Both the position numbers and the translations under genes were made by a program. The notes below the pieces were generated by a model that was given only the letters and a program-made list of their open reading frames with translations, made no database searches and had not been told where the DNA came from. From assembly GCF_000787855.1 (NCBI RefSeq), contig NZ_BBPQ01000002.1, forward strand, positions 380,903-444,902: a stretch of DNA of 64,000 bases, read 5' to 3'. This stretch comes from Streptacidiphilus anmyonensis (GTDB taxonomy: Bacteria > Actinomycetota > Actinomycetes > Streptomycetales > Streptomycetaceae). Shown one piece after another: positions 1-64,000 of the stretch; positions within the stretch are counted from its first letter, which is position 1; every line of letters begins with the position of its first letter.

Positions 1-331
1 CCTTTCGGGGGGGGCGCACGCCGAATGGGGCGCGCGCACGGAGTCATCCCGCCGTGTCCGGCAGGCTTCCATCCTGCCTCGACCCGCCGTAAAGCACTGG
101 TAAGCGGGGCGTGACCGGTCTGGCCCCCGATGTGACGCAAATCGCTTCCCGGGCGAGGTTTCCCCGCTCAGGCGCATGGGCAGGACGCTGATTACACCCG
201 CGATGCACCAGCGCAATGTGCGCTGCAGGCACATGCGTGTCATGTGTTTCGCACCCGCCCGCCGTGCGGCCATCCGCGCCGGGTCCCCCCGCAACCCGGG
301 GCCGCCACGACACCATCAAGGGGGTCAACCT

Positions 332-517
332 ATGGACGCCTTCACCGCCGGCATCCTCCAGCGCATCCGCAACGCCGAGCAGGACCTGCACCGGGCCCTG
401 GAGTCGGGGGACGACTTCCTGGCCGAGGTCGAGCAGTCCGAGCTTGACGACCTGCGTCGTCTCGCGGCGGAGCACGGCATCGAACTGATGCCGACCGCTC
501 CGCGCACCGCGGCCTGA
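332..517 (+). CDS. small hypothetical protein (61 aa)
   Basis: I do not recognise a named family. The ATG at 332 is preferred over an in-frame start at 176 because a purine-rich stretch (tcaaggggg, 317-325) sits just upstream and the extension reads as Arg/Pro-rich out-of-frame-like sequence. The protein is acidic and probably helical (residues 8-45, with alternating Leu/Arg/Glu), ends in an Ala/Pro tail, and has no Cys, signal peptide or membrane segment. Small acidic helical proteins of this kind are common in streptomycetes. It stands alone, with no operon partner. Confidence 0.6.
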   Translation: MDAFTAGILQRIRNAEQDLHRALESGDDFLAEVEQSELDDLRRLAAEHGIELMPTAPRTAA

Positions 518-603
518 CCCTTCCCGGCCCACCCACCCACCCGCCCTCGCCCACCTCAACCCCTCGCCCCGCCGCCGCCCCGGACCCTGTCCGGGGCGCC
601 TTC

Positions 604-1394
604 GTGTGCGGGCCGAGGGGGCTTCGAGGCCTTGGGCTTGCGGCCCCCGCCCGGCGAAAGCCGAGGGCTGGCCGCCCCGCCCAAGGGGCCCCGGAGCCGC
701 AGTGCGCTGCGCGGCCAGGGAAGCCGCCGCGAGCCGCTGCGCGGGCGCGGCCCTGGCCCCGAGCGAGCCCGACCGCCGACGCAGGCCGCAGCGCGGGCAC
801 GGGAAGCACGCCTCCTGAGACCCAACGGTCGGCCGCCCAGCCCGGAGCCCGAAACCACTGCCCCGCACGGCCCCGGAAACCCCAAGCGAGCCCCGACCAC
901 CGCCCCAAGCCGCTCCGCCGCGCGGGCATGGCCTTGGCCCCGAGCGAGCCCGACCACCGCCGCAAGCCGCTGCGCGGCACGGGAAGCACGCCCCCTGGGA
1001 GCGCAGTGCGCTGCGCGGCCAGGAAGTCGCCGCAAGTCGCTGCACTGCGCGGGCGCAACCCCGGAAACCCCGAGGGAACCCGACCATCGCCGCAGGCCGC
1101 TGCGCGGGCACGGGAAGCACGCCCCGTGGGACCCAAGGTCCCGCCGCCCAGCCCGAAGCCCGGAACCGCTGACCCGCACGGCCCCGGAAACCCCGAGCGA
1201 GCCCCGACCACCGCCCCAAGCCGCCGCAAGCCGCCGCGCGGGCGCGGGAAGCGCGCCCCAGGGGGCCCAAGGGGCGGTCGCCCCGCCTCGGGCCGGAGTC
1301 GGTGGGGCGGGGGGGTGGCACGGGGTCGTGCGGATTGGGCTGCGGTTCGGTCCGGGGCTGCGCTGGAGCTTCGGGCTCGCGTCAGAGCGCCCGC
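604..1394. repeat. GC-rich intergenic region with four imperfect dispersed repeats
   Basis: This ~790-bp stretch contains no convincing gene; the long reading frames through it are Ala/Arg/Pro-rich in every frame. It holds at least four imperfect copies of one block, recognisable by gagcgagcccgaccaccgcc followed by gcaagccgctgcgcgg and cacgggaagcacgcc, at about 758-825, 939-1000, 1071-1140 and 1194-1275. The copies are separated by Pro/Arg-rich filler that itself repeats (for example ggccccggaaacccc near 870 and 1180). The spacing is irregular, so this is a dispersed rather than a simple tandem array. Confidence 0.6.
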
Positions 1395-2210
1395 TCAGTC
1401 GTGCCAGGCGCCGAGAGCCTCCAGGGCGGCTTGGAGGGGCTCGAAGAGGCCGGTGGGGGCCGAGACGGTGAGTTCGGGGCTGGCGGGCTGGCCCGGTCGG
1501 CCGGAGACCAGCGCGCCGGCCTCCGCGGCGATGAGCGCGCCCGCGCTGTAGTCCCAGGGGTTGAGGCCGCGCTCGTAGTAGCCGTCGAGGCGTCCCGCGG
1601 CGACGTCGCAGAGGTCCACCGCCGCGGACCCGCCGCGGCGGATGTCGCGGACCCGGGGCAGCAGGGTGGCCAGCACCTCCGCCTGGCGGGCGCGGCGCTG
1701 CTGGAGGTAGCCGAAGCCCGTGCCGATGAGCGCACGGTCCATCGGGGGCGCGGTACGGACCCTGAGGGCGCGCCCGTTCAGGTGCGCGCCCTGGCCGCGC
1801 ACCGCGTGCACGCGCTCGCCGCGCGGCGGGACCTCGACGACGCCGACGACCACCTCGCCGTCCAGCTCGGCGGCGATACTGACCGCCCACGCGGGCAGTC
1901 CGTAGAGGTAGTTGACCGTCCCGTCCAGCGGGTCGATGACCCAGCGGACCCCACTGGTCCCCTCCCTGGACGCGCCCTCCTCCCCCAACAGCCCGTCGTC
2001 CGGGCGGCGTTCGGCGAGCAGCTCGGTGATCAGCTTCTCCGCGGCGAGGTCCATCTCGGTCACCACGTCGACCGCGCTGCTCTTCGTCGCGGCGACGCCG
2101 AGGTCGGCCGGGCGGCCGTCGCGCAGCAGCGCGCCGGCCCGGGACGCGGCCTCGACCGCGACGTCGAGGAGTTCGGCGTACAGATGTTGATGGTCCGTCA
2201 TGGTGCTCAT
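1395..2210 (-). CDS. inositol monophosphatase family protein
   Basis: A 271-aa Mg-dependent phosphatase of the IMPase/FIG superfamily, likely acting on inositol-1-phosphate or a related phosphomonoester in the cytosol. Visible motifs are the metal-binding GEEGA (around residue 76), the signature DPLDGTVNY (93-101) and the C-terminal WDYSAG. The ATG at 2210 is chosen because gaagggga lies correctly upstream; a longer frame to 2639 runs back through the ferrochelatase gene and is spurious. It starts 56 bp after the ferrochelatase stop on the same strand, so the two are probably co-transcribed. The exact substrate cannot be told; suhB-like, histidinol-phosphate or PAP phosphatases share these motifs. 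Confidence 0.88.
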   Translation of the reverse strand: MSTMTDHQHLYAELLDVAVEAASRAGALLRDGRPADLGVAATKSSAVDVVTEMDLAAEKLITELLAERRPDDGLLGEEGASREGTSGVRWVIDPLDGTVNYLYGLPAWAVSIAAELDGEVVVGVVEVPPRGERVHAVRGQGAHLNGRALRVRTAPPMDRALIGTGFGYLQQRRARQAEVLATLLPRVRDIRRGGSAAVDLCDVAAGRLDGYYERGLNPWDYSAGALIAAEAGALVSGRPGQPASPELTVSAPTGLFEPLQAALEALGAWHD

Positions 2211-2266
2211 GGTGCGTTCCCCTTCGAGAAACACGGGAGGTGGAGCGGACTGGAGCGGACGCCGGG

Positions 2267-3409
2267 TCAGTCGGTCCAGTCCTCGCCCGCCGCGGCCGGG
2301 GACGCGCCGCGGACCGCCGGGCAGCAGCCGACCGGGCAGACGTCGTGGGACGCGCCCAGGGCGCCGAGGGCGCAGGGCGTCACGGCCTCGCCGCGGGTCC
2401 GTGCGGCGCGCTCCAGGACGAGGTCGCGGACCGCCGCGGCGAAGCGCGGGTCCGCGCCGACGGTGGCGGCGCGGACGACGGGCAGGCCGAGCTCCTCGGC
2501 CTTCTCGCGGGCCTGGGTGTCGAGGTCGTACTTGACCTCCATGTGGTCGGAGACGAAGCCGATCGGGACCATGACGACCGCCGCCGCGCCGTCCGCGTGC
2601 TGGGCCTCCAGGTGGTCGCAGATGTCGGGTTCCAGCCACGGGATGTGCGGGGCGCCGCTGCGGCTCTGGTAGACGAGCTCCCAGGGGCGGTCGGCCACGC
2701 CGGTCGCCCCGGCGACGGCCTCGGCGATCAGGCGGGCGACCTCGAGGTGCTGGGCGACGTAGGCGCCGCCGTGGGCGCCGCGCGCCGGGTCGCCGGGGGC
2801 GCCCGAGGAGTCGGCCAGCGCGTCGGGGATGGAGTGGGTGGTGAAGGCCAGGCGCGCGCCGGCGCGGACCGCCTCGGGGAGGGAGTCGAGCGCGGCCAGC
2901 GTGGACTCGGTCATCGGCTCGACGAAGCCCCGGTGGTTGTAGAAGAGCCGCAGCTTGTCCACCCGCAGCTCGGCCGCGCCGGGCGCGCCCTCCTCGCGCA
3001 GCGCGGTGAGCGCCGCGGCGAGGTTCTCCCGGTACTGGCGGCAGCCGGAGTAGTTGGCGTAGGCGCTGGTGGCCAGGACCAGGACGCGGCGGTGGCCGTC
3101 GGCGGCCATCTCGCGCAGGGTGTCGACCAGGTAGGGGGCCCAGTTCCGGTTGCCCCAGTAGACCGGCAGGTCCAGGCCGTGGTCGGCGAAGTCGGCGCGC
3201 AGCGCCGCCAGCAGCTCGCGGTTCTGGGCGTTGATCGGGCTGACGCCGCCGAACAGGAAGTAGTGCTGCCCGACCTCGGCCAGGCGCTCCTTGGGGATGC
3301 CGCGTCCCCGGGTCACGTTCTCCAGGAAGGGCACGACGTCCTCGGGGCCCTCCGGGCCGCCGAAGGAGAGCAGGAGCAGTGCGTCGTACGGAGCATGCGC
3401 GTCGGACAT
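2267..3409 (-). CDS. hemH: ferrochelatase (coproporphyrin type)
   Basis: A 380-aa ferrochelatase that inserts Fe(II) into the porphyrin at the end of haem synthesis; actinobacterial enzymes use coproporphyrin III (CpfC). The N-terminus carries [20 protein letters not shown], followed by [18 protein letters not shown] and FTTHSIP with the catalytic His, then [16 protein letters not shown], all typical of the family. The C-terminal tail is Cys-rich ([19 protein letters not shown]), in line with the [2Fe-2S] cluster known from actinobacterial ferrochelatases. It is divergent from the MFS gene, with an inverted repeat between them. Confidence 0.95.
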
Positions 3410-3458
3410 GCCCCGATCTTTACACGGCCGAGAACCTGCCCAACCCCTGAGATATCCG

Positions 3459-3487
3459 CTTACGTGGCCCGCCGGGAGCCACGTAAG
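3459..3487. promoter_or_regulatory. inverted repeat between hemH and MFS gene (possible operator)
   Basis: A perfect 10-bp inverted repeat, cttacgtggc (3459-3468) and gccacgtaag (3478-3487) with a 9-nt spacer, sits in the 113-bp gap between two divergent starts (3409 and 3523). The position suits an operator controlling one or both genes; no regulator gene is adjacent. Confidence 0.5.
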
Positions 3488-3522
3488 CTGTCTAAACCAC
3501 CCATATCCCTTACGGAGATCCT

Positions 3523-4794
3523 GTGCCCGCCGCGTTGTCCGCGCTCTCCGCCTACCGGCGGATCTTCGTCGAGGCTCCCGGCAGCCTCGCGTTCTCCGCC
3601 GCCGGGTTCATCGCGCGGATGCCCATGTCGATGATGGGCATCGGCATGGTGACCATGCTGTCCTCGCTGCGCGGCGACTACGCCCTCGGCGGCGCGGTCT
3701 CGGCGACCATCGCGCTCGCGGCGGCCCTGCTCGGACCGCAGGTGGCGCGGCTGGTCGACCGCTACGGGCAGAGCCGGATCGCGCTGCGCGCCACCGGCGT
3801 CACCGTCGCCGCGATGGGCGCGCTGCTGCTCTGCGCCGGCCTCGGCGCACCGGACTGGACGCTCTTCGTCTGCGCCGCCGTGGTCGGCTGCATGCCCGCG
3901 ATGGGCTCCCTGGTGCGCGCCCGCTGGGCCAACCTCTACCAGGGCTCGCCGCTGCTGCACACCGCGTACTCCTTCGAGTCGGTCGTCGACGAGATCGTCT
4001 TCATCGTCGGGCCGATCCTGGCGGTGGGCCTGTCCACCTCCTGGTTCCCCGAGGCCGGGCCGCTGGCGGCGATGATCCTGCTGGCCGTCGGCACCCTGCT
4101 GTTCTGCACCCAGGGCCGCACCGAGCCGCCCGTCCACCCGCACGCCCACGCGACGGCCGGCACGTCCGCGCTGCGGACGCGCGGACTGCTGGTGCTGGTG
4201 CTCACCTTCGTCGGGGTCGGCGCCGTCTTCGGCAGCGTCGAGGTGGTCACCGTGGCCTTCGCCGACCACCTGCACCACAAGGCGCTCTCCTCCGTCGTGC
4301 TGGCGATCTACGCGCTCGGCTCCTGCGTCGCCGGCATCGTCTTCGGCGCCCTCAAGCTGAAGGGGCCGCTTTCGCGCCGGTTCCTGGTGGGGATCGTCAC
4401 GCTGGCGGTGAGTATGCTGCCGCTCCTATTCGTGAAGAACCTCGTGGCCCTGGCGGTGGCGCTGTTCGTCGCCGGGCTGTCCATCTCCCCCACCATGGTC
4501 ACCACCATGGGGCTGGTGGAACGGATCGTGCCGACGGCCAAGCTGACCGAGGGCATGACCTGGACCACCACCGGGCTGGCCGTGGGGGTGGCCTTTGGCT
4601 CCTCGGCCGCGGGCTGGACGGTGGACGCCGCGGGCGCCTCCAGCGGCTACTGGGTGACCGTGGCCGCGGCGGGGCTCTCGGTCGCCACGGCGTTCCTCGG
4701 GTCCCGCCGACTGCGGTCGGCGCCGGAGCAGCGGGAGGGTGCACGTGTCGAGTCGGACGACCCAGCCGAGCCTGTGGAGCAACTGGGCCGGTAA
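3523..4794 (+). CDS. MFS transporter
   Basis: A 423-aa major facilitator protein with about 12 hydrophobic segments, starting with GTG at 3523 behind tacggagatcct. An [11 protein letters not shown] motif lies in the loop after TM2/3 (the MFS motif A position). The central loop (about residues 200-212, [12 protein letters not shown]) is short and His-rich. The C-terminus is cytosolic and charged. It overlaps the following oxidase gene by 50 bp, so the two are translated as a unit. The substrate is unknown. Confidence 0.88.
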
Positions 4795-6061
4795 CCAGAG
4801 CGCGCGCCCGAGCCGGGTGGTGACACCCGGCTCCGTCGCGGAACTGGCCGAGGCGGTCACCGCCGCCGCGGCCGACGGGCTCCCGGTCAAGGCCGTCGGC
4901 AGCGGCCACTCGTTCACCCCGATCGCCGTGACCGACGGCGTCCTGGTCCGGCCGGAGGGCCTGACCGCCGTCCGCGGGATCGACCGCGAGGACGGCACCG
5001 TCACCGTCGAGTCCGGCCTGCCGCTGGAGCGGCTGAACCTGCTGCTGCACCGGGCCGGCCTGGCCCTGACCAACATGGGCGACATCATGGTGCAGACGGT
5101 CGCCGGGGCGACCGGCACCGGCACGCACGGCACCGGACGCGCCTCCGGATCGATCGCCGCCCAGATCCGGGCACTGGAGATCGTCCTCGCCGACGGCACG
5201 GTCGCGCGGTGCTCCCCCGAGGAGAACCCGGAGCTGTTCCAGGGCGCGCGGCTGGGGCTCGGCGCGCTGGGCGTCGTCAGCGCGATCACCTTCGGCGTCG
5301 AACCGGCCTTCCTGCTGACGGCGCAGGAGGCGCCGATGCGCTTCGACGAGGTGCTCGGCCGCTTCGACGAACTGGCGGACGACAACGAGCACTTCGAGTT
5401 CTACTGGTTCCCGCACACCGAGGGCTGCACCACCAAGCGCAACAACCGCAGCACGGGCCCGGCCGCGCCGCTGCCGGAGTTCCGGCGCTGGCTGGACGAC
5501 GACTTCGTCTCCAACACCGTCTGGGAGGGCGCCTGCCGGGTCGGCCGGGCCTTCCCGAGGACCATCCCCGCGATAGCGAAGATCTCCAGCCGGGCCTGGT
5601 CGGAGCGGACCTACACCGACGCCTCCTACAAGGTCTTCACCAGCCCGCGCCGGGTCCGCTTCGTCGAGATGGAGTACGCCGTCCCGCGCGAGGCCGCCAC
5701 GACGGTGCTGCGCGAGCTCAAGGGCAGGATCGAGCGCTCGGACTGGAAGATCTCCTTCCCCGTCGAGGTCCGCGTCGCCCCCGCCGACGACCTCTGGCTC
5801 TCGACCGCGAGCGGCCGCGACACGGCGTACATCGCCGTGCACCTGTACCGGGGCACGGAGCAGCCGGGTTACTTCGCGGAGGTGGAACGGATCATGACGG
5901 CCCACCAGGGCCGTCCGCACTGGGGCAAGCTGCACACCCGCGACGCGGAGTACCTCGCGGGCGTCTACCCGCGCTTCGGCGACTTCACCGCGCTGCGCGA
6001 CCGCGTCGACCCGGACCGGCGCTTCGCCAACGACTACCTGCGGCGCGTCCTGGGCGACTGA
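4745..6061 (+). CDS. D-arabinono-1,4-lactone oxidase-type FAD oxidase
   Basis: A 438-aa FAD-dependent oxidase of the vanillyl-alcohol oxidase/aldonolactone oxidase family. The FAD-binding PCMH domain fills the N-terminal half; KAVGSGHSFTPIAVTDG carries the His used for covalent flavin attachment in relatives. The C-terminal ALO domain ends with HWGKLHTRDAEYL, typical of sugar-lactone and alditol oxidases. GTG at 4745 is preferred over GTG 4739 because gggagg (4733-4738) is then six bases away. It overlaps the 3' end of the MFS gene by 50 bp. The substrate (aldonolactone, alditol or other polyol) cannot be decided. Confidence 0.88.
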   Translation: MSSRTTQPSLWSNWAGNQSARPSRVVTPGSVAELAEAVTAAAADGLPVKAVGSGHSFTPIAVTDGVLVRPEGLTAVRGIDREDGTVTVESGLPLERLNLLLHRAGLALTNMGDIMVQTVAGATGTGTHGTGRASGSIAAQIRALEIVLADGTVARCSPEENPELFQGARLGLGALGVVSAITFGVEPAFLLTAQEAPMRFDEVLGRFDELADDNEHFEFYWFPHTEGCTTKRNNRSTGPAAPLPEFRRWLDDDFVSNTVWEGACRVGRAFPRTIPAIAKISSRAWSERTYTDASYKVFTSPRRVRFVEMEYAVPREAATTVLRELKGRIERSDWKISFPVEVRVAPADDLWLSTASGRDTAYIAVHLYRGTEQPGYFAEVERIMTAHQGRPHWGKLHTRDAEYLAGVYPRFGDFTALRDRVDPDRRFANDYLRRVLGD

Positions 6062-6092
6062 GCCCCGCACGCGGGCGGAGAGAGCCGACGGC

Positions 6093-6926
6093 TCAGGACG
6101 ACGACGTGGGCTGCGGGCTCGCGCCGGAGCCGCCGGAGGCTCCCGAGTCTCCGGCCCCCGTGCCGGTCGAGTCGTGCGGGGTGGGCGTCGGGGTCGCCGG
6201 GTCCGGCTGCGGGCCGGTGCTGCTGCTGGTGCTCGGGTCCGGGCTCGTCGAGACGCCCGGGCCGGGCGCGGTGCGGCTGTCGCTCTTCTCCGCGTCACCG
6301 CCGCCGAGTCCGCCGCCGCTGCGGCCGGTGGACGCGCCGGGTGACGGGTCGACAGGAGCCGAGGTGCCGCCCTTCGGCTTGGCGTCGCCCGCGTCGGTCC
6401 CCCCGAAGAGGTTCGCCGCGGGCTTGCCGGAAGCCAGTTCGATCACGCCGACGGTGCCCATCGCGAGCGCGAAGACGATCGCGGCCGTGACGGCGTAGAC
6501 CCTCCAGCTCTTGGGTTTGAGATTGGCGCGCCCACGGTAGACGGCGACGGCCTCGGCCTGGTCAGGGGGGCTGATTCGCGCCATCATCCGCGTGTGTTCG
6601 CCGCCCGGGTCGAACGGGTCGAAGACCTGCGTCTCCTCCGCCCCGGCGGGTCCCGCCGCCGGAAGCGCGTGTTCGATCGGCGTCGGCGTCGTCGCCATCT
6701 CCCGCAACTGCTCGCCGGTGCGCCGGAACAGGTGCTGGAACACGGCCGTCCCGGTGGTCGCGCCGACGCTGACCACGGCCGCGCCCAGGATCGTCCCGTA
6801 GACGCCCAACTGGGACGCGAGGACCGCGCCGACCACCGCCGCGAGCGCGCTCGCGGCCACCTGGGCGAGACTCAGATCGAGGGTCCTGCGCTCGGGCTTT
6901 CCGCCCTGATTTTCCAGATCCTCCAT
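6093..6926 (-). CDS. putative membrane protein with Ser/Thr/Gly-rich C-terminal tail
   Basis: A 277-aa protein of unknown function. ATG at 6926 follows gagggg; in-frame upstream codons to 7220 look non-coding. Two hydrophobic segments lie near residues 18-55, possibly a hairpin, and one near 145-165, followed by a low-complexity tail rich in Gly, Ser, Pro and Thr (about residues 180-277) that ends in PQPTSSS. The central part is hydrophilic (FDPFDPGGEHTRMMARIS). The tail is probably extracytoplasmic. It is divergent from sepH across a 470-bp gap. Confidence 0.7.
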   Translation of the reverse strand: MEDLENQGGKPERRTLDLSLAQVAASALAAVVGAVLASQLGVYGTILGAAVVSVGATTGTAVFQHLFRRTGEQLREMATTPTPIEHALPAAGPAGAEETQVFDPFDPGGEHTRMMARISPPDQAEAVAVYRGRANLKPKSWRVYAVTAAIVFALAMGTVGVIELASGKPAANLFGGTDAGDAKPKGGTSAPVDPSPGASTGRSGGGLGGGDAEKSDSRTAPGPGVSTSPDPSTSSSTGPQPDPATPTPTPHDSTGTGAGDSGASGGSGASPQPTSSS

Positions 6927-7396
6927 CAATGCCCCTCGATGCAGCCTTTGTCCATAGTGCACCAGGTACGACCGTTCGAAGGACCCCACAGTTCCGGATG
7001 GCCGAAATGTGTGAAGATGATCACCGTAAGCCGCGCGGACGACCGCCATCGGAGTGGCGACCCTTGAGAATCCAGCGATTCGGGGCAGACTTGAGCCGCG
7101 AGCCGCACCATCCGGGGGCCACGTTTGGAGTAGTGTGGCGTGAAGCCCGGCTGCGCGCAGTCGGCGAGGCTCGTCCCGGGGTGCTCGCCGCGAAAGGCGC
7201 GGATCCGGGAGTCGGAACAATGGAACAGTGACAGGCAGTCAAAAGAAGTAACTGTGCCATAACGGTGAGTCGCGGACCGAGGCTGACCCGCCGGGTAACT
7301 CTGCAATGTTGTGGTCCGCCGGGACGTCGGCACGCCACACTCGTTACGGGAGCAGCGACGCAGGTGACGTCGGCAGGCACCACCCGGGAGGTAACC
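6927..7396. other. intergenic region between the membrane-protein gene and sepH
   Basis: About 470 bp between divergent starts, less GC-rich than its surroundings. It must hold both promoters. I see the direct repeat ggaacaatggaaca near 7214-7227 and nothing that reads as a gene; the in-frame extension of sepH to 7265 lacks a ribosome-binding site. Confidence 0.5.
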
Positions 7397-8524
7397 GTGC
7401 CCGAACTGCGCGTCGTAGCCGTCAGCAATGACGGCTCACGGCTGGTGCTCAAGGCTGCCGATTCGACGGAATACTTCCTTCCGATCGACGAGCGGCTGCG
7501 CGCCGCCGTCCGCGGCGACCGGCCGCGCCTCGGTCAGATCGACGTCGAGAGCCACCTCCGCCCCCGCGACATCCAGGCGCGCATCCGCGCCGGTGCGACG
7601 GCCGAGGAGGTCGCGCAGCAGGCCGGCATCTCCGTCGAGCGCGTCCGCCGCTTCGAGGGTCCCGTCCTCGCCGAGCGCGCGTTCATGGCCGAGCGCGCCC
7701 GGAAGACCCCGGTGCGCCGCGCCGGCGAGTCCACCGGCCCGCAGCTCGGCGACGCCGTCGCCGAGCGTCTGCTGCTGCGCGGCGCGGACAAGGACAGCAC
7801 GGTCTGGGACTCGTACCGTCGCGACGACGGCACCTGGGAGATCATCCTCAGCTTCCGCGCGGACTCGGCCAACCGGCAGGCCCGGTGGACCTACGACCCG
7901 CCGCGCCGCCTGGTGCAGCCCTGCGACGACGAGGCGCGCGCGCTGATCGGCGAGTCGCCCGCGCTGGCGGCCGAGCCGACGCACCCGTTCGTCCCCCGCA
8001 TCGCCCGCCTCCCCGGAGCCGACCGGGGCATGGGCATGCGCCCGCTCGCCCCGGAGCGTCCGCCGCTGGAGCGGCTCTCGCTGGAGCGCCCGTCGCTCGA
8101 CCGCGTGGAGCGGGTGGAGCGCGTCGAGCGGGTGGAGCGCGTCGAGCGCGCCCCCGAGCCGAGCGCGCCGGCGGCTGCCTCGGCGTCCGCCTCCGCGTCG
8201 AGCGTCGCGGACCAGCTGGACTCCGTGGACTTCCTCGACCTCGACGCCGTGCCGACGGCGCTGCCGTCCGCGCTGCCGTCCGCGCTGCCGGACGAGTCCT
8301 CGCTGGCCGAGGAGACGGAGGTGCCGCCCGCTGCGGCCGCCGCGGGCGCGGGCGCGGCCTACGCCGACGTCCTCATGCCCCGCATGGCCACGCCCCACCG
8401 CGACCGCCTCATCGGCTCCACCGACCGCCAGGCCGAGGCGGACGGCGTCCGCCCCGGCCGCAGGGCGGCCGTGCCGAGCTGGGACGAGATCGTCTTCGGC
8501 ACCCGCCGCAAGAAGCAGGACTGA
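7397..8524 (+). CDS. sepH: septation protein SepH (DUF3071)
   Basis: A 375-aa protein matching SepH, the actinobacterial cell-division factor that binds FtsZ and stimulates its assembly. The N-terminal DUF3071 domain (residues 1 to about 175) includes the helix-turn-helix-like segment ATAEEVAQQAGISVERVRRF and the conserved WDSYRRDDGTWEI and ARWTYDPPRRLV. The remainder is a disordered Arg/Glu/Ala/Pro-rich tail that contains a short tandem array of RVE units near residues 235-250. GTG at 7397 follows gggaggt at 7386-7392. It is transcribed alone. In S. coelicolor SepH is SCO5855, and the neighbours fit that locus. Confidence 0.95.
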   Translation: MPELRVVAVSNDGSRLVLKAADSTEYFLPIDERLRAAVRGDRPRLGQIDVESHLRPRDIQARIRAGATAEEVAQQAGISVERVRRFEGPVLAERAFMAERARKTPVRRAGESTGPQLGDAVAERLLLRGADKDSTVWDSYRRDDGTWEIILSFRADSANRQARWTYDPPRRLVQPCDDEARALIGESPALAAEPTHPFVPRIARLPGADRGMGMRPLAPERPPLERLSLERPSLDRVERVERVERVERVERAPEPSAPAAASASASASSVADQLDSVDFLDLDAVPTALPSALPSALPDESSLAEETEVPPAAAAAGAGAAYADVLMPRMATPHRDRLIGSTDRQAEADGVRPGRRAAVPSWDEIVFGTRRKKQD

Positions 8525-8759
8525 CCGGCTTCACAGGCGGCGGCCGTCCGTCCCTTCGGGTCGTTGCACGGTCCAGGGGCGCGAGGCTCCGCCGCATGCG
8601 CGTGAGCCACCACTGACGAGCAGGTGGTCCACGCCGTACGGGGTCCCGCTCATCGGTTGGCTGCTCGCGCCCACACCGGGGGCGCCTCCCGGCCGGAGGC
8701 CGGGGAAGAGCCACAGCTCGGCGAAGCCTCGCACCCCCTGGACAGCTCCTGAAGGCGCG

Positions 8760-9617
8760 TCAGCGCGGGTCCGGGCCGACAGCGGCCGGGCGGGCGGGGT
8801 CGTTGGACCATTCGCTCCAGCTGCCCGGGTAGAGCGTGGCGGGCAGGCCCGCGAGTGCGAGGGCGAGGACGGTGTGAGCCGCCGTCACGCCCGAGCCGCA
8901 GTAGACCGCGATGTCCGTGTCCGGCGTCGCGCCCAGCGTGCGGAAGCGCGCGGCGAGGTCCGCCGTGGGCAGGAAGCGGCCGGAGGCGTCCACGTTGTCC
9001 GACGTCGGGGCGGACAGCGCACCGGGGATGTGGCCGGCCCGGGGGTCGACGGGTTCGGTCTCGCCGCGGTAGCGCTCGCCCGCGCGCGCGTCGAGCAGGA
9101 CGCGCGCGGCGTCGCTCTCGGGCCAGCCCGCCGCGCCGTCGGCGTCGATCGTCGGGAGCCCGCCCGGCACGACGGTGAAGTCGCCCTCCCCGTGCGACGG
9201 CTCCGCCGTCGACAGCGCGAGGCCGGCCTCGGTCCACGCCTGGAGGCCGCCGTCCAGCACGCGCACGCGCGGGTGCCCGGCCCAGCGCAGCAGCCACCAG
9301 GCGCGGGCCGCCGACATCGAGGTGGCCGCGTCGTACACGACGACCTCCCGGTCCGCGCGGACGCCGGCGCGACGCAGCGCGGTCTGGAGCACCTCGGGCG
9401 AGGGCAGCGGATGACGGCCCGCCACGCCCGGCGCGGCGGCCAGTTCGCGGTCGAGGTCGACGTAGTGCGCACCCGGCAGATGCCCCTTGGCGTACTCCTC
9501 GTCCCCCGGCGGACCGCCGAGGCTCCAGCGGACGTCGAGCAGCGTCGGCGGCTGCTCCCCGGCGAGCAGGTCCGCGAGACCGGCCGGGGAGACCAGAGTG
9601 GTGGCAGGCTCATTCAT
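8760..9617 (-). CDS. thiosulfate/3-mercaptopyruvate sulfurtransferase (tandem rhodanese)
   Basis: A 285-aa protein with two rhodanese domains, the N-terminal one inactive-type and the C-terminal one carrying the active-site loop CGSGVTA. It transfers sulfane sulfur to a thiophilic acceptor. Family marks include TLLDVRWSLGG, GHLPGAHYVDLD and DARAGERYRGETEPVD. CGSGV(T)A-type loops are usual in mercaptopyruvate sulfurtransferases, while CRxGx[R/T] loops favour thiosulfate, so the substrate is undecided. ATG at 9617 fits the family start (MNEPATTLV), although the ribosome-binding site is weak. It is divergent from the VOC gene, with 58 bp between starts. Confidence 0.9.
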   Translation of the reverse strand: MNEPATTLVSPAGLADLLAGEQPPTLLDVRWSLGGPPGDEEYAKGHLPGAHYVDLDRELAAAPGVAGRHPLPSPEVLQTALRRAGVRADREVVVYDAATSMSAARAWWLLRWAGHPRVRVLDGGLQAWTEAGLALSTAEPSHGEGDFTVVPGGLPTIDADGAAGWPESDAARVLLDARAGERYRGETEPVDPRAGHIPGALSAPTSDNVDASGRFLPTADLAARFRTLGATPDTDIAVYCGSGVTAAHTVLALALAGLPATLYPGSWSEWSNDPARPAAVGPDPR

Positions 9618-9675
9618 AGGGACATTGTCGTGCCAACGCCAGCGCGGACGGGCCAAGGGTGGGAGCATCGGGGGC

Positions 9676-10452
9676 GTGAGTGAGAGCTTGCGGCAGCCGC
9701 AGGGGACCCCCTGCTGGGTGAGCCTGATGGCACATGACCTCCACGCGGCCTGCGCGTACTACTCGGCCCTGCTCGGCTGGGAGTACCAGGGCGGCCCCGA
9801 CCGGCTCGGCCCCTACGTGCGGGCGACGCTGGACGGGCTCCTCGTCGCCGGGATCGGGCAGTTCGAGGAGACAGCCGGCTTCCCGGTCGACTGGATCACC
9901 TACTTCTCCGTGGACAGCGCGGACGAGGTGGCGAACCGGATCCGTGACTGCGGCGGCACGGTCGCGCTCGGCCCGCTGGACTCGGCCGACGCCGGACGCC
10001 TCGTGGTCGCCGCGGATCCCGGCGGCGCCGTCTTCGGCGCGTGGGAGCCCCGCGGGCACGACGGTTGGCAGGTGCGGCGCGTGCCGGGCGCGGTGGTCTG
10101 GAGCGAGCTGCGCACGCCCTCGGTCCTGGACGCGGCCGACTTCTACGCCAAGGTCTTCGGGCTGGCGGCCGTCGAGGAGGGCCGCGCCCAGATCGGCCGC
10201 GACGAGGACGCCATACTGCTGCGCTACGGCGGCCACCGCGTCGCGGGCATCCGCGCGGCCGACCCGGAGGACCCGCGTCCGCGCTGGCGCGTCTACTTCG
10301 CCGTCGCCGACCTCGGCATGGCGGTCAAGTCGGCGCTGGAACTCGGCGGCAGCCTGGAGCGGTCGTTTCCGCCGGCGCGCTACGGCGAGGTCGCGTTCCT
10401 GCGCGACCCGCAGGGCGGTCCGTTCGCGCTCGTGCGGCTCTCGGAGGTCTGA
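9676..10452 (+). CDS. two-domain VOC (glyoxalase/bleomycin-resistance) family protein
   Basis: A 258-aa protein with two vicinal-oxygen-chelate domains, about residues 10-125 and 135-258. Each starts with the typical HDL/VLDAADFYAKVFG pattern, and the first carries SLMAHDLHAACAYYSALLGW. Members close to this pattern are often annotated as hydroxylase-like proteins, but no catalytic activity can be claimed. GTG at 9676 is preceded by atcgggggc, a serviceable ribosome-binding site; longer in-frame versions overlap the rhodanese gene. Confidence 0.85.
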   Translation: MSESLRQPQGTPCWVSLMAHDLHAACAYYSALLGWEYQGGPDRLGPYVRATLDGLLVAGIGQFEETAGFPVDWITYFSVDSADEVANRIRDCGGTVALGPLDSADAGRLVVAADPGGAVFGAWEPRGHDGWQVRRVPGAVVWSELRTPSVLDAADFYAKVFGLAAVEEGRAQIGRDEDAILLRYGGHRVAGIRAADPEDPRPRWRVYFAVADLGMAVKSALELGGSLERSFPPARYGEVAFLRDPQGGPFALVRLSEV

Positions 10453-10481
10453 ACGGGCGCGGCGGCCCTGGGTGTTCACCG

Positions 10482-10497
10482 ACTTGTCCCGACAAGT
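10482..10497. promoter_or_regulatory. 16-bp palindrome upstream of phosphodiesterase gene
   Basis: acttgtcccgacaagt has 7-bp arms around cc and lies 95 bp ahead of the ATG at 10593, after the VOC stop. It has the size and symmetry of a dimeric repressor operator; the regulator is not identifiable here. Confidence 0.4.
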
Positions 10498-10592
10498 TCA
10501 TCGGCGCTGAGGTGTGGTACGCGCCCACACGCGACCACGTCCCCCGTTAGGGTGACGGGAACCGTTCGCACGACCCAGCTCAGGGGCACCGC

Positions 10593-11504
10593 ATGCCACT
10601 TCCGCACCAGTCCGACCGCCACGAGCGCGCCCGCCGGGTCCTCGTCGTCGGCATCGACGGCGTCCGCCTCGACGTCCTGGCCGAACTGGACACGCCCCGC
10701 CTGGACGAGGTCGCCGACGCCGGCTTCCTGGCGCCGGTCGTGATCGACGCCGGTACCCCGACCATGTCCGGCCCCTGCTGGGCCACGATCGCCACCGGCG
10801 TCCACGTCACCAAGCACGCGGTGTGGAACAACGACTTCACCGGCCACCGCCTGGCCGTCTTCCCCGACTTCCTCACCCGTCTCAGCCACGGCTTCGGCCG
10901 CCGCACGTACGTCGCGGCCGCCTGGGAGCCGCTGGTGCTGGCGCGCAGCGGCGGCCCGCTGTTCAACGGGCCCGGCCGCCTGAGCTTCGTCGCCCCGGCC
11001 GCGGAGACGTGCGAGGACTGGGAGGCCGTCGACGAGCGGATGGTCCGCGACGCGGTGACCGTCCTGCGCGAGGAGGACCCGGAGGCGTCCTTCGTCTATC
11101 TGGGCGCCGTCGACGAGACCGCGCACCTGCGCGGCTGCGGCGCGGACTACCGCGACGCGGTCCTGCGCGCGGACGAGCGCCTCGGACGTCTCCTCGACGC
11201 GGTCCGCTCCCGGCCCGCCTACGCCGAGGAGGACTGGACCGTCATCGTCGTCACCGACCACGGGCACGTCGACGAGGGCGGCCACGGCGGCGACAGCGTG
11301 CTCGAGCGCACGGCCTGGATCGCCTGCAGCGGACCGGAGTTCACCCCCGGCGCGATCACCGCCCCGCTGCGCCACGTCGACGTCGTCCCGCAGGTCTTCG
11401 CCTCCCTCGGCCTCACCCCGGACCGCCACTGGACCCTGGACGGCCTGCCGTTCGCGGCGTCGGCCGCGCGGGCCACCAAGGAGGAGCTCGTCGAGCTGAT
11501 CTGA
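10593..11504 (+). CDS. alkaline-phosphatase-superfamily nucleotide pyrophosphatase/phosphodiesterase
   Basis: A 303-aa enzyme of the type I phosphodiesterase/NPP branch of the alkaline phosphatase superfamily. VLVVGIDGVRLDVL holds the first metal-binding Asp, the nucleophile Thr lies in AGTPTMSGPCWATIATGV, and VVTDHGHVDEGGHGG holds further metal-binding Asp and His residues. No signal peptide is seen, so it is probably cytosolic. It likely hydrolyses a phosphodiester or pyrophosphate; the substrate is unknown. It is transcribed alone, preceded by a palindrome, and a paralogous family member lies at 12363-13550. Confidence 0.87.
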   Translation: MPLPHQSDRHERARRVLVVGIDGVRLDVLAELDTPRLDEVADAGFLAPVVIDAGTPTMSGPCWATIATGVHVTKHAVWNNDFTGHRLAVFPDFLTRLSHGFGRRTYVAAAWEPLVLARSGGPLFNGPGRLSFVAPAAETCEDWEAVDERMVRDAVTVLREEDPEASFVYLGAVDETAHLRGCGADYRDAVLRADERLGRLLDAVRSRPAYAEEDWTVIVVTDHGHVDEGGHGGDSVLERTAWIACSGPEFTPGAITAPLRHVDVVPQVFASLGLTPDRHWTLDGLPFAASAARATKEELVELI

Positions 11505-11692
11505 CCGCCGGTCAGGGTGCGGGGCGGGCTCCATGGGAACGCCCCGTAGCCGCGGGCTGAGACGAGCGCCGCGGCCGACCGGCAAGGCGTGGGGCGGGGC
11601 GAGGGCTCGAGGCAGGACGCGACCGCGCGGCGGAGCCTCCGATCCGAGCCGCGTTTGTGCAGCGTTTCCGGCGTCTCCCAGGGGCGGCAGCC

Positions 11693-12370
11693 TCAGCTGT
11701 GCTGCTGCCCCGGGATCGGTGACACGCCGTCGAAGGGCAGCACGTCCGGGGAGAGGGCGCCGGCGCGGGCCGTCGCGGAGGTCATGCGCTTGCGGTGGTG
11801 TCTACGGCACAGCACCTCGTAGCCGATCTGGTCCTCGTTGACGACCACGTCGCCGACGACGACCTGCGCGCCCTCGACCACCATCACGCCGCCCACCGTG
11901 CGCGCGTTGTGCGTCGCCCGCGCGCCGCACCAGCACAGGGCCTCGACCTGGAGCACCTCGACCCGGTCGGCGAGTTCGATCAGCCGCGCCGAGCCGGGGA
12001 AGAGCCGGGTGCGGAAGTCCGTGGTGATGCCGAAGGTGTAGACGTCGATCGCGAGGTCGTCCACGACGCGGGCCAGCTGGTCGACCTGGTGCGACTCGAA
12101 GAACTGGGCCTCGTCGCAGATCAGGTAGTCGATCCGCTCGCCGGCCGAGAGCAGCTTGACCACGTAGTGGTGGAAGTCGAGTCCGTCGCGGACCTCGACG
12201 GCCTGGGTGCTGAGGCCGAGCCTGCTGGACAGGGTGGCCGAGCCGGCGCGGTCGTTGCGGGTGAAGATGACGCCCCGGCGCCCGCGGGCGCGGTGGTTGT
12301 GGTCCATCTGCAGCGCCAGCGTGGACTTGCCGCAGTCCATGGTCCCGGAGAAGAAGACCAACTCAGGCAC
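11693..12370 (-). CDS. tdk: thymidine kinase
   Basis: A 225-aa type II thymidine kinase that phosphorylates thymidine in pyrimidine salvage. The Walker A motif GTMDCGKST is at residues 9-17, the DEAQFF motif (catalytic Glu) follows LICDEAQFF, and a zinc-lasso Cys set is present (CWCGARATHNAR and CRRHHR). The C-terminal 25 residues are a variable tail. It overlaps the upstream phosphodiesterase gene by 8 bp, so translation is coupled. Confidence 0.95.
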   Translation of the reverse strand: MPELVFFSGTMDCGKSTLALQMDHNHRARGRRGVIFTRNDRAGSATLSSRLGLSTQAVEVRDGLDFHHYVVKLLSAGERIDYLICDEAQFFESHQVDQLARVVDDLAIDVYTFGITTDFRTRLFPGSARLIELADRVEVLQVEALCWCGARATHNARTVGGVMVVEGAQVVVGDVVVNEDQIGYEVLCRRHHRKRMTSATARAGALSPDVLPFDGVSPIPGQQHS

Positions 12371-13550
12371 GGCGCACCTCCAGCAGCGGCACCAGCAGTT
12401 CGGAGTCGAGCAGCGAGCCGTGCATGCCGACCATCGACGACTCCCCCGGCTCGCGGCGGGTCGCGGTGACGGCGGCGTCGGACGCGGCGACGGCGACGAC
12501 GTCGCCGATGCGTCCGCGAACCCGGTCCTCGACGACGGGGCCGAACCAGCCGGCTTCGATCGCCTCCTCGCGGGAGGCGATCCAGAAGCGGTCCCCGAGC
12601 CGCTCGCGCCAGGCGGCGAGCAGGTCGGCCTCGGCGCCGGGCTGGGCGTAGAGGTGCCGGGCGCGGCCCTCGCCGCCGAGCAGCAGCATGCCCGCGCGCA
12701 GGTCCTCCTGCTCCGGCGCGTCCATGTCGATGCGCGCTCCGGCGGCCGGGTCCGTCGGCACGTCGACCATGCCGTGGTCGGCGGTGATGTAGAGCGCGGA
12801 GCGCGGCGGCAGTTGCTCGGCGAGGCGCTGGGCGAGCCGGTCGACGGCCATCAGCTGGCCGCGCCAGGCGTCGGAGGCGGCGCCGTGGCGGTGCCCCATG
12901 CCGTCGAGCTCGCTGTAGTAGGTGTAGACGAGCGCCCGGTCGGCGGCGGCCAGGCGCTCGGCGGCCAGGTCCATCCGCTCCTCGCCGGTGAGCCGGCCGA
13001 CGAACTCGCCGCCCGAGAGCGCGACCTCGGTGAGCGGGGTGAACTCGAAGGTCGGCGAGGAGACCTGGCTGGTCGCCACGCCGTGCGCGTGGGTCCGCTG
13101 GAAGACCGTCGGGTACGGCTGCCAGGTGCGCGGGGTCACGTGCGGCTGCCAGCGCAGCTGGTTCATCAGCCGCCGCTCGCCCGGAATGCGGACCAGGTAG
13201 CCGGCCAGGCCGTGCTCGCCGGGCGGACGGCCGGTGCCGAAGGACGCCAGGCTGGTCGCGGTGGTCGCCGGGAACCCCGCGGTCAGCGGACGCCCGCTGC
13301 CCGCGAGCGAGCTCGGCAGCAGCGAGGTGAGGAACGGCGCCTCGTCCGGGTGGCTGCGCAGCAGCTCCCAGCCCAGGCCGTCGATCAGGAAGACGCAGAC
13401 GCGGTCGGCGGCGGGCAGCCGCAGGCCGGTCGTGGGCACGCCGTCGGCCTCGGTCAGCCCGAGACCGGCCGCGACCGCGGGCAGGACGTCCGCGAGGGCG
13501 GCCGAGCCGTAGGCGGGGACCGGCGCGGCGGTGTGAGGGAGAGTCATCAA
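12363..13550 (-). CDS. alkaline-phosphatase-family nucleotide pyrophosphatase/phosphodiesterase
   Basis: A 395-aa enzyme of the same superfamily as the 10593 gene but more distant. VCVFLIDGLGWELL provides the first metal ligand, TAGFPATTATSLASFGTGRPPGEHGL contains the nucleophile Thr, and YYSELDGMGHRHGAASDAW plus ITADHGMVDVP provide the remaining Asp/His ligands. It is cytosolic by lack of a signal peptide. It lies between DUF5998 and tdk on the same strand and is coupled to tdk by overlap, an arrangement that looks conserved in streptomycetes. The physiological substrate is unknown. Confidence 0.87.
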   Translation of the reverse strand: MMTLPHTAAPVPAYGSAALADVLPAVAAGLGLTEADGVPTTGLRLPAADRVCVFLIDGLGWELLRSHPDEAPFLTSLLPSSLAGSGRPLTAGFPATTATSLASFGTGRPPGEHGLAGYLVRIPGERRLMNQLRWQPHVTPRTWQPYPTVFQRTHAHGVATSQVSSPTFEFTPLTEVALSGGEFVGRLTGEERMDLAAERLAAADRALVYTYYSELDGMGHRHGAASDAWRGQLMAVDRLAQRLAEQLPPRSALYITADHGMVDVPTDPAAGARIDMDAPEQEDLRAGMLLLGGEGRARHLYAQPGAEADLLAAWRERLGDRFWIASREEAIEAGWFGPVVEDRVRGRIGDVVAVAASDAAVTATRREPGESSMVGMHGSLLDSELLVPLLEVRRA

Positions 13551-13631
13551 GTCGTTTCTACGGGACGCGGACAGGCGCGGACAGTCGCGGGCGGGCGCGG
13601 ACGGACGGCGGCAGGGCGGCGGTCGGGGTCG

Positions 13632-14225
13632 TCAGTCCGCGGTGCTCGCCGTGGCCTCGGACAGGGCCCGGGCGAAGGCGAGCGCCTGGGCGACCGTCTC
13701 CGGGCCGTCGCCCGCCTCGCTGACCCGCAGCGAGAGGTCGTCGGCGGTGGTCGAGCCGGTGTAGCCGTGGTCGGCGTCGCAGTTCGGGTCGCCGCAGGCG
13801 GCCGGCTCCAGGTCGATCCGGGAGACCGCGCCCCAGCCGATGGTGAGCACCACCTCGCGCGGCAGCGAGCCGCGCACGTAGGTCTCCGGGTTGGCGACGA
13901 CACGGCTGACGACGACCGACGAGATCCGGCCGATCTTGACGCTCTCGGTGGAGGTCGTCGCGTACGGCACCGGGGAGGAGTCGTCGGCCCCCTGCTCGTC
14001 GGTGTGGCTGACGATGAAGCGGGTGTCGGTCAGCACCAGCACGGTCACGTGGCGGCGGACCTCGTTGGCGTCGAAGGTGGTCTCCTGGTGCACCAGGAAG
14101 GCCTCGACGCTCTCGCTGCCCACGGCCTGCTCGACGGCCTCGGAAACGAGGGTCGGGTAGTAGCCGCTGCGCTCGATCGCGGAGCGCAGCCCCTGGGTGG
14201 TGGTCGTCGTACCGGTCTTCGCCAT
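13632..14225 (-). CDS. DUF5998 family protein
   Basis: A 197-aa protein recognisable by GLRSAIERSGYYPTLVSEAV, FLVHQETTFDANEVRRH and the short motif CGDPNCDADHGYTG, which has two Cys and could bind a metal. ATG at 14225 (MAKTGTTTT) is preferred over ATG 14234 because aggatgg then lies at the proper distance. No catalytic function is established for the family. It is on the same strand as, and 81 bp upstream of, the phosphodiesterase-tdk pair, probably in one operon. Confidence 0.85.
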   Translation of the reverse strand: MAKTGTTTTTQGLRSAIERSGYYPTLVSEAVEQAVGSESVEAFLVHQETTFDANEVRRHVTVLVLTDTRFIVSHTDEQGADDSSPVPYATTSTESVKIGRISSVVVSRVVANPETYVRGSLPREVVLTIGWGAVSRIDLEPAACGDPNCDADHGYTGSTTADDLSLRVSEAGDGPETVAQALAFARALSEATASTAD

Positions 14226-14256
14226 ACCTACCATCCTGGCATGACCCGGGCCCGGC

Positions 14257-17200
14257 TCACGCCAGCGCGCGCGGTCCGAGATCGGTCCGCGCGGGCAGCC
14301 GGGCCAGACGGACGTCCGCAGCCAGCACCGCGAGGCCCTTGCGCCCCACTCGCACCGGTTCCATCGTGAGCGAGGCCACCTCCGGCAGGTCGTCCACGAG
14401 CTGTGAGACGCGCAGCAGGAGCTGCTCCAGGGCAGCGGTGTCGACCGGCTCCGACCCGCGCCAGCCGAAGAGGAGCGGCGCGGCCTTGATCTCCCGGATC
14501 AGCGAGGCGGCCTCGGGCTCCGTGGCCGGAATCAACCGGTGCGCGACGTCCCCGAGCAGCTCGGAGGCGACGCCCGCGAGCCCGAAGGAGAGGATCGCGC
14601 CGACGGCCGGATCGACGGAGGCGGACACGGTCGTGTCCACGAAGACGCCGTCGTGCGGCTGCCGGGCGTCGGCATCGTCCTGCGCCCCGGCCTCGACGTG
14701 CACCCCGTAGCAGGCGAGCAGCCGGGCGACGGTGGCCGCGTCGAGCACGGCGTCCCTGCCCCGGCCGAGCGCCTCGGCGACGATCACCCGCGCCTGCTGC
14801 GCGGCGACGTCCTCGAACTCGGGGATCGTCCGCGGCTCGGCGCTCCGCGCCCGCCACTGGGCGTACCGCGTCGCGTGCGCCAACGCCCGCACCGCCCGCT
14901 CCGGCCTCGGATACCCGGGCACCCGCCCTTCGGCGGTCCCGCCGAAGACGACTCCGGGGACGTCCCCCGCACCGCCATCCGCCGTTCCCCCAACGCCGGC
15001 CTCGCTCGGGCTGTCGCCGGCGGAGCCCTGGGGCATCCCCGCGCCGGCCGCCCTCGCACCGCCGGCGTCGCTCGGCGCTGCGGCGGAGCCGCCGGAGTCA
15101 GAAGCGGCTGCCGATCCCGCGCCCGGCGCACGGCCGTCAGCAACACCCTCACCTGCGGCGGCCGAGCCGCCGGGCGTCGGTGCCGGGGAGGTGGCACCCG
15201 ACGGCACGCCCACGCCCGCCGTTCCCCCAACGCTGGCATCGCTCGGGCTGTCGCCGGCGGAGCCGCCAGGGCTGGGAGCGGCTGCCGCTCCGACGCCCGG
15301 CACACCAACCCTGTTACCCGCGCCCCCGGCGGCGGGGTCGCTCGGGCTGTCGCCGGAGGGGGTGTTGACCTGGTCGACGAGGGCGGGGAGGGCGAGGTGG
15401 ACGATGATCAGCGGCTTGGCCGCCCTGCGGGCGCGGTCGGCGCTGTCGCGGAGGGCGGCGGCGAGGGGGCCGAGGTCGAGGGGCGGGGTAACGGCCAGCG
15501 GGGACGGGTTGGTGCGGCTGATCAGCCCGGAGCCCGGGAAGCTGGGGAAGCCCCCCGCGCCGATCGGGGGGATGACGACGGCGACGACGGCGTCGCTGTC
15601 CGGGCGATCGATCGCGGCGCGCAGGCCGCGGCGGAAGTCGTCGGGGGTGGCGCTCGTGGTGAGGTCGTGCGGCAGCAGCGGCCGAAGGCCGATGCCCAGC
15701 GCCACGTCGTGGGTGAGCAGGCCGAGGGAGTCGGAGTTGCCGACGATCGCGATGCGCGGCCCCGCGGGAAGCGGCTGGTGGGCGAGCAGGTCGGCGGCGT
15801 CGTACAGCTCGGTGATGGTGTCGACGCGGATCACCCCGGCCTGCTCGAAGAGCGTGTCGACCGTCGAGTCGGCGATGCGGGTGATCGCCGCCGCGTGTCC
15901 GGCGGGGATGCTGCGGGTGTCGCGGCCGCCCTTCACCACCACCAGCGGCTTGCGCGCGGCCACCCGCCGCGCCAGGCGGCTGAACTTGCGCGGGTTGCCG
16001 AAGGACTCCAGGTAGAGCAGGGCGACGCCGGTGGCTTCGTCCTCCTCGAAGAACTGGAGCAGGTCGTTCCCTGAGACGTCCGCGCGGTTGCCCACGGAGG
16101 CGAACGCGGAGATGCCGAGGCCGCGCCGGTGCGCGGCCTCCAGCAGGGCCGCGCCGATCGCGCCGGACTGCGTGAAGATCCCGAGCGGCCCGCGCCGGGG
16201 CAGCTGCGGGGAGAGGGAGGCGTCGAGCCGGACCTCCGGATCGGTGTTGATCACCCCGAAGGCGTTGGGCCCGAGCACGCGCATGCCCGCCGCCCGCGCC
16301 TGCCGGACCAGTTCGCGCTGGCGGGCCCGGCCGTCGAGACCGGTCTCGGCGTACCCGGCGGTGATCACGACGAGCCCGCGCACCCCGGCCGCGCCGCAGT
16401 CGGCCACCACGTCGGGGACCTGCTCGGCGGGGACGGCGACCACGGCCAGGTCGACCGGGTCCGCCACGTCGGCGATGGAGGCGTGGACGGGCACGCCGTC
16501 GAGCTCGCGAAGGCCCGTCGCGGGATCGGCGGCGGCCGGGTTGATCGCGTAGAGGGGTCCGGTGAATCCGCCGGCCAGCAGGTTGCGCAGCAGCGTGCGG
16601 CCGACTCCGACGGGGTTGCGTCCCGCGCCGATCACGGCGACGGAGCGCGGCGCGAGCAGCCGCTGCATGGAGCGCGCCTCGGCCCGGTGCTCGCGGGCGC
16701 GCATGACCGCGAGGGACTCCTCAGTGGGCGCGAGGTCGAACTCGAAGTGCAGCACGCCGTCGGTGAAGCTGCGCTGCTGGGTGTAGCCGGCCTCGGTGAA
16801 GACCTTGGCCATCTTGCGGTTCTCAGGCAGCACCTCGGCCACGAAGCGGCGGATGCCGCGCTCGCGGGCGGTCGCGGCGATGTGCTCCAGCAGCGCGGAG
16901 GCGAGGCCCCGGCCCTGGTGCGCGTCCTGCACGAGGAAGGCCACCTCGGCCTCGGTGCCGGAGCCGGAGGGGCGGCCGGAGGCGTCGATGCGGTCGTAGC
17001 GGACGGTCGCGATGAACTGGTCGTTGACCAGTGCGGCCAGGCCCACCCGGTCGACGAAGTCGTGATGGGTGAAGTGCCGGACGTCCTTGGCGGACAGCCG
17101 CGGGTACGGAGCGAAGAAGCGGTAGTACTTCGACTGGTCGGAGACGCGCTGGTAGAAGGCGACGAGACGGTCCGCGTCGTCGGGGACGATCGGGCGGATC

Positions 17201-17265
17201 CGGGCCGTGCCGCCGTCGCGCAGCACGATGTCGGCCTCCCAGTAGGCCGGGTAGCTCTCGCTCAC
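14257..17265 (-). CDS. GNAT / ADP-forming acyl-CoA synthetase-like fusion (Pat-type protein acetyltransferase)
   Basis: A 1002-aa multidomain protein. Residues 1 to about 175 form a GNAT domain with the acetyl-CoA loop HQGRGLASALL. About 205-330 is a CoA-binding Rossmann domain (SVAVIGAGRNPVGVGRTLL), 340-630 the succinyl-CoA-ligase-like part, and about 800-1002 the ATP-grasp-like end. The order, GNAT first, is as described for Streptomyces Pat enzymes, which acetylate and regulate acyl-CoA synthetases. The acyl-CoA synthetase at 17908 is a plausible target. Unusual here is a ~140-residue Gly/Ala/Ser/Pro linker (about 635-780) encoded by a repetitive stretch. The gene reads away from ptsH. Confidence 0.88.
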   Translation of the reverse strand: MSESYPAYWEADIVLRDGGTARIRPIVPDDADRLVAFYQRVSDQSKYYRFFAPYPRLSAKDVRHFTHHDFVDRVGLAALVNDQFIATVRYDRIDASGRPSGSGTEAEVAFLVQDAHQGRGLASALLEHIAATARERGIRRFVAEVLPENRKMAKVFTEAGYTQQRSFTDGVLHFEFDLAPTEESLAVMRAREHRAEARSMQRLLAPRSVAVIGAGRNPVGVGRTLLRNLLAGGFTGPLYAINPAAADPATGLRELDGVPVHASIADVADPVDLAVVAVPAEQVPDVVADCGAAGVRGLVVITAGYAETGLDGRARQRELVRQARAAGMRVLGPNAFGVINTDPEVRLDASLSPQLPRRGPLGIFTQSGAIGAALLEAAHRRGLGISAFASVGNRADVSGNDLLQFFEEDEATGVALLYLESFGNPRKFSRLARRVAARKPLVVVKGGRDTRSIPAGHAAAITRIADSTVDTLFEQAGVIRVDTITELYDAADLLAHQPLPAGPRIAIVGNSDSLGLLTHDVALGIGLRPLLPHDLTTSATPDDFRRGLRAAIDRPDSDAVVAVVIPPIGAGGFPSFPGSGLISRTNPSPLAVTPPLDLGPLAAALRDSADRARRAAKPLIIVHLALPALVDQVNTPSGDSPSDPAAGGAGNRVGVPGVGAAAAPSPGGSAGDSPSDASVGGTAGVGVPSGATSPAPTPGGSAAAGEGVADGRAPGAGSAAASDSGGSAAAPSDAGGARAAGAGMPQGSAGDSPSEAGVGGTADGGAGDVPGVVFGGTAEGRVPGYPRPERAVRALAHATRYAQWRARSAEPRTIPEFEDVAAQQARVIVAEALGRGRDAVLDAATVARLLACYGVHVEAGAQDDADARQPHDGVFVDTTVSASVDPAVGAILSFGLAGVASELLGDVAHRLIPATEPEAASLIREIKAAPLLFGWRGSEPVDTAALEQLLLRVSQLVDDLPEVASLTMEPVRVGRKGLAVLAADVRLARLPARTDLGPRALA
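14930..15362 (-). repeat. repetitive linker-encoding segment inside the Pat-type gene
   Basis: This coding repeat gives the Gly/Ala/Ser-rich linker. The block tcgctcgggctgtcgccgg occurs near 15001, 15239 and 15339 and encodes SGDSPSDA or a close form each time; gttcccccaacg precedes two of the copies (14984, 15221). The spacing (about 238 and 100 bp) keeps the frame. The flanking domains lack such repeats, so the segment looks like a lineage-specific expansion. Confidence 0.7.
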
Positions 17266-17370
17266 TCGCTCAGGTTAACCGCGGAATCGGCGTGGGTACC
17301 GTGCGACGCAGAAGCGGTCGCGCAGCGGCCTCACCCGGGGCCTCGCCCGTCCCGTGCGGAAGCGTGTCAG

Positions 17371-17386
17371 AATGGTCTAGACAACC
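17371..17386. promoter_or_regulatory. DasR-type operator (dre) upstream of ptsH
   Basis: aatggtctagacaacc matches the 16-bp DasR site consensus agtggtctagaccact at 13 of 16 positions, including the full tggtctagac core. DasR, the GlcNAc-responsive GntR regulator, is known to control PTS genes, including ptsH, in streptomycetes. The site is 110 bp upstream of the ptsH ATG. Confidence 0.8.
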
Positions 17387-17496
17387 ATAGGGGACTGGGG
17401 ATCCGTCACTGGATTCGAATGCTACGAATATCCTGAGTTGTCCCAGTTGTCCGCACCATGCACCACGCACCACGCACCACGCGAAAGGCACGCACC

Positions 17497-17775
17497 ATGG
17501 CTGAGCGCCGTGTCACCATCGGCTGGCCCGAGGGCCTGCACGCCCGTCCCGCCTCCGTCTTCGTCCGCGCCGCCGGCGCGGTGGGCGTACCGGTGACCAT
17601 CTCCAAGGACGGCGGCGCCCCCGTCAACGCCGCGTCCATGCTCGCGCTGCTGGGCCTCGGCGCCCAGGGCGGCGAGGAGGTCGTCCTCGCCTCCGACGCG
17701 GACGGCGCGGACGCCGCACTCGACCGCCTGGCCAAGCTCGTCGGCGAGGGCCTGGACGAGCTGCCCGCCGCCTGA
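17497..17775 (+). CDS. ptsH: phosphocarrier protein HPr
   Basis: A 92-aa HPr, the phosphocarrier between EI and the sugar-specific EII proteins of the PTS. His15 lies in the signature GLHARPASVFVRAA. A Ser at 47 (NAASMLALL) occupies the regulatory-serine region. ATG at 17497 follows gcgaaagg; a 13-codon extension to 17458 is made of accacgc direct repeats and is unlikely to be translated. It is followed by a strong terminator and preceded by a DasR-type site, so it is a monocistronic, GlcNAc-regulated unit by inference. Confidence 0.95.
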   Translation: MAERRVTIGWPEGLHARPASVFVRAAGAVGVPVTISKDGGAPVNAASMLALLGLGAQGGEEVVLASDADGADAALDRLAKLVGEGLDELPAA

Positions 17776-17784
17776 GCCTTTCGC

Positions 17785-17825
17785 AGGCGTCCCGTCGCAG
17801 CCTCCGGGCACGCGACGGGACGCCT
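17785..17825 (+). terminator. terminator after ptsH
   Basis: A perfect 14-bp stem (aggcgtcccgtcgc, 17785-17798, with gcgacgggacgcct, 17812-17825) and a 13-nt loop start 10 bp after the ptsH stop and are followed by ccttg. This is a typical actinobacterial hairpin terminator without a long T-run. Confidence 0.85.
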
Positions 17826-17907
17826 CCTTGACCCTTCCCGACGCTGCTGAAACGGTGTGATCCGTTCGGCGCACGCCGCTGTGCGCCCCGCGCGGGAGGA
17901 GATCGCG

Positions 17908-19671
17908 ATGGCACCGGACAGCACGCCCCCGATGGAGGCGACAGCCGAATTCCGCGCCGCGCGCGACCATCTGCTGCGACACCGGGGCGACATCGAGGGC
18001 GCCCGGCGGCTCCCGCGCCCGCAGGCCACCCACTTCAACTGGGCCCTGGACTGGTTCGACCCCGAGGCGCACGGCAACGACGACATCGCGCTCCGCGTCG
18101 TGGACCTCACCGCGGACGGCCAGGTCCGCGCCGAGACCGCGTTGAGCTTCGCCGCCCTGAGCGCCCGCTCCGCCCAGGTCGCGAACTGGCTGCGCAGCCT
18201 CGGCGTGGCGCGCGGCGACCGGGTGCTGCTGCTCCTCGGCAACCAGGTCCCGCTGTGGGAGGTGATGCTGGCCGCGATCAAGCTCGGCGCGGTCGTCATC
18301 CCCGCCAGCACGCTGCTCTCGCCCGAGGACCTCGCCGACCGGGTGACGCGCGGCGAGGTGCGCCACGTGATCGCCGAATCCGGACTGACCGGCGGCTTCG
18401 CGGGGATCGGCGGGGGCTGGACCAGAATCGCCGTCGGCGAGCCCGTACCGGGATGGCTCGCCTACGCGGACTCCGCCGCCGCGCCCGAGGGCTTCGTCCC
18501 CGACGGGCCGACCCGCGCCGACGACCCGATGCTGCTCTACTTCACCTCCGGCACCACCAGCCGCCCCAAGCTCGTGCAGCACACCCACCGCACCTACCCC
18601 GTGGGCCACCTGTCGACGATGTACTGGATCGGCCTGCGGCCGGGCGACGTGCACCTGAACGTCTCCTCGCCCGGGTGGGCCAAGCACGCGTGGAGCAACT
18701 TCTTCGCGCCCTGGAACGCCGGGGCGGAGATCCTGATCGTCAACCAGCCGCGGTTCGCCGCACGCCCGCTGCTGGACGCCATGGTGCGCCACGGGGTCAC
18801 CTCGTTCTGCGCCCCGCCGACGGTGTGGCGGATGCTGGTGCTGGAGGACCTGACCCAGTGGCGTCCCCCGCTGCGCGAACTGGTCGGCGCGGGCGAGCCG
18901 TTGAACCCGGAGATCATCCAGCGGGTGCAGGCCGCCTGGGGCGTGACGCTGCGCGACGGCTTCGGGCAGACCGAGACCACGGCGCAGGTCGGCAACCCGC
19001 CCGGCCTGGTGGTCAAACCCGGCTCGATGGGCGTGCCGCTGCCGGGCTACGAGGTGGCGCTGGTCGACGCCGTGAGCGGCGAGGTGGTCACCGAGCCCGG
19101 CGCGGAAGGGGAGCTCTGCCTGCCGCTGGACAGCGCCCCACTGGGCCTGATGACGGGCTACCAGCAGGACCCGGAGCGTCAGGCGGAGGCGACGGCCGGC
19201 GGTTTCTACCACACCGGTGATGTCGCGTTCCGCGACGCCGACGGCTACCTGACCTACGTCGGGCGGACCGACGACGTCTTCAAGTCCTCGGACTACCGGA
19301 TCTCGCCGTTCGAGCTGGAGAGCGTCCTGATCGAGCACCCGCAGGTGGCGGAGGCGGCCGTGGTGCCGTCGCCGGACCCGGTCCGGCTCTCGGTGCCGAA
19401 GGCGTACGTGGTGCTGGTCCCCGGAGCCGCGCCGGACGCGGAGACGGCGCAGTCGATCCTGGAGTTCGCACGGGGCCGACTGGCACCGTACAAGCGGGTG
19501 CGGCGGCTGGAGTTCGCGGAGCTGCCGAAGACCGTCTCCGGCAAGATCCGGCGAGTCGAACTGCGCGGCCGGGAGCAGGAGCTGCACGGCGGCAGCGGAC
19601 TGACCGGCGGGGAGGAGACCCCGGTGCGCGGGAAGCTGGAGTTCTGGGAGGAGGACTTCCCGCGCGGCTGA
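17908..19671 (+). CDS. AMP-forming acyl-CoA synthetase (ACS/MACS type)
   Basis: A 587-aa ANL-superfamily ligase that activates a carboxylic acid to acyl-AMP and then acyl-CoA. The P-loop YFTSGTTSRPKLVQHTH lies near residues 211-227, YRISPFELESVL marks the hinge/A8 region, and LPKTVSGKIRRVELR holds the catalytic Lys (A10), the residue usually acetylated by Pat. The N-terminal HFNWALDWFD is typical of acetyl- and medium-chain acyl-CoA synthetases. ATG at 17908 follows gggagga. It lies two genes from the Pat-type acetyltransferase. The chain-length specificity is unknown. Confidence 0.9.
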   Translation: MAPDSTPPMEATAEFRAARDHLLRHRGDIEGARRLPRPQATHFNWALDWFDPEAHGNDDIALRVVDLTADGQVRAETALSFAALSARSAQVANWLRSLGVARGDRVLLLLGNQVPLWEVMLAAIKLGAVVIPASTLLSPEDLADRVTRGEVRHVIAESGLTGGFAGIGGGWTRIAVGEPVPGWLAYADSAAAPEGFVPDGPTRADDPMLLYFTSGTTSRPKLVQHTHRTYPVGHLSTMYWIGLRPGDVHLNVSSPGWAKHAWSNFFAPWNAGAEILIVNQPRFAARPLLDAMVRHGVTSFCAPPTVWRMLVLEDLTQWRPPLRELVGAGEPLNPEIIQRVQAAWGVTLRDGFGQTETTAQVGNPPGLVVKPGSMGVPLPGYEVALVDAVSGEVVTEPGAEGELCLPLDSAPLGLMTGYQQDPERQAEATAGGFYHTGDVAFRDADGYLTYVGRTDDVFKSSDYRISPFELESVLIEHPQVAEAAVVPSPDPVRLSVPKAYVVLVPGAAPDAETAQSILEFARGRLAPYKRVRRLEFAELPKTVSGKIRRVELRGREQELHGGSGLTGGEETPVRGKLEFWEEDFPRG

Positions 19672-19774
19672 GAGGGCCGGGGCCGGACGACTCAACCGGG
19701 ACGGCCGAACCCGGACGGCCTCAGGAGACGGCCCTCACGAACGGACCTCACGGACGGGCCTCAGTGGGTGCGAC

Positions 19775-20140
19775 TCAGTGGGTGCGACGGGCGAGAGACT
19801 CGCGGTCGGCGGTGGCCAGCACGGTGTTGGCCACCGCGACGACGGCGAAGACGATGCCGAAGGCGTGGGCGCCGACCGCGTACAGCGCGGCGGCGGCCAG
19901 GCCGAAAACCACCAGTTTGAAGACGAGCAGCGCCGGGACCGGCAGCGGGTGCCTGGCCCGGGGCGCGGCGAACATGCCCCAGAGGACGGCCATGGCCAGC
20001 GGCGCGCCGACGCCCAGGAGGACGTGGACGGCGGCGTTCTGGCCGGTGCGGAAACCCCACCAGGCGAGGCCGCCCAGGGCGACGAGTTCGAGAAGGAACG
20101 CGAGCAGCTCGTTGGCGTGGTGCAGCGGCTTGGGGATCAT
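19775..20140 (-). CDS. YrdB family (DUF2568) membrane protein
   Basis: A 121-aa protein with four hydrophobic helices (about residues 10-30, 38-58, 66-88, 92-112) and the pattern HHANELLAFLLELVALGGLA typical of DUF2568. The function is unknown. ATG at 20140 follows gaggag. The stop is embedded in a direct duplication of ctcagtgggtgcga (19760 and 19774). It is divergent from a MarR-type gene; the shared 156-bp gap contains several operator-like palindromes. Confidence 0.85.
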   Translation of the reverse strand: MIPKPLHHANELLAFLLELVALGGLAWWGFRTGQNAAVHVLLGVGAPLAMAVLWGMFAAPRARHPLPVPALLVFKLVVFGLAAAALYAVGAHAFGIVFAVVAVANTVLATADRESLARRTH

Positions 20141-20168
20141 GACGCGCTCCTCGATGCGGGAACCCTTT

Positions 20169-20256
20169 CGAGAGCACCGCTCTCGCTTGAGAACAGTGTG
20201 TGCGAGAGCGGCAGTCACAGTCAAGAGCAGTGCTCTCATTCGCGAGCACCGCTTCG
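20169..20256. promoter_or_regulatory. cluster of gagagc-N3-gctctc operator-like repeats
   Basis: One near-perfect copy, cgagagcaccgctctcg (20169-20185), one copy with one mismatch, aagagcagtgctctc (20223-20237), one half-site, gcgagagcgg (20202-20211), and one degenerate copy, gcgagcaccgcttcg (20242-20256), lie between the YrdB start and the MarR gene. On the minus strand a ttgact box falls between the copies. The arrangement suits cooperative repression of the YrdB gene. Confidence 0.55.
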
Positions 20257-20266
20257 TTTGAATCTT

Positions 20267-20291
20267 GAACGATACCGGCGGGGTATCGTTC
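20267..20291. promoter_or_regulatory. inverted repeat just upstream of MarR gene (autoregulatory operator candidate)
   Basis: gaacgatacc (20267-20276) and ggtatcgttc (20282-20291) form a perfect 10-bp inverted repeat with a 5-nt spacer, ending 5 bp before the MarR ATG. MarR proteins commonly bind such sites over their own promoter. It differs in sequence from the gagagc repeats next to it. Confidence 0.6.
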
Positions 20292-20296
20292 TCCGC

Positions 20297-20764
20297 ATGA
20301 GCGATGGCATCGGCACGACGCCCCCGGGGCTCCCCGGCCTCAGCACGACCGTGGTCTTCAAGCTCGGCACCCTCGGAACCGTGGCCACCGACCGGTTCAC
20401 CCGCGCACTGGAGACCTTCGACCTCGGCCTCAAGCCCAAGCACGTCGGACTGCTCGTCGCCCTCGGCGCGGGCGCGGCGGCGTCCCAGCAGGAGCTGGCC
20501 GCGCGCATGGGCGTCGCCCCCAGCCTGGTCGTCTCCCTCGCCGACCACCTGGAGCAGCTCCACGCCGTCCAGCGGGTCCGCGATCCGCAGGACCGCCGGC
20601 GCCAGGTGCTGACGCTGACGGACGACGGGCGGCGCCTCCTCGACCGCTGCGAGGCCGCGAGCCGCGAGCTGGACGCCGAGCTGACCGCGGAACTGACCGA
20701 GGATCAGCGCGCGGCGCTCGGCGAGGCCCTGCAACGCATGGCCGACCGGGTCGGCCTGCCGTAG
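20297..20764 (+). CDS. MarR family transcriptional regulator
   Basis: A 155-aa winged-helix regulator. The DNA-binding part SQQELAARMGVAPSLVVSLADHLEQ is followed by the wing VRDPQDRRRQVLTLTDDG, a standard MarR signature. Helical dimerisation segments lie at both ends. It is divergent from the YrdB gene, with a perfect inverted repeat directly before its start, so autoregulation is likely. The ligand is unknown. Confidence 0.9.
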   Translation: MSDGIGTTPPGLPGLSTTVVFKLGTLGTVATDRFTRALETFDLGLKPKHVGLLVALGAGAAASQQELAARMGVAPSLVVSLADHLEQLHAVQRVRDPQDRRRQVLTLTDDGRRLLDRCEAASRELDAELTAELTEDQRAALGEALQRMADRVGLP

Positions 20765-20870
20765 CAGGTCGACGCGGCCGCCTCCCCTCGCCGCCGGCCG
20801 AGAGCAGCCCCCGCGCCGAACCGCAAGATCCGATCCCCCTTCCCCTTTGCCCTGCGCCGGGGTTACTCCT

Positions 20871-20900
20871 GGAGTACGGACCCCGCCAGGTCCGTACTCC
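20871..20900. promoter_or_regulatory. 12-bp inverted repeat ahead of MBL-fold gene
   Basis: ggagtacggacc (20871-20882) and ggtccgtactcc (20889-20900) are exact reverse complements separated by 6 nt. The repeat ends 8 bp before ATG 20909 (32 bp before the alternative GTG 20933). It could be an operator or an RNA hairpin at the start of the transcript; there is no T-run. Confidence 0.55.
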
Positions 20901-20908
20901 AACCACCC

Positions 20909-21805
20909 ATGAATCCCAAGGGCAGGGCGGCCGTGGACGACGACTGGTACGTGGACGACCGGTGCACCAACTGCGACGTGGCCCGGCAGCTCGCGCCGGA
21001 GCTGATCGAGGAGGTCGGCGGACGCTCCGAGGTGGTGCGCGAGCCGCGTGACGCGGCCGAGCTCGCCACCCTGAACGCCGCCGCGTTCGCCTGCCACACC
21101 CGCTCGATCCGCCGACGCTCCGGCCCGCTCGACGCGGCCGCGGACCCGTTCCCGCTGGCCCTGGACGAGAACGTGCTGCTCTGCGGCCACAACTCCCGGC
21201 AGACCGCCGCGGCCAACGCCTACCTGCTGCGACGCCCGTCCGGCACGCTGATGATGGTCGACACGCCGCGCTGGTCGGCGGGGCTGGCGGACCGGTACGA
21301 GGCCCTCGGGCCCATCACCGACGTCCTGCTGACCCACCGGGACCACGCCGCGCACGGGCGGCGGTACGCGGACCGGTTCGGCGCCCGGCTGTGGATCCAC
21401 GAGGGCGACCTGTCCGCCGCGCCCGACGCCGACCACGTGCTGCGCGGCACCGGGCCCACCGCGATCGCCGAGGGCGTGACCGCCTACCCGCTGCCGGGCC
21501 ACACCCTCGGCAGCGTCCTGTACGTCGCCGACCGGCGGTACTGCTTCAGCGGCGACAGCCTCTACTGGTCCCGGGCCGAGGACGCCCTGGCCGTCGCCGA
21601 ACACGTCACCTGGTACTCGATCGAGGCCCTGGCCGCCTCCCTGGCCCGGACCGCGCCACTGCTGCACTTCGCCTGGGTGCTGCCGGGCCACGGCGACCGC
21701 AAGCGACTGGCCCCGCAGGAGATGGCCGAGCAGCTACGGAAGCTGACCGCGCACGCCCGTCGGCTGCGGCCGCAGCCGGTGGACTTCACCGCCCATCGCT
21801 GGTGA
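20909..21805 (+). CDS. MBL-fold metallo-hydrolase with N-terminal ferredoxin-like Cys motif
   Basis: A 298-aa metallo-beta-lactamase-fold protein. The metal site is carried by LLTHRDHAAHG, PLPGHTLGS, FSGDSL and LPGHGDR. The first ~65 residues hold DDRCTNCDVARQLAP and AFACHTRSI, a CxxC and a further Cys resembling a ferredoxin-type iron-sulfur site in reduced form. A function as hydrolase or oxidoreductase cannot be assigned. The start is uncertain: ATG 20909 has no clear ribosome-binding site, and GTG 20933 follows gggcaggg. It converges with the acyltransferase gene, overlapping 20 bp at the 3' ends. Confidence 0.82.
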   Translation: MNPKGRAAVDDDWYVDDRCTNCDVARQLAPELIEEVGGRSEVVREPRDAAELATLNAAAFACHTRSIRRRSGPLDAAADPFPLALDENVLLCGHNSRQTAAANAYLLRRPSGTLMMVDTPRWSAGLADRYEALGPITDVLLTHRDHAAHGRRYADRFGARLWIHEGDLSAAPDADHVLRGTGPTAIAEGVTAYPLPGHTLGSVLYVADRRYCFSGDSLYWSRAEDALAVAEHVTWYSIEALAASLARTAPLLHFAWVLPGHGDRKRLAPQEMAEQLRKLTAHARRLRPQPVDFTAHRW

Positions 21806-23258
21806 CGCGCGCCGCCGCCCCGGTCCTCGCCGCGTCCGCCGACCGCGCCGGGTCCGCCGGCCCGGCCGCATCCGCCGCGTCTGCGGGGAGTGGCGGGGGT
21901 GCCGGTTCCGACGGGCCTGCCGGCACCGCCAGGTCTGCCGGGCCTGCCGGGTCTGCCGCGTCCGTCCCGGCCCGGTCCGGGAGCGGCCGTTCCCGGGCGG
22001 GACGTTCCCCGGCGGCCCCGAGCGTGAACAGCAGGCCGACAGCCAGGAACCCGGCGGCCGGGACCGGGAAGCGGCCGCCGAAGGCGAACCCGTGGCTCGC
22101 GAAGACGGAGAGCGCGTAGACGGCTGCCGCGAACCCCAGGGCGAAGAGCCCCGGCCACCGTACCTCCCCCTCCGGCCGCAGCCGGTCCGCCAGCGTGCGC
22201 AGGGCACGTTCGAGCGGGGCCAACGCCGCGAGCAGGGCAAGGAGCAGTCCGGTCAGGATCGCCAGCCAGGGCAGGCGCAGCGCCCACCAGACCCCCGAGC
22301 CCACGGCCGGTTCCGGCGCCAGCCGGGTGAGGTAGAACAGCCCGGCCGCCGCCAGGACCGGCACCATGTGCCAGAGGTAGACGGACATCGACGCCCGGCC
22401 CACCGGCCGGACCACCCGCCACAGCCGCTCGCCGCGCAGCAGCCGCCGCGCCGCGGGCGCGAGGGCGACGCAGAGACCGCACTGGGCGACGACCCAGGCC
22501 AGCATCGCCGCCGACGGCGGATTCGTGTTGGAGACCGTCTCCGTCGACACGAGGATGAGGCTGACCGGGAACGGGCCGAAGGCCACCAGCAGGCCGAAGC
22601 CGAGACCCCCGGCGGCCGCCAGGGCCCAGGGCAGCAGCGGACGCCGGGTCAGCAGGCCGTCGGCCCAGCAGAAGCCCAGCTGGTAGGCGACCGCCCAGAC
22701 GAGCACGTAGTTGAGCGAACCCAGCACGGGCGGGTGCGCCCGCAGCACCACCACGTCGACCGTCACCGCCGCCAGCCCGAGCACGGCCGGAGCGGCGAGG
22801 CCGAACCGGCGGTGCGCCGCGTGCAGGACCGGGGTGAGCGCGGTGACCAGCAAGTAGACCGGCAGGAACCAGAACTGCATGGCCAGCGCCCAGCCGACCA
22901 TGGCCAGGAGGCCGGGGTCCACGCCGACCGCCGAACAGACCGCCACGGCGACGAGCGCGAGGCCTGCGTAGACGCCCGTCGGCAGCAGCAGCCTGACCGT
23001 CCGCTGCCGGATCCACGGCAGCGCGCGTCCCTGCGCCCGCGTCCAGGACCCCGCCGCCGCGCAGCCGCCCGCCAGGAAGAACAGCGGCATGATCTGGAAG
23101 AGCAGCGTGAGCCACTGCGTCCACGGGAGGGTGGCCAACAACTCGGGTGCGGCCAAGGCGCCGTCACGGTGTGTCAGTGCTGTGATGAGCCAATGGCCCG
23201 TCACCACGCAGCAGATGGCGAGCGCGCGCAGGAAGTCCAGGTAACGGTCGCGGTTCAC
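21786..23258 (-). CDS. acyltransferase 3 family integral membrane protein
   Basis: A 490-aa protein with about ten membrane segments. The N-terminal RDRYLDFLRALAICCVVTGHW matches the acyltransferase-3 signature (R...LR..A...V...H), including the catalytic-type His. Such proteins acylate sugars, peptides or lipids at the membrane. The C-terminal ~80 residues are Ala/Asp/Pro-rich with repeated DAADAAGPADPA-like units and probably disordered. GTG at 23258 overlaps the aquaporin stop (GTGA), so translation is coupled. The substrate is unknown. Confidence 0.85.
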   Translation of the reverse strand: MNRDRYLDFLRALAICCVVTGHWLITALTHRDGALAAPELLATLPWTQWLTLLFQIMPLFFLAGGCAAAGSWTRAQGRALPWIRQRTVRLLLPTGVYAGLALVAVAVCSAVGVDPGLLAMVGWALAMQFWFLPVYLLVTALTPVLHAAHRRFGLAAPAVLGLAAVTVDVVVLRAHPPVLGSLNYVLVWAVAYQLGFCWADGLLTRRPLLPWALAAAGGLGFGLLVAFGPFPVSLILVSTETVSNTNPPSAAMLAWVVAQCGLCVALAPAARRLLRGERLWRVVRPVGRASMSVYLWHMVPVLAAAGLFYLTRLAPEPAVGSGVWWALRLPWLAILTGLLLALLAALAPLERALRTLADRLRPEGEVRWPGLFALGFAAAVYALSVFASHGFAFGGRFPVPAAGFLAVGLLFTLGAAGERPARERPLPDRAGTDAADPAGPADLAVPAGPSEPAPPPLPADAADAAGPADPARSADAARTGAAARVTSDGR

Positions 23259-24055
23259 ACCGCCCGATTGTCCGGAGTCGGGCGCGGCGCGGGACAGCAC
23301 GGATCGGCATCGATGCCGGCGCGGCTTCGTCTCTCCGGGGCCCCGACGGCGCCGCCGAACAGCCCGGACGCGAGCGCCAGTCCGGCCGCCGCGCCGAGGA
23401 GTTGGGCAAGGAGGAAGGGCGGCACGTCGCGCGGCGCGATCCCGGTGAAACTGTCGGTGAAGGAACGCCCGACCGTCGCGGCGGGGTTGGCGAAGCTGCC
23501 CGAGGAGGTGAACCAGATCGCCGCGCCGATGTAGGCGGCGACGAGCAGGGGCGCGAACGCCTCCCGCCCGATCCGGCCCAACCCGACGACCAGCAGCACC
23601 AACCCGGCGGTGGCCACGACCTCGCCGAGCCAGACGTGCACGCCGCCGTGGCCCTGCCGGGAGATCCGCAGCACCGGCCCGCCGAACATCGCGTCCGCGA
23701 GCAGCGCGCCGCTGATCGCCCCCGTGACCTGCGCGACCGCGTACGCGGCCAGCTCACCGGGCCGGATCCCGCCGCCGTCACGACGGCCCGTCCACCACGC
23801 CGCCAACGTGACGACGGGGTTCAGGTGCGCGCCCGACACCGGCCCGAGCAGCGCGATCAGCACCCCCAGCCCGAGCGCGCTCACCGACGCGTTCGCCAGC
23901 AACTGCACGCCCACGTCCGACGTGAGCCGCTGCGCCTGGACGCCGGACCCGACCACCACCGCCACGAGCGCGAGCGTCCCGACGAACTCCGCGCCCAGCC
24001 GCCTCCCCAGGCGCGGCGGCTTCAACAAATTGTCAACCTCGACCACGCGGCACAT
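23255..24055 (-). CDS. aquaporin/MIP family channel
   Basis: A 266-aa major intrinsic protein with six predicted transmembrane helices and two NPA boxes, GAHLNPVVTLA and SFANPAATVGR. The first reads NPV instead of NPA, an atypical pore-loop residue. It conducts water or small neutral solutes. The C-terminal ~30 residues are hydrophilic. The start is not certain: ATG 24055 lacks a good ribosome-binding site and GTG 24061 is possible. It is co-transcribed with the acyltransferase through a GTGA overlap. Confidence 0.88.
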   Translation of the reverse strand: MCRVVEVDNLLKPPRLGRRLGAEFVGTLALVAVVVGSGVQAQRLTSDVGVQLLANASVSALGLGVLIALLGPVSGAHLNPVVTLAAWWTGRRDGGGIRPGELAAYAVAQVTGAISGALLADAMFGGPVLRISRQGHGGVHVWLGEVVATAGLVLLVVGLGRIGREAFAPLLVAAYIGAAIWFTSSGSFANPAATVGRSFTDSFTGIAPRDVPPFLLAQLLGAAAGLALASGLFGGAVGAPERRSRAGIDADPCCPAPRPTPDNRAV

Positions 24056-24242
24056 GGTGACACAGCCCGGCCCCCTGCGCACCACCCGCCCGCACTCCGG
24101 TCCGCACTCAGGTCCGCGGGGGAGCGCGGCTCGGCCCCGGGACTGCGGCGGGCCCGGGACGGGACAGCGGGCTCAGGCGGGCGGGACAGCGGGCCGCCGA
24201 ACGTGGAGGCATCGAGACCCCGAGCAGAAGGCACGAGCGATC

Positions 24243-26072
24243 ATGTGCAGAATCCACGGCCACTTCGACGCCGATCTCTCACCGCACGACATGCGCGCGG
24301 CCGGGGCGCTCCAGCGGCACGGCGGGCCCGACGAGGCCCGGCTCGCCCACGGCGCCGGGTGGGCGCTGGGCAGCAACCGGCTCGCGATCACCGACCCGGC
24401 CGGCGGGCGGCAGCCCTACGAGGGCGACGACGGACGCGTCAAAGCCGTCTTCAACGGCGAGATCTACAACCACGTCGAGCTGCGCGCGCAGCTCCGGGCG
24501 CGCGGCCACCGCTTCGCGGACCGCTGCGACGGCGCGGTGCTGCCCGCGCTCTACCAGGAGCACGGCCGGGCGTTCGCCGAACGGCTCGACGGGATGTTCG
24601 CCGTCGCGCTGATCGACCTGCGCTCCGAGCCGACGCTCGTCCTGGCCACGGACGACGCCGGGATGAAGCCGATCTACTACCGCTGGGACGGCCGCAGGCT
24701 GCACTTCGCCTCCGAGCTGCCCGCGCTGCTGGCCATGGGACGGGAACGGCCGACGCTGTGGGAGCCGGGGCTGGACAGCTATCTGGCGACCAAGACGCCG
24801 TTCGGCGAGCACACCCTGGTCGAGGGCGTGCAGGTGCTGCCGCCCGGCACCACCGCCGTCTGCTCGCGTTCGCGCGGGCTGCGGCTGTACCGCCGACCCG
24901 CGCCGGAGCGCCCGGCCGTCACCGGAGGGGAGCCGGGCGAGCAGGTGCGGGAGGTCCTGGCCGAGGAGGTGCGGCGGCTGACGGTCGCGGACGCGAGGGT
25001 GTGCGCGATCACCAGCGGCGGCCTGGACTCCAGCCTGGTCACCGCGCTGATGGCGGACGGCGCGCCGTCACCTGGCGTGCACTCGTTCAACATCGCCTAC
25101 CGCGGTGAATGGCCGCACGACGAACGGCACTTCGCCCGCGAGGTGGCGCAGCGCGCTGGGACCGTACACCACCAGGTCGAGCTGGACGTGGCCCGCTTCC
25201 CCGAGCTGCTGCCGGCCGTGGCCTGGCACCTGGGCCAGCCCAACGCCGACCCGATCACGCTCAGCACCTACGGTCTGTTCGAGGCCGTGCACCAGGCCGG
25301 GTTCAAGGTGGCGCTGACCGGCGACGCGGCGGACGAGGTGTTCGCCGGGTACGGCCGGATCCACGCCGCCGTCACCACGCACGGCACCTGGCTGCCCGAG
25401 TACGTGGACGCGCTCGCGGCGATCCCGGCCGAGGCCCGGCCCCGCCTCTACAGCGTCGACTACCGGGCGTTCGTCGCCGACCGGGGTAGCGCCTCGGACG
25501 CGATCACGGAACGGCTGCGGCAGGAGGCCGCGCACCGCTCCCGGCTCGACGTCCTGACCGACTTCGAGACCCAGGTCCGCCTGCCCGCCTACCACCTGCG
25601 CCGAGTGGACCACCTGAGCATGGCTCACGCCGTCGAGGTCCGACTGCCGTTCTGCCAACGGTCGGTGCGCGAGCTCGCCCGCGCACTGCCGCAGCACCAC
25701 CGGCTGTCGCCGGAGGGCGGACGCGGCAAGGTCGCCCTGTACGCGGCCGCGCACGGACTGCTGCCGCGCAGCGTGCTGGAGCGGCCCAAGCAGCCCTTCA
25801 CCCTGCCGATCACGGCGATGCTCGCGCCGGGGACACCGCTGTGGGCGTACACGCGCGAGGTGCTCTCCCCCGCCCGGCTGCGCACCGGAGGACAGCTGGA
25901 CCCCACGGCCGTCGAGCGGCTGCTGCGCGCACAGCAGACCCGGCCGGCCGACTGCCTGGCCCTGGCGACCTGGTCGCTGCTGATGTTCGAGCTGTGGCGC
26001 GAGGAGTTCGCGGTGCGCCGCGCCGCCTCCCGCCCGGCCGAGGCACGAGAACTCCTGGAGGTGGCGTCATGA
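24243..26072 (+). CDS. asparagine synthetase (glutamine-hydrolysing)-like amidotransferase
   Basis: A 609-aa class II amidotransferase. Cys2 (MCRIHGHF) is the glutaminase nucleophile, with the GSNRLAITD and FNGEIYNHVELR ammonia-site motifs. The C-terminal synthetase domain has the PP-loop ITSGGLDSSL (256-265), LTGDAADEVFAGYGRI and the Lys in RPKQPFTLP. Both halves therefore look active. AsnB-like enzymes make Asn, but clustered paralogues often amidate or cyclise other acids, such as beta-lactam synthetases. It starts a five-gene overlapping operon ending in a multicopper oxidase, which argues for a biosynthetic rather than primary role. ATG 24243 follows cagaagg; the stop overlaps the next ATG. 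Confidence 0.9.
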   Translation: MCRIHGHFDADLSPHDMRAAGALQRHGGPDEARLAHGAGWALGSNRLAITDPAGGRQPYEGDDGRVKAVFNGEIYNHVELRAQLRARGHRFADRCDGAVLPALYQEHGRAFAERLDGMFAVALIDLRSEPTLVLATDDAGMKPIYYRWDGRRLHFASELPALLAMGRERPTLWEPGLDSYLATKTPFGEHTLVEGVQVLPPGTTAVCSRSRGLRLYRRPAPERPAVTGGEPGEQVREVLAEEVRRLTVADARVCAITSGGLDSSLVTALMADGAPSPGVHSFNIAYRGEWPHDERHFAREVAQRAGTVHHQVELDVARFPELLPAVAWHLGQPNADPITLSTYGLFEAVHQAGFKVALTGDAADEVFAGYGRIHAAVTTHGTWLPEYVDALAAIPAEARPRLYSVDYRAFVADRGSASDAITERLRQEAAHRSRLDVLTDFETQVRLPAYHLRRVDHLSMAHAVEVRLPFCQRSVRELARALPQHHRLSPEGGRGKVALYAAAHGLLPRSVLERPKQPFTLPITAMLAPGTPLWAYTREVLSPARLRTGGQLDPTAVERLLRAQQTRPADCLALATWSLLMFELWREEFAVRRAASRPAEARELLEVAS

Positions 26073-27208
26073 CCGCCACGACCCTGACCGCACTGACCAC
26101 CCGGACCGCACGTACGACCCCGACCGCGGCCACGACCCTGACGGCGCCCGCCACCCTGACCGCTCCCTCCGGCGACGTGGGTTTCGCCGCCCTCGCCCGC
26201 GCGATCGGCGCTCCGGGACCGACCCTGGTCCTGGACGCCGACGCCCTCCCCCGCGACAGCGAGGGCCTCGTGCCCGCCCTGACCCGCATCCGCCGCCGTC
26301 TGGCGGACGGCAACGCGGCGGGCAGCAACGCGGCGGACGGCGACGCGGCGGCCGCCGGCGGCCGGGGCGAGGTGCTCAAGTGGGCGCTGATCGCGCCCTC
26401 CGCCCACCCGCTGTTCGACGTGGACTACCGCTTCGTCCAGGCGATGCCGGACGCGCCCGACCACTTCGACCTGACCGGCAACTGCGGCCACTCGCTGCTG
26501 GCCGCCGTCACGGCGGCCGCGCAGGCCGGACGGCTGCCCGCGCTGCGCGCGGGAGACCGGATCCGCGCGCGGGTGCTCAACAACGGGGACCAGGTGGTGT
26601 GCCAGGTCGACCACGCCTCGTCCCGGCACACCGTCTTCACCGCCCACTTCATCGCGCCGCCCGGCACCAGGCTGGGCAGCCTGCTGCGCGACGGCGGCCG
26701 GGTCGTGCGGATGGCCAACCCCTACCTGTTCGTCGACGGCGCTCGGCTGGGCGTACGCGACCGTGAGGCGCTGTTCCGGGGGGACCAGCCCGAGTTGTAC
26801 GCGACGTTGGAGCGGATGCGCCGACGCCAGGCCGCCCGGCTGGGCTGGCCGCTGAACGGCGCGTTCCCGAAGGTCGCGGCCGTGGTCCCGGTCGCTCCCG
26901 GGCACCTGGCCGTACGGGCGCTGACGGTCGGCGGCTGGCATCCCGAGCTGGCGCTGACGGGCGCGGTCTGCCTCGCGGCGGCCTCGGCCCTGCGCGGCAC
27001 GATCCCCAACCGCCTGCTGGCCGCAGGGGACGCCGACGCGAGCTCGGCCGCCCCCGGACGGCTCGTCATCGACACGCCCGCCCGGCAGGTCGTCGCCTCC
27101 TACGCCGCGACCGGCGACACGCAGGACGACGAGCTGCTGTGGGTGAGCGTCGGCGGCAAGGAGACGCAGGCGCTCGGCGCGGTCGCGGTGGGTGTCGGCG
27201 ATGAGTGA
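26069..27208 (+). CDS. PrpF-like protein (diaminopimelate-epimerase fold isomerase)
   Basis: A 379-aa protein. GPTLVLDADALPRDS, VLKWALIAPSAHPLFDVDYRF and FDLTGNCGHSLLAAVTAAAQ match the PrpF/methylaconitate cis-trans isomerase and oxalomesaconate tautomerase family (DUF453). The Cys of GNCGH is the expected base-type residue; the second-half Asn-Cys equivalent is less clear. The first 35 residues form a Thr-rich, low-complexity leader (repeats of TLTA/TTLT) that is probably unstructured. It starts at ATG 26069 within the previous stop (ATGA) and overlaps the next gene by 8 bp. A role in isomerising a small unsaturated acid is inferred. Confidence 0.8.
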   Translation: MTATTLTALTTRTARTTPTAATTLTAPATLTAPSGDVGFAALARAIGAPGPTLVLDADALPRDSEGLVPALTRIRRRLADGNAAGSNAADGDAAAAGGRGEVLKWALIAPSAHPLFDVDYRFVQAMPDAPDHFDLTGNCGHSLLAAVTAAAQAGRLPALRAGDRIRARVLNNGDQVVCQVDHASSRHTVFTAHFIAPPGTRLGSLLRDGGRVVRMANPYLFVDGARLGVRDREALFRGDQPELYATLERMRRRQAARLGWPLNGAFPKVAAVVPVAPGHLAVRALTVGGWHPELALTGAVCLAAASALRGTIPNRLLAAGDADASSAAPGRLVIDTPARQVVASYAATGDTQDDELLWVSVGGKETQALGAVAVGVGDE

Positions 27209-28637
27209 ACCGGGGACCGACCTCCGTGAGCAGCCGTACGACCTGGTCGTCACCGGCGTGCGGCTGGTGAGCGGGGACGGGGTGGTGACGGGCGGGCTGG
27301 CCGTGTCGGGCGGCCGGATCGCCTGCCTGCTCGGGCCGAACGAGCGTCCGCCCGCGCGGCGGACGCTCGACGGCGGCGGACGCCACCTGCTCCCCGGCCT
27401 GATCGACTCCCATGTGCACTTCCGCACGCCGGGGTTGACACACAAGGAGGACTGGGCGCACGCCGGCCGGGCCGCTGTCGCGGGAGGGATCACCACGGTG
27501 ATCGACATGCCCAACACCCTCCCGCCGCTGCGCACCGGCGAGGAGGCGCACCGCAAGGCCGAACTCATCGACGGCACCTCCCTGGTGGACTACCGCTTCC
27601 ATCTCGGCGTGGCGGGCGAGGACCCCTCCCCGCTGCGGGCGGTCGGGCCGCGCGAGGCGACCAGCGTCAAGGTCTTCCTCGCCGGGCACCACACGGCCCC
27701 GCACGTCGTGCGGGACCCGGTGCAGCTGGAGAAGATCTTCCGCACCGCCGCCGAGTCGGGCCTGCGACTGCTGCTGCACGCCGAGGACGAGGGCGTGTTC
27801 GGGCTGCTGGACGAGTGGCGCGGCGAGCCGTCCGGCTACGCCGAGTACGAGCGGCACCGGCCGCGCAGCGGCGCGATCGTCGCGGTGGCGCGGGTGGTGG
27901 AGCTGGTCCGCCGCCACGGCACGTCCGTGCACGTGCTGCACGCCTCGACCGCGGAGGAGGCCGACCTGCTGACGGCCGCCGCCCACGCGGGCCTTCCGGT
28001 CACCTTCGAGGTGACGCCGCATCACCTGTCGTTCACCGCCGAGGAGACGTCGCGGGTCGGCGCGCGGGCGCGGCTCAGCCCCGCGCTGCGGGACGCGCCG
28101 GACCAGCAGCGGCTGTGGCAGGCGGTCCTCGGCGGCCACGCCGCGACGCTGGGCAGCGATCACGCCCCGCACACACGCGCGGAGAAGCTCCGCTCCCCGG
28201 CGGAGGCCCCGCCCGGACTGCCGGGCGTGCAGGAGATGCTCCCGGCCGTGCACACGGGCCTGCGCCGCCGCGCCCCGCAGGACTCGCCGGACGCCCAACT
28301 CTCCTGCCTGGTCCGGATGCTCGCCGAACGCCCGGCCGAACTGTTCGGACTCGACGAGCGCAAGGGCCGGCTGCGGCCCGGACTCGACGCGGATTTCGTG
28401 CTCTTCGACGCGGACGAGCGGTGGATGCTCGAACCCGGCGCGATCCGCTCCAAGTGCGGCTGGTCGGCGTACGAGGGCTGGACGATGACCGGCCGCGTGC
28501 GGCACACCGTCCGACGCGGCGCGACCGTCTACCGGCTGCCGGACGGCGACGGCCCTGGCCGCGACGAAGCCGAGTTCGGCGCGGCGGACGGCCAGTGGCT
28601 GGGCGCACGCCGCCCCTCGGACGTGGAACCGCGATGA
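27201..28637 (+). CDS. dihydroorotase/allantoinase-like cyclic amidohydrolase
   Basis: A 478-aa metal-dependent amidohydrolase. DSHVHFRTPG holds the first two His ligands, SVKVFLAGH contains the Lys that is carboxylated in dihydroorotases, LLLHAEDEG and VHVLHAST give the next two His, and LGSDHAPHT the catalytic Asp. This is a full dihydroorotase/dihydropyrimidinase site. Placement away from pyrimidine genes and in an operon with AsnB- and PrpF-like enzymes suggests it opens or closes a cyclic amide of a specialised metabolite. ATG 27201 overlaps the previous stop. Confidence 0.87.
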   Translation: MSEPGTDLREQPYDLVVTGVRLVSGDGVVTGGLAVSGGRIACLLGPNERPPARRTLDGGGRHLLPGLIDSHVHFRTPGLTHKEDWAHAGRAAVAGGITTVIDMPNTLPPLRTGEEAHRKAELIDGTSLVDYRFHLGVAGEDPSPLRAVGPREATSVKVFLAGHHTAPHVVRDPVQLEKIFRTAAESGLRLLLHAEDEGVFGLLDEWRGEPSGYAEYERHRPRSGAIVAVARVVELVRRHGTSVHVLHASTAEEADLLTAAAHAGLPVTFEVTPHHLSFTAEETSRVGARARLSPALRDAPDQQRLWQAVLGGHAATLGSDHAPHTRAEKLRSPAEAPPGLPGVQEMLPAVHTGLRRRAPQDSPDAQLSCLVRMLAERPAELFGLDERKGRLRPGLDADFVLFDADERWMLEPGAIRSKCGWSAYEGWTMTGRVRHTVRRGATVYRLPDGDGPGRDEAEFGAADGQWLGARRPSDVEPR

Positions 28638-30048
28638 CCGCCGTCCTGCGGCGCGGGGAGCTGGCGGTGACGGCGTTCGCCTGCGGCGTCGGCGTGGCCG
28701 GGATCTACTACGCCCAGCCACTGCTGCCCGCGCTCGCCGCGAGCTTCCACGCTCACCGCGCGAGCGCGGCGGTGGTGGTGTCGGCGGGTCAGCTCGGTTA
28801 CGCGGCAGGGCTGCTGCTCATCGTCCCGCTGGGCGACCGGGTGTCGCGGGGGCGGCTGGCCACGGCTCTGCTGGCGTCGGCCGTCCCGGCGGCGCTGCTG
28901 GCCGCGACGGCGCCCGCCCTGCCGGTCCTGGCGGTCGCCGTCGTGCTGCTGGGCCTCACCGGCAGCGCGGCCCAGGTCCTCGTCGCCCGCACGGCCTCCG
29001 CGGTCGGCCCGGAACGACGCGGCCGCGCCGTGGGCACGGTGATGGGCGGCCTGACGGCCGGCATCCTGCTCGCCCGCGTGGTCTCCGGCCAACTGGCCGC
29101 GCTCTGGGGCTGGCGCGCGGTGTACGGGGCGGCGGCCGTGCTGCTGGCGGCTGCCGCGGTGCTGGTACGGACCGCACTACCCGGGGGCGCGGGGAACGGC
29201 GCGAGCAACCACCCGCCGCGGACAGCCCCGCACGTTCGGCGCACCAGGTGGGCGGGTGGCTGGTCGAGCAGTTCCCCGCGCCTCGGGGCCGTGCGCGCCC
29301 CTGCGGGAGCGAACCCACAGACCCGTCCTGGCCGCGCGGCCGAGCCGCAGATCGACACGGCCCCGCGCCCCCGGACGGCGCAACCACCCGCAGACACGAG
29401 ACCCCCCGCCGGTCGCGCCCGTGCGGCAGGGCCGCGGATCGGGCAACTGCTGCTACGGGAGCCGCTGCTGACCGCCTGCTGTTTGAGCGGCTTCGCCGTC
29501 TTCGCGTCGTTCTCGGCGTTCTGGACGCCCACGGCGTACCTGCTCGCCGGTCCGCCCTGCCGGCTCGGCGAGGCCGGCATCGGACTGTTCGGGCTGACCG
29601 GCATCGCCGGGGTGCTGCTGGCGCAGCCGGCGGGGCGGTGGTGCGACCACGGTCATGTGCGCCCCGCGCGCTTCGGTTTCAACGCCCTGATGGTCGTGGC
29701 GTTCCTGCCGCTCGCCCTCGGCCGGGGCAACCTGGTGCTGCTGGGTGTCGGAGCCGTCCTGCTGGATCTGGGGCTGCGCGGGGTGCAGACCGCCAACCAG
29801 CAGCAGATCTACGCCCTGCTGCCCGCCGGTACCCACAGCAGGGCGACCACCGCCTACATGACCTGCTACTTCGCCGGCGGTGCGGCGGGCTCCGCGCTCT
29901 CCGCCGCCGTCTGGACGCACGCCGGATGGTCCGGCGTGTGCCTGCTCGGCGCGGCGTCCGCCGCGCTGCCCCTGCTCCCCCAGGCCGTCGTCGCCGTCGC
30001 CGCGCGACGGCCACCGGCGACCACCGTCGCCGCATCCGAGGAGGCCTC

Positions 30049-30052
<4 letters not shown>
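28634..30052 (+). CDS. MFS transporter, probable exporter of the operon product
   Basis: A 472-aa major facilitator protein with 12 predicted helices. GVAGIYYAQPLLPALAASF and the motif-A-like PLGDRVSRGRL resemble drug/arabinose-efflux MFS members. The cytosolic loop between TM6 and TM7 is unusually long (about residues 183-273, Pro/Arg/Ala-rich) and is encoded by a dispersed repeat element inserted in frame (29184-29391). The start overlaps the amidohydrolase stop (ATGA) and the stop overlaps the oxidase start (ATGA). Confidence 0.88.
29184..29391. repeat. Streptomyces-type dispersed inverted repeat inside the MFS coding sequence
   Basis: Two ~33-bp arms face each other: one around gcgcggggaacggcgcgagc (29185-29217 region) and its near reverse complement containing ggtggctggtcgagcagttc (29252-29284). 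About 28 of 33 positions pair. A further end-copy caaccacccgc recurs at 29381-29391. The core, gtggctggtcg with cagttccccgcgcc, is the element usually found between genes in streptomycetes, where it forms hairpins. Here it lies in frame in the TM6-TM7 loop and adds no stop codon. Confidence 0.72.
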
Positions 30053-31875
<1,823 letters not shown>

Positions 31876-31900
31876 GCCCGGCGGGCGGCGACGCACAGCG

Positions 31901-31948
31901 GGGAGCACCGCGCCGGCGGATCCTTCGATCCGCCGGCGCGGTGCTCCC
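31901..31948. terminator. strong bidirectional terminator
   Basis: A perfect 22-bp stem (31901-31922 with 31927-31948) and a 4-nt loop (cttc) lie between the convergent oxidase and small-peptide genes, 26 bp after the oxidase stop and 24 bp beyond the peptide stop on the other strand. The stem length and position serve both transcripts. Confidence 0.92.
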
Positions 31949-31971
31949 GTGCGTGGGTGGTGGGCGGGTTC

Positions 31972-32145
31972 TCAGCTGCCGACCGACCGGCCGGGGGGAG
32001 GGGTCGGCGACGGCGGGCAGGGGTGGTGGTGGCACTCGTCGGGCGCGCACGGCGGGTGCGTGCACTGCGGCGCGCACGGCGGGTGCTTGCACTCGGTCGC
32101 AGGGACGACGCCGCCGCGGCCCATGGCAGCAGGATTGGTACTCAT
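31972..32145 (-). CDS. 57-aa Cys/His/Pro-repeat peptide
   Basis: A small gene with a textbook ribosome-binding site (aggagc, six bases before ATG 32145). The 57-aa product has an 18-residue leader-like part (MSTNPAAMGRGGVVPATE) followed by three repeats of a C-x-H-P-P-C-A-P type unit, beginning ECKHPPCAPQCTHPPCAP and then DECHHHPCPP. It holds six Cys and five His in 25 residues and ends with SPTPPPGRSVGS. There is no signal peptide. The composition indicates metal binding (Cu, Zn or Ni) or a modified-peptide precursor. It faces the multicopper-oxidase operon across a shared terminator. I do not recognise the family. Confidence 0.72.
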   Translation of the reverse strand: MSTNPAAMGRGGVVPATECKHPPCAPQCTHPPCAPDECHHHPCPPSPTPPPGRSVGS

Positions 32146-32257
32146 CGGTTGCTCCTGTCGTTCGTGCCCTGCTTCAGGGGCAGGTACGGCTTCCGACATC
32201 GACTGTCCGCCGCCGGGAGTCCCGGGCACATGGGGCCGGCGTCCCGAAGGGGTCCCG

Positions 32258-32278
32258 ACCGGGCCTCCGGAGGCCGGT
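32258..32278. terminator. hairpin downstream of the histidine kinase gene
   Basis: accgggcctcc and ggaggccggt pair with one bulged base (32258-32278), about 75 bp beyond the kinase stop and 113 bp upstream of the small-peptide start on the same strand. It could end the two-component transcript or lie in the peptide-gene leader. Confidence 0.4.
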
Positions 32279-32349
32279 CCGTCGTATGTTCAACGACCCA
32301 CCGGACCGCCCGTCCGGCCACCGACGCGACACCCCGTCCACGCGCCCGC

Positions 32350-34554
32350 TCACGCACCGGGCCGCACCGGGATCTCGGCGCGGACGACCAGACCCGACTG
32401 CTCCGACCGGCCGAGCAACTGGAGTGACCCGCCCAGCTCCTGCGCCCGCTCGGTCATGGACCGCAGGCCCACGCCGCCGCCGCTCCGAACGGAACCCCGC
32501 ACCGGACTGTCCATACCGGTGCCGTCGTCCCCGATCTCCAGCCGTGCCGCGCCGTCCGCGACATCGAGGCGGAGCCGGGCGTGGCGGGCGCCGGAGTGCC
32601 GGACCACGTTGTGCAGGGCTTCGGAGGCGATCCGGTAGAGCGCCACCTCGACGGCGGCCGGCAGGCCGGGCAGCGGCTCCGGGCACAGTTCGACGTCGAT
32701 CAGCAGCAGCCGGCCCGCCAGGCCGGTCGCGAGCGCGTGCAGGCTCGGCCCGAGGCCGTCGCGGTCCAGCACGGCCGGGGTCAGCCCGGAGGTGATCCGG
32801 CGCAGCTCGGCGATGGCGTCGGCGATGCCCTCGGAGACGCCGCCGAGCCGGTTCCCGGCGGCGCCTGCGGAGGCAGCGCCGGGCAGGGTGGCGCGGGCGG
32901 TGTCGACCTGCAGGCGCAGGCCGGACAGGGCCGGGGCGAGGCCGTCGTGCAGGTCGCGGCGGAGCCGTCGGCTCGCCTCCTCGCGGGCCAGGACGATCCG
33001 CTCGCGGCTCGACTGGAGCTCCGCGTAGAGGCCGAGCGAGGCGATGGCGGGCGCGGCCTGGTCGGCGAGGAAGCGCAGCACGTCGTGGTCCTGCTGGTCG
33101 AGCTCCGGCTCGGCGGCGCGGGCGGCGACCTCCAGCACGCCGACGGTCTCGCCCTCGAAGACCAGCTCGAAGTCGTGCCAGGCGGGGCCGTGGGCCTCGC
33201 CGAGGGCGGCCGTCTGCCGACTGCCGCCGCTGGTGCGGACCAGCACCCGCGCCGCCGGGAAGCGCAGCGTCTCCACGACGCTCTCGCACAGCAGACGCGG
33301 CGCCTCGCCCGGCGTCACGGTCCGGCTCAACCGGCCGGCCAGCTCGCGCACGACGTGGTAGGGCCGGGCCCGGTCGCCGTAGTAGGAGCGGTCGACGACG
33401 CGCACCGCCCAGCCGCCCGTCGCGCGCAGGGCCAGGCCGATCACCAGCGAACCGACGGCCAGCACCAGCGCGCCGGGCGTGCGGGTGCCCGGCAGCACGT
33501 CGGAGAGGCCGACGGCGAGGGCGAAGTAACCGACCACCAGCACGGCGAGGGCGACCAGGGCGGCCAGCACCCGGCGCGTGGCGCGGTCGAGGTGCGCGGA
33601 CCGGTCCCGGGCGAAGAAGACGGCGAGGCCGAGCGGCCAGAGCGCGAGCGGACCGTAGAAGAGCACCAGGCGGGCGTTGCCGTGGAGCGGGAAGAAGTAG
33701 TCCGCGTAGCTCCCGGCGGTCAGCAGCAGGAACGGGACGAGCAGCACCAGGAGCACCCCGGGCAGCCGTGCCCGCCCGTGCCTCACGCCCGGACCCGGGC
33801 CCGAGTCCTGTCCCGCGGCCCTTCCCGCGTCCTGTCCGGCGTCCTGTTCGGCGGCGTGTCCGCGCTCCCGTCCCGCCTGCTGCCAGGAGCGGACGGCGAG
33901 GACCAGGAAGCCGAGAGCGGACAGGGTGACGGGCACGTACGACATCGGGGTGTCCCACACCGGCGCCAGCGCCTCCGAGACCGACGTCCACGGCCGCTGC
34001 ACGGCAAGAGGGTTGGGCATGCCGTACCACTCGTCCCGGGTCGCGGTGTCCAGGTAGACCTCGCCGACGGTCCACACCGCGATCACGCTCACCAGCACCC
34101 GGCCCCACCACCGTCCGGGCAGCGTGCCGTCGGGCAGCCAGAAGGGCAGGCCGTACAGGAGGAAGACATACAGGACGTCACCGACGAGCCCCGCCAGGAC
34201 GACGGCCGTGCGGACGCCGTGGTCGGCGCCGAGGGCCGCGCCCGCGATGGACGCGGCGTGGCCGACCAGCTCCGCCGTGCTCGCCGCCAGCAGCAGTCGG
34301 CCGACCGCTCCCCCGGACGGGTGGGCGAGGCTGAACGTCCCGGCGAGCGCACAGGCGAGCATGAAGAGGATGCGCGAGCCGAACGGCCCGAAGTCCAGGC
34401 CGCCCAGGCGGGAGCCGCCGAGCCCGGTGAAGGCCAGCGCCAACCAGACGAAGCACGCGCCGAGCGCGACGGCGCAGGCGACGTAGGCGGGACCCATCCG
34501 GCGGCCGACGCGCCTCCCGGCGCGTGCCGCCAAGGTCGCGGTCAGCTCGGCCAT
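32350..34554 (-). CDS. sensor histidine kinase (HisKA_3, multi-TM sensor with GAF)
   Basis: A 734-aa NarL-type sensor kinase. The N-terminal half has about ten hydrophobic segments, interrupted by a Gln/Ala/Gly-rich loop near residues 232-258. A GAF-like domain (about 425-540) precedes the HisKA_3 helix with the phospho-acceptor in RRDLHDGLAPALSG, then a HATPase domain (EALHNVVRHSGA, IGDDGTGMD, GVGLRSM). ATG 34554 follows ggggag; upstream in-frame codons to 34752 run into the regulator gene. It follows its response regulator on the same strand. The signal is unknown. Confidence 0.9.
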   Translation of the reverse strand: MAELTATLAARAGRRVGRRMGPAYVACAVALGACFVWLALAFTGLGGSRLGGLDFGPFGSRILFMLACALAGTFSLAHPSGGAVGRLLLAASTAELVGHAASIAGAALGADHGVRTAVVLAGLVGDVLYVFLLYGLPFWLPDGTLPGRWWGRVLVSVIAVWTVGEVYLDTATRDEWYGMPNPLAVQRPWTSVSEALAPVWDTPMSYVPVTLSALGFLVLAVRSWQQAGRERGHAAEQDAGQDAGRAAGQDSGPGPGVRHGRARLPGVLLVLLVPFLLLTAGSYADYFFPLHGNARLVLFYGPLALWPLGLAVFFARDRSAHLDRATRRVLAALVALAVLVVGYFALAVGLSDVLPGTRTPGALVLAVGSLVIGLALRATGGWAVRVVDRSYYGDRARPYHVVRELAGRLSRTVTPGEAPRLLCESVVETLRFPAARVLVRTSGGSRQTAALGEAHGPAWHDFELVFEGETVGVLEVAARAAEPELDQQDHDVLRFLADQAAPAIASLGLYAELQSSRERIVLAREEASRRLRRDLHDGLAPALSGLRLQVDTARATLPGAASAGAAGNRLGGVSEGIADAIAELRRITSGLTPAVLDRDGLGPSLHALATGLAGRLLLIDVELCPEPLPGLPAAVEVALYRIASEALHNVVRHSGARHARLRLDVADGAARLEIGDDGTGMDSPVRGSVRSGGGVGLRSMTERAQELGGSLQLLGRSEQSGLVVRAEIPVRPGA

Positions 34555-34657
34555 CGCACTCCCCGGCCCTTCCGGCTCCCACCCCCGTCCGCCGTGGCAA
34601 GGTTCCATGCTGGTGCGCCGGGCGTCCCCGGCGCATGGGGCAGCGGTCCCGCATGCG

Positions 34658-35413
34658 TCACCCCGTGGCGCCGGCCGGGCCGGAGGCGTGCGGCGCGTGC
34701 GGCACGCCCGGCGCGCCGGCCGGGCGCGGGGGTTCGCCGAGCCCGGCGTCACGGGCCCGCGCGGCGGCCTCGGTCCGGGTGGCGACGTGCAGTTTGTCGA
34801 AGATGTGCGAGACGTGATTGCGCACCGTCTTCTCCGCGAGGTAGAGCTCGCGGGCGATGCGGCGGTTGTCCAGGCCCCGGGCGACCAGGTCCAGCACCTC
34901 GACCTCGCGCGAGGTCAGGGCCGGGAAGAGCTGCTCGGCCTCGCGGCGGACGCCGCCGGTGAGCAGGGCCGAGATCCGGGTGGCGACGTCCGCGCTGAAC
35001 ACCGCGCCGCCGTGCGCCACGGTCCGGACCGCGTGCAGCACCTCGTCGCGGCCCGCACCCTTGACCAGGTAGCCGCGCGCCCCCGCCTGGAGCGCGCCGA
35101 GCAGGCTGCCGTCGTCGTCGGAGGTGGTCAGCATCAGCACCGGGACGCCGGGGTGCAGTTGACCCAACCGCTTGGTGGCCTCGATCCCGGAGGCGTCCGG
35201 CAGTGACAGGTCCATCACGACCACGTCGGGCCGCTGTGCCGCCACCGCCTCCAGCGCGTCCGCGGCCGTCTCGGCCTCGGCGACCACCCGCACGTCGTCG
35301 GTGCTCTCCAAGGCGGCGCGCAGCCCCTCCCGGAACAGCGGGTGGTCGTCGACGACGACCACCCGCACGCCCGAGGTCCCGCTCAGGTCCCCGTCGGTCT
35401 CCACCCGGGACAT
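34658..35413 (-). CDS. LuxR/NarL family response regulator
   Basis: A 251-aa regulator. The receiver domain has [14 protein letters not shown], the phospho-acceptor Asp in [12 protein letters not shown], and the Lys in GYLVKGAG. The LuxR-type HTH is [22 protein letters not shown] with [12 protein letters not shown]. The C-terminus is a Pro/Ala tail. The start is uncertain: ATG 35413 has a poor ribosome-binding site and may be leaderless, and ATG 35449 is possible. It precedes its cognate kinase with a 103-bp gap that contains a 9-bp hairpin (34614-34635). Confidence 0.88.
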
Positions 35414-35474
35414 GCTACTAAAAGTCAGTACACGGTCACGTTGGGCCATACGGCGACGCGCGCACCGTTGACGG

Positions 35475-36806
35475 CTACCCCTTGAGCCAGGTGAGGAACT
35501 GGCTCCAGCGCCCGCCGCGCTCGGCCTTGTCGGCCTGGGGGGCGACCGCCTCGGTCGGCCGCGGCACCCGCGTCGCGTCGGGACGGCGGGTGATCTCGAC
35601 CGGCGTGAAGCGGGTCGGCAGGGACGCGAGCCCCCGGCTGAACGGACCCGGACGCCACGACAGGCTCTGCTCGGGGACGGCGAGCACGACGTCGGGCAGC
35701 TGGTTCAGGAGGTTCTCGATCGCGGTGATCGCGATCTGGCGGGCCGGCTCCTTGGACGGGCAGGCGTGCGGGCCGGCGCTCCACGACAGGTGCGCCCGAC
35801 TGCCGGACTGCCGCGCCGTGGCGAGGGCCGGGCTGGTGTTGGCGGCGGCGATGCCGACCAGGAACAGGTCGCCCGCCCGGAAGTGCTGGCCCGCGAACTC
35901 CACGTCGCTGGCCGAGTAGTGCGCCGCGAAGTTCGCCATGGGCGGGTTCTCCCACAGCGTGTCGTCGAGCGCCTCGTCGATCAGCCCGCCCTTGTTGGCG
36001 TACCCGTCGTCGGTGAGCACCCGGTGCAGGGTGTTCCCGATGAGGTTGCGCAGCGGCTCGGAACCGGAGGCGAGCAGCAGCGCGAGCTGGTACACCATCT
36101 CCTCGTCCGTCAGTTTGGCGTGGTGCTGGAGCAGCCACGAGGTGACGTCGTCGCCGGGCCGGCTGCGCTTGAGCGCCACCAGTTCGCCGCAGGCGCCGAA
36201 CAGCACGGCGACCGCCTGCTCGGCGTTGACGCCCTCGAACATGCCCAGGGTGCCGAACATGACCCGGTCGCCGATCTCCGCGGGGCAGCCGAAGAGCTCG
36301 TTGAAGACCATGAGGGACACCTGCTTGGCGTAGTCGCCGAGCAGGTCAGCCGAACCGCGGGGGCCGAACTGGGAGATGAGGAAGTTCGAGACCTGCTCGG
36401 TGCTCCGGGCGAGCCGGTGCATGTCGATGCGGGCCATGGTGTCCGTGATCGCCTGACGCAGCCGCAGGTGCTCGGCGCCGTCGCTGAACAGGGCGTTCGG
36501 ACGGTACGTCAGCGTCGGGACGACCGGGCTGTCGAGGGGCAGGTTGCCTTCCGCCAGGTCGCGCCAACGACGCGAGTCCTTACGGAAGTTCGCCGGGTCC
36601 TGGAGCAGGCGCAGGGCGGTCTGGTAGTCGGTGACCAGCGTGGCCGGGACGCCGGGGGCGAGCTCGACGGGTGCGGTCGGCCCGAAGTGGCGCAGGTAGG
36701 AGTAGTAGGCCTGCGGGTCCGCCGCGTACTCCGGTCCGTAGATCGGCACACGGCCGTGAGCCGGGCAGCCGGGCGGGGGCACCGGGGCGGAAGAGCGAAC
36801 GTCCAT
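35475..36806 (-). CDS. cytochrome P450, CYP157-like (conservon type), without the ExxR motif
   Basis: A 443-aa P450. The haem-thiolate loop is [17 protein letters not shown] with Cys349. The I-helix region reads [16 protein letters not shown], lacking the usual AGxxT. The K-helix ExxR is replaced by D282-T-L-W285 (in [12 protein letters not shown]), as known for the CYP157 family of streptomycetes, whose members accompany conservons. The C-terminal 40 residues are a polar tail. ATG 36806 follows taggagcccc. Its upstream region shares a ~63-bp element with that of cvnA (42.7 kb), so it may belong to the same regulon although a foreign-strand cassette lies between. The substrate is unknown. Confidence 0.88.
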
Positions 36807-37383
36807 GTCTGCCTGGGGCTCCTAAGCCGGCGGGCCAGCGGAAAGCTGACGAGACTGGTCAGAGGGGCCAGCTGCTGCGTCCCCGCACGCGCGGGGTGGA
36901 CCCACCTGCTCCGCAAAATCGGTGCGATCGTATCACCGGTTCGCGGGTGCCCCCTTTCCCGTTCCAGGGCCGGGCGTTGGGGGTGCGACCGAGGGTGCGA
37001 CCGGGGGCGGCGGCCGACGGGTGATCGGCCGACACTAGCCCACCAAGATCATCACATAGTAGCTTTGCGGCGTCAGCGCTGGGCGCGCACCGCGGGTTTG
37101 CACGCTCGTGGCGTGGGGCAATGATGGGGCCGATGGGGAGGGAGTGGTTCCGGCGTGCCGCAAGACTGTTCGCATGTGAGCGCAATGGTGCGCTCCGGAC
37201 GCCTGTCGTGATCCGTTTGCGCAATTTTCCGTTGGGAATGCCAGCGGGGTTGACTGAAGGTGATCGCGTCGACTTCCCGTGAAGTCTTGTTCATCCCCGG
37301 CACCGAGGGCCTGGCCCGGTATGCGACGGTCGATCAATCGCCGGTAGCGGAGGGGACGGCGCGCTTGGAGATCGGATAGGTGA
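36807..37383. other. intergenic region between P450 and prenyltransferase genes
   Basis: About 577 bp between divergent genes. It holds the P450 leader with the shared conservon element (36877-36939) and, from about 37030 to 37290, a less GC-rich stretch likely to carry the promoter of the prenyltransferase cassette. The tandem ggtgcgaccgagggtgcgaccg is near 36979-37001. Open frames here show no coding features. Confidence 0.5.
36877..36939 (-). promoter_or_regulatory. element shared with the cvnA upstream region (P450 copy)
   Basis: The 63-bp stretch aligns with 42724-42785 at about 50 positions, including gggtggaccc, gctccgcaaa and gatcgtatca. It starts with a small hairpin (ccccgc-acgc-gcgggg) whose counterpart at 42.7 kb is ccctgc-cact-gcaggg, a compensatory C-G to T-A change. 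It ends 71 bp upstream of the P450 ATG. On the coding strand a tacgat box could serve as a -10. Confidence 0.7.
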
Positions 37384-38547
37384 GTGGACAGCATCTTCTC
37401 GGCCGAAGGGCGTTCCATCGGGGAGTTCCTCCGCGAACGCTGGACCGACATGGGCGATGGGCTCGGCCTGCCGCACTCCATGACCGGACCGGTGACGGAG
37501 CAGGTGGTGGATCTGCTGCGACCATGGGCCGACATACCCGTCGGTCGGACCTGCCCGTTCCCCTCGTTCGTCGCCGGTGACGGCTTCCCCGCCGAGATGT
37601 CGGTGAAATGGTCCCAAGGAAGACCTGAACTGCGGATCCTCTTCGAGGCGTTGGGTGCCTCCCGGCCCGTCACCGCAGCCTCCAACCTCGCCGCCGCAGC
37701 CGAACTGACGGACCGACTGGCCGCAGAGCCGCTGGTCAGCCTGGACTGGTACCGGAAGGTGGCCGACGTGTTCGCTCCGGCCGCCGACCAGGGAACCGCG
37801 CCGACGCCCGTATGGCACTCACTGGCTTGGCGCCCCGGGCGTCCGCCGGCCTTCAAGCTCTACTTCGGGCTCTACGACCTGGCCCCGCAGAAACGTTACG
37901 CCGCGGTCAACGAGGCGATGGAACGCCTCGGGATGGGCACCGCGTGGGCCGACACCTGCGTGGAGGTGGCACGAGCGACCATGGCGGACGGAGTCGAGCG
38001 CGAGCTGGAGTTCTTCGCCCTCGACCTGGACTCCAGCGCCAAGGCCCGGGCCAAGGTCTACTTCCGCAACCACACCGGCAGCGTCGCGGTCCTGGAGCAG
38101 ATGGCCTCGCTCGCCCGCGCCCACGAACCGGACAGAGCCCGCTCCGCCTTCCGGACCCTGCTCGGCACTGCGCCCGACGCCGCCGGAGACACCCCGCTGA
38201 CCTGCCTGGCCTTCCGGTCGGGCGCCAACCGCGCCGACGAGTCGACCACCTACTTCCGGGTGTCGAGTCTCACCGCCTCCGACGCAGAGGCCGCGGTCAG
38301 GATCGGCGCGCTGATGGCGCACGAGGACCTGGACCCGCGACGCCACCACGCCCTCCTCCAGGCCGTGGCCCCACAGCCCCTGAACCGGATCCGGGGCCTC
38401 CAGGAGCTGGTCAGCTACCGCTCACGCGGCTCGGAGGGCGACGTGTCCGTCTACTTCAGGTTTCCGCTCTACCCCCCGCTCGCCGCCCAGCCGAGTCCGG
38501 TGCCGCGGCAGTCCCGTGTGTTCCTCCAGGAGGTCGAATCCGTATGA
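37384..38547 (+). CDS. aromatic prenyltransferase, DMATS/ABBA type
   Basis: A 387-aa protein resembling bacterial tryptophan dimethylallyltransferase-like (indole) prenyltransferases. Evidence is the pattern of alternating strand motifs: EMSVKWSQGRPELRILFEALG, FKLYFGLYDLAPQKRYAAVN, RAKVYFRNHTGSV and STTYFRVSSLT, with regularly spaced Lys, Arg and Tyr residues of the kind that bind the diphosphate in the ABBA barrel, and a length near the family norm. No Asp-rich prenyl motif is present, as expected. The start is GTG 37384 behind ggataggtga. It is the first of three overlapping genes. The prenyl acceptor is unknown. Assignment is from motif memory. Confidence 0.72.
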   Translation: MDSIFSAEGRSIGEFLRERWTDMGDGLGLPHSMTGPVTEQVVDLLRPWADIPVGRTCPFPSFVAGDGFPAEMSVKWSQGRPELRILFEALGASRPVTAASNLAAAAELTDRLAAEPLVSLDWYRKVADVFAPAADQGTAPTPVWHSLAWRPGRPPAFKLYFGLYDLAPQKRYAAVNEAMERLGMGTAWADTCVEVARATMADGVERELEFFALDLDSSAKARAKVYFRNHTGSVAVLEQMASLARAHEPDRARSAFRTLLGTAPDAAGDTPLTCLAFRSGANRADESTTYFRVSSLTASDAEAAVRIGALMAHEDLDPRRHHALLQAVAPQPLNRIRGLQELVSYRSRGSEGDVSVYFRFPLYPPLAAQPSPVPRQSRVFLQEVESV

Positions 38548-39185
38548 CCGTCACCATGCCTGCGCCCCTGCGGGAAGTCGCCGACAGGAACGAGCAGCAC
38601 GTCCGCACATACCGCGCCAGCAGCCTGATCACTCTGTTGGAGGACCCCACGACGCCGGCGGCCACCAGGGACGCCGTCATGGCGCACGTCGCGCCGTGGT
38701 CGGACGCGTTCCAGCGGATGATCAGCGTCCGGGCGGAGTTCGAGACCGACCCCCAGCTGAAGGAACTGGCCGTCGAGCACCAGGAGGAGGAGCTCGGCCA
38801 CAACGGGATCCTGGCGGACAGCCACGACACCGGCCGGAAACCCGGCTGGGACCCCGTCGTGGAAGCCGGAGCGGCCTGGTTCGTCGACCAGTTCCGCGTC
38901 CTGCCCGGCCTGCACAAGGTCGTGCTGGCCCACCTCGTGCTGGAGGCCGGCAGCCTCACCTTCAGCAACGCCGGCTCCCTGGCCTTCCCCGGCAACGCCT
39001 ACTTCGCCCTGCACGACGAGGCGGACGAGGAGCACATCGAGATGGGCTACCGCCTGCTCGCCGAACGCCAGGAGTGGGAGCTCGGCGAGGTCAGCGAACT
39101 CCTCGACCGCGCCTGGCAGATCATCACCATGGTCTCCGACCGGATCGCCGAACTGGCGCTCCGCGACACCGCGGTGCCGGCATGA
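38544..39185 (+). CDS. haem-oxygenase-like diiron oxidase (HDO) family protein
   Basis: A 213-aa all-helical protein. Carboxylates and His are placed as in HDO enzymes such as UndA and SznF: E74/E78 and E82 with H86 in KELAVEHQEEELGHN, E134 in LVLEAGS, and the tell-tale HxxxDxxH, H157-D161-H164, in ALHDEADEEHIEMG. Members perform O2-dependent oxidations such as N-oxygenation, C-C cleavage or nitrile/alkene formation. ccaggagg precedes ATG 38544, and the start overlaps the prenyltransferase stop (ATGA). It probably oxidises the prenylated product or its precursor. Another ferritin-like/TenA-type fold is possible. Confidence 0.72.
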   Translation: MTVTMPAPLREVADRNEQHVRTYRASSLITLLEDPTTPAATRDAVMAHVAPWSDAFQRMISVRAEFETDPQLKELAVEHQEEELGHNGILADSHDTGRKPGWDPVVEAGAAWFVDQFRVLPGLHKVVLAHLVLEAGSLTFSNAGSLAFPGNAYFALHDEADEEHIEMGYRLLAERQEWELGEVSELLDRAWQIITMVSDRIAELALRDTAVPA

Positions 39186-40039
39186 GCGCACGCCCCGAGG
39201 AGACCGTCGACGCCGAATCCGCCGCCAGAGTCGCCGAGCACAGCGCCCGGCTGTTCCAGCAGACCCTCGGCGACCGTCTGGTCGCGGCCTACGCCCTCGG
39301 CAGCCTCGCCCACGGGGGGTTCGCGCCCGCCGTCAGCGACATCGACCTCGCCCTCGTCCTGACGGACCGCCGCCAGGACGACGACGAGACCGTCCGCGGC
39401 GTCACCCACGAGCTCCACCGGAAGGACGCCGCATACCAGCGCCTGTCGGTCTTCTGGAGCTCCCTGCCGGCCCTGCGCGCGGACCGGGAGGACGGCAGGT
39501 TCCCGGCCGTCGACCGGCTCGACCTCAAGGTCAGCGGTGCGCTGCTGCTGGGCGGGGACGTGCGCCCGGAGGTGGCGCAGCCGGGCGCGGCCACGCTGCT
39601 GACCGACAGCGTCCGCTTCGCCCTGCGGATGCTCGCGCCGGACCCCGTGGTGGCCGAGTTCCACCACCCCGCGCGGCTGGCGGCCGACACCAGGCGCTTC
39701 ACCAAGGCGGTGCTGCTCCCCCTCAGGTTCCTCTACACCGCCGCCGCCGCGGACTGCGGCTCCACCGACGACGCCATCCGCCACCACCTCGCGCAACCCG
39801 CACCGGTGGCCGCGGAACTCGTCCGTGCCGCGACGCGCGCACGCCACGGGCAGCCGGACCCGGCGGAGCACCTGACCGGGCTCCTGCACGCCGAGCTCGT
39901 GCCGCTCTACCTGTACTACATCGACAGCTGCCTGCCGAGGCTGGCCCGCCTGGCCCCGGCCGACGGCGACCTGGCACAGGGCCTCAGCGACTGGCGGGCA
40001 CGGCTGCTGGACCGGCCCGAAGCCCGCGCTCCGCACTGA
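39182..40039 (+). CDS. nucleotidyltransferase (aminoglycoside-adenylyltransferase-like)
   Basis: A 285-aa protein with the Pol-beta-type nucleotidyltransferase signature GSLAHGGFAPAVSDIDLALVL (GS at 40-41, D53 and D55 as metal ligands) and a helical C-terminal domain as in ANT(3'')-type enzymes (AADTRRFTKAVLLPLRFLYT). It would transfer AMP or another nucleotide to a hydroxyl of a small molecule. The ATGA overlap with the oxidase gene ties it to the cassette; it may modify the product or protect the producer. No antibiotic resistance phenotype can be claimed. A strong terminator follows. Confidence 0.8.
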   Translation: MSARPEETVDAESAARVAEHSARLFQQTLGDRLVAAYALGSLAHGGFAPAVSDIDLALVLTDRRQDDDETVRGVTHELHRKDAAYQRLSVFWSSLPALRADREDGRFPAVDRLDLKVSGALLLGGDVRPEVAQPGAATLLTDSVRFALRMLAPDPVVAEFHHPARLAADTRRFTKAVLLPLRFLYTAAAADCGSTDDAIRHHLAQPAPVAAELVRAATRARHGQPDPAEHLTGLLHAELVPLYLYYIDSCLPRLARLAPADGDLAQGLSDWRARLLDRPEARAPH

Positions 40040-40094
40040 CCCGCCACCGCACCGGCCTGCCACCGCGCAGGCCTGCCACCGTGCAGGGCAACCA

Positions 40095-40127
40095 GAAGGG
40101 GCCGTCCCTCCCGGGGACGGCCCCTTC
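40095..40127. terminator. bidirectional terminator between cassette and cvnD
   Basis: gaaggggccgtccc (40095-40108) and gggacggccccttc (40114-40127) form a perfect 14-bp stem with a 5-nt loop in the 116-bp gap between convergent genes. Confidence 0.9.
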
Positions 40128-40155
40128 GGCGCGGGCGCGAGAGCGTCGCCGACCT

Positions 40156-40767
40156 CTAGCCGACCCGGGCCAGCAGGTAGCTGACGAGCGTGGTCAGCGC
40201 GGCGGCCGACGACTGCTCGTCGCGCGCGTCGCAGGTGACGACGGGGGTGTCGTCGAGGAGGTCGAGGGCCTCCCGCAGCGCGGCCTCGGCGCGCACCGGG
40301 TTGCCGTCGAAGTTGTTGACTGCGATCGCGTAGTCGAGACCGTACTGCTCGATCAGGTCGATCACCGCGAAGGAGTCGGCCAGCCGCTCCGGGTCGACCA
40401 GGACCAGCGCGCCGAGGGCGCCCCGGGCCATGTCCTCCCACATCTGCACGAACCGCACCTGTCCGGGGGTGCCGAACAGGTAGAGCACGACGCGGTCGCT
40501 GATGGTGAGCCGGCCGAAGTCCATGGCCACGGTGGTGGTGGTCTTCCCCCGGACCCCCTTCAGGTCGTCCACGTCCTGCGCGGCCCGGGTCATCGTCTCC
40601 TCGGTGGACAACGGCTCGATCTCGGAGATCGAGCCGATGAACGTGGTCTTGCCCACCGCGAAGTGACCGACGACGAGGATCTTGACGGCCGTCTGCGAGG
40701 CGCCGCCCGCGACGTAGTCCCGCGACTGCAGGCTCGGTCGTTCACCCAAACTTGGCCCGGAGACCAC
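40156..40767 (-). CDS. cvnD: conservon GTPase CvnD
   Basis: A 203-aa small GTP-binding protein of the conservon type. G1 is VVGHFAVGKTTFIG; G3 reads LFGTPGQVRF where Ras has DTAGQ; NNFDG replaces the usual NKxD, as is normal for CvnD proteins. It works with CvnA-C as a membrane-associated, GPCR-like signalling complex. GTG 40767 is chosen because ggaggaggt lies just upstream; it overlaps the end of cvnC by 26 bp. The terminator 40095-40127 lies just beyond the stop. Confidence 0.92.
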   Translation of the reverse strand: MVSGPSLGERPSLQSRDYVAGGASQTAVKILVVGHFAVGKTTFIGSISEIEPLSTEETMTRAAQDVDDLKGVRGKTTTTVAMDFGRLTISDRVVLYLFGTPGQVRFVQMWEDMARGALGALVLVDPERLADSFAVIDLIEQYGLDYAIAVNNFDGNPVRAEAALREALDLLDDTPVVTCDARDEQSSAAALTTLVSYLLARVG

Positions 40768-41119
40768 TGAGCACCTCCTCCAGCAACTCCTTGTCGGCGA
40801 GGCGGGCACGGGCCACCGGCGGACGGGTGATCAGATAGCCGGCCTCGGTGAGTCCGGCCAGCATGATCCGCACCACGCCCAGCGGCAGCCGCGTGTGCCC
40901 CGCGATCTCGGCCACCGAGAGGTAGCCCGCGGAGCAGAGGTCCAGCAGCCGCTGTTCCTCCGGCGACAGCCGCAGCGGCCGCTGCACCTGCTCGGGCGCG
41001 GCCGTCACCAGGGTGATCAGCGAGAGCTGGTCGTCGTCGGGCAGCCCGCGTCCCTTGGTGATGACGTACGGACGCACTAACTCCGTGGCTTCGAGCTCGA
41101 AGTCGCCGGGCCCGTTCAT
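40742..41119 (-). CDS. cvnC: conservon protein CvnC (DUF742)
   Basis: A 125-aa DUF742 protein. The N-terminal VRPYVITKGRG is typical, followed by a winged-helix-like segment (SVAEIAGHTRLPLGVVRIMLAGLTEAGYL). It bridges CvnB and CvnD in the complex by family knowledge. The start overlaps the cvnB stop (ATGA) and the end overlaps cvnD by 26 bp, so all four proteins are translationally coupled. Confidence 0.93.
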   Translation of the reverse strand: MNGPGDFELEATELVRPYVITKGRGLPDDDQLSLITLVTAAPEQVQRPLRLSPEEQRLLDLCSAGYLSVAEIAGHTRLPLGVVRIMLAGLTEAGYLITRPPVARARLADKELLEEVLSGLRAKFG

Positions 41120-41517
41120 GAGCGCACTCCGAGGTTCTCGCGCGGCGGCGCGACCAGCACCTTGCCCAGCTGGCCGACCAACTGCTGCATCCGGAAGGTG
41201 ATGTCCTGCATGTCGACGTCCGCCTCGGCGGAGACGCCGAGGTAGGCGCCCTCACCGGCGGAGATCAGGAACACCCAGCCGCCGTCGAACTCGACCAGCG
41301 TCTGGCGCCAGCGCCCGCTGCTGTCCTCGCAGAAGAAGCCGAGCGAGCGGCTCAGCGACTGCACACCGCTCATCGCGGCGGCGACGCGGTCCGCGTCGTC
41401 CTTGTCGAAGTCCTTGGTACGGGCCATGAGGAGCCCGTCGGCCGAGATCAGGACCGCGTGCAGGGCCCCGGGAATCTCCAGGGCGCTGTCGAGCATCCAT
41501 GACAGATCTTCGTTCAC
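41116..41517 (-). CDS. cvnB: conservon roadblock/LC7 protein CvnB
   Basis: A 133-aa roadblock/LC7 domain protein (IPGALHAVLISADGLLMART, AMSGVQSLSRSLG, VSAEADVDMQDITFRMQQLV). Roadblock proteins act as scaffolds or GTPase-activating partners of small GTPases such as CvnD. Coupled to cvnA upstream and cvnC downstream by ATGA overlaps. Confidence 0.94.
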   Translation of the reverse strand: MNEDLSWMLDSALEIPGALHAVLISADGLLMARTKDFDKDDADRVAAAMSGVQSLSRSLGFFCEDSSGRWRQTLVEFDGGWVFLISAGEGAYLGVSAEADVDMQDITFRMQQLVGQLGKVLVAPPRENLGVRS

Positions 41518-42689
41518 GAGAACTCATGCCCTTCACTGCTTGACCCACGTGTGCTGATCGACTGGTCCGTGTCGTCCCCACGGGCGGCCCGGCCCGACCG
41601 GGTGCCGCGCTGGAACGCTCCCATGATCGCCGCGGTCTCCGCGCCGGACCGGGCCGAGGCGATCGGGGTGGGCGCGGAGCCCGGCACGATCGCCATCGGA
41701 CGCTTACGCCTTCTCAGCGGCAGTCCGTCGGTGGTCGTCGGGGAGGCCGGCACGGGCTCGGGCCCGTTCGGCTGCGGCGGTGGCACGGAGGAGCGCGTCA
41801 TGGGAGCAGCCGGTGCCTTCTTCTCGGGCATGGACGTCAGCAACTCGTGCGGCAGCAGGACCACCGCCCGCACGCCGCCGTAGGGCGAGGAGGAGTCCAC
41901 CGACACCTCGAAGCCGAAGCGCTCGCTCAGCACGCCGATGACGGCGAGACCGAACTGCGGCGGATTACCGAGCCCCGCGACGCTCTTGACGCGGTCGCTG
42001 CTCAGCAGCCGCTCCGCGCGGGCCCGTTCCTCGTCGTTCATGCCGACACCGGCGTCGTCCACGACGATCGCCACGCCCTTGGGCACGGTGCGGATGTTGA
42101 TCTCGACGACCGTGTCCGGGCTGGAGTAGCTGGTGGCGTTGTCGAGGAGCTCGGCCAGGGCCAGCGCCACCGGCTCGACGGCGCGGCTGGAGATGCCGAA
42201 GTCCACCTGGGAGAGGATCTCCACGCGTCGGAAGTGCCGCACGCGTCCCTGCGCGCTGCGGACCACGTCGTAGACCGAGGCGTTGTCGCGGTGGCGGCCG
42301 AGCCAGCCGTCGCAGAGCACCGCGATGGACTGGGCGCGGCGGCCGAACTGGGAGTTGGTGTGGTCGATCTCCAGCAGGTCCTGGAGGATGACCGACTCAC
42401 CGTGCTTGGTCTGCAGCCGCGAAAGGATCAGCTGCTGCTCGGCGGCCAGACCCTGAAGGGTGCGCATGGCCGACTTCAGCACGGTCTTCGTCGCTTCCTC
42501 GGCCTGTTCCTGGGCCGAGGCGACGGACTGCATGTAGTGGTGCTCCAGATCGGAGTAGTACTCCCTGAGCCCCGCTATCTCCTGCCGCAACGCCATGGCC
42601 GCCTTGCGCTGGCGGACGACGACGGCGATCACGATGAGCAGGAGCACGACAAGAGCCCACAGCGCTGGGTTCTCGATGTATTCCGTCAT
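41514..42689 (-). CDS. cvnA: conservon sensor kinase-like protein CvnA
   Basis: A 391-aa membrane-anchored kinase-like protein. One transmembrane helix (about residues 10-27) is followed by a coiled segment (30-95), a DHp-like region and a HATPase domain (ELLDNATSYSSPD, VDDAGVGMNDEE, PPQFGLAVIG). There is no extracytoplasmic sensor domain, as is usual for small CvnA forms. The last ~100 residues are Pro/Ser/Arg-rich and probably disordered. ATG 42689 follows gaagagag. It heads the conservon; the shared element 42724-42785 lies just upstream. Confidence 0.93.
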   Translation of the reverse strand: MTEYIENPALWALVVLLLIVIAVVVRQRKAAMALRQEIAGLREYYSDLEHHYMQSVASAQEQAEEATKTVLKSAMRTLQGLAAEQQLILSRLQTKHGESVILQDLLEIDHTNSQFGRRAQSIAVLCDGWLGRHRDNASVYDVVRSAQGRVRHFRRVEILSQVDFGISSRAVEPVALALAELLDNATSYSSPDTVVEINIRTVPKGVAIVVDDAGVGMNDEERARAERLLSSDRVKSVAGLGNPPQFGLAVIGVLSERFGFEVSVDSSSPYGGVRAVVLLPHELLTSMPEKKAPAAPMTRSSVPPPQPNGPEPVPASPTTTDGLPLRRRKRPMAIVPGSAPTPIASARSGAETAAIMGAFQRGTRSGRAARGDDTDQSISTRGSSSEGHEFS

Positions 42690-42723
42690 AAGACTCTCTT
42701 CAGGCGTCTGACAGCCGGTCTCC

Positions 42724-42785
42724 GCGTCCCTGCCACTGCAGGGTGGACCCGCCCGCTCCGCAAAGCGAGGTGATCGTATCATCGG
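42724..42785 (-). promoter_or_regulatory. element shared with the P450 upstream region (cvnA copy)
   Basis: The 62-bp partner of 36877-36939, placed 35-96 bp upstream of the cvnA ATG. It shares gcgtccc at one end, the covarying six-base-pair hairpin (ccctgc-cact-gcaggg), gggtggaccc, gctccgcaaa and tgatcgtatca. The order and spacing are the same apart from one base. A common regulator or RNA structure for conservon and P450 is inferred. Confidence 0.7.
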
Positions 42786-42986
42786 CCACACAGGCAACCG
42801 ACCGAGCGTCCGCCCGGCAGTCTCGACATGAGGATGCGTCTCTTCCACTTGTACGAGACCCAGTTGACGCGAGCCTGGCACACCGCGGGCGCGCCCCAGC
42901 CGACTTCACACGAACATCACCAACACTTAACGCAGACAGGCCGTTTGACGCCCCCGCGAGTCGATGTGAGTCGTCGTGAGCCGACG

Positions 42987-43493
42987 TCAGTCGACGACGG
43001 GGCTGCGACGCTCGACCAGCACGACATCGCGCCAGACGCCGTGCTGGCGACCCACCCGCTCGCGGGTCCCGATCACCCGGAACCCGGCACGCTCGTGGAG
43101 CGCGAGGCTGGCGGCGTTCTCCGGGAAGATCCCGGACTGCACGGTCCAGATCCCCGCCGCCTCGGTCGAGGCGATCAACGCCTCCAGCAACGCCCGCGCC
43201 ACCCCGCGCCCACGGGCATCCGGACGGACGTAGACGGAGTGCTCGACCACGCCCGCGTAGGCACGCCGGTCCGAGACCCTGCTCACGGCCACCCAGCCGA
43301 GCACGCGCCCGCCCCCGTCGACGACCACGAACCGGTGCCCGCCAAGCCTGGCCCGGTCGAACTCCTCCCACGCCGGCGCCCGGGTCTCGAACGTGGCATC
43401 ACCCTCGTCGATCCCGGCCTGATAGATCGCCAGCACCTCCGACGCGTGCTCGGCGGTCATGGGGACGACGACGGTGTCACGGTTGCTGTTCAT
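42987..43493 (-). CDS. GNAT acetyltransferase, phosphinothricin-acetyltransferase-like (PAT)
   Basis: A 168-aa GNAT enzyme. IYQAGIDEGDATFETRAP, the acetyl-CoA loop RPDARGRGVARALLEAL and SGIFPENAASLALHERAGFR match the PAT/YncA group, whose members acetylate phosphinothricin, methionine sulfoximine or related amino acids. Whether it detoxifies such a compound here is not known. It is transcribed singly, between rtcB and the conservon. Confidence 0.88.
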   Translation of the reverse strand: MNSNRDTVVVPMTAEHASEVLAIYQAGIDEGDATFETRAPAWEEFDRARLGGHRFVVVDGGGRVLGWVAVSRVSDRRAYAGVVEHSVYVRPDARGRGVARALLEALIASTEAAGIWTVQSGIFPENAASLALHERAGFRVIGTRERVGRQHGVWRDVVLVERRSPVVD

Positions 43494-43572
43494 CAGCGCC
43501 CATCATCGCTCCCCCGAGCGGCCCCGGGTCTCCGTCCCCCGTGACGGAGGACCCGGGGGGTGACGTTCGGCC

Positions 43573-44766
43573 TCAACCCTTGACGCAGACGACCTGCTTG
43601 AGCTCGGCCACGACCTGCACCAGGTCGGTCTGCTGGGCCATCACCTTCTCGATCGGCTTGTACGCGCCCGGGATCTCGTCCACGACGCCGGAGTCCTTGC
43701 GGCACTCCACGCCCCGCGTCTGCTCCACCAGGTCGCGGACGCCGAACTTGCGCTTCGCCGCCGAGCGGGACATCTTGCGTCCCGCGCCGTGCGACGCGGA
43801 GTTGAACGCCGCCTCGTTGCCGAGACCGCGGACGATGTACGAGCCGGTGCCCATGGAGCCCGGGATGATCCCGTAGTCGCCCGCGCCGGCGCGGATCGCG
43901 CCCTTGCGGGTGACCAGCAGGTCCTCCCCCTCGTAGGTCTCCTCCGCCACGTAGTTGTGGTGGCAGGAGATGACCTGGTCGAAGGTGACGTTCGCCTTGC
44001 GGAACTCCTTGCGGACGGCGTCCTGGAACAGCGCCATCATCACCGCGCGGTTGCGCTTCGCGTACTCCTGCGCCCAGAACAGGTCGGCGCGGTAGGCCTG
44101 CATCTGCGGGGTCGCCGCGATGAAGACCGCGAGATCGCGGTCGACCAGGTTCTGGTTGTGCGGGAGCGAGCGGGCGACGCCGATGTGGTGCTCGGCGAGC
44201 TCCTTGCCGATGTTGCGCGAGCCCGAGTGCAGCATCAGCCACACCGCGCCCGACGTGTCGAGGCAGACCTCGATGAAGTGGTTGCCCGAGCCCAGCGAGC
44301 CCATCTGCTGCAGCGCCCGCTCGCGGCGCGCCTTCACCGCCGGGGTGAGGTCGTCGAAGCGGGACCAGAAGTCGTCCCAGCCGCCGGTGGCGAAGCCGTG
44401 GATCCGGCTCGGGGCGACCGGGTGGGCGTGCAGGCCCCGACCGACGGGGATGGCCTGCTCGATCTTCGAGCGCAGTCGGCTGAGGTCATCGGGCAGGTCG
44501 CGGGCGGTGAGCGAGGTCTTGACCGCGCTCATCCCGCAGCCGATGTCCACGCCGACCGCGGCCGGGCAGACCGCGCCCTTCATGGCGATCACGGAACCGA
44601 CCGTCGCGCCCTTGCCCAGGTGGACGTCGGGCATGACGGCGAGGCCGTGGATCCACGGGAGGGAGGAGATGTTGCGCAGCTGCTGGAGGGCCTGGCCCTC
44701 GACCGTCGCGGGGTCGGTCCACATGCGGATGGGCACGTTGATGCCCGGGATCTCGGTGTACGACAT
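43573..44766 (-). CDS. rtcB: RNA-splicing ligase RtcB
   Basis: A 397-aa RtcB, the GTP-dependent ligase joining 2',3'-cyclic-phosphate or 3'-phosphate to 5'-OH RNA ends. Key residues appear in AVGVDIGCGMSA (Mn-binding Cys), LGSGNHFIEV, LHSGSRNIG and the guanylylation site NSASHGAGRKMSR. ATG 44766 follows ccaggagaac. No archease or RtcA gene is adjacent. A 29-codon ORF with its own strong ribosome-binding site lies 76 bp upstream and may be a leader. Confidence 0.95.
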   Translation of the reverse strand: MSYTEIPGINVPIRMWTDPATVEGQALQQLRNISSLPWIHGLAVMPDVHLGKGATVGSVIAMKGAVCPAAVGVDIGCGMSAVKTSLTARDLPDDLSRLRSKIEQAIPVGRGLHAHPVAPSRIHGFATGGWDDFWSRFDDLTPAVKARRERALQQMGSLGSGNHFIEVCLDTSGAVWLMLHSGSRNIGKELAEHHIGVARSLPHNQNLVDRDLAVFIAATPQMQAYRADLFWAQEYAKRNRAVMMALFQDAVRKEFRKANVTFDQVISCHHNYVAEETYEGEDLLVTRKGAIRAGAGDYGIIPGSMGTGSYIVRGLGNEAAFNSASHGAGRKMSRSAAKRKFGVRDLVEQTRGVECRKDSGVVDEIPGAYKPIEKVMAQQTDLVQVVAELKQVVCVKG

Positions 44767-44842
44767 GGGATTGTTCTCCTGGGAACAAGGCTACAAGTGT
44801 GGGGGCGGACCGGCGCGGAAGGGCGTCGCGGTCGCGCGGAGA

Positions 44843-44932
44843 TCAGCGGCGGAGGCCGCAGGCGGTGGAGGGGCGTCGCCTGGGGGAGGCGGCGGTGCTG
44901 ATGTGGCACACGCCTTGCTTCTCGACCCTCAT
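44843..44932 (-). CDS. 29-aa upstream ORF ahead of rtcB
   Basis: ATG 44932 is preceded by gagaggaggcagtccc, the best ribosome-binding site in this region, yet the frame closes after 29 codons (begins MRVEKQGVCHISTA, ends CGLRR). The product is basic and contains two Cys. It ends 76 bp before rtcB on the same strand. I do not recognise it. A translated leader that controls rtcB, or a small independent peptide, are both possible. Confidence 0.5.
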   Translation of the reverse strand: MRVEKQGVCHISTAASPRRRPSTACGLRR

Positions 44933-45042
44933 GGGACTGCCTCCTCTCCACCACCTCGGGGACCGGCCTGTCACGTCCGGTCGCTGCGCCTATCTACCCA
45001 TGCGCCGAGGAGGCGCCGCAACGGATTTTCGATCAGGACACG

Positions 45043-45079
45043 CCGAAGCCCCCGACCCTGGAGGGATCGGGGGCTTCGG
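45043..45079 (-). terminator. terminator after DHA2 transporter gene
   Basis: ccgaagcccccga (45043-45055) and tcgggggcttcgg (45067-45079) form a perfect 13-bp stem with an 11-nt loop, 25 bp beyond the transporter stop on the minus strand. Confidence 0.88.
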
Positions 45080-45103
45080 CGGTGACGATGCGTCAGATGA
45101 GCG

Positions 45104-46615
45104 TCAGTGCATGACGACCGGGACGGCCGCTTCGGACTCGGCGTTGGCGCCGGCGACGGTGTGGTGCTCCGGGCGGCCGGCGTTGACCAGGACGAAGACC
45201 AGCGCCGAGGCGACGAGCATGATGCCCACGGCCCACCAGATGGCGACGTCGTAGCCGTGCACCGCGGCGAGCGGGTTGCGCGGGTCGGTGGAGTGGTGCG
45301 AGACCAGCCAGCTGGTCGTCGCGCTCGCCGCGATGGTGTTGAGCAGGGCGGTGCCGATGGAGCCGCCGACCTGCTGCGAGGTGTTGATCATCGCGGAGGC
45401 CACGCCCGCGTCCTGCGGCTGGACGCCGATGGTCGACAGGCTCATGGCCGGCATGAACGAGGTGCCCATGCCCAGGCCCAGCATGAGCTCGGCCGGCAGG
45501 ATCAGCGTCCAGTAGTTGCTGTCCACGTGCATCTGCGTGAGCAGCAGCATGCCCATCGAGGCCAGCAGCAGGCCGGGGCCCATCAGCCAGCGCGCCGGGA
45601 CGCGGTTCATCAGGCGGGCGCCGATCTGCGTGGAGCCGGTGATCATGCCGACGACCATGGGCAGGAAGGCGACGCCGGTCATGACCGGGCTGTACTGCTT
45701 GATGCCCTGCAGGTAGTAGGTCATGAACAGGAACAGACCGAACATGCCGATGATGGCGAGACCGAGGCCGAGGTAGGCGCCACCGCGGTTGCGGTTCAGC
45801 ACGACGCGCAGCGGCAGCAGCGGGGCCTTGGTGCGGGACTCGACCAGGACGAACAGCGCGAGCAGCACCGCGGAGGCCACGAAGAGGCCGATGGTGATGC
45901 CGGCGCCCCAGCCGGACTCCTCGGCCTTGGTGAAGCCGTAGACGAGGGAGACCAGGCCCGAGGTGGCCAGCAGCACGCCCGGGATGTCGAGACGGTTGCG
46001 GTTGCGCTCGCCCTCGCGCTCGTGGACGAAGACCAGGGAGCCGGCCACCGCGATGATCGCGAAGATGATGTTGACGTACAGCGCCCAGCGCCAGTTGACG
46101 TACTGGGTCAGCGCGCCGCCGAGCAGCAGGCCGACGGCGCCGCCCGCACCGGCGATGGCGCCGAAGATGCCGAACGCGGTCGCGCGCTCCTTGGCCTCGG
46201 TGAAGGTGACGGCCAGCAGCGACAGGGCCGCCGGGGCCAGCAGTGCGCCGAAGACGCCCTGCAGCGCACGCGCGCCGAGCAGCATGGTCGAGTTGACGGC
46301 CGCGCCGCCGACGGCGGAGGCCAGGGCGAAGCCGATCAGGCCGACGATGAAGGCCCGCTTGCGCCCCCACAGGTCGGCCACGCGGCCGCCGAAGAGCAGC
46401 AGACCGCCGAAGGCCAGGCTGTAGGCGGTGATCACCCACTGGCGGTTGGCGTCGGAGATGTGCAGGTCCGCCTGGGCGTGCGGCAGTGCGATGTTCACGA
46501 CGGTGGCGTCGAGGACGACCATCAGCTGGGCGATGGCGATGAAGATGAGCGCCTTCCAGCGCCTTGGATCGGGCTGGGCCTGGTCAAGTGGCTTGGCGGG
46601 TGCGGAAGCAGACAT
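45104..46615 (-). CDS. DHA2-family (EmrB/QacA) MFS drug transporter
   Basis: A 503-aa, 14-helix MFS antiporter. LMVVLDATVVNIALPHAQ is the DHA2 helix-1 signature; GRVADLWGRKRAF is motif A, and GAIAGAGGAVGLLLGG matches the antiporter motif C region. It exports a hydrophobic drug or metabolite using the proton gradient. It lies 191 bp downstream of a TetR gene on the same strand and is probably controlled by it. The 191-bp gap lacks the gggga-N5-tcccc operator seen upstream of tetR, so co-transcription is one way the control could work. Confidence 0.93.
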   Translation of the reverse strand: MSASAPAKPLDQAQPDPRRWKALIFIAIAQLMVVLDATVVNIALPHAQADLHISDANRQWVITAYSLAFGGLLLFGGRVADLWGRKRAFIVGLIGFALASAVGGAAVNSTMLLGARALQGVFGALLAPAALSLLAVTFTEAKERATAFGIFGAIAGAGGAVGLLLGGALTQYVNWRWALYVNIIFAIIAVAGSLVFVHEREGERNRNRLDIPGVLLATSGLVSLVYGFTKAEESGWGAGITIGLFVASAVLLALFVLVESRTKAPLLPLRVVLNRNRGGAYLGLGLAIIGMFGLFLFMTYYLQGIKQYSPVMTGVAFLPMVVGMITGSTQIGARLMNRVPARWLMGPGLLLASMGMLLLTQMHVDSNYWTLILPAELMLGLGMGTSFMPAMSLSTIGVQPQDAGVASAMINTSQQVGGSIGTALLNTIAASATTSWLVSHHSTDPRNPLAAVHGYDVAIWWAVGIMLVASALVFVLVNAGRPEHHTVAGANAESEAAVPVVMH

Positions 46616-46806
46616 GAGGGTATCCCCGTAGGTGCGCGGCAGGGCTGCCGTCGTCGGTGAGCGAACTTCGGTATGCGGGACGTGAAACGTTGACGTACGA
46701 ATGTGACCGGGAGATCGGCGGGTCGGCGTCGACCTGGTGAAGTAAGGGTTGAGAGACCGGACTTCGGGCCCGGTGAGCTCAGCGGAGCTGCGGCGTCACG
46801 AAGGCG

Positions 46807-47490
46807 TCACGACCGGCACTCGCGTCGGGCGGCCGCGAGGATGCACTCGCGGCGGACGTCCTCCAGCGTCTGCGGGCTGCCGGGCAGGGGCGTCCGGGCG
46901 GGCGCCCGGAGGCCGTCGAGCAGCAGCTGCAGGTGGCGGTGGACGAAAGGCTGAAGGCTGTCGTAGGTGGCGCCGGGGAACGGCCGCACCAGCTGCGCGA
47001 CCGCCATCAGGACGTCGTTGCTGCCGATGTCGTCACGCAGGGTCCCGGCCGCCTGGGCAGCGCTGACGATGGTCTGGACGACGCCGTCCAGGCGTTCCTT
47101 GGTCGAGAAGACCTCGGCCTCGTCCAGGTCCGTCCACTCGGAGAGCATCGGGCACAGGGCGCCGATCTTCCAGTTGACGGCGTCGTGCACGAGGCGGCTG
47201 AGCGCCTCGAACGGATCGCTCTCCTCCGCGTAGGCCTGCTCGGCCACGCTGATGGCTCGTTCCATGACCTCCAGGACGACGCCGCGCACCAGCGCGCGAC
47301 GGTCCGGGAAGTGCCGGTAGACGGTGGCGTTGCCGATCCCGGCGCGCTTGGCGATCTCGTCGAGCGGCACGTCCGCGCCGTACTCGATGAACGCGTCCTG
47401 CGCGGCGTCGAGGATGCGGGCCCGGTTCCGGGCCGCGTCGGCACGCCGGCGGAGCCCCGCGGGCTTCTCGGTCTCGACTGCCTGGACCAC
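46807..47490 (-). CDS. TetR family transcriptional regulator
   Basis: A 227-aa TetR repressor. The HTH reads ADVPLDEIAKRAGIGNATVYRHFPDRRALV, the usual TetR pattern; the ligand-binding C-terminus is variable. GTG 47490 (VVQAVETEKP) is chosen for aaaggag directly upstream; longer frames to 47550 would read through the operator. Two identical-format palindromes cover its promoter region, so autorepression is likely, with the DHA2 pump as second target. Confidence 0.92.
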   Translation of the reverse strand: MVQAVETEKPAGLRRRADAARNRARILDAAQDAFIEYGADVPLDEIAKRAGIGNATVYRHFPDRRALVRGVVLEVMERAISVAEQAYAEESDPFEALSRLVHDAVNWKIGALCPMLSEWTDLDEAEVFSTKERLDGVVQTIVSAAQAAGTLRDDIGSNDVLMAVAQLVRPFPGATYDSLQPFVHRHLQLLLDGLRAPARTPLPGSPQTLEDVRRECILAAARRECRS

Positions 47491-47522
47491 GGCGACTCCT
47501 TTCTCCGATGTGCTGGGCCGGG

Positions 47523-47580
47523 AAGCGGGGAACCTGTCCCCGCTTTCCATTCAAACACCTAAACGGGGAATCACTCCCCG
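47523..47580. promoter_or_regulatory. paired gggga-N5-tcccc operators upstream of tetR
   Basis: Copy 1, aagcgggga-acctg-tccccgctt (47523-47545), and copy 2, cgggga-atcac-tccccg (47564-47580), have the same core and the same 5-nt spacer, with centres 38 bp apart. They flank a small AT-rich patch (attcaaacacctaaa) that fits a promoter. The geometry is typical of TetR-family operators. Confidence 0.7.
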
Positions 47581-47637
47581 GAAATCCCTCCCATGAGTGT
47601 GACCTGCGTCACATTTTTCATCAGGGGCCGGACACGA

Positions 47638-47669
47638 CTCAGGGGCGCGGGAAACCCCGCGCCCCTGAG
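47638..47669 (-). terminator. terminator after the M16 peptidase pair
   Basis: ctcaggggcgcggg (47638-47651) and cccgcgcccctgag (47656-47669) form a perfect 14-bp stem with a 4-nt loop (aaac). It lies 23 bp beyond the peptidase stop on the minus strand. The sequence resembles the common streptomycete ggggcgcggg repeat. Confidence 0.88.
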
Positions 47670-47691
47670 CGCTACAGAAGGGATGGAAGGG

Positions 47692-49077
47692 TCAGGCGGG
47701 AACGACCGTGACCTCGCCGATCCCCAGGTCCTTCAGCGGCGCCGCGATCACCGAGGCGTCGCCGACCAGCACCGCCACCAGCCGCTCCGGCGGGAACGCC
47801 GCCACCACCGCGTCGGTCGCCGCCGCCGTGGCGGTCTCGGCCAACTGCCGGTACACCTCGGCCTGGTAGTTGTCCGGCAGCTCCTGCTCCACCTGGTCGG
47901 CCAGGGTGGCGCAGACCGCGGACGCGGTCTCGTAGCGCAGCGGGGCCACGCCGACCAGGTTCTGCACCGCGACGTCGCGCTCCTCGTCGGTCAGGCCCTC
48001 GGCCGCCAGCGTCCGCAGGATCTGCCAGGTGTCCGCGAGCGCCGGAGCCGTCGACTCGGTGTCCACCGAGCCCGAGATGGCCAGCAGCGCCCGGCCCTGG
48101 CCGTCCGCGCCCGAGCGCAGCGGCTGGGCGAACGCGCGGACGCCGTAGGTGTAGCCCTTCTCCTCCCGCAGGACCTTGTCCAGGCGCGAGGTGAGGGTGC
48201 CGCCCAGGCAGTACGTGCCGAGGATCTGCGCCGCCCACGCGTCGTCGTGGCGGTCCGGGCCGATCCGGCCGATCAGCAGCTGGGTCTGCACCGAACCCGG
48301 TCGGTCGACGATGACGACCCGGCCGGTGTCGTCGCCGCGCACCGGCGCGGCGGGCACGTGCGCGCCCGGGGTGCCGGTCCAGCGGCCGATCGTGGCGGCC
48401 AGCACGGCGTCGAAGTCGACCTCGGAGAAGTCGCCGACGACGACCAGCGTCGCCGTCGCCGGGCGCACGTGCGCGGCGTAGAACGCCGTCACCGCGTCAC
48501 GGTCGATGGCCTCGACCGTCTCGGCGCCGCCCGAGCGCGGACGCGACAGGCGGTCGGACTGGTCGAACAACTCGCCGTAGAAGGCGAGCGCGGCCCGGCG
48601 GGCCGGGTTGGCCTGCTCGTGGACGATCTCGTCGAGACGGTTGGCGACCAGCCGCTCGATCTCGTGCTCCGGGAAGGCCGGCGCGCGCACCGCGTCCGCC
48701 ATCAGCGCGAGCCCGCGCTCCAGCCGGGAGGCCGGGACCTCCAGCGACAGCCGCAGCACCGTGTGGTCCGCGTGCGCGTCCAGGTTCGCGCCGGCCCGCT
48801 CCAGCTCGGCGGCGAACTCCTCGGCCGTCAGCGACTCGGTGCCCTCGGAGAAGGCACGCGCCAGGATCGTGGAGACGCCCTCCTGCTCGCGCGGCTCCGC
48901 CGCGAGCGGCACGTCCAGCACCAGCTCGGCCGCGACCAGCGCCTGGCCCGGACGGTCGCAGCGCAGCACCGTCAGGCCGTTCGGCAGCGTGCTGCGCGTC
49001 GGCGCCGGGAAGTTCCACGGAGTGGGCTGCCCCGGCTCGGGGCGCGGGTGGAAGGTCATGGTGGAGGCGATGGTCAT
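47692..49077 (-). CDS. M16 family peptidase-like protein, non-catalytic subunit type
   Basis: A 461-aa M16 (pitrilysin/insulinase) family protein. The position of the zinc motif HxxEH is occupied by EGVSTILARAFSEGT, so it lacks the active site. The C-terminal substrate-gripping Arg/Tyr pair is present (SRLDKVLREEKGYTYGVRAF). Such proteins pair with an HxxEH-bearing partner, here the gene upstream. ATG 49077 overlaps that gene's stop (ATGA); longer frames to 49353 are not supported. Likely cytosolic. Confidence 0.9.
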   Translation of the reverse strand: MTIASTMTFHPRPEPGQPTPWNFPAPTRSTLPNGLTVLRCDRPGQALVAAELVLDVPLAAEPREQEGVSTILARAFSEGTESLTAEEFAAELERAGANLDAHADHTVLRLSLEVPASRLERGLALMADAVRAPAFPEHEIERLVANRLDEIVHEQANPARRAALAFYGELFDQSDRLSRPRSGGAETVEAIDRDAVTAFYAAHVRPATATLVVVGDFSEVDFDAVLAATIGRWTGTPGAHVPAAPVRGDDTGRVVIVDRPGSVQTQLLIGRIGPDRHDDAWAAQILGTYCLGGTLTSRLDKVLREEKGYTYGVRAFAQPLRSGADGQGRALLAISGSVDTESTAPALADTWQILRTLAAEGLTDEERDVAVQNLVGVAPLRYETASAVCATLADQVEQELPDNYQAEVYRQLAETATAAATDAVVAAFPPERLVAVLVGDASVIAAPLKDLGIGEVTVVPA

Positions 49078-50429
49078 GCCTGCACCTCCTCGTCCTGCTC
49101 GTCCTGGGCGGCGGTCTCGTCGGCGGTCTCGTCGGCGGCTTCGTCGGCAGCGGAGGCAGCGGTGGGCTCGTAGGTCAGCACCGCGCGGTTGTCCGGCGTC
49201 AGGTACTTCTGCGCGACGGCCTGGATCTCCTCGGCCGTCACGTCCAGCACCCGCGAGAGCGCCGTGTCGGCGAGCTTCGGGTCGCCGAACAGGACGGCGT
49301 AGCGGCACAGTTCGTCCGCGCGGCCGCTGACGGTGTCGAGCCGGTCCAGCCACTCGCGCTCGATCTGCGCCTGCGCGCGCTCGAGTTCCTCCGCCGTCGG
49401 GCCCTCGGCCGCGAAACGGGCCAGCTCCTGGTCGATCGCGGCCTCGACGGCCTCGACCGTCGCCTCACCGGAGGTCTTCGCGTCGAGCCAGCCGAGCGAC
49501 GGCGCGCCCGCGAGACGCAGCAGGCCGAAACCGGCCGTCACGGCCAGACGGTCGTGCCGGACCAGGCGGTTGTAGAGGCGGGAGGACTCGCCCGAGCCGA
49601 GGATCGTCAGCGCCAGGTCGGCCGCGTCCGACTCGCGGGTGCCGTCCAGCGGCAGCAGGTACGCCTGCATCACCGCGCGCGAGGGCACCTCGGCCACGAC
49701 GTGCTCGCGCAGCGACGCGTCCGAGGAGCGCACCACGGTGGTGCCGTCGCGCGGCGGGCGCTTGCCGTCGTGCGCCGGGATGGAGCCGAAGTACTTCTGC
49801 ACCCAGGCCAGGGTCTGCTCCGGGTCGATGTCGCCGACCACGGCCAGCACCGCGTTGTTGGGCGCGTAGTAGGTCCGGAAGAAGTCCTGCGCGTCGCCGA
49901 GGGTGGCGGCGTCCAGGTCCTCCATCGAACCGATGGGCGTGTGGTGGTAGGGGTGGCCGTCCGGGAAGGCCATCGCGGTCAGCCGCTCGAACGCGGTGCC
50001 GTAGGGCACGTTGTCGTAGCGCTGGCGGCGCTCGTTCTTCACGACCGCGCGCTGGTTGTCCAGACTCTCCTGGTCGAGCGCCTCCAGCAGGCTGCCCATC
50101 CGGTCGGCCTCGAGCCACAGCGCCAGCTCCAACTGGTGCGCGGGCATGGTCTCGAAGTAGTTGGTGCGCTCGAAGCTGGTGGTGCCGTTCAGCGACCCGC
50201 CGGCCCCCTGCACCAGCTCGAAGTGGCCGTTGCCCTTGACCTGCCCGGAGCCCTGGAACATCAGGTGCTCGAAGAGGTGGGCGAGACCGGTGCGTCCGGC
50301 CACCTCGTGCCGGGAGCCGACGTCGTACCAGAGACAGACGGCGGCGACCGGGGTGAGGTGGTCCTCGGAGAGCACCACCCGCAGCCCGTTGGCCAGAGTG
50401 TGCTCACTGATGGTGAATCCTTGGGCCAT
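49074..50429 (-). CDS. M16 family zinc metallopeptidase, catalytic subunit
   Basis: A 451-aa M16 peptidase with the inverted zinc motif HLFEH in GLAHLFEHLMFQGSG and the downstream ENxxxxxE-type segment (QESLDNQRAVVKNERRQRYDN) that provides the third ligand Glu. It forms a two-subunit enzyme with the non-catalytic protein encoded next. The C-terminus ends in an acidic repeat (DETADE-like units), probably disordered. It is divergent from parC, with a 210-bp gap. The substrate is unknown. Confidence 0.93.
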   Translation of the reverse strand: MAQGFTISEHTLANGLRVVLSEDHLTPVAAVCLWYDVGSRHEVAGRTGLAHLFEHLMFQGSGQVKGNGHFELVQGAGGSLNGTTSFERTNYFETMPAHQLELALWLEADRMGSLLEALDQESLDNQRAVVKNERRQRYDNVPYGTAFERLTAMAFPDGHPYHHTPIGSMEDLDAATLGDAQDFFRTYYAPNNAVLAVVGDIDPEQTLAWVQKYFGSIPAHDGKRPPRDGTTVVRSSDASLREHVVAEVPSRAVMQAYLLPLDGTRESDAADLALTILGSGESSRLYNRLVRHDRLAVTAGFGLLRLAGAPSLGWLDAKTSGEATVEAVEAAIDQELARFAAEGPTAEELERAQAQIEREWLDRLDTVSGRADELCRYAVLFGDPKLADTALSRVLDVTAEEIQAVAQKYLTPDNRAVLTYEPTAASAADEAADETADETAAQDEQDEEVQA

Positions 50430-50639
50430 CCGCGTCGATCCTTCCGGTGTACCGCATGATCGAGATTCGTATCAGCCGGGACGTGAACCCCGGAAAACCC
50501 CATTGTGCTGCACCGGCAGGGGACGCGGTGGCCGGGTTTGTCAGCGCGCTGGTCCAGAATGGTCCCCGACCATGCCCACCCATGCCCACCGACCGGTCCG
50601 ACCGGAGGCGTGCATACCGTCCTAGGGAGCGCCGCCGCG

Positions 50640-53114
50640 ATGGCCCGCCGCAGTTCGCAGACCCCTCCGCCCGAGGATTTCGAGGAGCGCATCCTCGACA
50701 TCGACGTGGTGGACGAGATGCAGAGCTCCTACCTGGAGTACGCCTACTCGGTGATCTACTCCCGGGCGCTCCCCGACGCCAGGGACGGCCTCAAGCCCGT
50801 GCACCGGCGTGTCCTCTACCAGGCCAACGAGATGGGCCTGCGGCCCGACCGCGGCCACGTCAAAAGCGCCCGCGTCGTCGGCGAGGTGATGGGCCGCCTG
50901 CACCCGCACGGCGACACCGCCATCTACGACACGCTCGTGCGCATGGCCCAGCCGTTCTCCATGCGGCTGCCGCTGATCGACGGCCACGGCAACTTTGGCT
51001 CGCTCGGCAACGACGACCCGCCGGCCGCCATGCGGTACACCGAGGCCCGGCTCACCGAGGCCGCGATGGCCATGGTCGAGACGATCGACGAGGAGACCGT
51101 CGACTTCCGGCCCAACTACGACGGCAGCGAGCAGGAGCCGGAGGTCCTCCCCTCCGCCTTCCCGAACCTGCTGGTCAACGGCGTCTCCGGGATCGCCGTC
51201 GGCATGGCCACCAACATGCCGCCGCACAACCTCTCCGAGGTCGTCGCCGCCGCCCGCCACCTGATCAAGCACCCGGGCGCCGACCTCGACACCCTGATGC
51301 GCTACATCCCCGGCCCCGACCTGCCGACCGGCGGCCTGGTCGTCGGCCTGGACGGCATCCGCGACGCCTACGAGAGCGGTCGCGGCACCTTCAAGATCCG
51401 CGCCAAGGTGTCCGTCGAGGACGTCACCCCGCGCCGCAAGGGCCTGGTCGTCACCGAACTGCCGTTCACGGTCGGCCCGGAGAAGGTGATCGCCAAGATC
51501 AAGGATCTGGTGGGCGCCAAGAAGATCCAGGGCATCGCCGACGTCAAGGACCTGACGGACCGTGCCCACGGCCTGCGCCTGGTCATCGAGGTCAAGAACG
51601 GCTTCGTGCCCGAGGCGCTGCTGGAGCAGCTCTACAAGCTGACGCCGATGGAGGAGACCTTCGGCATCAACAACGTCGCCCTGGTCGACGGCCAGCCGCT
51701 GACGCTGGGCCTGAAGGAGCTGCTCGAGGTCTACGTCGACCACCGCTTCGAGGTGGTCCGCCGGCGCAGCGACTTCCGCCGCCGCAAGCGCCAGGACCGG
51801 CTGCACCTGGTCGAGGGTCTGCTCGTCGCGCTCGTCGACATCGACGAGGTCATCGCGATCATCCGATCGAGCGACAACTCGGCGCAGGCCAAGGAGCGCC
51901 TGATCGAGCGGTTCAGCCTGTCCGAGACGCAGACCGCGTACATCCTGGACACCCCGCTGCGCCGCCTGACCCGCTTCGACCGGATCGAGCTGGAGGCGGA
52001 GCAGGAGAAGCTCAACGCCGAGATCGCGGCGCTGACCGAGATCCTCGATTCGGACACCGTGCTGCGCAAGGTCGTCTCCGACGAACTCGCGGCCGTGGCC
52101 AAGAAGTTCGGCACCGAGCGGCGCACCGTGCTGCTGGAGGCCGGTTCGGTCGCCACCGTCGCGGTCCCGCTGGAGGTCGCCGACGACCCGTGCCGCGTGC
52201 TGCTCTCCTCGACGGGCCTGCTGGCCCGCACCGCCGACGCCGGGACCCAGGTCCCGGACGGAGACGGTGACGGCGACGCGGGCGACGGCAAGCGCGCCCG
52301 GCACGACGTGATCGTCTCGGCGGTCCCGGCCACCGCCCGCGGCCACATCGGCGTCGTCACCGACGCCGGGCGGGTGCTCCGGCTCGCGGTCATCGACCTG
52401 CCGCAGCTGCCGCCGAGCGCGCACACCCCGGCCCTGGCCGGCGGCGCGAAGGTCGCCGAGTTCCTGAAGCTGGAGGCGGGCGAGTCGGTCCTCGCGCTGA
52501 CGACGCTCGACGAGTCCTCCCCCGGCCTGGCACTCGGCACCGAGCAGGGCGTGGTCAAGCGGGTCGTGCCGGACTGGCCGGACAACAAGGACGAGTTCGA
52601 GATCATCGCCCTCAAGGACGGCGACCGGATCGTCGGCGCGGTCGAACTGCGCACGGGCGAGGAGGACCTGGTCTTCGTCGCCTCCGACGCCCAACTGCTG
52701 CGCTACCCGGCCGGCCAGGTCCGCCCGCAGGGCCGCCCGGCCGGAGGCATGGCGGGCGTCAAGCTCGCCGACGGCGCGAAGGTGATCTCCTTCACGGCGG
52801 TGGACCCGGCGCAGGACGCCCTCGTCGTCACCGTCGCGGGCTCCTCGGACGCGCTCGACGGCATGGGCCAGGCCACGGCCAAGGCCACCCCGTTCGAGCA
52901 GTACCCGCGCAAGGGCCGCGCCACCGGCGGCGTCCGCTGCCAGCGCTTCCTCAAGGGCGAGGACAAGCTCGTCTTCGCCTGGGTCGGCGCCACCCCCGCC
53001 CGCGCCGCCACCGCCAACGGCTCCCCCGCCGAGCTCCCGGCCCGCGACCCGCGCCGCGACGGCTCCGGCGTCCCGCTGGCCAAGGACATCGCGGCGGTCG
53101 CCACCACGGCGTGA
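50640..53114 (+). CDS. parC: DNA topoisomerase IV subunit A
   Basis: An 824-aa type IIA topoisomerase A subunit. [27 protein letters not shown] is the family start, [12 protein letters not shown] covers the quinolone-determining positions (T93 and D97), and Tyr133 in AMRYTEARL is the DNA-linking tyrosine. The C-terminal beta-pinwheel lacks a clear GyrA box, which favours ParC over GyrA. ATG 50640 follows ctagggagc; the in-frame extension to 50505 lacks a site. The partner parE is not in the window. A strong terminator follows. Confidence 0.94.
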
Positions 53115-53130
53115 CCCGAAGGTGAGCGAG

Positions 53131-53164
53131 GAGGGCGGCCGGGCCTTGAAGCCCGGCCGCCCTC
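53131..53164. terminator. terminator between parC and response-regulator gene
   Basis: gagggcggccgggc (53131-53144) and gcccggccgccctc (53151-53164) form a perfect 14-bp stem with a 6-nt loop between convergent genes, 16 bp after the parC stop. The following bases hold three imperfect copies of ctcagccctgcttcg, the last spanning the stop of the next gene. Confidence 0.9.
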
Positions 53165-53213
53165 ACGCGTCCCTCGGCCCTGCCTCGTGCCTCCCTCAGC
53201 CCTGCTTCGTGTC

Positions 53214-53888
53214 TCAGCCCTGCTTCGGCGTCGCCATCAGGTAGGCCAGCACCGCCAGCACCCGACGGTTGTCGTCGTCGGAGGGCGCGAGCTCCAGCTT
53301 GGTGAAGATGCTGGTGCTGTGCTTGGAGACCGCCTTCTCGCTGACGAACAGCCGGCTCGCGATGGCGCTGTTGGACCGCCCCTCGGCCATCAGCTCCAGC
53401 ACCTGGCGCTCGCGTTCGGAGAGGCGGGCGAGCGGTTCGCTGCGGCTGCGCCGCACCAGCAGCTTCGTCACCACCTGCGGGTCCATCACCGTGCCGCCCG
53501 CCGCGACCGCGCGGATGGCGTCGACGAACTGATCGTCGCTGAACACCCGGTCCTTGAGCAGATAGCCGACCCCGCCCGCCTGGTCGGCGAGCAACTCCTG
53601 CGCGTACACCGGCTCGACGTACTGCGACAGCAGCAGGATCGGCAGGCCGGGGAGCTGCTCACGAGCCGCGAGCGCCGCGCGCAGCCCGTCGTCGGTGTTG
53701 GTCGGCGGCAGTCGGATGTCCACGACCGCGAGGTCCGGCCGGTGCTCCAGCAGCGCGGCGAGCAGGCCCGGCGCACTGTCGGTGGCCGCCGCGACGTCGA
53801 ACCCGCGTGCCTTGAGGAGCCGGACGAGGCCCTCGCGCAACAGGTAGAGATCCTCCGCGACGACCAACCGGACAGGTCCTACGGGCAC
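53214..53888 (-). CDS. LuxR/NarL family response regulator
   Basis: A 224-aa regulator. Receiver: LVVAEDLYLLREGL, phospho-Asp in AVVDIRLPPTNTDDG, Lys in GYLLKDRV. HTH: LSERERQVLELMAEGRSNSAIA and SEKAVSKHSTSIFTKL. GTG 53888 overlaps the kinase stop by 10 bp, giving a coupled two-component pair in the order kinase then regulator. Targets are unknown. Confidence 0.9.
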   Translation of the reverse strand: MPVGPVRLVVAEDLYLLREGLVRLLKARGFDVAAATDSAPGLLAALLEHRPDLAVVDIRLPPTNTDDGLRAALAAREQLPGLPILLLSQYVEPVYAQELLADQAGGVGYLLKDRVFSDDQFVDAIRAVAAGGTVMDPQVVTKLLVRRSRSEPLARLSERERQVLELMAEGRSNSAIASRLFVSEKAVSKHSTSIFTKLELAPSDDDNRRVLAVLAYLMATPKQG

Positions 53889-55537
53889 GGCACCTCCATC
53901 ACCACGATCGTCGGTCCCCCGGGCGGGCTGCTGACCGCCAGAATCCCATCGAAGGCCGCCAGCCGCCGCTCCACACCGGCCAGCCCGCTGCCGGCCGCCG
54001 GATCCGCGCCGCCCACACCGTCGTCGGTCACCTCGACGCGCAGCATCCCGTCCGTGACGGCCGTCCGGATCCGCACGGCGCGGGCGTCCGCGTGCCGGAC
54101 GGCGTTGGTCACCACCTCGGCGACCGCGAAGTAGACCGCCGACTCCACCGGCGCGTCCAGCCGTCCGCCCGGCAGGTCGATCTCCGTCGCGCAGGGCAGC
54201 GGCAGGTCCATGGCCAGCGCCCGGATCGCCTCGCCCAGACCGCGGTCGGCCAGCACCGGCGGACAGATCCCCCGGACCAGGCCGCGCAACTCCTCCAGGG
54301 CGGCGGCGGAGGCCTGACGTGCCTCCGCGATCAGCGCAGTGGCTTCCTGCGGGCTGCTCGCCACCATGTCCTCGGCGGCCCGCAGGTTGATCCCGATCGC
54401 CACCAGCCGCCCCTGCGCGCCGTCGTGCAGGTCGCGTTCGATCCGACGCAGCTCCGCCGCCGCCGAGCTGACGGCCTCCGCCCGGGTCGTGGTCAGCTCC
54501 CGCACCCGCTCGGTCAGCGCCGGGTCGGGTTCCCGACCCCAGAGCCGCCGCGCGTCCGGCAGCACCGTGCGGGGCAGCAGCCAGAGCCCGAGGGCGAGCA
54601 GCAGCGCGCCCTGGATCCCGCCCAGCACCGCCGCGTTGTGGCCGAACCCGTCCGGCACCACCGGCGCCGGCCCGCGCGGCTCCCCGAACGTCCCCACCAC
54701 GACCAGCGTCCGCCCGAACGCACCCTGCACGGTGCCGTACGCCCCGATCCCCACCAGGCCGAGAGCCGCCGCGTCGGCCGCGGTCCTCGGCCGCCGCACC
54801 ACGACGACCCCTGCCCCGACCAGTGCGACGACACCGACGACAAGGCCGGCCACGGAGAGCAGGACCCCCGTCCCGGGCTGCGCGGGCACCCACAGATCGA
54901 GGCCCAGCACGTCGCCCGTCGTCGCGACGACGCCCGGCAACAGCAGCGACCAGGGCACGGCCCGCACCGCCTCCGCCTCCGCCAGCCGTCGCAGCCCCGC
55001 CCACGCCCCGAGGGCGAGCACCAGGCCGACGACGCCGCCGACGAGGTGGTCCCCCAGCGGCCTGCCGTGCGGCGTCTGGAACGGATTGACGCCGATCAGC
55101 AGTTCGGCGGTCACCACCGCGATCGTCGGCAGGACCCAACGGTGACGGCTCCAGGGGGGCGTGAGCGGCGGCAGCGCGGTGAACAGCGATCCCGTCAGCA
55201 GCAGTCCCGTCAGCAGCAGCCCCGTGAGCAGCAGCATCGACCCGAGCAGGCCGGACGGGGCCAAGCCCGCCACGGTGACCACCGTGCCGGAACCCCCGCC
55301 GCTGTGCAGGTCCACCAGCAGCGCCTGGACGGCCGCGTACGCCCCCGTCCCGACCAGCACGGGCGCCACGGGCCACCCGATCCGCCCGACAGCCCGCCCG
55401 AACCGCTCCGCGCGCGCCGAACGCTCACCGCGGTCCCTGGTCCCCTGCGCCCGGACGGCCACCCCGCCGCAGACCGCGGTCAACGCCACGACCACGAACA
55501 GCACCCAGGGCTCCCGGTCCACCAGCACCGGCGGCAT
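53879..55537 (-). CDS. sensor histidine kinase (HisKA_3 type)
   Basis: A ~552-aa kinase with about nine hydrophobic helices in the first 310 residues, including an unusual stretch of repeated LLLTG units near residues 105-116. The dimerisation helix carries the His in RRIERDLHDGAQGRLVAIG. The HATPase domain has VAEVVTNAVRHADA and VTDDGVGGADP. ATG 55537 is chosen from a run of GTG-GTG-GTG-ATG because gagaggggg is then at normal distance. No periplasmic domain is evident, so it probably senses membrane state or a lipophilic ligand. Confidence 0.88.
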   Translation of the reverse strand: MPPVLVDREPWVLFVVVALTAVCGGVAVRAQGTRDRGERSARAERFGRAVGRIGWPVAPVLVGTGAYAAVQALLVDLHSGGGSGTVVTVAGLAPSGLLGSMLLLTGLLLTGLLLTGSLFTALPPLTPPWSRHRWVLPTIAVVTAELLIGVNPFQTPHGRPLGDHLVGGVVGLVLALGAWAGLRRLAEAEAVRAVPWSLLLPGVVATTGDVLGLDLWVPAQPGTGVLLSVAGLVVGVVALVGAGVVVVRRPRTAADAAALGLVGIGAYGTVQGAFGRTLVVVGTFGEPRGPAPVVPDGFGHNAAVLGGIQGALLLALGLWLLPRTVLPDARRLWGREPDPALTERVRELTTTRAEAVSSAAAELRRIERDLHDGAQGRLVAIGINLRAAEDMVASSPQEATALIAEARQASAAALEELRGLVRGICPPVLADRGLGEAIRALAMDLPLPCATEIDLPGGRLDAPVESAVYFAVAEVVTNAVRHADARAVRIRTAVTDGMLRVEVTDDGVGGADPAAGSGLAGVERRLAAFDGILAVSSPPGGPTIVVMEVPCP

Positions 55538-55898
55538 CACCACCACCCCCTCTCGACTCCCGGACCGCCCGCCGCGGCCCCCACACCGACCATGCTGCGG
55601 CGGACGCCCCCCGGGCGCGATGGACCGGAACCTACAGCTCAGGTAGGCAAACCCCTACCCCCGAACCCCGGCTCCGGGCTCGCTCGCACCGGCCGAGAGA
55701 GGCACAGCCGAGTCGCCCGGGACCGGCAGGAGGCTGTGCGGCGTGCAGACCAGGTACTCGTGCTCGGCCTCCGTCCCGGACCCGGCCGCCCGTAACGTCG
55801 ATGCGCTGGCGGGCGCGGCGTCCGGCGCGGACTCCAGCCGCGGCAGCAGGCCGCGGCGGCAGGCCGCGGGTGCCGAACTCCCGCACCAGCGCCGCCAC
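55538..55898. other. intergenic region between kinase and siderophore-synthetase genes
   Basis: About 360 bp. Short frames on both strands (for example 55655-56140 minus) are Arg/Pro/Thr-rich and overlap the synthetase antisense, so they are not called. No clear hairpin or operator was found; the kinase promoter must lie near 55540-55650. Confidence 0.4.
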
Positions 55899-57746
55899 CT
55901 ACCCCGCCAGGGGGTTGGGCAGTGGGGTGTAGGTCGAGTCGCCGCCGTCCGCGTCGAGCCAGCGCAGCAGCAGGTTGGTCTTGCCGGGGATGTGGGGGAC
56001 GGAGAGCAGGTCGCCGTGGTCCGCCAGGAGGCGGCGGGCGGCCGGCCACAGCTCCGCGGCGAGCGCGGGGTGGCGTTCGGTGATCGCGCCGGCGATCTCC
56101 CACAGGTTGTTGACGACCAGGCAGTACAGCAGCCGGTCACGGCCCTTGGCCGGGCTGACGCCCGGTGTGGGGACGTCCGGTCCGAAGCGTGCGAGCAGGG
56201 CCTCGTGGCGGTCGGTGGTGAGCTTCACGCCCTCGTGGTCGCGGAAGAGGACCTGGCCCGGCAGGCCGTCGCCGTCCACGGCGACCAGCACGTTCTGCAG
56301 GTGGCACTCCAGCACCACGCCGTGGTCCCGCAGCGCCTCCAGCGCGGGCGGCGCCAGGAGTTCGACGTAACGCCGCCACCAGGCGAAGGCCTGATCATCC
56401 GTCAGGCCGTCCAACGGGCTGCCCGCGAAGCCCTCGCTCAGACCCGCCGCCAGCAGCGGCGTCAGTCCCGGGCGCACGCGGTGCGCGAAGCCCTCGCGCT
56501 GCAGCACCGCGTACGCCTCCCAGCACTCCCCACCGTGTCCGGCCAGCGTGCGGTAGCCCTGGTCGGACAGCAGGTGGGCGGCGGTCGGCAGCGCCGCGAG
56601 CACCTCGTCGAGCGGCTGAAGCCAGCGCAGATCACGCAGCCACAGGCGGCGGATGTCATTGGTGATCCGCACCTCCAGGCTGAACTTGAGCGAGAGGTCC
56701 GCGTCCGGCAGGTAGACGGTGCGCAGTGAGGACGTCGCGAACGCGAGCTCCTCGGTGCGGCCGAGGATCCGCAACCGGCCGTCGGCGAACGCGGTCAGCG
56801 CGTCCGGCGCGAGGGTCGGGTGCGAGCGCAGCAACGCCAGCTGCCACGGGTGCGCGGGCAGCACGCGGTATCCGGGCGGCGCGGCGTCGCCCCACAGGGC
56901 GTCGATCGCCCCGGTCGCGCCCTCCCCGCCGAGCAGGTCCTCGCGCACGCCGAGCAGTGTGAGCGGGTAGCGGGCCCCGGCCTCCGCCGCGTACGGCAGC
57001 CAGCTCTCCGGCACGCCGCCGCCGCGCGTCTTCGGCGCCGGGTGGTACCGGTGCCCGGCGAGCAGCGCCTGTTCGGAGCGCAGGTACAGGTCCTCGACGG
57101 GCTTCTCGTCCCGCACCGCGGCGGCCGCGCGCGCGGCGAGCAACGCGGCGACGACGTCGCGGCTGTCGCGGATCTCCGCCCCGAGTGTCGCGTTGTCCAC
57201 GCCCGTACGGGCCCGCAGCTCCTCCTCGACCAGGGCCACCAGCGCGTCGAATCCGCCGATCGCCACCCCGTCGACGGCCACCGGCGGCCCGGGCCACCGG
57301 CCCGCACCCACGGTCAGGGTCCGCCCCGTCCCGCCGAGCCGACGCCCCGGCGCACCGCCGGCCGGCGGCTCGGTCAGCTCCCGCAGCAGGCAGTTGAGCA
57401 GCGCCGTCCCCGCTTCCGCCTCCCCCGGCCCCCAGCCGCTCCACACCTGGCCCGCGCCGCCCGAAGTGCCTGAGCCGCCCGAGCCGTGCTCGGCGCGTTG
57501 TCCGACTCCGCCGCGCCGCCCGGCCGCGCCGCGCCGCCCGGCTTCGGCACACGGTCCGGCCTCGGCATGCGGTCCAGCCGCGCCGGGCTGCCCCGAGTCG
57601 CCGCGCTGCCCGGTCTCGGCACGCTGTCCGGTGTCGCCAAGCCGCCCGTTCTCGCCGCGCCGTCCGGCCTCCGACGCAGGATCGGCCGCGCCGCCGCTCG
57701 GCGCCCCGCCGTTCCCCGTGCGGTCGTACGCCGCCCCGCCGTGCAT
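55899..57746 (-). CDS. NRPS-independent siderophore (NIS) synthetase, IucA/IucC family
   Basis: A 615-aa IucA/IucC-type synthetase that adenylates a carboxylate (citrate or similar) and couples it to an amine or hydroxylamine. Family marks: GHRYHPAPKTRGG (ATP-binding region), LPAHPWQLALLRSHP, SLKFSLEVRITNDIRRL, VVLECHLQNVLV, FRDHEGVKL, and the closing PLPNPLAG. Residues about 12-105 are low-complexity Gly/Ala/Arg/Glu with AGRRG-type repeats, absent from normal family members. ATG 57746 follows ggagg. It is divergent from a second NIS synthetase. No decarboxylase or monooxygenase gene for the amine partner lies in the window. Confidence 0.92.
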   Translation of the reverse strand: MHGGAAYDRTGNGGAPSGGAADPASEAGRRGENGRLGDTGQRAETGQRGDSGQPGAAGPHAEAGPCAEAGRRGAAGRRGGVGQRAEHGSGGSGTSGGAGQVWSGWGPGEAEAGTALLNCLLRELTEPPAGGAPGRRLGGTGRTLTVGAGRWPGPPVAVDGVAIGGFDALVALVEEELRARTGVDNATLGAEIRDSRDVVAALLAARAAAAVRDEKPVEDLYLRSEQALLAGHRYHPAPKTRGGGVPESWLPYAAEAGARYPLTLLGVREDLLGGEGATGAIDALWGDAAPPGYRVLPAHPWQLALLRSHPTLAPDALTAFADGRLRILGRTEELAFATSSLRTVYLPDADLSLKFSLEVRITNDIRRLWLRDLRWLQPLDEVLAALPTAAHLLSDQGYRTLAGHGGECWEAYAVLQREGFAHRVRPGLTPLLAAGLSEGFAGSPLDGLTDDQAFAWWRRYVELLAPPALEALRDHGVVLECHLQNVLVAVDGDGLPGQVLFRDHEGVKLTTDRHEALLARFGPDVPTPGVSPAKGRDRLLYCLVVNNLWEIAGAITERHPALAAELWPAARRLLADHGDLLSVPHIPGKTNLLLRWLDADGGDSTYTPLPNPLAG

Positions 57747-57862
57747 AACTGCCTCCGCACCCCGTCGGTCCCGCTGTGGCGGGCCGCTCCGATCGCCGCA
57801 GCGGACCGTTCGTCCACCGCGAATCCGACAGATGATGATCTGCCCAGACGCATCCTTCCCAA

Positions 57863-57881
57863 TTCGGGGTACCTCACCTTC
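57863..57881. promoter_or_regulatory. degenerate iron-box candidate before second NIS synthetase
   Basis: ttcggggtacctcaccttc matches the DmdR/IdeR box ttaggttaggctcacctaa at about 11 of 19 positions, mainly in the right half (ctcacct). It directly abuts ATG 57882. Weak evidence on its own, supported by the function of the neighbouring genes. Confidence 0.3.
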
Positions 57882-59614
57882 ATGCGCGCCACGGACCACC
57901 TGCAGCCGCCCGCACTCCGCCACGCCGAGTCGGCCTTCGCCGCCGAGCTCCACTCTGTGCGGCCGGACCTCGACGCCGCGTTCGCCGCCGCCCTGCCCGG
58001 CGCCCGCGCGGCGGTACTGGCTCGGCTGTGGCGGGCGCTGCAGATCGAGCCGCTGCCGCTCGCGCCCGGCGTACGCCGAAGCCTGAACGGTCCCGAGCGG
58101 CGCTTCTACGACGTCGACGCGCCGGTCGCGGGCTACACGGTCAACCTCGACGGCGCCGCGTACACCCACCCGGGCGCGCTGCTGGAGGCCCTGTCACTGC
58201 CGGGCGCCGGAACCCTGCTCGCGGAGATCGAGCACAGCGTGGTCTCCCTCGCACTCTCCCGTGCCGGAACCTGCGCGCTGCCGACGGATCATCCAGCGGA
58301 CGCGTCCGGCCCGCTGCGCACAGCCGGTTCGCTAGGCGCAGCCGGTTCGCTGGCGCAGCCGGTTCGCTAGGCGCAGCCGGTTCGCTAGGCGCAGCCGGTT
58401 CGCTAGGCGCAGCCGGTTCGCTAGGCGCAGCCGGTTCGCTAGGCGCAGCCGGTTCGCTGGAGGCGGCCGAGCGGTCGATCGTCGACGGGCACCCCTACCA
58501 CCCGTGCTGCCGCAGCCGTCCCGGCTTCACCGTCGCCGACCAGCTCGCCTTCGCCCCCGAACACGGCGCTGACGTCGCGCTGGAACTACTCGCGCTGCCG
58601 GCGCGGCGGGCGCTCGCCGTCGGCGCCTGGCCCGCTTCGCTGCGCGACGACCGAGGCGGGACGCTGCTGCCCGTCCATCCCTGGCAGGCTAGGGAGGTGC
58701 TGCCGGGCCTCGGCTTCACGCCCACCGGCCGCACGCTCTCCGCCGCGCCGCTGATGTCCGTCCGCACCCTGGCCCCGCTGGACGGCGGCCCCCATCTGAA
58801 GACCTCGCTCTCCCTGCGCATGACCTCGGCCGTCCGGGACATCTCCGGCGGCTCGGTGCGCAACGCGCCCGCGATCTCCGCCCTGCTGGAGCACGTGGTC
58901 GCGCCCCTGGACGGCTCCCTGCGGATCACCCGCAACCTGGCGGCGGCCGCCGCCCTGGTCGACGGCGAGCCCTGCGCCGACCTCGCGGCGATCGTCCGTG
59001 AGTCCCCGGCGGCCGGCCTGCGGCCCGGCGAGCGCGTCGTTCCCCTGGCCGCCCTGGCCGCCCATCCGCTGAAGACGGAGGATCCGGCCGCCTGGCTCGG
59101 CGTCTTCGCGCGGCTCACCTGGCCGCCGTTGCTGACGCTCTGGGACGGCGGCGTCGCGCTGGAGGCGCACGGGCAGAACCTGCTGCTCGTGCTGGACCTC
59201 GGCGACCGCCCGGTCCGGCTGGTGTACCGGGACCTGAACGACGTCCGGGTCAGCCCGGAGCGTCTGGCCCGTCGCGCCCGGCTCGGCGGCCCCACGCCGA
59301 ACGCGCCCGTCACCGGGCACGTCATCAGCGACGACCCGGTGGTGCTGCGCCGCAAGCTGCTCGGATCACTGGTCGGCAGCGCCTTCGGCGGCCTGGTCTC
59401 CGGATTCGGCGGAGGCGACCGCCAGGTCGAGGACCGCCTGTGGCGGGTGATCGCCGCCGAGGCGCGACGCGCGGCGGCCGAACTGCTGCACGACCCCGCG
59501 GACCGCCGCGCGCTGCTCGAAGAGCCGCTGCCGGTCAAGGCACTGACCCTGATGCGGCTGGACGGCCGACCGGCCGGGGACGAGTGGACGGAGGTGCCGA
59601 ACCCGCTCGCCTGA
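57882..59614 (+). pseudogene. second NIS (IucA/IucC) synthetase, split by a frameshift in a tandem repeat
   Basis: Two frames together give one ~577-codon IucA/IucC protein. The first (57882-58370) has the N-terminal part ending in AGSLGAAGSLAQPVR and a stop; the second carries the rest from the repeat to 59614 (DGHPYHPCCRSRPGF, LLPVHPWQAREVLPG, HLKTSLSLRMTSAVRDISG, VALEAHGQNLLLV, VYRDLNDVRV, VPNPLA). The break lies in an 18-bp tandem array where one unit has 17 bp; adding one base restores the frame. It may be a real inactivation, a switch, or a sequence error. All catalytic motifs downstream are intact. The start ATG 57882 has a poor ribosome-binding site. Confidence 0.82.
58321..58460 (+). 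repeat. 18-bp tandem repeat array (eight copies, one of 17 bp)
   Basis: Units of cagccggttcgctaggcg start at 58321, 58339, 58356, 58374, 58392, 58410 and 58128+300 (58428), with a partial eighth at 58446-58460. All are 18 bp and identical except the second (58339-58355), which lacks the a of ctagg and is 17 bp. In the intact frame a unit encodes AGSLGA. The one short unit produces the frameshift. Confidence 0.95.
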
Positions 59615-59731
59615 TCCCGGCTCGGTCCCGGCCTGATCCTGGCCGCCCTGGGTCCGGTACAGGGCCGGTCCGGTACGGGCCGGCTCTGAGGCGGCTCTCA
59701 GTGGGTGCCGCTCGGCTGGACAGTGGTGATG

Positions 59732-59750
59732 TTGGTAAGGCTAACCTTGC
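59732..59750. promoter_or_regulatory. iron box (DmdR/IdeR operator)
   Basis: ttggtaaggctaaccttgc, read on the minus strand, has aaggttagccttacc, which agrees with the taggttaggctaacc core of the actinobacterial iron box at 12 of 15 positions. It lies 3 bp before GTG 59754. Repression by iron of the ferredoxin-like gene is inferred; the box also lies downstream of the NIS synthetase. Confidence 0.75.
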
Positions 59751-59753
59751 CTG

Positions 59754-60677
59754 GTGAGCATCTGTGCGAGAGTGTCGGAGGAGCTGGCCGAACCGCTGGC
59801 CGGCAGTGCACCGCGGGCCGCCGCCTGGCTGCTGATCGAGCAGTCCGGCCCGTGGGGGCCGCGCGCGCTCACCGAGAGCCACTTCCACCCCGAGCTCGGG
59901 CGCGAACTGCAGGAGCTCACCCGCGGCACAGGTGTCGAGATCGCGTTGATCCGCCGCCCCGGCAAGCACGCCGACCGCCCGCCGACCGGTGAGCGCGCCG
60001 TCTACCTCGCCCACACCGCCCCGGGCCGCAGCTGGGTCCGCACCGCCCACCTCGCCGACCCGCACGCGCTGCGCGACCTCGACTTCGCCGCGATCGGCGC
60101 GGGCGAGCACGGCGGCTTCGGGACCCCCTACGCAGGGGACCCGCTCGCCCTCGTCTGCACCAACGGCCGCCGCGACCGCTGCTGCGCCCTGCTCGGCCGC
60201 CCGCTCGCGAGCGAACTCGCCGCGGCCGGCCACGCCCAGGTCTGGGAGGTCACCCACCTCGGCGGCCACCGCTTCGCCCCGACCATGCTGGTCCTTCCCT
60301 ACGGCTTCACCTACGGCCGGCTGACCCCGCCCGACGCCAAGGAGGTCCTGGAGGCGACCCACCACGGCCGCGTCGTCGCGGAGTTCTGCCGCGGCCGTTC
60401 CTTCTGGGACCGCCCCGGCCAGGCCGCGGAACTGGCGGTCCGCCAGAACTACGCGGTCGACGGGGCCGAGGCGCTGACGGTCACCCAGACCCCGGACCCC
60501 GTCACCGCGGACACCTGGTCCGTCCAGGTCCGCCACACCGACGGCCGGGCCTGGCAGGCCGAGGTCCGCCGCTCCGCCGCCTCCCCGGCCCGCCCGGAGA
60601 GCTGCCTGAAGGCGCCCACCACCCCCGACCGCTACGACGTGGTCTCCCTCGGCCCCCTGGCCGCGACCGCCACCTGA
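59754..60677 (+). CDS. sucrase/ferredoxin-like (thioredoxin-fold 2Fe-2S) family protein
   Basis: A 307-aa protein of the Suc/Fer-like family. CTNGRRDRCCALLGRPLA and WEVTHLGGHRFAPTMLVLP give the Cys/His set thought to hold a [2Fe-2S] cluster in the thioredoxin-like ferredoxin fold. Located next to siderophore genes and directly behind an iron box, it may help release iron from a ferric siderophore; this is inference. GTG 59754 is only 3 bp from the box, so either the message is leaderless or GTG 59772 is the real start. Confidence 0.82.
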   Translation: MSICARVSEELAEPLAGSAPRAAAWLLIEQSGPWGPRALTESHFHPELGRELQELTRGTGVEIALIRRPGKHADRPPTGERAVYLAHTAPGRSWVRTAHLADPHALRDLDFAAIGAGEHGGFGTPYAGDPLALVCTNGRRDRCCALLGRPLASELAAAGHAQVWEVTHLGGHRFAPTMLVLPYGFTYGRLTPPDAKEVLEATHHGRVVAEFCRGRSFWDRPGQAAELAVRQNYAVDGAEALTVTQTPDPVTADTWSVQVRHTDGRAWQAEVRRSAASPARPESCLKAPTTPDRYDVVSLGPLAATAT

Positions 60678-60776
60678 TCGCGTCGCGACCGTCGCCACGT
60701 GCGCACGCGCCCACGTGTCACGTGCCCGCGTGCCCACGCGCGGGGGTCTGGGTCTGCGGGTCGTCGGCTACTGCCT

Positions 60777-61592
60777 TCAACGCCCGCCGCCGTCGGAGGC
60801 GGCGACCTCGCGAACGGCCTCGCTCACGGCGCCGAAGTCCTTCTTCAGGATCGCGCCGTGGTTGGACGCGACCTTCGTGCTGCGGATGTTCGGGTTGCGG
60901 GCGGTCACCGTGGCAAGGCTGGTGCGGATCTGCTCCTGCTCGTCCCCATGGCTCCCGAAGGACGCACCCGAGGCGACCACGTAGCGCACCGGCACAGTGA
61001 TGTCGTCGAGCACGGGGCCGAGTTCGCTCTCGCGGGAGAGCCTGCCGAGCTCGATGTTGCTCATCGCCTGCTGCTCGGCGGTCATCCGCGGCGTGATCCC
61101 CGTCGGGCGCAGCAGCGGGGTGAACCAGCCCATACGGCGGAAGAGCTTGCGAATCCGCAGCTCCATGGCCTCGTCGAGCCAGTCGTAGGGGTAGGCGCCG
61201 TCGACCAGGACCGCGCCCAGAGCGCGCTCGGGGTTCCGCCGGGCCCAGTGGGCGGCGACCAGCGCGCCGTAGGACCAGCCCACCACCACCGCCCGGTCCA
61301 CACCCCGGGCGGCGAGGACGGCGTCGACGTCGCGGACGGCGGCCTCGAAGGAGTAGTCCTTCGAGCGCTGCGACTTCCGGCCACGGGCCCGCTCGTCGTA
61401 GGTGATGTGCCGCCACCCTGAGCCCAGTTCGGTGATGACGCGCCGCCAGTACCCCTGCGTGGCGAACTGGCCGTTCAGGTAGACCACCGGGATGCCGGGG
61501 CCGCCGGTGTCGGTGACGGCCAGGGCCGTGTCCTCGACCGGCACCATGCCGGTCCACGTCGCGTCGGTCGAGGGCGTGCTGTTGTTCGTCAT
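60777..61592 (-). CDS. alpha/beta hydrolase
   Basis: A 271-aa alpha/beta-hydrolase. Oxyanion region VVYLNGQFATQGYWR, nucleophile elbow GWSYGALVAAHWARR (Ser in GWSYG), and the C-terminal His in ASNHGAILKKDFG. Substrate unknown. It follows the DUF4097 gene on the same strand after a 150-bp gap that is rich in gtcgtgctgg-type short repeats. No signal peptide is visible. Confidence 0.88.
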   Translation of the reverse strand: MTNNSTPSTDATWTGMVPVEDTALAVTDTGGPGIPVVYLNGQFATQGYWRRVITELGSGWRHITYDERARGRKSQRSKDYSFEAAVRDVDAVLAARGVDRAVVVGWSYGALVAAHWARRNPERALGAVLVDGAYPYDWLDEAMELRIRKLFRRMGWFTPLLRPTGITPRMTAEQQAMSNIELGRLSRESELGPVLDDITVPVRYVVASGASFGSHGDEQEQIRTSLATVTARNPNIRSTKVASNHGAILKKDFGAVSEAVREVAASDGGGR

Positions 61593-61742
61593 GTGGTCCC
61601 CCAGGTCGTGTTGGTCGCGTTCGTCGTGCTGGTCGAGCGGGGTCGTGCTGGGGTGGTGCGGGGTGGCGCTGGGCTCCGGAGGGCCGGCCGGGTCGTCGGC
61701 GACGTGCCGTGGACCCGGCCGGACGGGCCCGGTTCCGCTCTG

Positions 61743-62408
61743 TCAGAGGCTGCGGGCGGTGATGTCGCCGTGGCCGGTGGTGGCGCGGATGTCGAGTGCG
61801 GTGGTGCCGTCGTTCTTGAGGGAGTTGCTGACGCGCCCGTGGCCGGTGCCGGCGTCCAGGGAGGCCGAGACGCCGGCGGCGGCTCCGACCGAGATGTCGC
61901 CCATCTGGGTGTGGAGCACGACCGCGCCGCCCGCCGCCTCGCCGATCTTGATGCTGCCCCGGGCGGTGCTGATCTGCGCCGGGCCGCCGAGGCGGCCGAC
62001 CTCGACGTCGCCGTCGACCGCGGTGAGGCGGACGCCGGCGGCCTCGTCGATCTTGATCTGTCGGTACGCGCCCTCGAAGACGATGTCGCCGAGGCGACCG
62101 ACCCCGCGGAGCTCGCAGGAGGCGGTGCGGGCCTCGAGGCTGGAGCCGGCGGGCACCTGCACGGTGACCTCCACCGCCCCGGTCGGACCGAAGTACTGGT
62201 TCTTCGGCTCGGCGGCCCGGATCCGCAGGACGCCGTCGGCGAACTCGACGACGGTCTGTTCGGCCGCCTTCACGTCACGGCCCTTCGCGGCGTCGAAGGC
62301 GCGGACCTCGACGGTGGTGTCGGCCCGGTCGGCTGCGATGACCTGGATGCGCCCGGCGGCGATCTCGACGACGGCGGAGACCGGGGCGAGGGTGGCGAAC
62401 TTCTGCAT
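61743..62408 (-). CDS. DUF4097-family beta-strand repeat protein
   Basis: A 221-aa protein made of alternating short beta strands with the periodic pattern of DUF4097 adhesin-like proteins (for example VRLTAVDGDVEVGRLGGPAQ, then ISTARGSIKIGEAAGG). It lacks a signal peptide or membrane anchor, so it is probably cytosolic, as many actinobacterial members are. The function is unknown; members often sit beside drug-resistance or stress regulators. ATG 62408 follows aggagag. It is divergent from an HTH regulator across a palindrome-rich, low-GC gap. Confidence 0.85.
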   Translation of the reverse strand: MQKFATLAPVSAVVEIAAGRIQVIAADRADTTVEVRAFDAAKGRDVKAAEQTVVEFADGVLRIRAAEPKNQYFGPTGAVEVTVQVPAGSSLEARTASCELRGVGRLGDIVFEGAYRQIKIDEAAGVRLTAVDGDVEVGRLGGPAQISTARGSIKIGEAAGGAVVLHTQMGDISVGAAAGVSASLDAGTGHGRVSNSLKNDGTTALDIRATTGHGDITARSL

Positions 62409-62476
62409 CGTTCTCTCCTGTGATGTGCGCTCGTCGTTTCTGACATTGAGAACGCTACGTTGCGTTCATGGATTTG

Positions 62477-62511
62477 GCAACAAGCTTGTTGCATCTAACC
62501 AGCATCGATGC
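62477..62511. promoter_or_regulatory. palindrome cluster in the DUF4097/HTH intergenic region
   Basis: gcaacaagcttgttgc (62477-62492) is a perfect 16-bp palindrome and gcatcgatgc (62502-62511) a perfect 10-bp one. Half-sites gttgc recur at 62460, 62532 and 62575. The surrounding 62409-62655 region is markedly less GC-rich than the rest of the window. It is the likely binding region of the divergent HTH regulator. Confidence 0.6.
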
Positions 62512-62655
62512 AGGTCATACCTCATATTTCGTTGCAGCGAGTATAGATTTAACGCAATGAGCATGGCGACGATCGTTGCACTGAGGTGAGCGTGAACGCT
62601 ATGCTGACGAGCGGCAGGGAAGCACGGAGAAGAACCACGGGAATAGGAGACCGCG

Positions 62656-63495
62656 TTGTCGGGAGGCAGACTCACCCAGCAGGAACGCCAGCAGATCGCG
62701 CTGGGCCTGGCCGACGACCTCGCCTACGCGGAGATCGCGCGACGCCTCGACCGCCCCACCTCGACCATCACGCGCGAGGTGGACCGCAACGGCGGCCCCA
62801 ACGCCTACCGCGCCGACCTGGCCCACCGCGCCACCGAACAGCGCGCCCGCCGACGCAAGCCCGCCACGCCCCGCCCGCCGGAGGCGCGGGGACACGGACG
62901 CGACGACGAGGCCGTACGCGAGTACGAGGAGACGTTCACCACCCTGCTGATGCACCAGGGCCTGCCGAGGATGACGGCGCGAGTGCTGACCTGCCTGCTC
63001 ATCGCGGACACCGGCAGCCTGACCGCGTCCGAGCTCGCCCGCCACCTCCAGGTCAGCCCGGCTTCCGTCTCCAAGGCGATCACGTTCCTCGAAGAGCAGG
63101 GCCTCATCCGCCGCGAACGCGACGAACGCCGTCGCGAGCGCTACATCGTCGACGAGGACGTCTGGTACCAGTCGACCATCGCGGGCGCCCACGGCATCGC
63201 CCAAGTCGCCCAGACCGCACGGCAGGGCGTCGCCGTCCTCGGCCGCGACACCCCGGCCGCCGCCCGGCTGGAGAACATCGCCCGCTTCAGCGACTTCATC
63301 AGCGAGACCATGCTCCGCGCAGCCGAGCAGGTCCGCGACATCCTTCACAGCAAGCCCGAAGCGGCGTCAGCCATCACCACCGGCGCTACCGGCGCTACCG
63401 GCACGACCGGAAGCACGGGCGCCGGCGGCACCATCGCGACTACCGGGACGGCTCCGGACGACGGGTCGGCGGCCGGCGGTCAGGCCGCCCGGTAG
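62656..63495 (+). CDS. HTH regulator: IS30-transposase-like HTH fused to GbsR/MarR-type domain
   Basis: A 279-aa DNA-binding protein with a rare TTG start at 62656, supported by aggag six bases upstream. Residues 1-70 (LTQQERQQIALGLADDLAYAEIARRL, STITREVDRNGG) look like the HTH_38 found at the N-terminus of IS30-family transposases. Residues about 85-200 form a winged-helix MarR/GbsR-like domain (SASELARHLQVSPASVSKAI-type segment, EEQGLIRRERDERRRERY). The last 40 residues are a Gly/Ala/Thr repeat (GATGATG). Two DNA-binding modules may explain the two palindromes upstream. Its 3' end overlaps the next gene by 16 bp. Confidence 0.8.
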   Translation: MSGGRLTQQERQQIALGLADDLAYAEIARRLDRPTSTITREVDRNGGPNAYRADLAHRATEQRARRRKPATPRPPEARGHGRDDEAVREYEETFTTLLMHQGLPRMTARVLTCLLIADTGSLTASELARHLQVSPASVSKAITFLEEQGLIRRERDERRRERYIVDEDVWYQSTIAGAHGIAQVAQTARQGVAVLGRDTPAAARLENIARFSDFISETMLRAAEQVRDILHSKPEAASAITTGATGATGTTGSTGAGGTIATTGTAPDDGSAAGGQAAR

Positions 63496-64000
63496 CGGTG
63501 CTCCGGTCGGCCGGTGGAGCCGTAGCGGAGTTCGAGGCGGGCCATGCCCTCGCGGACCAGGTAGGAGAGGTAGCGCTGCGCCGTCGCCCGGGAGACCCCC
63601 GTGAGTTCGGCGACCTCGGCGGCGGAGAGGTCACGCCGTGCGGCGCGGACGGCGTCGCGGACCAGGGCGAGCGTGGGCGCGGAGTGACCCTTGGGCGGGA
63701 CCGCCGGGAGCGGCGCGGAGCGACCCGCGCTGAACAGGGCGTCGACGTCGGCCTGGTCGGTCTCCTCCGCGTCGACGAGCGCGTCCATCCGCTGCCGCAG
63801 CTCGGCGTAGGCGACCAGCCGTTGTTCGAACGCGGTGAAGCCGAAGGGTTTGACCAGGTAACCGATGGCGCCGAGTTGCATCGCCTCGCGCACCGAGTGC
63901 AGGTCGCGCGCGGCCGTGATCATGATGGCGTCGGGGCGGCCCGCCTGCGGGAGCGACGGGTCGGGCTGCCGCGCGGCGAGGCGGCGCAGCAGGTCGAGAC
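63480..64000 (-). CDS. response regulator, CitB/DctR type (partial, start beyond window)
   Basis: The C-terminal part of a two-component regulator; the frame stays open to the window edge, so the N-terminal receiver strands and phospho-Asp are not seen. Visible are AMMITAARDLHSVREAM-like beta4/alpha4 residues, GAIGYLVKPFGFTAFEQRL with the conserved Lys, and a C-terminal winged HTH (SAAEVAELTGVSRATAQRYLSYLV, GSTGRPEHRYR). This layout is typical of CitB/DcuR regulators of C4-dicarboxylate or citrate uptake. The partner kinase would be upstream, outside the window. Confidence 0.88.
   Translation of the reverse strand, partial: LDLLRRLAARQPDPSLPQAGRPDAIMITAARDLHSVREAMQLGAIGYLVKPFGFTAFEQRLVAYAELRQRMDALVDAEETDQADVDALFSAGRSAPLPAVPPKGHSAPTLALVRDAVRAARRDLSAAEVAELTGVSRATAQRYLSYLVREGMARLELRYGSTGRPEHRYRAA

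Follow-up and report, generated by a model that had tools for sequence, protein, structure and literature searches.

How a cytochrome P450 gene and a conservon separated by genes on the opposite strand come to carry the same upstream element is the question raised by this locus of Streptacidiphilus anmyonensis, which was analysed within a window of 64,000 nucleotides. An earlier note, made from the sequence alone, had described two ~63-bp copies agreeing at about 50 positions, at 36877-36939 before the P450 gene and at 42724-42785 before cvnA, and these coordinates proved correct. Local alignment of the two upstream stretches gave 49 identical columns out of 63, with one gap and a score of 33.5. 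This is far above chance, with a maximum of 21.5 in 40 first-order Markov windows, and the next-best place for the element within the window scored 16. Both genes lie on the minus strand with a copy upstream of each, which confirms that the two copies have the same orientation relative to their genes.

The P450 gene (35475..36806, minus strand, ATG at 36806) encodes a divergent protein, with an E-value of 0.21 for Pfam p450 and matches down to 4e-18, below the cut-offs, for NCBIfam P450 models; it is putatively of the CYP157 type. Its assignment as a stand-alone paralogue of the conservon gene cvnE is based on its identity to in-operon P450s of the same genus (75–77%) and on the P450 tree. The conservon, also on the minus strand, consists of cvnA, a histidine-kinase-like ATPase (41514..42689, ATG at 42689; HATPase_c, 6e-10), the roadblock gene cvnB (41116..41517; Robl_LC7, 6e-23), cvnC (40742..41119; DUF742, 1e-35) and the small GTPase gene cvnD (40156..40756, 5' end approximate; ATP_bind_1, 6e-29). 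The ~2.7-kb opposite-strand cassette reported to part the P450 from the conservon measures 2656 bp (37384..40039, plus strand) and contains three genes, encoding a DMATS-type prenyltransferase (37384-38547; Trp_DMAT, 1.7e-16), a haem-oxygenase-like protein (38544-39185) and a nucleotidyltransferase-like protein (39182-40039), the latter two assigned from weak Pfam matches. The cvnA-B-C-D order that characterizes CvnE-type conservons is intact; the P450 is not directly 3' of cvnD but 3.3 kb away, with the cassette in between. The locus is filed here as a rearranged variant of a CvnE-type conservon, an actinobacterial G-protein system.

Read along the minus strand, each copy of the element consists of a palindrome with a central TGATACGAT, followed by a 24-bp block and a 6-bp hairpin. 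In the P450 copy, the palindrome (GRTGAT-ACG-ATCRY) and the putative extended -10 occupy 36924..36937 (hexamer TACGAT at 36927-36932), the conserved, presumed transcript start TTTGCGGAGCAGGTGGGTCCACCC lies at 36894..36917 (92% mean identity), and the hairpin (CCCCGC/GCGGGG), assigned from pairing and covariation, lies at 36881..36896 in the presumed 5' UTR. The corresponding features of the cvnA copy, on the same strand, are the palindrome with its putative extended -10 at 42770..42783 (hexamer at 42773-42778), the conserved, presumed transcript start TTTGCGGAGCGGGCGGGTCCACCC at 42741..42764, located by core search and from the aligned copies, and the hairpin at 42728..42743 (CCCTGC/GCAGGG), assigned from covariation. 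The 24-bp block of both copies reads TTTGCGGAGC(R)GG(Y)GGGTCCACCC, and with up to three mismatches this core occurs at these two places alone in the 9.39-Mb source genome.

Under the same threshold of three mismatches, the core was found in 9 of 14 Streptacidiphilus genomes, one of the nine (G013) having it in an unrelated context; the transcript-start block precedes the P450 in seven Streptacidiphilus genomes with 0–2 mismatches. A covariance model built from 15 copies and run over 394 family genomes returned 32 matches at E ≤1.2e-6, spread over 25 genomes. In 25 cases the match precedes one orthologous cvnA, and in seven, all in Streptacidiphilus, the stand-alone P450. The element is therefore specific to one conservon, all 32 strong matches being at cvnA or the P450. 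Sixteen weaker matches followed (E 1.4e-4 to 0.01), of which 13 are at this cvnA in Streptomyces, assigned by the pattern of the cvnA start, and three elsewhere. The palindrome GRTGATACGATCRY has seven exact matches across five whole genomes (G000, G006, G170, G277 and G382), each time at this cvnA or this P450. Occurrence at random genomic positions, which the earlier note had named as evidence against its reading, was not seen, as strong and exact matches were confined to cvnA and this P450. The note had suggested a search upstream of all conservons; the motif was present at one cvnE-type cvnA and the stand-alone P450, but not at the other conservon types tested. TGATANNATCA was present in none of 29 conservons of other types (33 regions from four genomes, with the cvnA start guessed in 29), and a loose TGATNNNATC site was found in two such regions, 356 and 895 bp upstream. 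A role of the palindrome as shared operator of all conservons was rejected because of its absence upstream of the other types scanned. Among 12 further cvnABCD-P450 loci, in which CvnA is 45–75% identical, seven have TGATANNATCA before cvnA.

The leader of the P450 gene records how it acquired its copy. The usual layout in relatives is cvnA-B-C-D-P450, with the P450 usually 18–30 bp past cvnD (tblastn on fetched loci). By automatic count, the P450 is immediately 3' of cvnD in 13/17, 37/40 (two more incomplete) and 12/13 loci, in three locus sets that overlap partly in genomes; the six loci without a P450 after cvnD come from five Streptacidiphilus genomes that have the stand-alone P450 (G006, G007 twice, G008, G009 and G010). 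In the window, a decayed cvnD 3' end, the cvnD-cvnE junction and a ribosome-binding site were recognized at 36807..36868 (minus strand) by alignment of the last ~60 bases before the P450 ATG to the corresponding part of intact operons, with a score of 40.5 against the operon L073. All seven stand-alone P450 leaders contain this cvnD tail and cvnE ribosome-binding site (scores of 34–43.5 against L073), and 2000 shuffles of the window leader, aligned to L072 rather than L073, reached a maximum score of 21. The best match of the remnant elsewhere in the window is the cvnD 3' end at 40145-40221. The remnant is 90% identical between species and has a one-base insertion ahead of TAG that puts the stop out of frame.

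The cvnD remnant shows that the P450 was once a member of the operon and that the element before it is a duplicate of the operon's promoter/leader, and the succession of cvnA leader, cvnD tail and cvnE is that of a duplicated operon minus cvnA, cvnB, cvnC and most of cvnD. The alignments argue firmly that the stand-alone P450 and its leader arose from a duplicated cvnABCDE that collapsed through internal deletion. On this account, the duplicate kept no more of the region ahead of cvnE than the cvnA leader and the final ~45 bp of cvnD, which made cvnE its own transcription unit under the copied conservon promoter, and the original cvnE later vanished from the operon. That the two copies are instead independent sites converged on one regulator, with no duplication, is extremely improbable: strong likeness is limited to the palindrome and core, with differing flanks, as convergence would have it, but the homology covers 63 bp including the hairpin, and the cvnD remnant directly downstream in the P450 leader refutes convergence as the origin. 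The proposal that a shared regulatory element links the P450 to the conservon is thus upheld as to the link, but the remnant shows that the element is not a free-spreading motif.

The duplication also has to be weighed against insertion of the cassette between cvnD and the original cvnE, in which case there would have been one P450 throughout, which gained only a promoter copy. The cassette does stand between cvnD and the P450 in the window, and most genomes carry either an in-operon or a stand-alone P450, not both; against the insertion, the P450 leader contains a second cvnD tail although cvnD is intact. The relatives speak against it as well. The cassette is inverted in G010, and a tree of concatenated CvnA, CvnB and CvnD parts G010 from G009, whereas in the P450 tree their stand-alone copies are sisters. 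G003 has the P450 and cassette on a separate contig, where the 12 kb read contain no conservon, and also has a second, in-operon P450. G003 is the one genome with both forms; since it is 10% contaminated, these may stem from two organisms. The discord between G010 and G009, the inversion and the separate contig suggest that the P450 unit moved on its own, and the insertion is considered very unlikely. The seven stand-alone P450s form one clade in the P450 tree (100/99), to which the in-operon P450 of Streptacidiphilus on contig C4 of G003 is nearest (100/99). The cassette is also present in two Streptomyces, where neither this P450 nor the element accompanies it (384 family genomes searched).

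Under the duplication reading, the element is very probably the promoter and 5' leader of the cvnABCDE conservon, copied to the P450 by operon duplication and deletion, with the palindrome as a regulator site. TGnTAnnAT is invariant in 15 aligned leaders, and the hexamer positions that vary, 3 and 4, are those that a -10 hexamer tolerates. No -35 box was found, and a scan with the sigma-70 consensus gave no promoter at the element. Between the seven species, the P450 copy is 85% identical overall and 92% in its first two thirds (palindrome and core), compared to 33–60% for the DNA upstream of it and 86–87% for the P450 coding DNA. Shared descent accounts for part of the conservation of the element. 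RNA polymerase would use the extended -10 TGATACGAT, around which a putative dedicated regulator would bind the palindrome; such a regulator at both copies would switch the P450 and the conservon together. Between the alternatives offered earlier, a shared operator or a 5'-RNA motif, the operator is favoured because the palindrome is nearly unique to these genes, and the RNA part is left with a modest covariation of the hairpin. The palindrome is likely a dedicated promoter/operator through which P450 and conservon remain co-expressed.

The 6-bp hairpin with a C-G to T-A exchange between the copies, which had been taken as a sign of selection on structure, is real, and relatives show it too. 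The exchanged pair is CG in six of 15 leaders, UG in five, UA in two, GC in one and unpaired in one. Across the whole hairpin of these leaders, 91% of cells pair and the covariation score was reached in 0/500 shuffles, but the number of double-change pairs was reached by 114/500 and is not decisive. Extension to 25 leaders from three genera again gave 91% pairing, with the covariation score reached in 3/500 and the number of double-change pairs in 6/500 shuffles. Sequence conservation among the P450 copies is lowest in the hairpin (70% mean identity), where pairing is nonetheless mostly kept. Pairing and covariation lend modest support to selection on the structure and to a 5' UTR stem-loop, which may act on the 5' UTR, perhaps through mRNA stability. 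Several more specific roles were rejected: an intrinsic-terminator attenuator, as no stem followed by a U run was found at the element; leader-peptide attenuation before cvnA, as neither frame nor start of the small ORF is kept in 79 leaders; a leader peptide coupled to cvnA, as its SRLKRVL tail is the ribosome-binding site translated in frame; and a hairpin right at the 5' end, which did not exceed mononucleotide shuffles (53 leaders, mean z -0.5).

The same cvnA has a ~150-nt leader in most Streptomyces and in two Kitasatospora, in which the same palindrome and start are followed by ~70 extra bases and then the hairpin. The leaders were compared in alignments A3 (30 long leaders; L103, L106, L122, L135, L156 and L158 omitted), A5 (53/54 distinct long leaders; L122 omitted), A6 (38/54) and A4 (25 short leaders, after removal of near-identical rows from Kitasatospora and one identical row from Streptacidiphilus). 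A long-leader model, R2, was run over 249 family genomes and gave 13 strong matches (at least 58 bits), every one at cvnA, so that no other gene family uses the long leader as far as searched; weak matches away from cvnA numbered three in these genomes and three among 138 class genomes. Consensus base pairs derived from single folds were rejected, with none above 0.4 mean probability. The long Streptomyces leader is possibly a new RNA element.

An alternative is that the element is mainly a cis-regulatory RNA, riboswitch- or attenuator-like, with its promoter likeness secondary. Helix P4 of the long leaders has 16 double-change cells, reached in 0/500 shuffles and far above slid controls, and the 3' strand of helix P1 overlaps the hairpin, so P1 and the hairpin would be mutually exclusive; the covariation of the hairpin itself points the same way. 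P1, however, is 88% paired with covariation not beyond shuffles (36/500), single sequences fold inconsistently, and the P4 domain is missing from the short leader in the window. The folds of the whole window leaders do not surpass those of shuffles (z 0.61 and 0.22; the hairpin folds in that test were of stretches 1-2 bases off the exact hairpin), and the element has no terminator-like site. Rfam 15 gave no match to window positions 35000-44000 or to the leaders of nine related loci, where the scan returned one neighbouring tRNA and two sub-threshold microRNA matches. An element that is mainly RNA is unlikely. It is quite unlikely that the leader of cvnE-type conservons is an undescribed cis-regulatory RNA, carried to the copied P450 and acting with the palindromic operator. 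In that reading, the long form (P4, and P1 exclusive with hairpin H2) would be that of Streptomyces, and an internal deletion would have shortened all leaders read from Streptacidiphilus and most from Kitasatospora. Like Rfam leader RNAs, the window has a 5' UTR hairpin with a compensatory change, but no Rfam family matches.

PMC8510531 and PMC13343842 describe such P450s as CvnE, encoded by the fifth gene in some conservons, and according to the latter neither type of conservon accessory protein had undergone biochemical assessment. Other papers report that ppGpp represses conservons in part, including cvn13 = SCO7463 (PMC2374992), that BldC acts on the promoters of some conservons (PMC6428758), and that indole-prenyltransferase genes such as SCO7467 always have a conservon upstream and some conservons have a P450 in addition (PMC3617294). 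The literature searched on conservon promoters, leaders and P450s, mostly non-subscription papers, contained nothing on this element. The window resembles a CvnE-type conservon in the content and order of cvnABCD and in the relationship of its P450 to in-operon cvnE; it differs in that its cvnE is split off, duplicated and placed under a separate copy of the conservon promoter/leader. The indole prenyltransferase clusters of types A and B, which are linked to conservons (PMC3617294), also have a conservon and a P450 beside a DMATS-type prenyltransferase. In contrast to these, the three cassette genes include neither a tryptophanase nor a flavin monooxygenase, and encode the haem-oxygenase-like protein and nucleotidyltransferase instead. 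The prenyltransferases that follow cvnE in Streptomyces and Kitasatospora resemble the one in the window by only 25-30%.

The P450 has left the operon, and in one genome the sequence read around it contains no conservon, yet it still has the conservon control region, which suggests that expression of the two has to be matched. This bears on why some conservons carry a P450, and the near-unique 14-bp palindrome offers a direct handle on the putative regulator of these conservons.

In many Streptomyces copies of the element, which have the long form of the cvnA leader (for example, loci L131 and L129), a conserved TTGACG precedes the -10 box by about 24 bp. This distance is too great for a -35 box, and TTGACG possibly represents an additional binding site. 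A tRNA gene (L131, 98–182, plus strand; Rfam match 1e-8) is found a short distance upstream of a Streptomyces conservon. At other, distant cvnE conservons of Streptomyces (L141 and L158), the motif is TGATA(A/C)GATCAT, which is directly followed in L141 by the hairpin CCCACT-TTTC-AGTGGG. This motif and hairpin resemble a reduced version of the element with the same layout.

The stand-alone P450 gene is followed by a two-component pair both in the window (32350–35395, minus strand) and in the Streptacidiphilus genomes G006, G007 and G008; tblastn gave no match to the pair in the sequence covered around the P450 for G009, G010 and contig C35 of G003.

Divergent from the P450, the cassette (37384–40039, plus strand) encodes a DMATS-type prenyltransferase, a haem-oxygenase-like protein and a nucleotidyltransferase. 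Cassettes of the same type are also found in two Streptomyces genomes. The G082 region (L340, 3053–11544) contains neither a P450 of the stand-alone type nor the element, and its cassette is located ~3.5 kb from a different, distantly related conservon (CvnA 33% and CvnD 50% identical). The G337 cassette (L339) has no such P450, conservon or element within 19.5 kb. The window cassette is possibly a third type of indole prenylation cluster linked to a conservon.

Follow-up and report, generated by a model that had tools for sequence, protein, structure and literature searches.

A DMATS-family prenyltransferase paired with a haem-oxygenase-like diiron oxidase in Streptacidiphilus: a possible third kind of prenyl-amino-acid locus tied to a conservon

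A 64,000-nucleotide stretch of the Streptacidiphilus anmyonensis genome (hereafter the window) holds three overlapping genes for a DMATS-family aromatic prenyltransferase (A), a haem-oxygenase-like diiron oxidase (HDO; B) and a putative ANT(3'')-like nucleotidyltransferase (C), lodged between a conservon and a cytochrome P450 gene. What might such a trio make, and why does it sit there? Some of the most surprising oxygen chemistry on record comes from HDO enzymes, of which only about a dozen have an assigned function (PMC13108848). The first-pass annotation called the combination undescribed, and we likewise found no open-access paper joining the three enzymes, nor any description in the open-access literature of a pathway uniting a DMATS enzyme with an HDO. 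The cassette offers a three-gene test bed for pairing an HDO with a prenyltransferase, free of NRPS or PKS genes and small enough to be expressed whole, and it brings an evolutionary argument for its own substrate.

All three genes are plus-strand reading frames: A (37384..38547; 387 amino acids from a GTG start), B (38544..39185; 213 amino acids) and C (39182..40039; 285 amino acids). Each of the two junctions is a four-base ATGA overlap, as had been read from the sequence at the outset, and both overlaps are retained in 8/8 cassettes compared across Streptacidiphilus and Streptomyces (at locus L013 the B–C overlap was taken from the junction sequence, the script having chosen a later start). 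Also as first described, the genes close by (those for the P450, the conservon proteins, a response regulator and a kinase) run on the opposite, minus strand. The upstream intergenic region (36807..37383), thought to be a private promoter region, proved to be shared with the divergent P450 gene, and every one of the seven genomes of the genus that carry the cassette retains this divergence. A sigma-70 scan of this region found no consensus promoter; DNA upstream of A shows similarity within the genus only, and no upstream motif common between genera was found beyond about 50 bases. Downstream, the strong terminator that had been proposed corresponds to a plus-strand hairpin between the convergent C and cvnD (40095..40127; 15-pair stem; −39 kcal/mol over a 61-nt stretch, z −2.7), a probable terminator that is not among the calls of a T-tail scan.

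The first-pass annotation had staked its reading on the three genes co-occurring elsewhere, and the trio was indeed found in other actinomycete genomes. A, B and C occur in the same order in seven Streptacidiphilus-group genomes (carriers include Streptacidiphilus melanogenes, S. neutrinimicus and S. pinicola), representing 7 of the 14 genomes of the host genus, as well as in four Streptomyces genomes and in Amycolatopsis sp. 2-2, whose copy has diverged (46, 56 and 51% identity by alignment for A, B and C). Across a sample of 198 genomes, C was present only where A and B were present, and the pairwise distances of the three proteins correlate (Spearman 0.79–0.91). Their dN/dS is about 0.3–0.4, with dS probably too low owing to GC saturation at third positions; this value, together with the retention of the trio across genera, indicates that the grouping is not due to chance. 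To the idea that A, B and C are unrelated genes drifting together rather than a pathway we give almost no credence in the face of purifying selection, of a gene order, ATGA junctions and catalytic residues that persist from genus to genus, and of the restriction of C, in the genomes sampled, to those with A and B.

The flanking genes point to the origin of the locus. In actinomycetes, iptA-type indole prenyltransferase genes adjoin a conservon and often a P450 gene, in loci that also encode a tryptophanase (type A) or, instead of it, a flavin monooxygenase (FMO; type B) (Ozaki et al. 2013, PMC3617294). In the window, the minus-strand conservon comprises cvnD, a GTPase gene (40156..40809; PF03029/GTP-binding), cvnC (40742..41119; DUF742, PF05331, E 1e-35), cvnB (41116..41517; roadblock/LC7, PF03259, E 6e-23) and cvnA (41514..42881), which encodes a sensor-kinase-like protein. 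Compared with the iptA loci of Streptomyces, identity is about 85–90% for cvnD and about 70–78% for cvnA. The true start of cvnA is probably downstream of the longest-ORF start. The P450 gene (35475..36806, minus strand) is divergent from A and falls in the prenylindole-locus clade by the neighbourhoods of its orthologues: among 22 orthologues of at least 65% identity, 18 have an iptA-type DMATS gene adjacent and two more an FMO gene. A motif check of the P450 found the haem cysteine, with the K-helix ExxR not evident. Conversely, 25 of 40 sampled DMATS neighbourhoods contain cvnA-B-C-D, followed in nearly all by the P450, beside an iptA-clade DMATS gene, and 23 of these 25 also contain the FMO. 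Identity between the window and most iptA loci is about 80–91% for CvnB, 83–90% for CvnD and 70–75% for the P450 (lower for one outlier, L092). The conservon and P450 of the window are thus orthologous to those of iptA loci and descend from a prenylindole locus. The trio had been described as lying between conservon and P450 as if inserted; its position stands, and the flanking conservon and P450 are not incidental, being those of a prenylindole locus type already on record (PMC3617294).

Comparison within the genus indicates what the trio displaced. Two genomes show the plain order, with a cvnD–P450 gap of about 16 bp followed by iptA and then the FMO gene. Genomes with the trio have lost iptA and its FMO from this locus, and the trio lies there inverted between cvnD and the P450 (L120–L123) or in a rearranged form (L124 and L125); one genome (L119) keeps a decayed conservon–P450–FMO copy from which iptA is absent. 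The window genome encodes one DMATS and no orthologue of the SCO7468-type FMO (best match 34% over half the length). No tryptophanase was recognized among the genes directly flanking the trio. Overall, seven of the 14 genomes have the trio only, two have iptA only, five have neither and none has both, too few cases for mutual exclusion to count as proof of equivalence, an argument that we rejected. Within the genus, every genome that carries the trio lacks the iptA–FMO pair. The cassette therefore resembles a third version of the prenyl-amino-acid loci tied to conservons, one in which an HDO takes the position of the tryptophanase or FMO. On the other side of the argument, its placement at this conservon is probably one inherited ancestral event. 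As a substitute for IptA and FMO at the conservon–P450 locus, the trio probably fulfils the physiological function of that pair by another chemical route. With the enzymes swapped while conservon and P450 stayed, the link between conservons and prenylated indoles becomes testable.

The likeness to both known types is close in plan. The type B locus, in which the DMATS enzyme SCO7467 and the FMO SCO7468 yield 5-dimethylallylindole-3-acetonitrile, shares with the window an orthologous conservon and P450 and a two- to three-gene core of a DMATS enzyme plus one N- or C-oxidizing enzyme (Ozaki et al. 2013, PMC3617294). It differs in that the trio is inverted and inserted between cvnD and the P450, has an HDO instead of an FMO, draws its DMATS from another deep clade and adds a nucleotidyltransferase. 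The type A locus, in which IptA and a tryptophanase yield 6-dimethylallylindole-3-carbaldehyde, also links a conservon to a DMATS and a second enzyme, here one that truncates the side chain of the amino acid (PMC3617294), whereas the trio has an HDO rather than a tryptophanase and, again, a DMATS of another clade.

Distribution outside the genus bears on whether this adjacency means anything. The four Streptomyces cassettes have no neighbours in common and neither the conservon nor the P450 nearby, a counterpoint to the argument from the locus; this lack of shared neighbours suggests that the trio is a self-contained unit. In Amycolatopsis sp. 2-2 the cassette lies directly downstream of a conservon, albeit a different and distant one. 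The trio could accordingly be a mobile three-gene unit that landed beside this conservon and P450 by coincidence, as its unrelated locations in Streptomyces and the distant nature of the Amycolatopsis conservon would allow. We judge this improbable, given that a family search found only seven conservons in the 9.4 Mb of the window genome, that the trio sits at the one whose orthologues mostly carry DMATS genes, and that Amycolatopsis provides a second conservon adjacency.

Profile and sequence matches place A in the DMATS family, as the first-pass annotation had it. A passed the PF11991 profile (61 bits; gathering score 25), and phmmer matched it to the solved bacterial DMATS structures 4yzj and 6zry (E ~1e-26). 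Its score against the NCBIfam model TIGR03429 was 96.9 bits, below the cut-off of 163.85; the iptA-type enzyme of locus L117 also scored below it (142 bits), so this cut-off is a strict one for the branch. Residues E71, K158, Y160, R222, K224, Y226, Y290, Y345 and Y357 are invariant across 11 cassettes; we take E71 to be the glutamate that contacts the indole and the tyrosine and basic residues to form the pyrophosphate shield. Identity to IptA-type enzymes is about 28%, and the tree puts A in a deeply separate clade, arguing for non-orthologous replacement over divergence. With A that far from the IptA type, its acceptor could be tyrosine or another compound.

For B, the assignment as an HDO drew support from a confident AlphaFold model (pLDDT 91.8), in which the protein takes a seven-helix haem-oxygenase-like fold, and from its HDO metal ligands. 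The ligands E83-x2-H86, E134 and H157-x3-D161-x2-H164 form a 3-His/3-carboxylate set, and all six are invariant in 12 relatives with identities down to 44%. PF14518 scored 17.7 bits against B, below its gathering score of 28.9, and was matched by 11 of the 12 relatives at E ≤ 1. Searches of the PDB with the B sequence and with a B profile returned chance matches, leaving fold comparison as the sole informative approach. With VIA-align, the top ten entries were all AetD (Z 20.3–21.1, rmsd ~2.4 Å over ~200 residues), followed by CADD (Z 18.9) and UndA (Z 18.5). Foldseek ranked UndA and TenA-like chains above AetD; the AetD-first ranking is thus that of the finer aligner, VIA-align.

This ranking is of interest because AetD converts brominated tryptophan to an indole nitrile (PMC11611611), and a further HDO, SktA, converts tryptophan to skatole (PMC13108848). 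AetD has the ligands D76-x2-H79, E140 and H172-x3-E176-x2-H179, and carries the aromatic pair F44/F48, 35 and 31 residues before H79, where other HDOs hold a fourth carboxylate (PMC11611611). B, too, appears to lack the auxiliary-helix carboxylate, like substrate-triggered HDOs, and has W52 and F56 at 34 and 30 residues ahead of H86 by spacing count. The resemblance to the F44/F48 spacing suggests a substrate-triggered enzyme, one whose substrate binds directly to iron. Counted in the same way, Y153 of B lies four residues before the first histidine and Y167 of AetD five. B resembles AetD and SktA in HDO fold, in 3-His/3-carboxylate ligands and, judging by spacing, perhaps in an auxiliary-helix aromatic pair, and differs from them in sequence and in partner, a prenyltransferase as against the bromination of the AetD substrate. 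Identity between B and AetD is only 12–14%, and proteins with a fold in common need not catalyse the same reaction.

Taken together, we propose, at a probability of roughly 0.6, that the trio is a minimal operon for making a modified aromatic amino acid: A would act as prenyltransferase on an aromatic amino acid, tryptophan being the likeliest, B would oxidatively truncate its side chain and C would act on an intermediate or the product, with the order of the steps being our inference. A would add a dimethylallyl group to the aromatic ring, a reaction in keeping with its family, on an acceptor that is probably tryptophan. B, as a predicted substrate-triggered 3-His/3-carboxylate diiron enzyme, would bind the amine and carboxylate of the amino acid at iron and, with O2, oxidize and shorten the aminopropionate side chain to a nitrile, an aldoxime, a skatole-like compound or a relative of these. 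A nitrile is one tentative candidate for the product; by analogy with SktA (PMC13108848), a skatole-like compound is another. C may then place a nucleotide on an acidic group of the intermediate or product, or protect it, which is the most conjectural of the three steps.

A free aromatic amino acid had been suggested as the substrate from the outset, and the suggestion gains support from three sides: the AetD-like fold of B, descent from a prenyltryptophan locus, both of which favour a tryptophan-type substrate, and the neighbourhood of a related gene pair. In Actinocatenispora rupis and A. comari, a B relative (48–53% identity) adjoins a DMATS of a distant clade in opposite gene order and without C; against the A-B-C arrangement, this implies that the DMATS–HDO pairing arose, or was kept, in two arrangements. 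In A. rupis the pair is followed by a gene for DAHP synthase (TIGR00034, E 1e-104), which would suit a pathway drawing on aromatic amino acids. Alternatively, the acceptor of A may be an aromatic other than tryptophan, such as tyrosine or a phenol, and B may catalyse another HDO reaction (N-oxygenation, desaturation or decarboxylation to an alkene). Both families are substrate-broad, and the nearest non-cassette relative of A has genes for a methyltransferase and a PLP decarboxylase beside it, a setting compatible with any aromatic amino acid; we nevertheless consider this reading unlikely, since the B model is nearest to a tryptophan enzyme and the host locus descends from one for prenyltryptophan.

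The role of C is less apparent. C gave weak but consistent matches to Polbeta/NTP_transf_2 and ANT families, with Pfam scores below threshold, and its GS-x(10-11)-D-x-D motif (G40, S41, D53 and D55) is invariant. AlphaFold modelled the N-terminal half poorly (mean pLDDT 62) and Foldseek gave only weak AadA matches, so we used a sequence alignment to AadA1 instead (~23% identity); an hhalign alignment of the two had paired the wrong repeat of the DID motif and was set aside. C follows the two-domain outline of the ANT(3'')(9) enzyme AadA and keeps equivalents of its two Mg-binding aspartates (D47/D49), two phosphate-binding serines (S36/S46), Asp182 (D169 in C) and Arg192 (PMC6065190). In contrast, counterparts of E87, W112, H/N185 and K205 were not found in this alignment. 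In ANT(3'')(9) and ANT(9) enzymes, Glu87 is the catalytic base and stands alongside Trp112, Asp182 and His/Asn185 (PMC6065190); of these four, the alignment gave C an equivalent of Asp182 only. Of the claim that C is an ANT-like enzyme that nucleotidylates hydroxyls, the family holds, and hydroxyl nucleotidylation is conjectural, the ANT catalytic base being probably absent.

This residue pattern also weighs on the idea, raised in the first-pass annotation, of a self-protection system, for which we found no support. C would then confer resistance as a nucleotidyltransferase, inactivating either what A and B make or a foreign aminoglycoside, and it does align to ANT(3'')(9) enzymes across both domains. 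The failure to find E87, W112 and H/N185, which define ANT(3'')(9) and ANT(9) activity (PMC6065190), in the alignment of C, and the absence of C where the DMATS–HDO pair has another DMATS, make such a role quite doubtful. A defence role for the cassette was dropped after a PHROGs search matched none of A, B or C and PADLOC gave only a weak match, to the candidate PDC-S09 in the nucleotidyltransferase motif region of C.

A more specific and decidedly speculative version of the proposed pathway would give C a catalytic part. Here A would supply prenyltryptophan, B would generate an aldoxime or N-hydroxy intermediate, and C, lacking the base with which ordinary ANT enzymes deprotonate alcohols, would nucleotidylate the more acidic N-OH or carboxylate as a leaving group, leading to a prenylated indole nitrile or a stable nucleotide-conjugated indole. 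We know of no precedent for nucleotidylation-driven dehydration by an ANT-fold enzyme; if C did activate an acidic oxime or carboxylate group, the cassette would be more than a variant of a known locus. C is frameshifted in Amycolatopsis and missing in Actinocatenispora, and may thus be dispensable.

The P450 gene divergent from the cassette (window 35475-36806, minus strand) encodes the haem-binding cysteine (WSAGPHAC); no clear ExxR motif was found in its K helix, and the protein scores below the Pfam P450 cut-off. A conservon-P450-flavin monooxygenase locus without a prenyltransferase, on contig C4 of genome G004 (L119), is apparently a decayed form of the type B locus, the conservon-P450-DMATS-flavin monooxygenase prenylindole locus of actinomycetes (PMC3617294); this genome carries the three-gene cassette elsewhere, adjoining a second P450 gene.

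The prenyltransferase and haem-oxygenase-like diiron oxidase (HDO) genes of Amycolatopsis sp. 2-2 are both intact, and the accompanying nucleotidyltransferase homologue (L016:10603-11425) is broken by a frameshift near 11214-11243; the break stems from an error in sequencing or else marks the gene as a pseudogene. Immediately upstream of the HDO-DMATS pair in Actinocatenispora comari lies a SAM-dependent methyltransferase gene (L018:9090-9947), which may add a methylation step. Two further relatives of the cassette HDO carry an N-terminally fused cupin domain (L008:877-2013 and L019:11533-12582), one of them within an Embleya cluster of ketosynthase and oxidoreductase genes.

Outside the cassette, the nearest relative of its prenyltransferase (42-45%) is encoded on a Streptomyces sp. 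SAT1 plasmid (L161:4490-7858), flanked by a PLP-dependent decarboxylase on one side and a methyltransferase on the other, and likely represents another small prenyl-amine pathway. Orphan DMATS genes in three Streptomyces-family genomes (L065, L069 and L073; 38-41% to the cassette enzyme) share a constant position on the chromosome, close to genes for crotonyl-CoA reductase-like and acyl-CoA mutase-like proteins, with no tailoring partner adjoining them. On plasmid4 of the cyanobacterium Calothrix sp. NIES-4101, a DMATS gene is followed by a flavin monooxygenase gene (L162:4959-8771), a pairing similar to that of the actinomycete type B locus.

Follow-up and report, generated by a model that had tools for sequence, protein, structure and literature searches.

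An 18-bp tandem repeat in the linker of an NIS siderophore synthetase gene of Streptacidiphilus anmyonensis, interrupted by a one-base frame break

A gene for an NIS synthetase in the S. anmyonensis genome (9,386,419 bases in 153 contigs) carries, in the loop that precedes its DGHPYHP motif, a tandem array of 18-bp units, one of which is a single base short and throws the gene out of frame. The DNA analyzed here, referred to as the window, is the whole stretch of 64,000 nucleotides in which this gene lies. We give a roughly even chance to the reading that a frame-neutral repeat has expanded in the linker of an otherwise ordinary NIS synthetase and that a private, recent, and unprogrammed one-base break, a real deletion, has come on top of it. 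We hold a real one-base deletion, by which the gene would newly have become a null allele, to be slightly more probable than an error in the consensus. On present evidence the frame break is private to S. anmyonensis and unprogrammed. The relevant features of the locus, in coordinates of the window, are the following.

55902..57746, minus strand: second IucA/IucC gene of the locus, divergently oriented (the partner gene), open (PF04183, E=1e-29; PF06276, E=2.3e-25).
57882..58370, plus strand: 5′ part of the NIS synthetase gene, an open reading frame of 162 aa that ends within the array at a TAG (open reading frame listing and translation).
58321..58458, plus strand: tandem array of eight units (seven of 18 bp, the second of 17 bp) in the loop flanked by SLALSR and DGHPYHP.
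58340..58356, plus strand: the 17-bp unit, site of the frame change (unit splitting).
58368..58370, plus strand: TAG stop reached by the upstream frame (open reading frame listing and translation).
58355..59614, plus strand: 3′ portion of the gene, read in the second frame (P0001, 419 aa), with the remaining array and the IucA_IucC and FhuF domains (PF04183, E=1e-36; PF06276, E=1.6e-22).

Tandem Repeats Finder gives this array the top score of the window (269, with a period of 18, 7.7 copies, and 98% matches). Cutting it at its conserved 12-mer yields units that start at 58322, 58340, 58357, 58375, 58393, 58411, 58429, and 58447; the 3′ end of the last one deviates and merges into unique sequence. 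The encoded peptide is a Gly-Ala-Ser-Leu hexapeptide, GAAGSL, homopolymers within the array reach at most two bases, and its –1 frame holds five TAG stops. Read from the ATG at 57882, the upstream frame is AGSLGAAGSLAQPVR, which enters the array as GAAGSL, shifts register in the second unit, continues as AQPVR, and meets the TAG. The downstream frame runs through GAAGSL repeats into the IucA/IucC and FhuF domains and up to 59614, and a single open frame from start to end is absent from the synthetase gene of the window. The two parts of the broken gene were searched separately: the C part contains PF04183 followed by the FhuF-like C-terminal domain, both above the curated cut-off, and the 5′ part returns no Pfam or NCBIfam match of its own. 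Repeat finding, unit splitting, and translation thus bear out the array, the 17-bp unit, the frame break, and the stop described in an earlier note on this DNA, and the two Pfam domains uphold its assignment of the gene to the IucA/IucC family.

Because 18 bases are six codons, gain or loss of whole units is frame-neutral. Slippage or recombination can add or remove copies with the frame untouched, which is the normal route by which the length of this loop changes, and the array itself probably arose by slippage. The second unit, at 17 bp, does not follow this whole-unit logic and breaks the gene. As the sequence is deposited, translation from the start codon stops at 162 codons, before the catalytic domains are reached; enzyme activity is presumably lost, provided that the base is also missing in the cells, as we suppose it to be.

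The array is confined to this one place. In the 9.39-Mb genome, only its own units match the 18-bp unit pattern with zero or one mismatch, and all other matches have two mismatches; the totals (19+17) are like those of a reversed control pattern (20+18). The array is therefore not a chance occurrence, and a dispersed genomic repeat or an array of binding sites, which we also considered, is ruled out by the confinement of the unit to this position. A two-unit pattern, with up to two mismatches, occurs in one of 394 genomes of the family, that of S. anmyonensis itself. No publication on this array is among the papers listed by literature searches on siderophore repeats and phase variation, Streptomyces NIS synthetases, Streptomyces repeats with frameshifts, intragenic repeats, hypervariable biosynthetic linkers, and Newbler or MiSeq assembly errors. 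The array is new as a sequence and of a known kind, a repeat that leaves the frame intact in an enzyme loop predicted to be disordered. Six of its units contain CTA, a rare codon for Leu (the array has six CTAG); in a 240-kb region with 156 predicted genes, CTA accounts for 25 of 6,540 Leu codons, a count that may include the array. The presence of CTA in six units points to recent amplification of one unit.

The gene itself is widely shared in the genus. Its C part is present in all 14 genus genomes, S. anmyonensis included, and a homologue of the N-terminal part was found at the protein level in 10 of 10 other congeners searched and matched as DNA in the three congener genomes G006, G007, and G008; the named congeners are S. 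melanogenes, S. neutrinimicus, S. pinicola, S. jiangxiensis, S. fuscans, S. jeojiense, S. carbonis, and sp. 4-A2. Between SLALSR and VDGHPYHP, the linkers of 13 congeners, S. anmyonensis among them, vary from 53 to 218 nt (218 nt in S. anmyonensis, then 150, 78, 123, 105, 105, 54, 96, 53, 81, 63, 69, and 81 nt). Eleven of these 13 lengths are divisible by three, the exceptions being S. anmyonensis and sp. 4-A2. Accordingly, the frame is kept across the linker in 11 of the 12 other congeners with both anchors. In its assembly, the orthologue of sp. 4-A2, whose genome is 76% complete, is frame-broken inside the linker. A disabling break of this kind is absent from the orthologues of 11 of the 12 other anchored congeners, including that of genome G012, which as assembled is frame-broken further downstream, in its FhuF part. 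The linker of S. melanogenes could not be counted because the assembly breaks there, one contig ending in a 9-bp tandem run and another starting within the linker. A wider set of named loci, the first 38 (L042-L079) of 80 kept and partly overlapping the measured congeners, gives the same picture: after S. melanogenes (contig edge) and S. diastatochromogenes (variant anchor; linker in frame) are dropped, the linker is a multiple of three in 35 of the 36 loci with both anchors, sp. 4-A2 being the exception.

Other members of this enzyme clade have repeats of their own in the same loop. The linker of Streptomyces nymphaeiformis holds an 18-bp array encoding GAASGP/HAASGP, that of S. diastatochromogenes a 27-bp array of 6.4 copies, and those of S. 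litmocidini, a Nonomuraea sp., and S. neutrinimicus carry repeats of 48, 12, and 27 bp, respectively. Every period among the five linker arrays that pass the score is a multiple of three, and their sequences are unrelated to the S. anmyonensis array. Across 37 genes, we find five tandem arrays in 3,230 bp of linker versus 21 in 55,500 bp of the rest of the gene (binomial p=0.013), a modest enrichment; repeats also occur in other loops of the enzyme. In S. neutrinimicus, a second repeat, encoding Gly-Ser (18 bp, 2.6 copies), lies in the FhuF part of this enzyme, ≈830 nt past the DGHPYHP motif. The loop before DGHPYHP is thus a recurrent site of independent in-frame tandem repeat growth, and repeat-linked breaks at this site therefore call for inspection of the reads before they are taken for phase variation.

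An AlphaFold2 model of the intact S. neutrinimicus homologue, built with 33 aligned sequences, has a mean pLDDT of 85.8 and a pTM of 0.86: the longest stretch with pLDDT below 50, residues 140-168, is the linker, located between a long helix and the helix preceding DGHPYHP, and the loop is accordingly predicted to be disordered. The model matches NcdF (9nom), DfoC (5o7o), DesD (7tgn), and AsbB (3to3) with a probability of 1.00 and TM values of 0.65-0.69, and sequence comparison retrieves the same families. This match to the NIS synthetase fold applies to the intact S. neutrinimicus homologue, the protein that was modeled. The C part of the S. anmyonensis gene shares PF04183 and PF06276 with the NIS synthetases DesD, NcdF, DfoC, AsbB, and AcsD, although the S. 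neutrinimicus homologue is only 15-21% identical to those of known structure in the structural alignments, and the S. anmyonensis gene differs from known NIS synthetases in its very length-variable, repeat-bearing loop and its broken frame. With in-frame intragenic VNTRs in disordered loops, the array has in common a unit of whole codons, a low-complexity Gly/Ala/Ser peptide, and fast turnover between species, but one of its units is out of register and the frame is lost.

The dN/dS ratio of the C part is 0.263 versus S. melanogenes and 0.258 versus S. neutrinimicus, compared with 0.272 between those two, and unique derived codons divide into synonymous and nonsynonymous changes as 19:10 in S. 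anmyonensis, 21:8 in S. melanogenes, and 16:5 in S. neutrinimicus, a slight excess of nonsynonymous changes in S. anmyonensis on counts too small to be telling. With a dN/dS ratio like that of the relatives, the C part is still under normal constraint or was so until a very recent time. As judged from these sequence comparisons, the gene has not undergone long decay and the break would be at most very recent. The gene thus resembles a strain-specific pseudogene in its single private frame break and its intact relatives, but differs from one in that relaxed selection is not clearly seen, so that it would be at most a very young example. The repair background of the genome is compatible with such an event: NucS is present and MutS was not found in the genome. 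NucS is reported to be unable to correct indels (PMC8228993), and one study of Streptomyces ambofaciens describes loss of NucS with no considerable change in the indel rate (PMC11109965). One-base indels would therefore escape this kind of repair, which fits an accidental deletion and does not prove it.

The main competitor of a real deletion is an error of sequencing or of the Newbler consensus that created the 17-bp unit, in which case the living strain would have an in-frame array and an intact enzyme; we regard this as a serious prospect, if a little short of even, and the caution about an assembly error in the earlier note was well placed. The draft of strain NBRC 103185 derives from paired-end MiSeq data only, at 68-fold coverage, assembled with Newbler 2.6 (PMC4290990), the assembly of S. 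melanogenes, a sister genome of the same project, is broken inside the same linker, and selection on the C part is normal. We keep the probability of an error high because the authors of GeneTack, in their account of frame transitions, judged singletons with intact relatives to be mostly sequencing errors (PMC3711429). What speaks for a deletion in the cells is the kind of error that would be needed: the array has no homopolymer longer than two, and mis-stacking of identical 18-bp units should yield errors of 18 and not of one. Nor are the 240 kb that include the array and the 5′ part of the gene full of frame breaks. Tested there, 5 of 147 S. melanogenes and 6 of 137 S. neutrinimicus genes were flagged as not fully open in the S. 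anmyonensis genome, nearly all of them only at the N terminus, where predicted starts differ, and one being the antisense image of the array. A generally error-ridden assembly is thus not seen across the 240 kb tested, one clear one-base deletion outside repeats, at ≈299.9 kb of the contig, notwithstanding.

The other explanations make the frame break functional. The earlier note raised a reversible phase switch as a candidate, and we reject this as the leading idea, since adding or removing a complete 18-bp unit leaves the frame as it was and the array lacks conservation. In its plainest version, recombination among identical units would gain or lose the odd 17-bp unit and so set the frame, which we consider improbable; a variant in which recombination varies the number of out-of-register units, so that the enzyme is on in a fraction of cells lacking MutS-type repair, is less probable still. 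Seven 18-bp units beside one odd unit, five TAG codons guarding the –1 frame, and the failure to find MutS are what such a switch might look like. A biosynthetic enzyme is, however, an unusual target of phase variation, and the ordinary units are frame-neutral, so that a shift of the frame would require an event involving the odd unit. Loss of the odd unit would moreover be a one-way event because the ordinary units cannot recreate it; only its amplification could cycle the frame. The note had held that relatives devoid of the array would refute its reading, and such relatives are what we find: the array was not found in the other 13 congeners as far as they are sequenced, the linker of S. melanogenes being only partly seen, and at the same place some species have unrelated in-frame repeats instead. 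Nor are length variants known within the species, of which one assembly was analyzed. A G-tract of Bifidobacterium breve provides a documented actinobacterial example of on/off switching by slippage (PMC9187656). Among phase-variable genes with simple sequence repeats, this pilus G-tract (PMC9187656) is the nearest actinobacterial case that we encountered and shares with the S. anmyonensis gene an intragenic repeat beside a frame break; the S. anmyonensis array differs in that its unit is a multiple of three and in having no such homopolymer, conservation, or known variants. That the ribosome shifts frame within the array, or that the C part is translated alone as half of a split gene, is the least credible of the proposals, even though both parts of the gene keep their sequence. 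The only slippery heptamer in the upstream frame lies at 58169, ≈170 nt before the break, and besides S. anmyonensis a frame change in the linker occurs in 1 of 12 anchored congeners, the poor genome of sp. 4-A2; with no slippery site near the break and no conservation of the break, we reject a programmed ribosomal frameshift. Internal restart is rejected likewise, as the C frame, scanned from 58355, has its first start codon at 58697, beyond the conserved DGHPYHP.

If the one-base deletion is real, one of the NIS synthetase genes of the S. anmyonensis type strain is dead, which matters for the prediction of its siderophores; should the missing base be an error, the gene call in the deposited record is wrong. 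In total, the genome has four places with PF04183, and the cell may therefore have other siderophore routes. Siderophore clusters were recorded in all of the 11 Streptacidiphilus genomes covered by one survey (PMC7601586).

Two further observations concern the locus. The partner gene has a degenerate repeat with an 18-bp period of its own (57509-57671) in its N-terminal tail, with hexapeptides such as GQRAET and GQRGDS, and the length of this tail differs strongly among congeners. A palindrome-like sequence, ttggtaaggctaaccttgcct, lies at 59732-59752, immediately ahead of the gene at 59754, and has a counterpart in S. neutrinimicus; we take it to resemble an actinobacterial iron-regulator (IdeR/DmdR) box.
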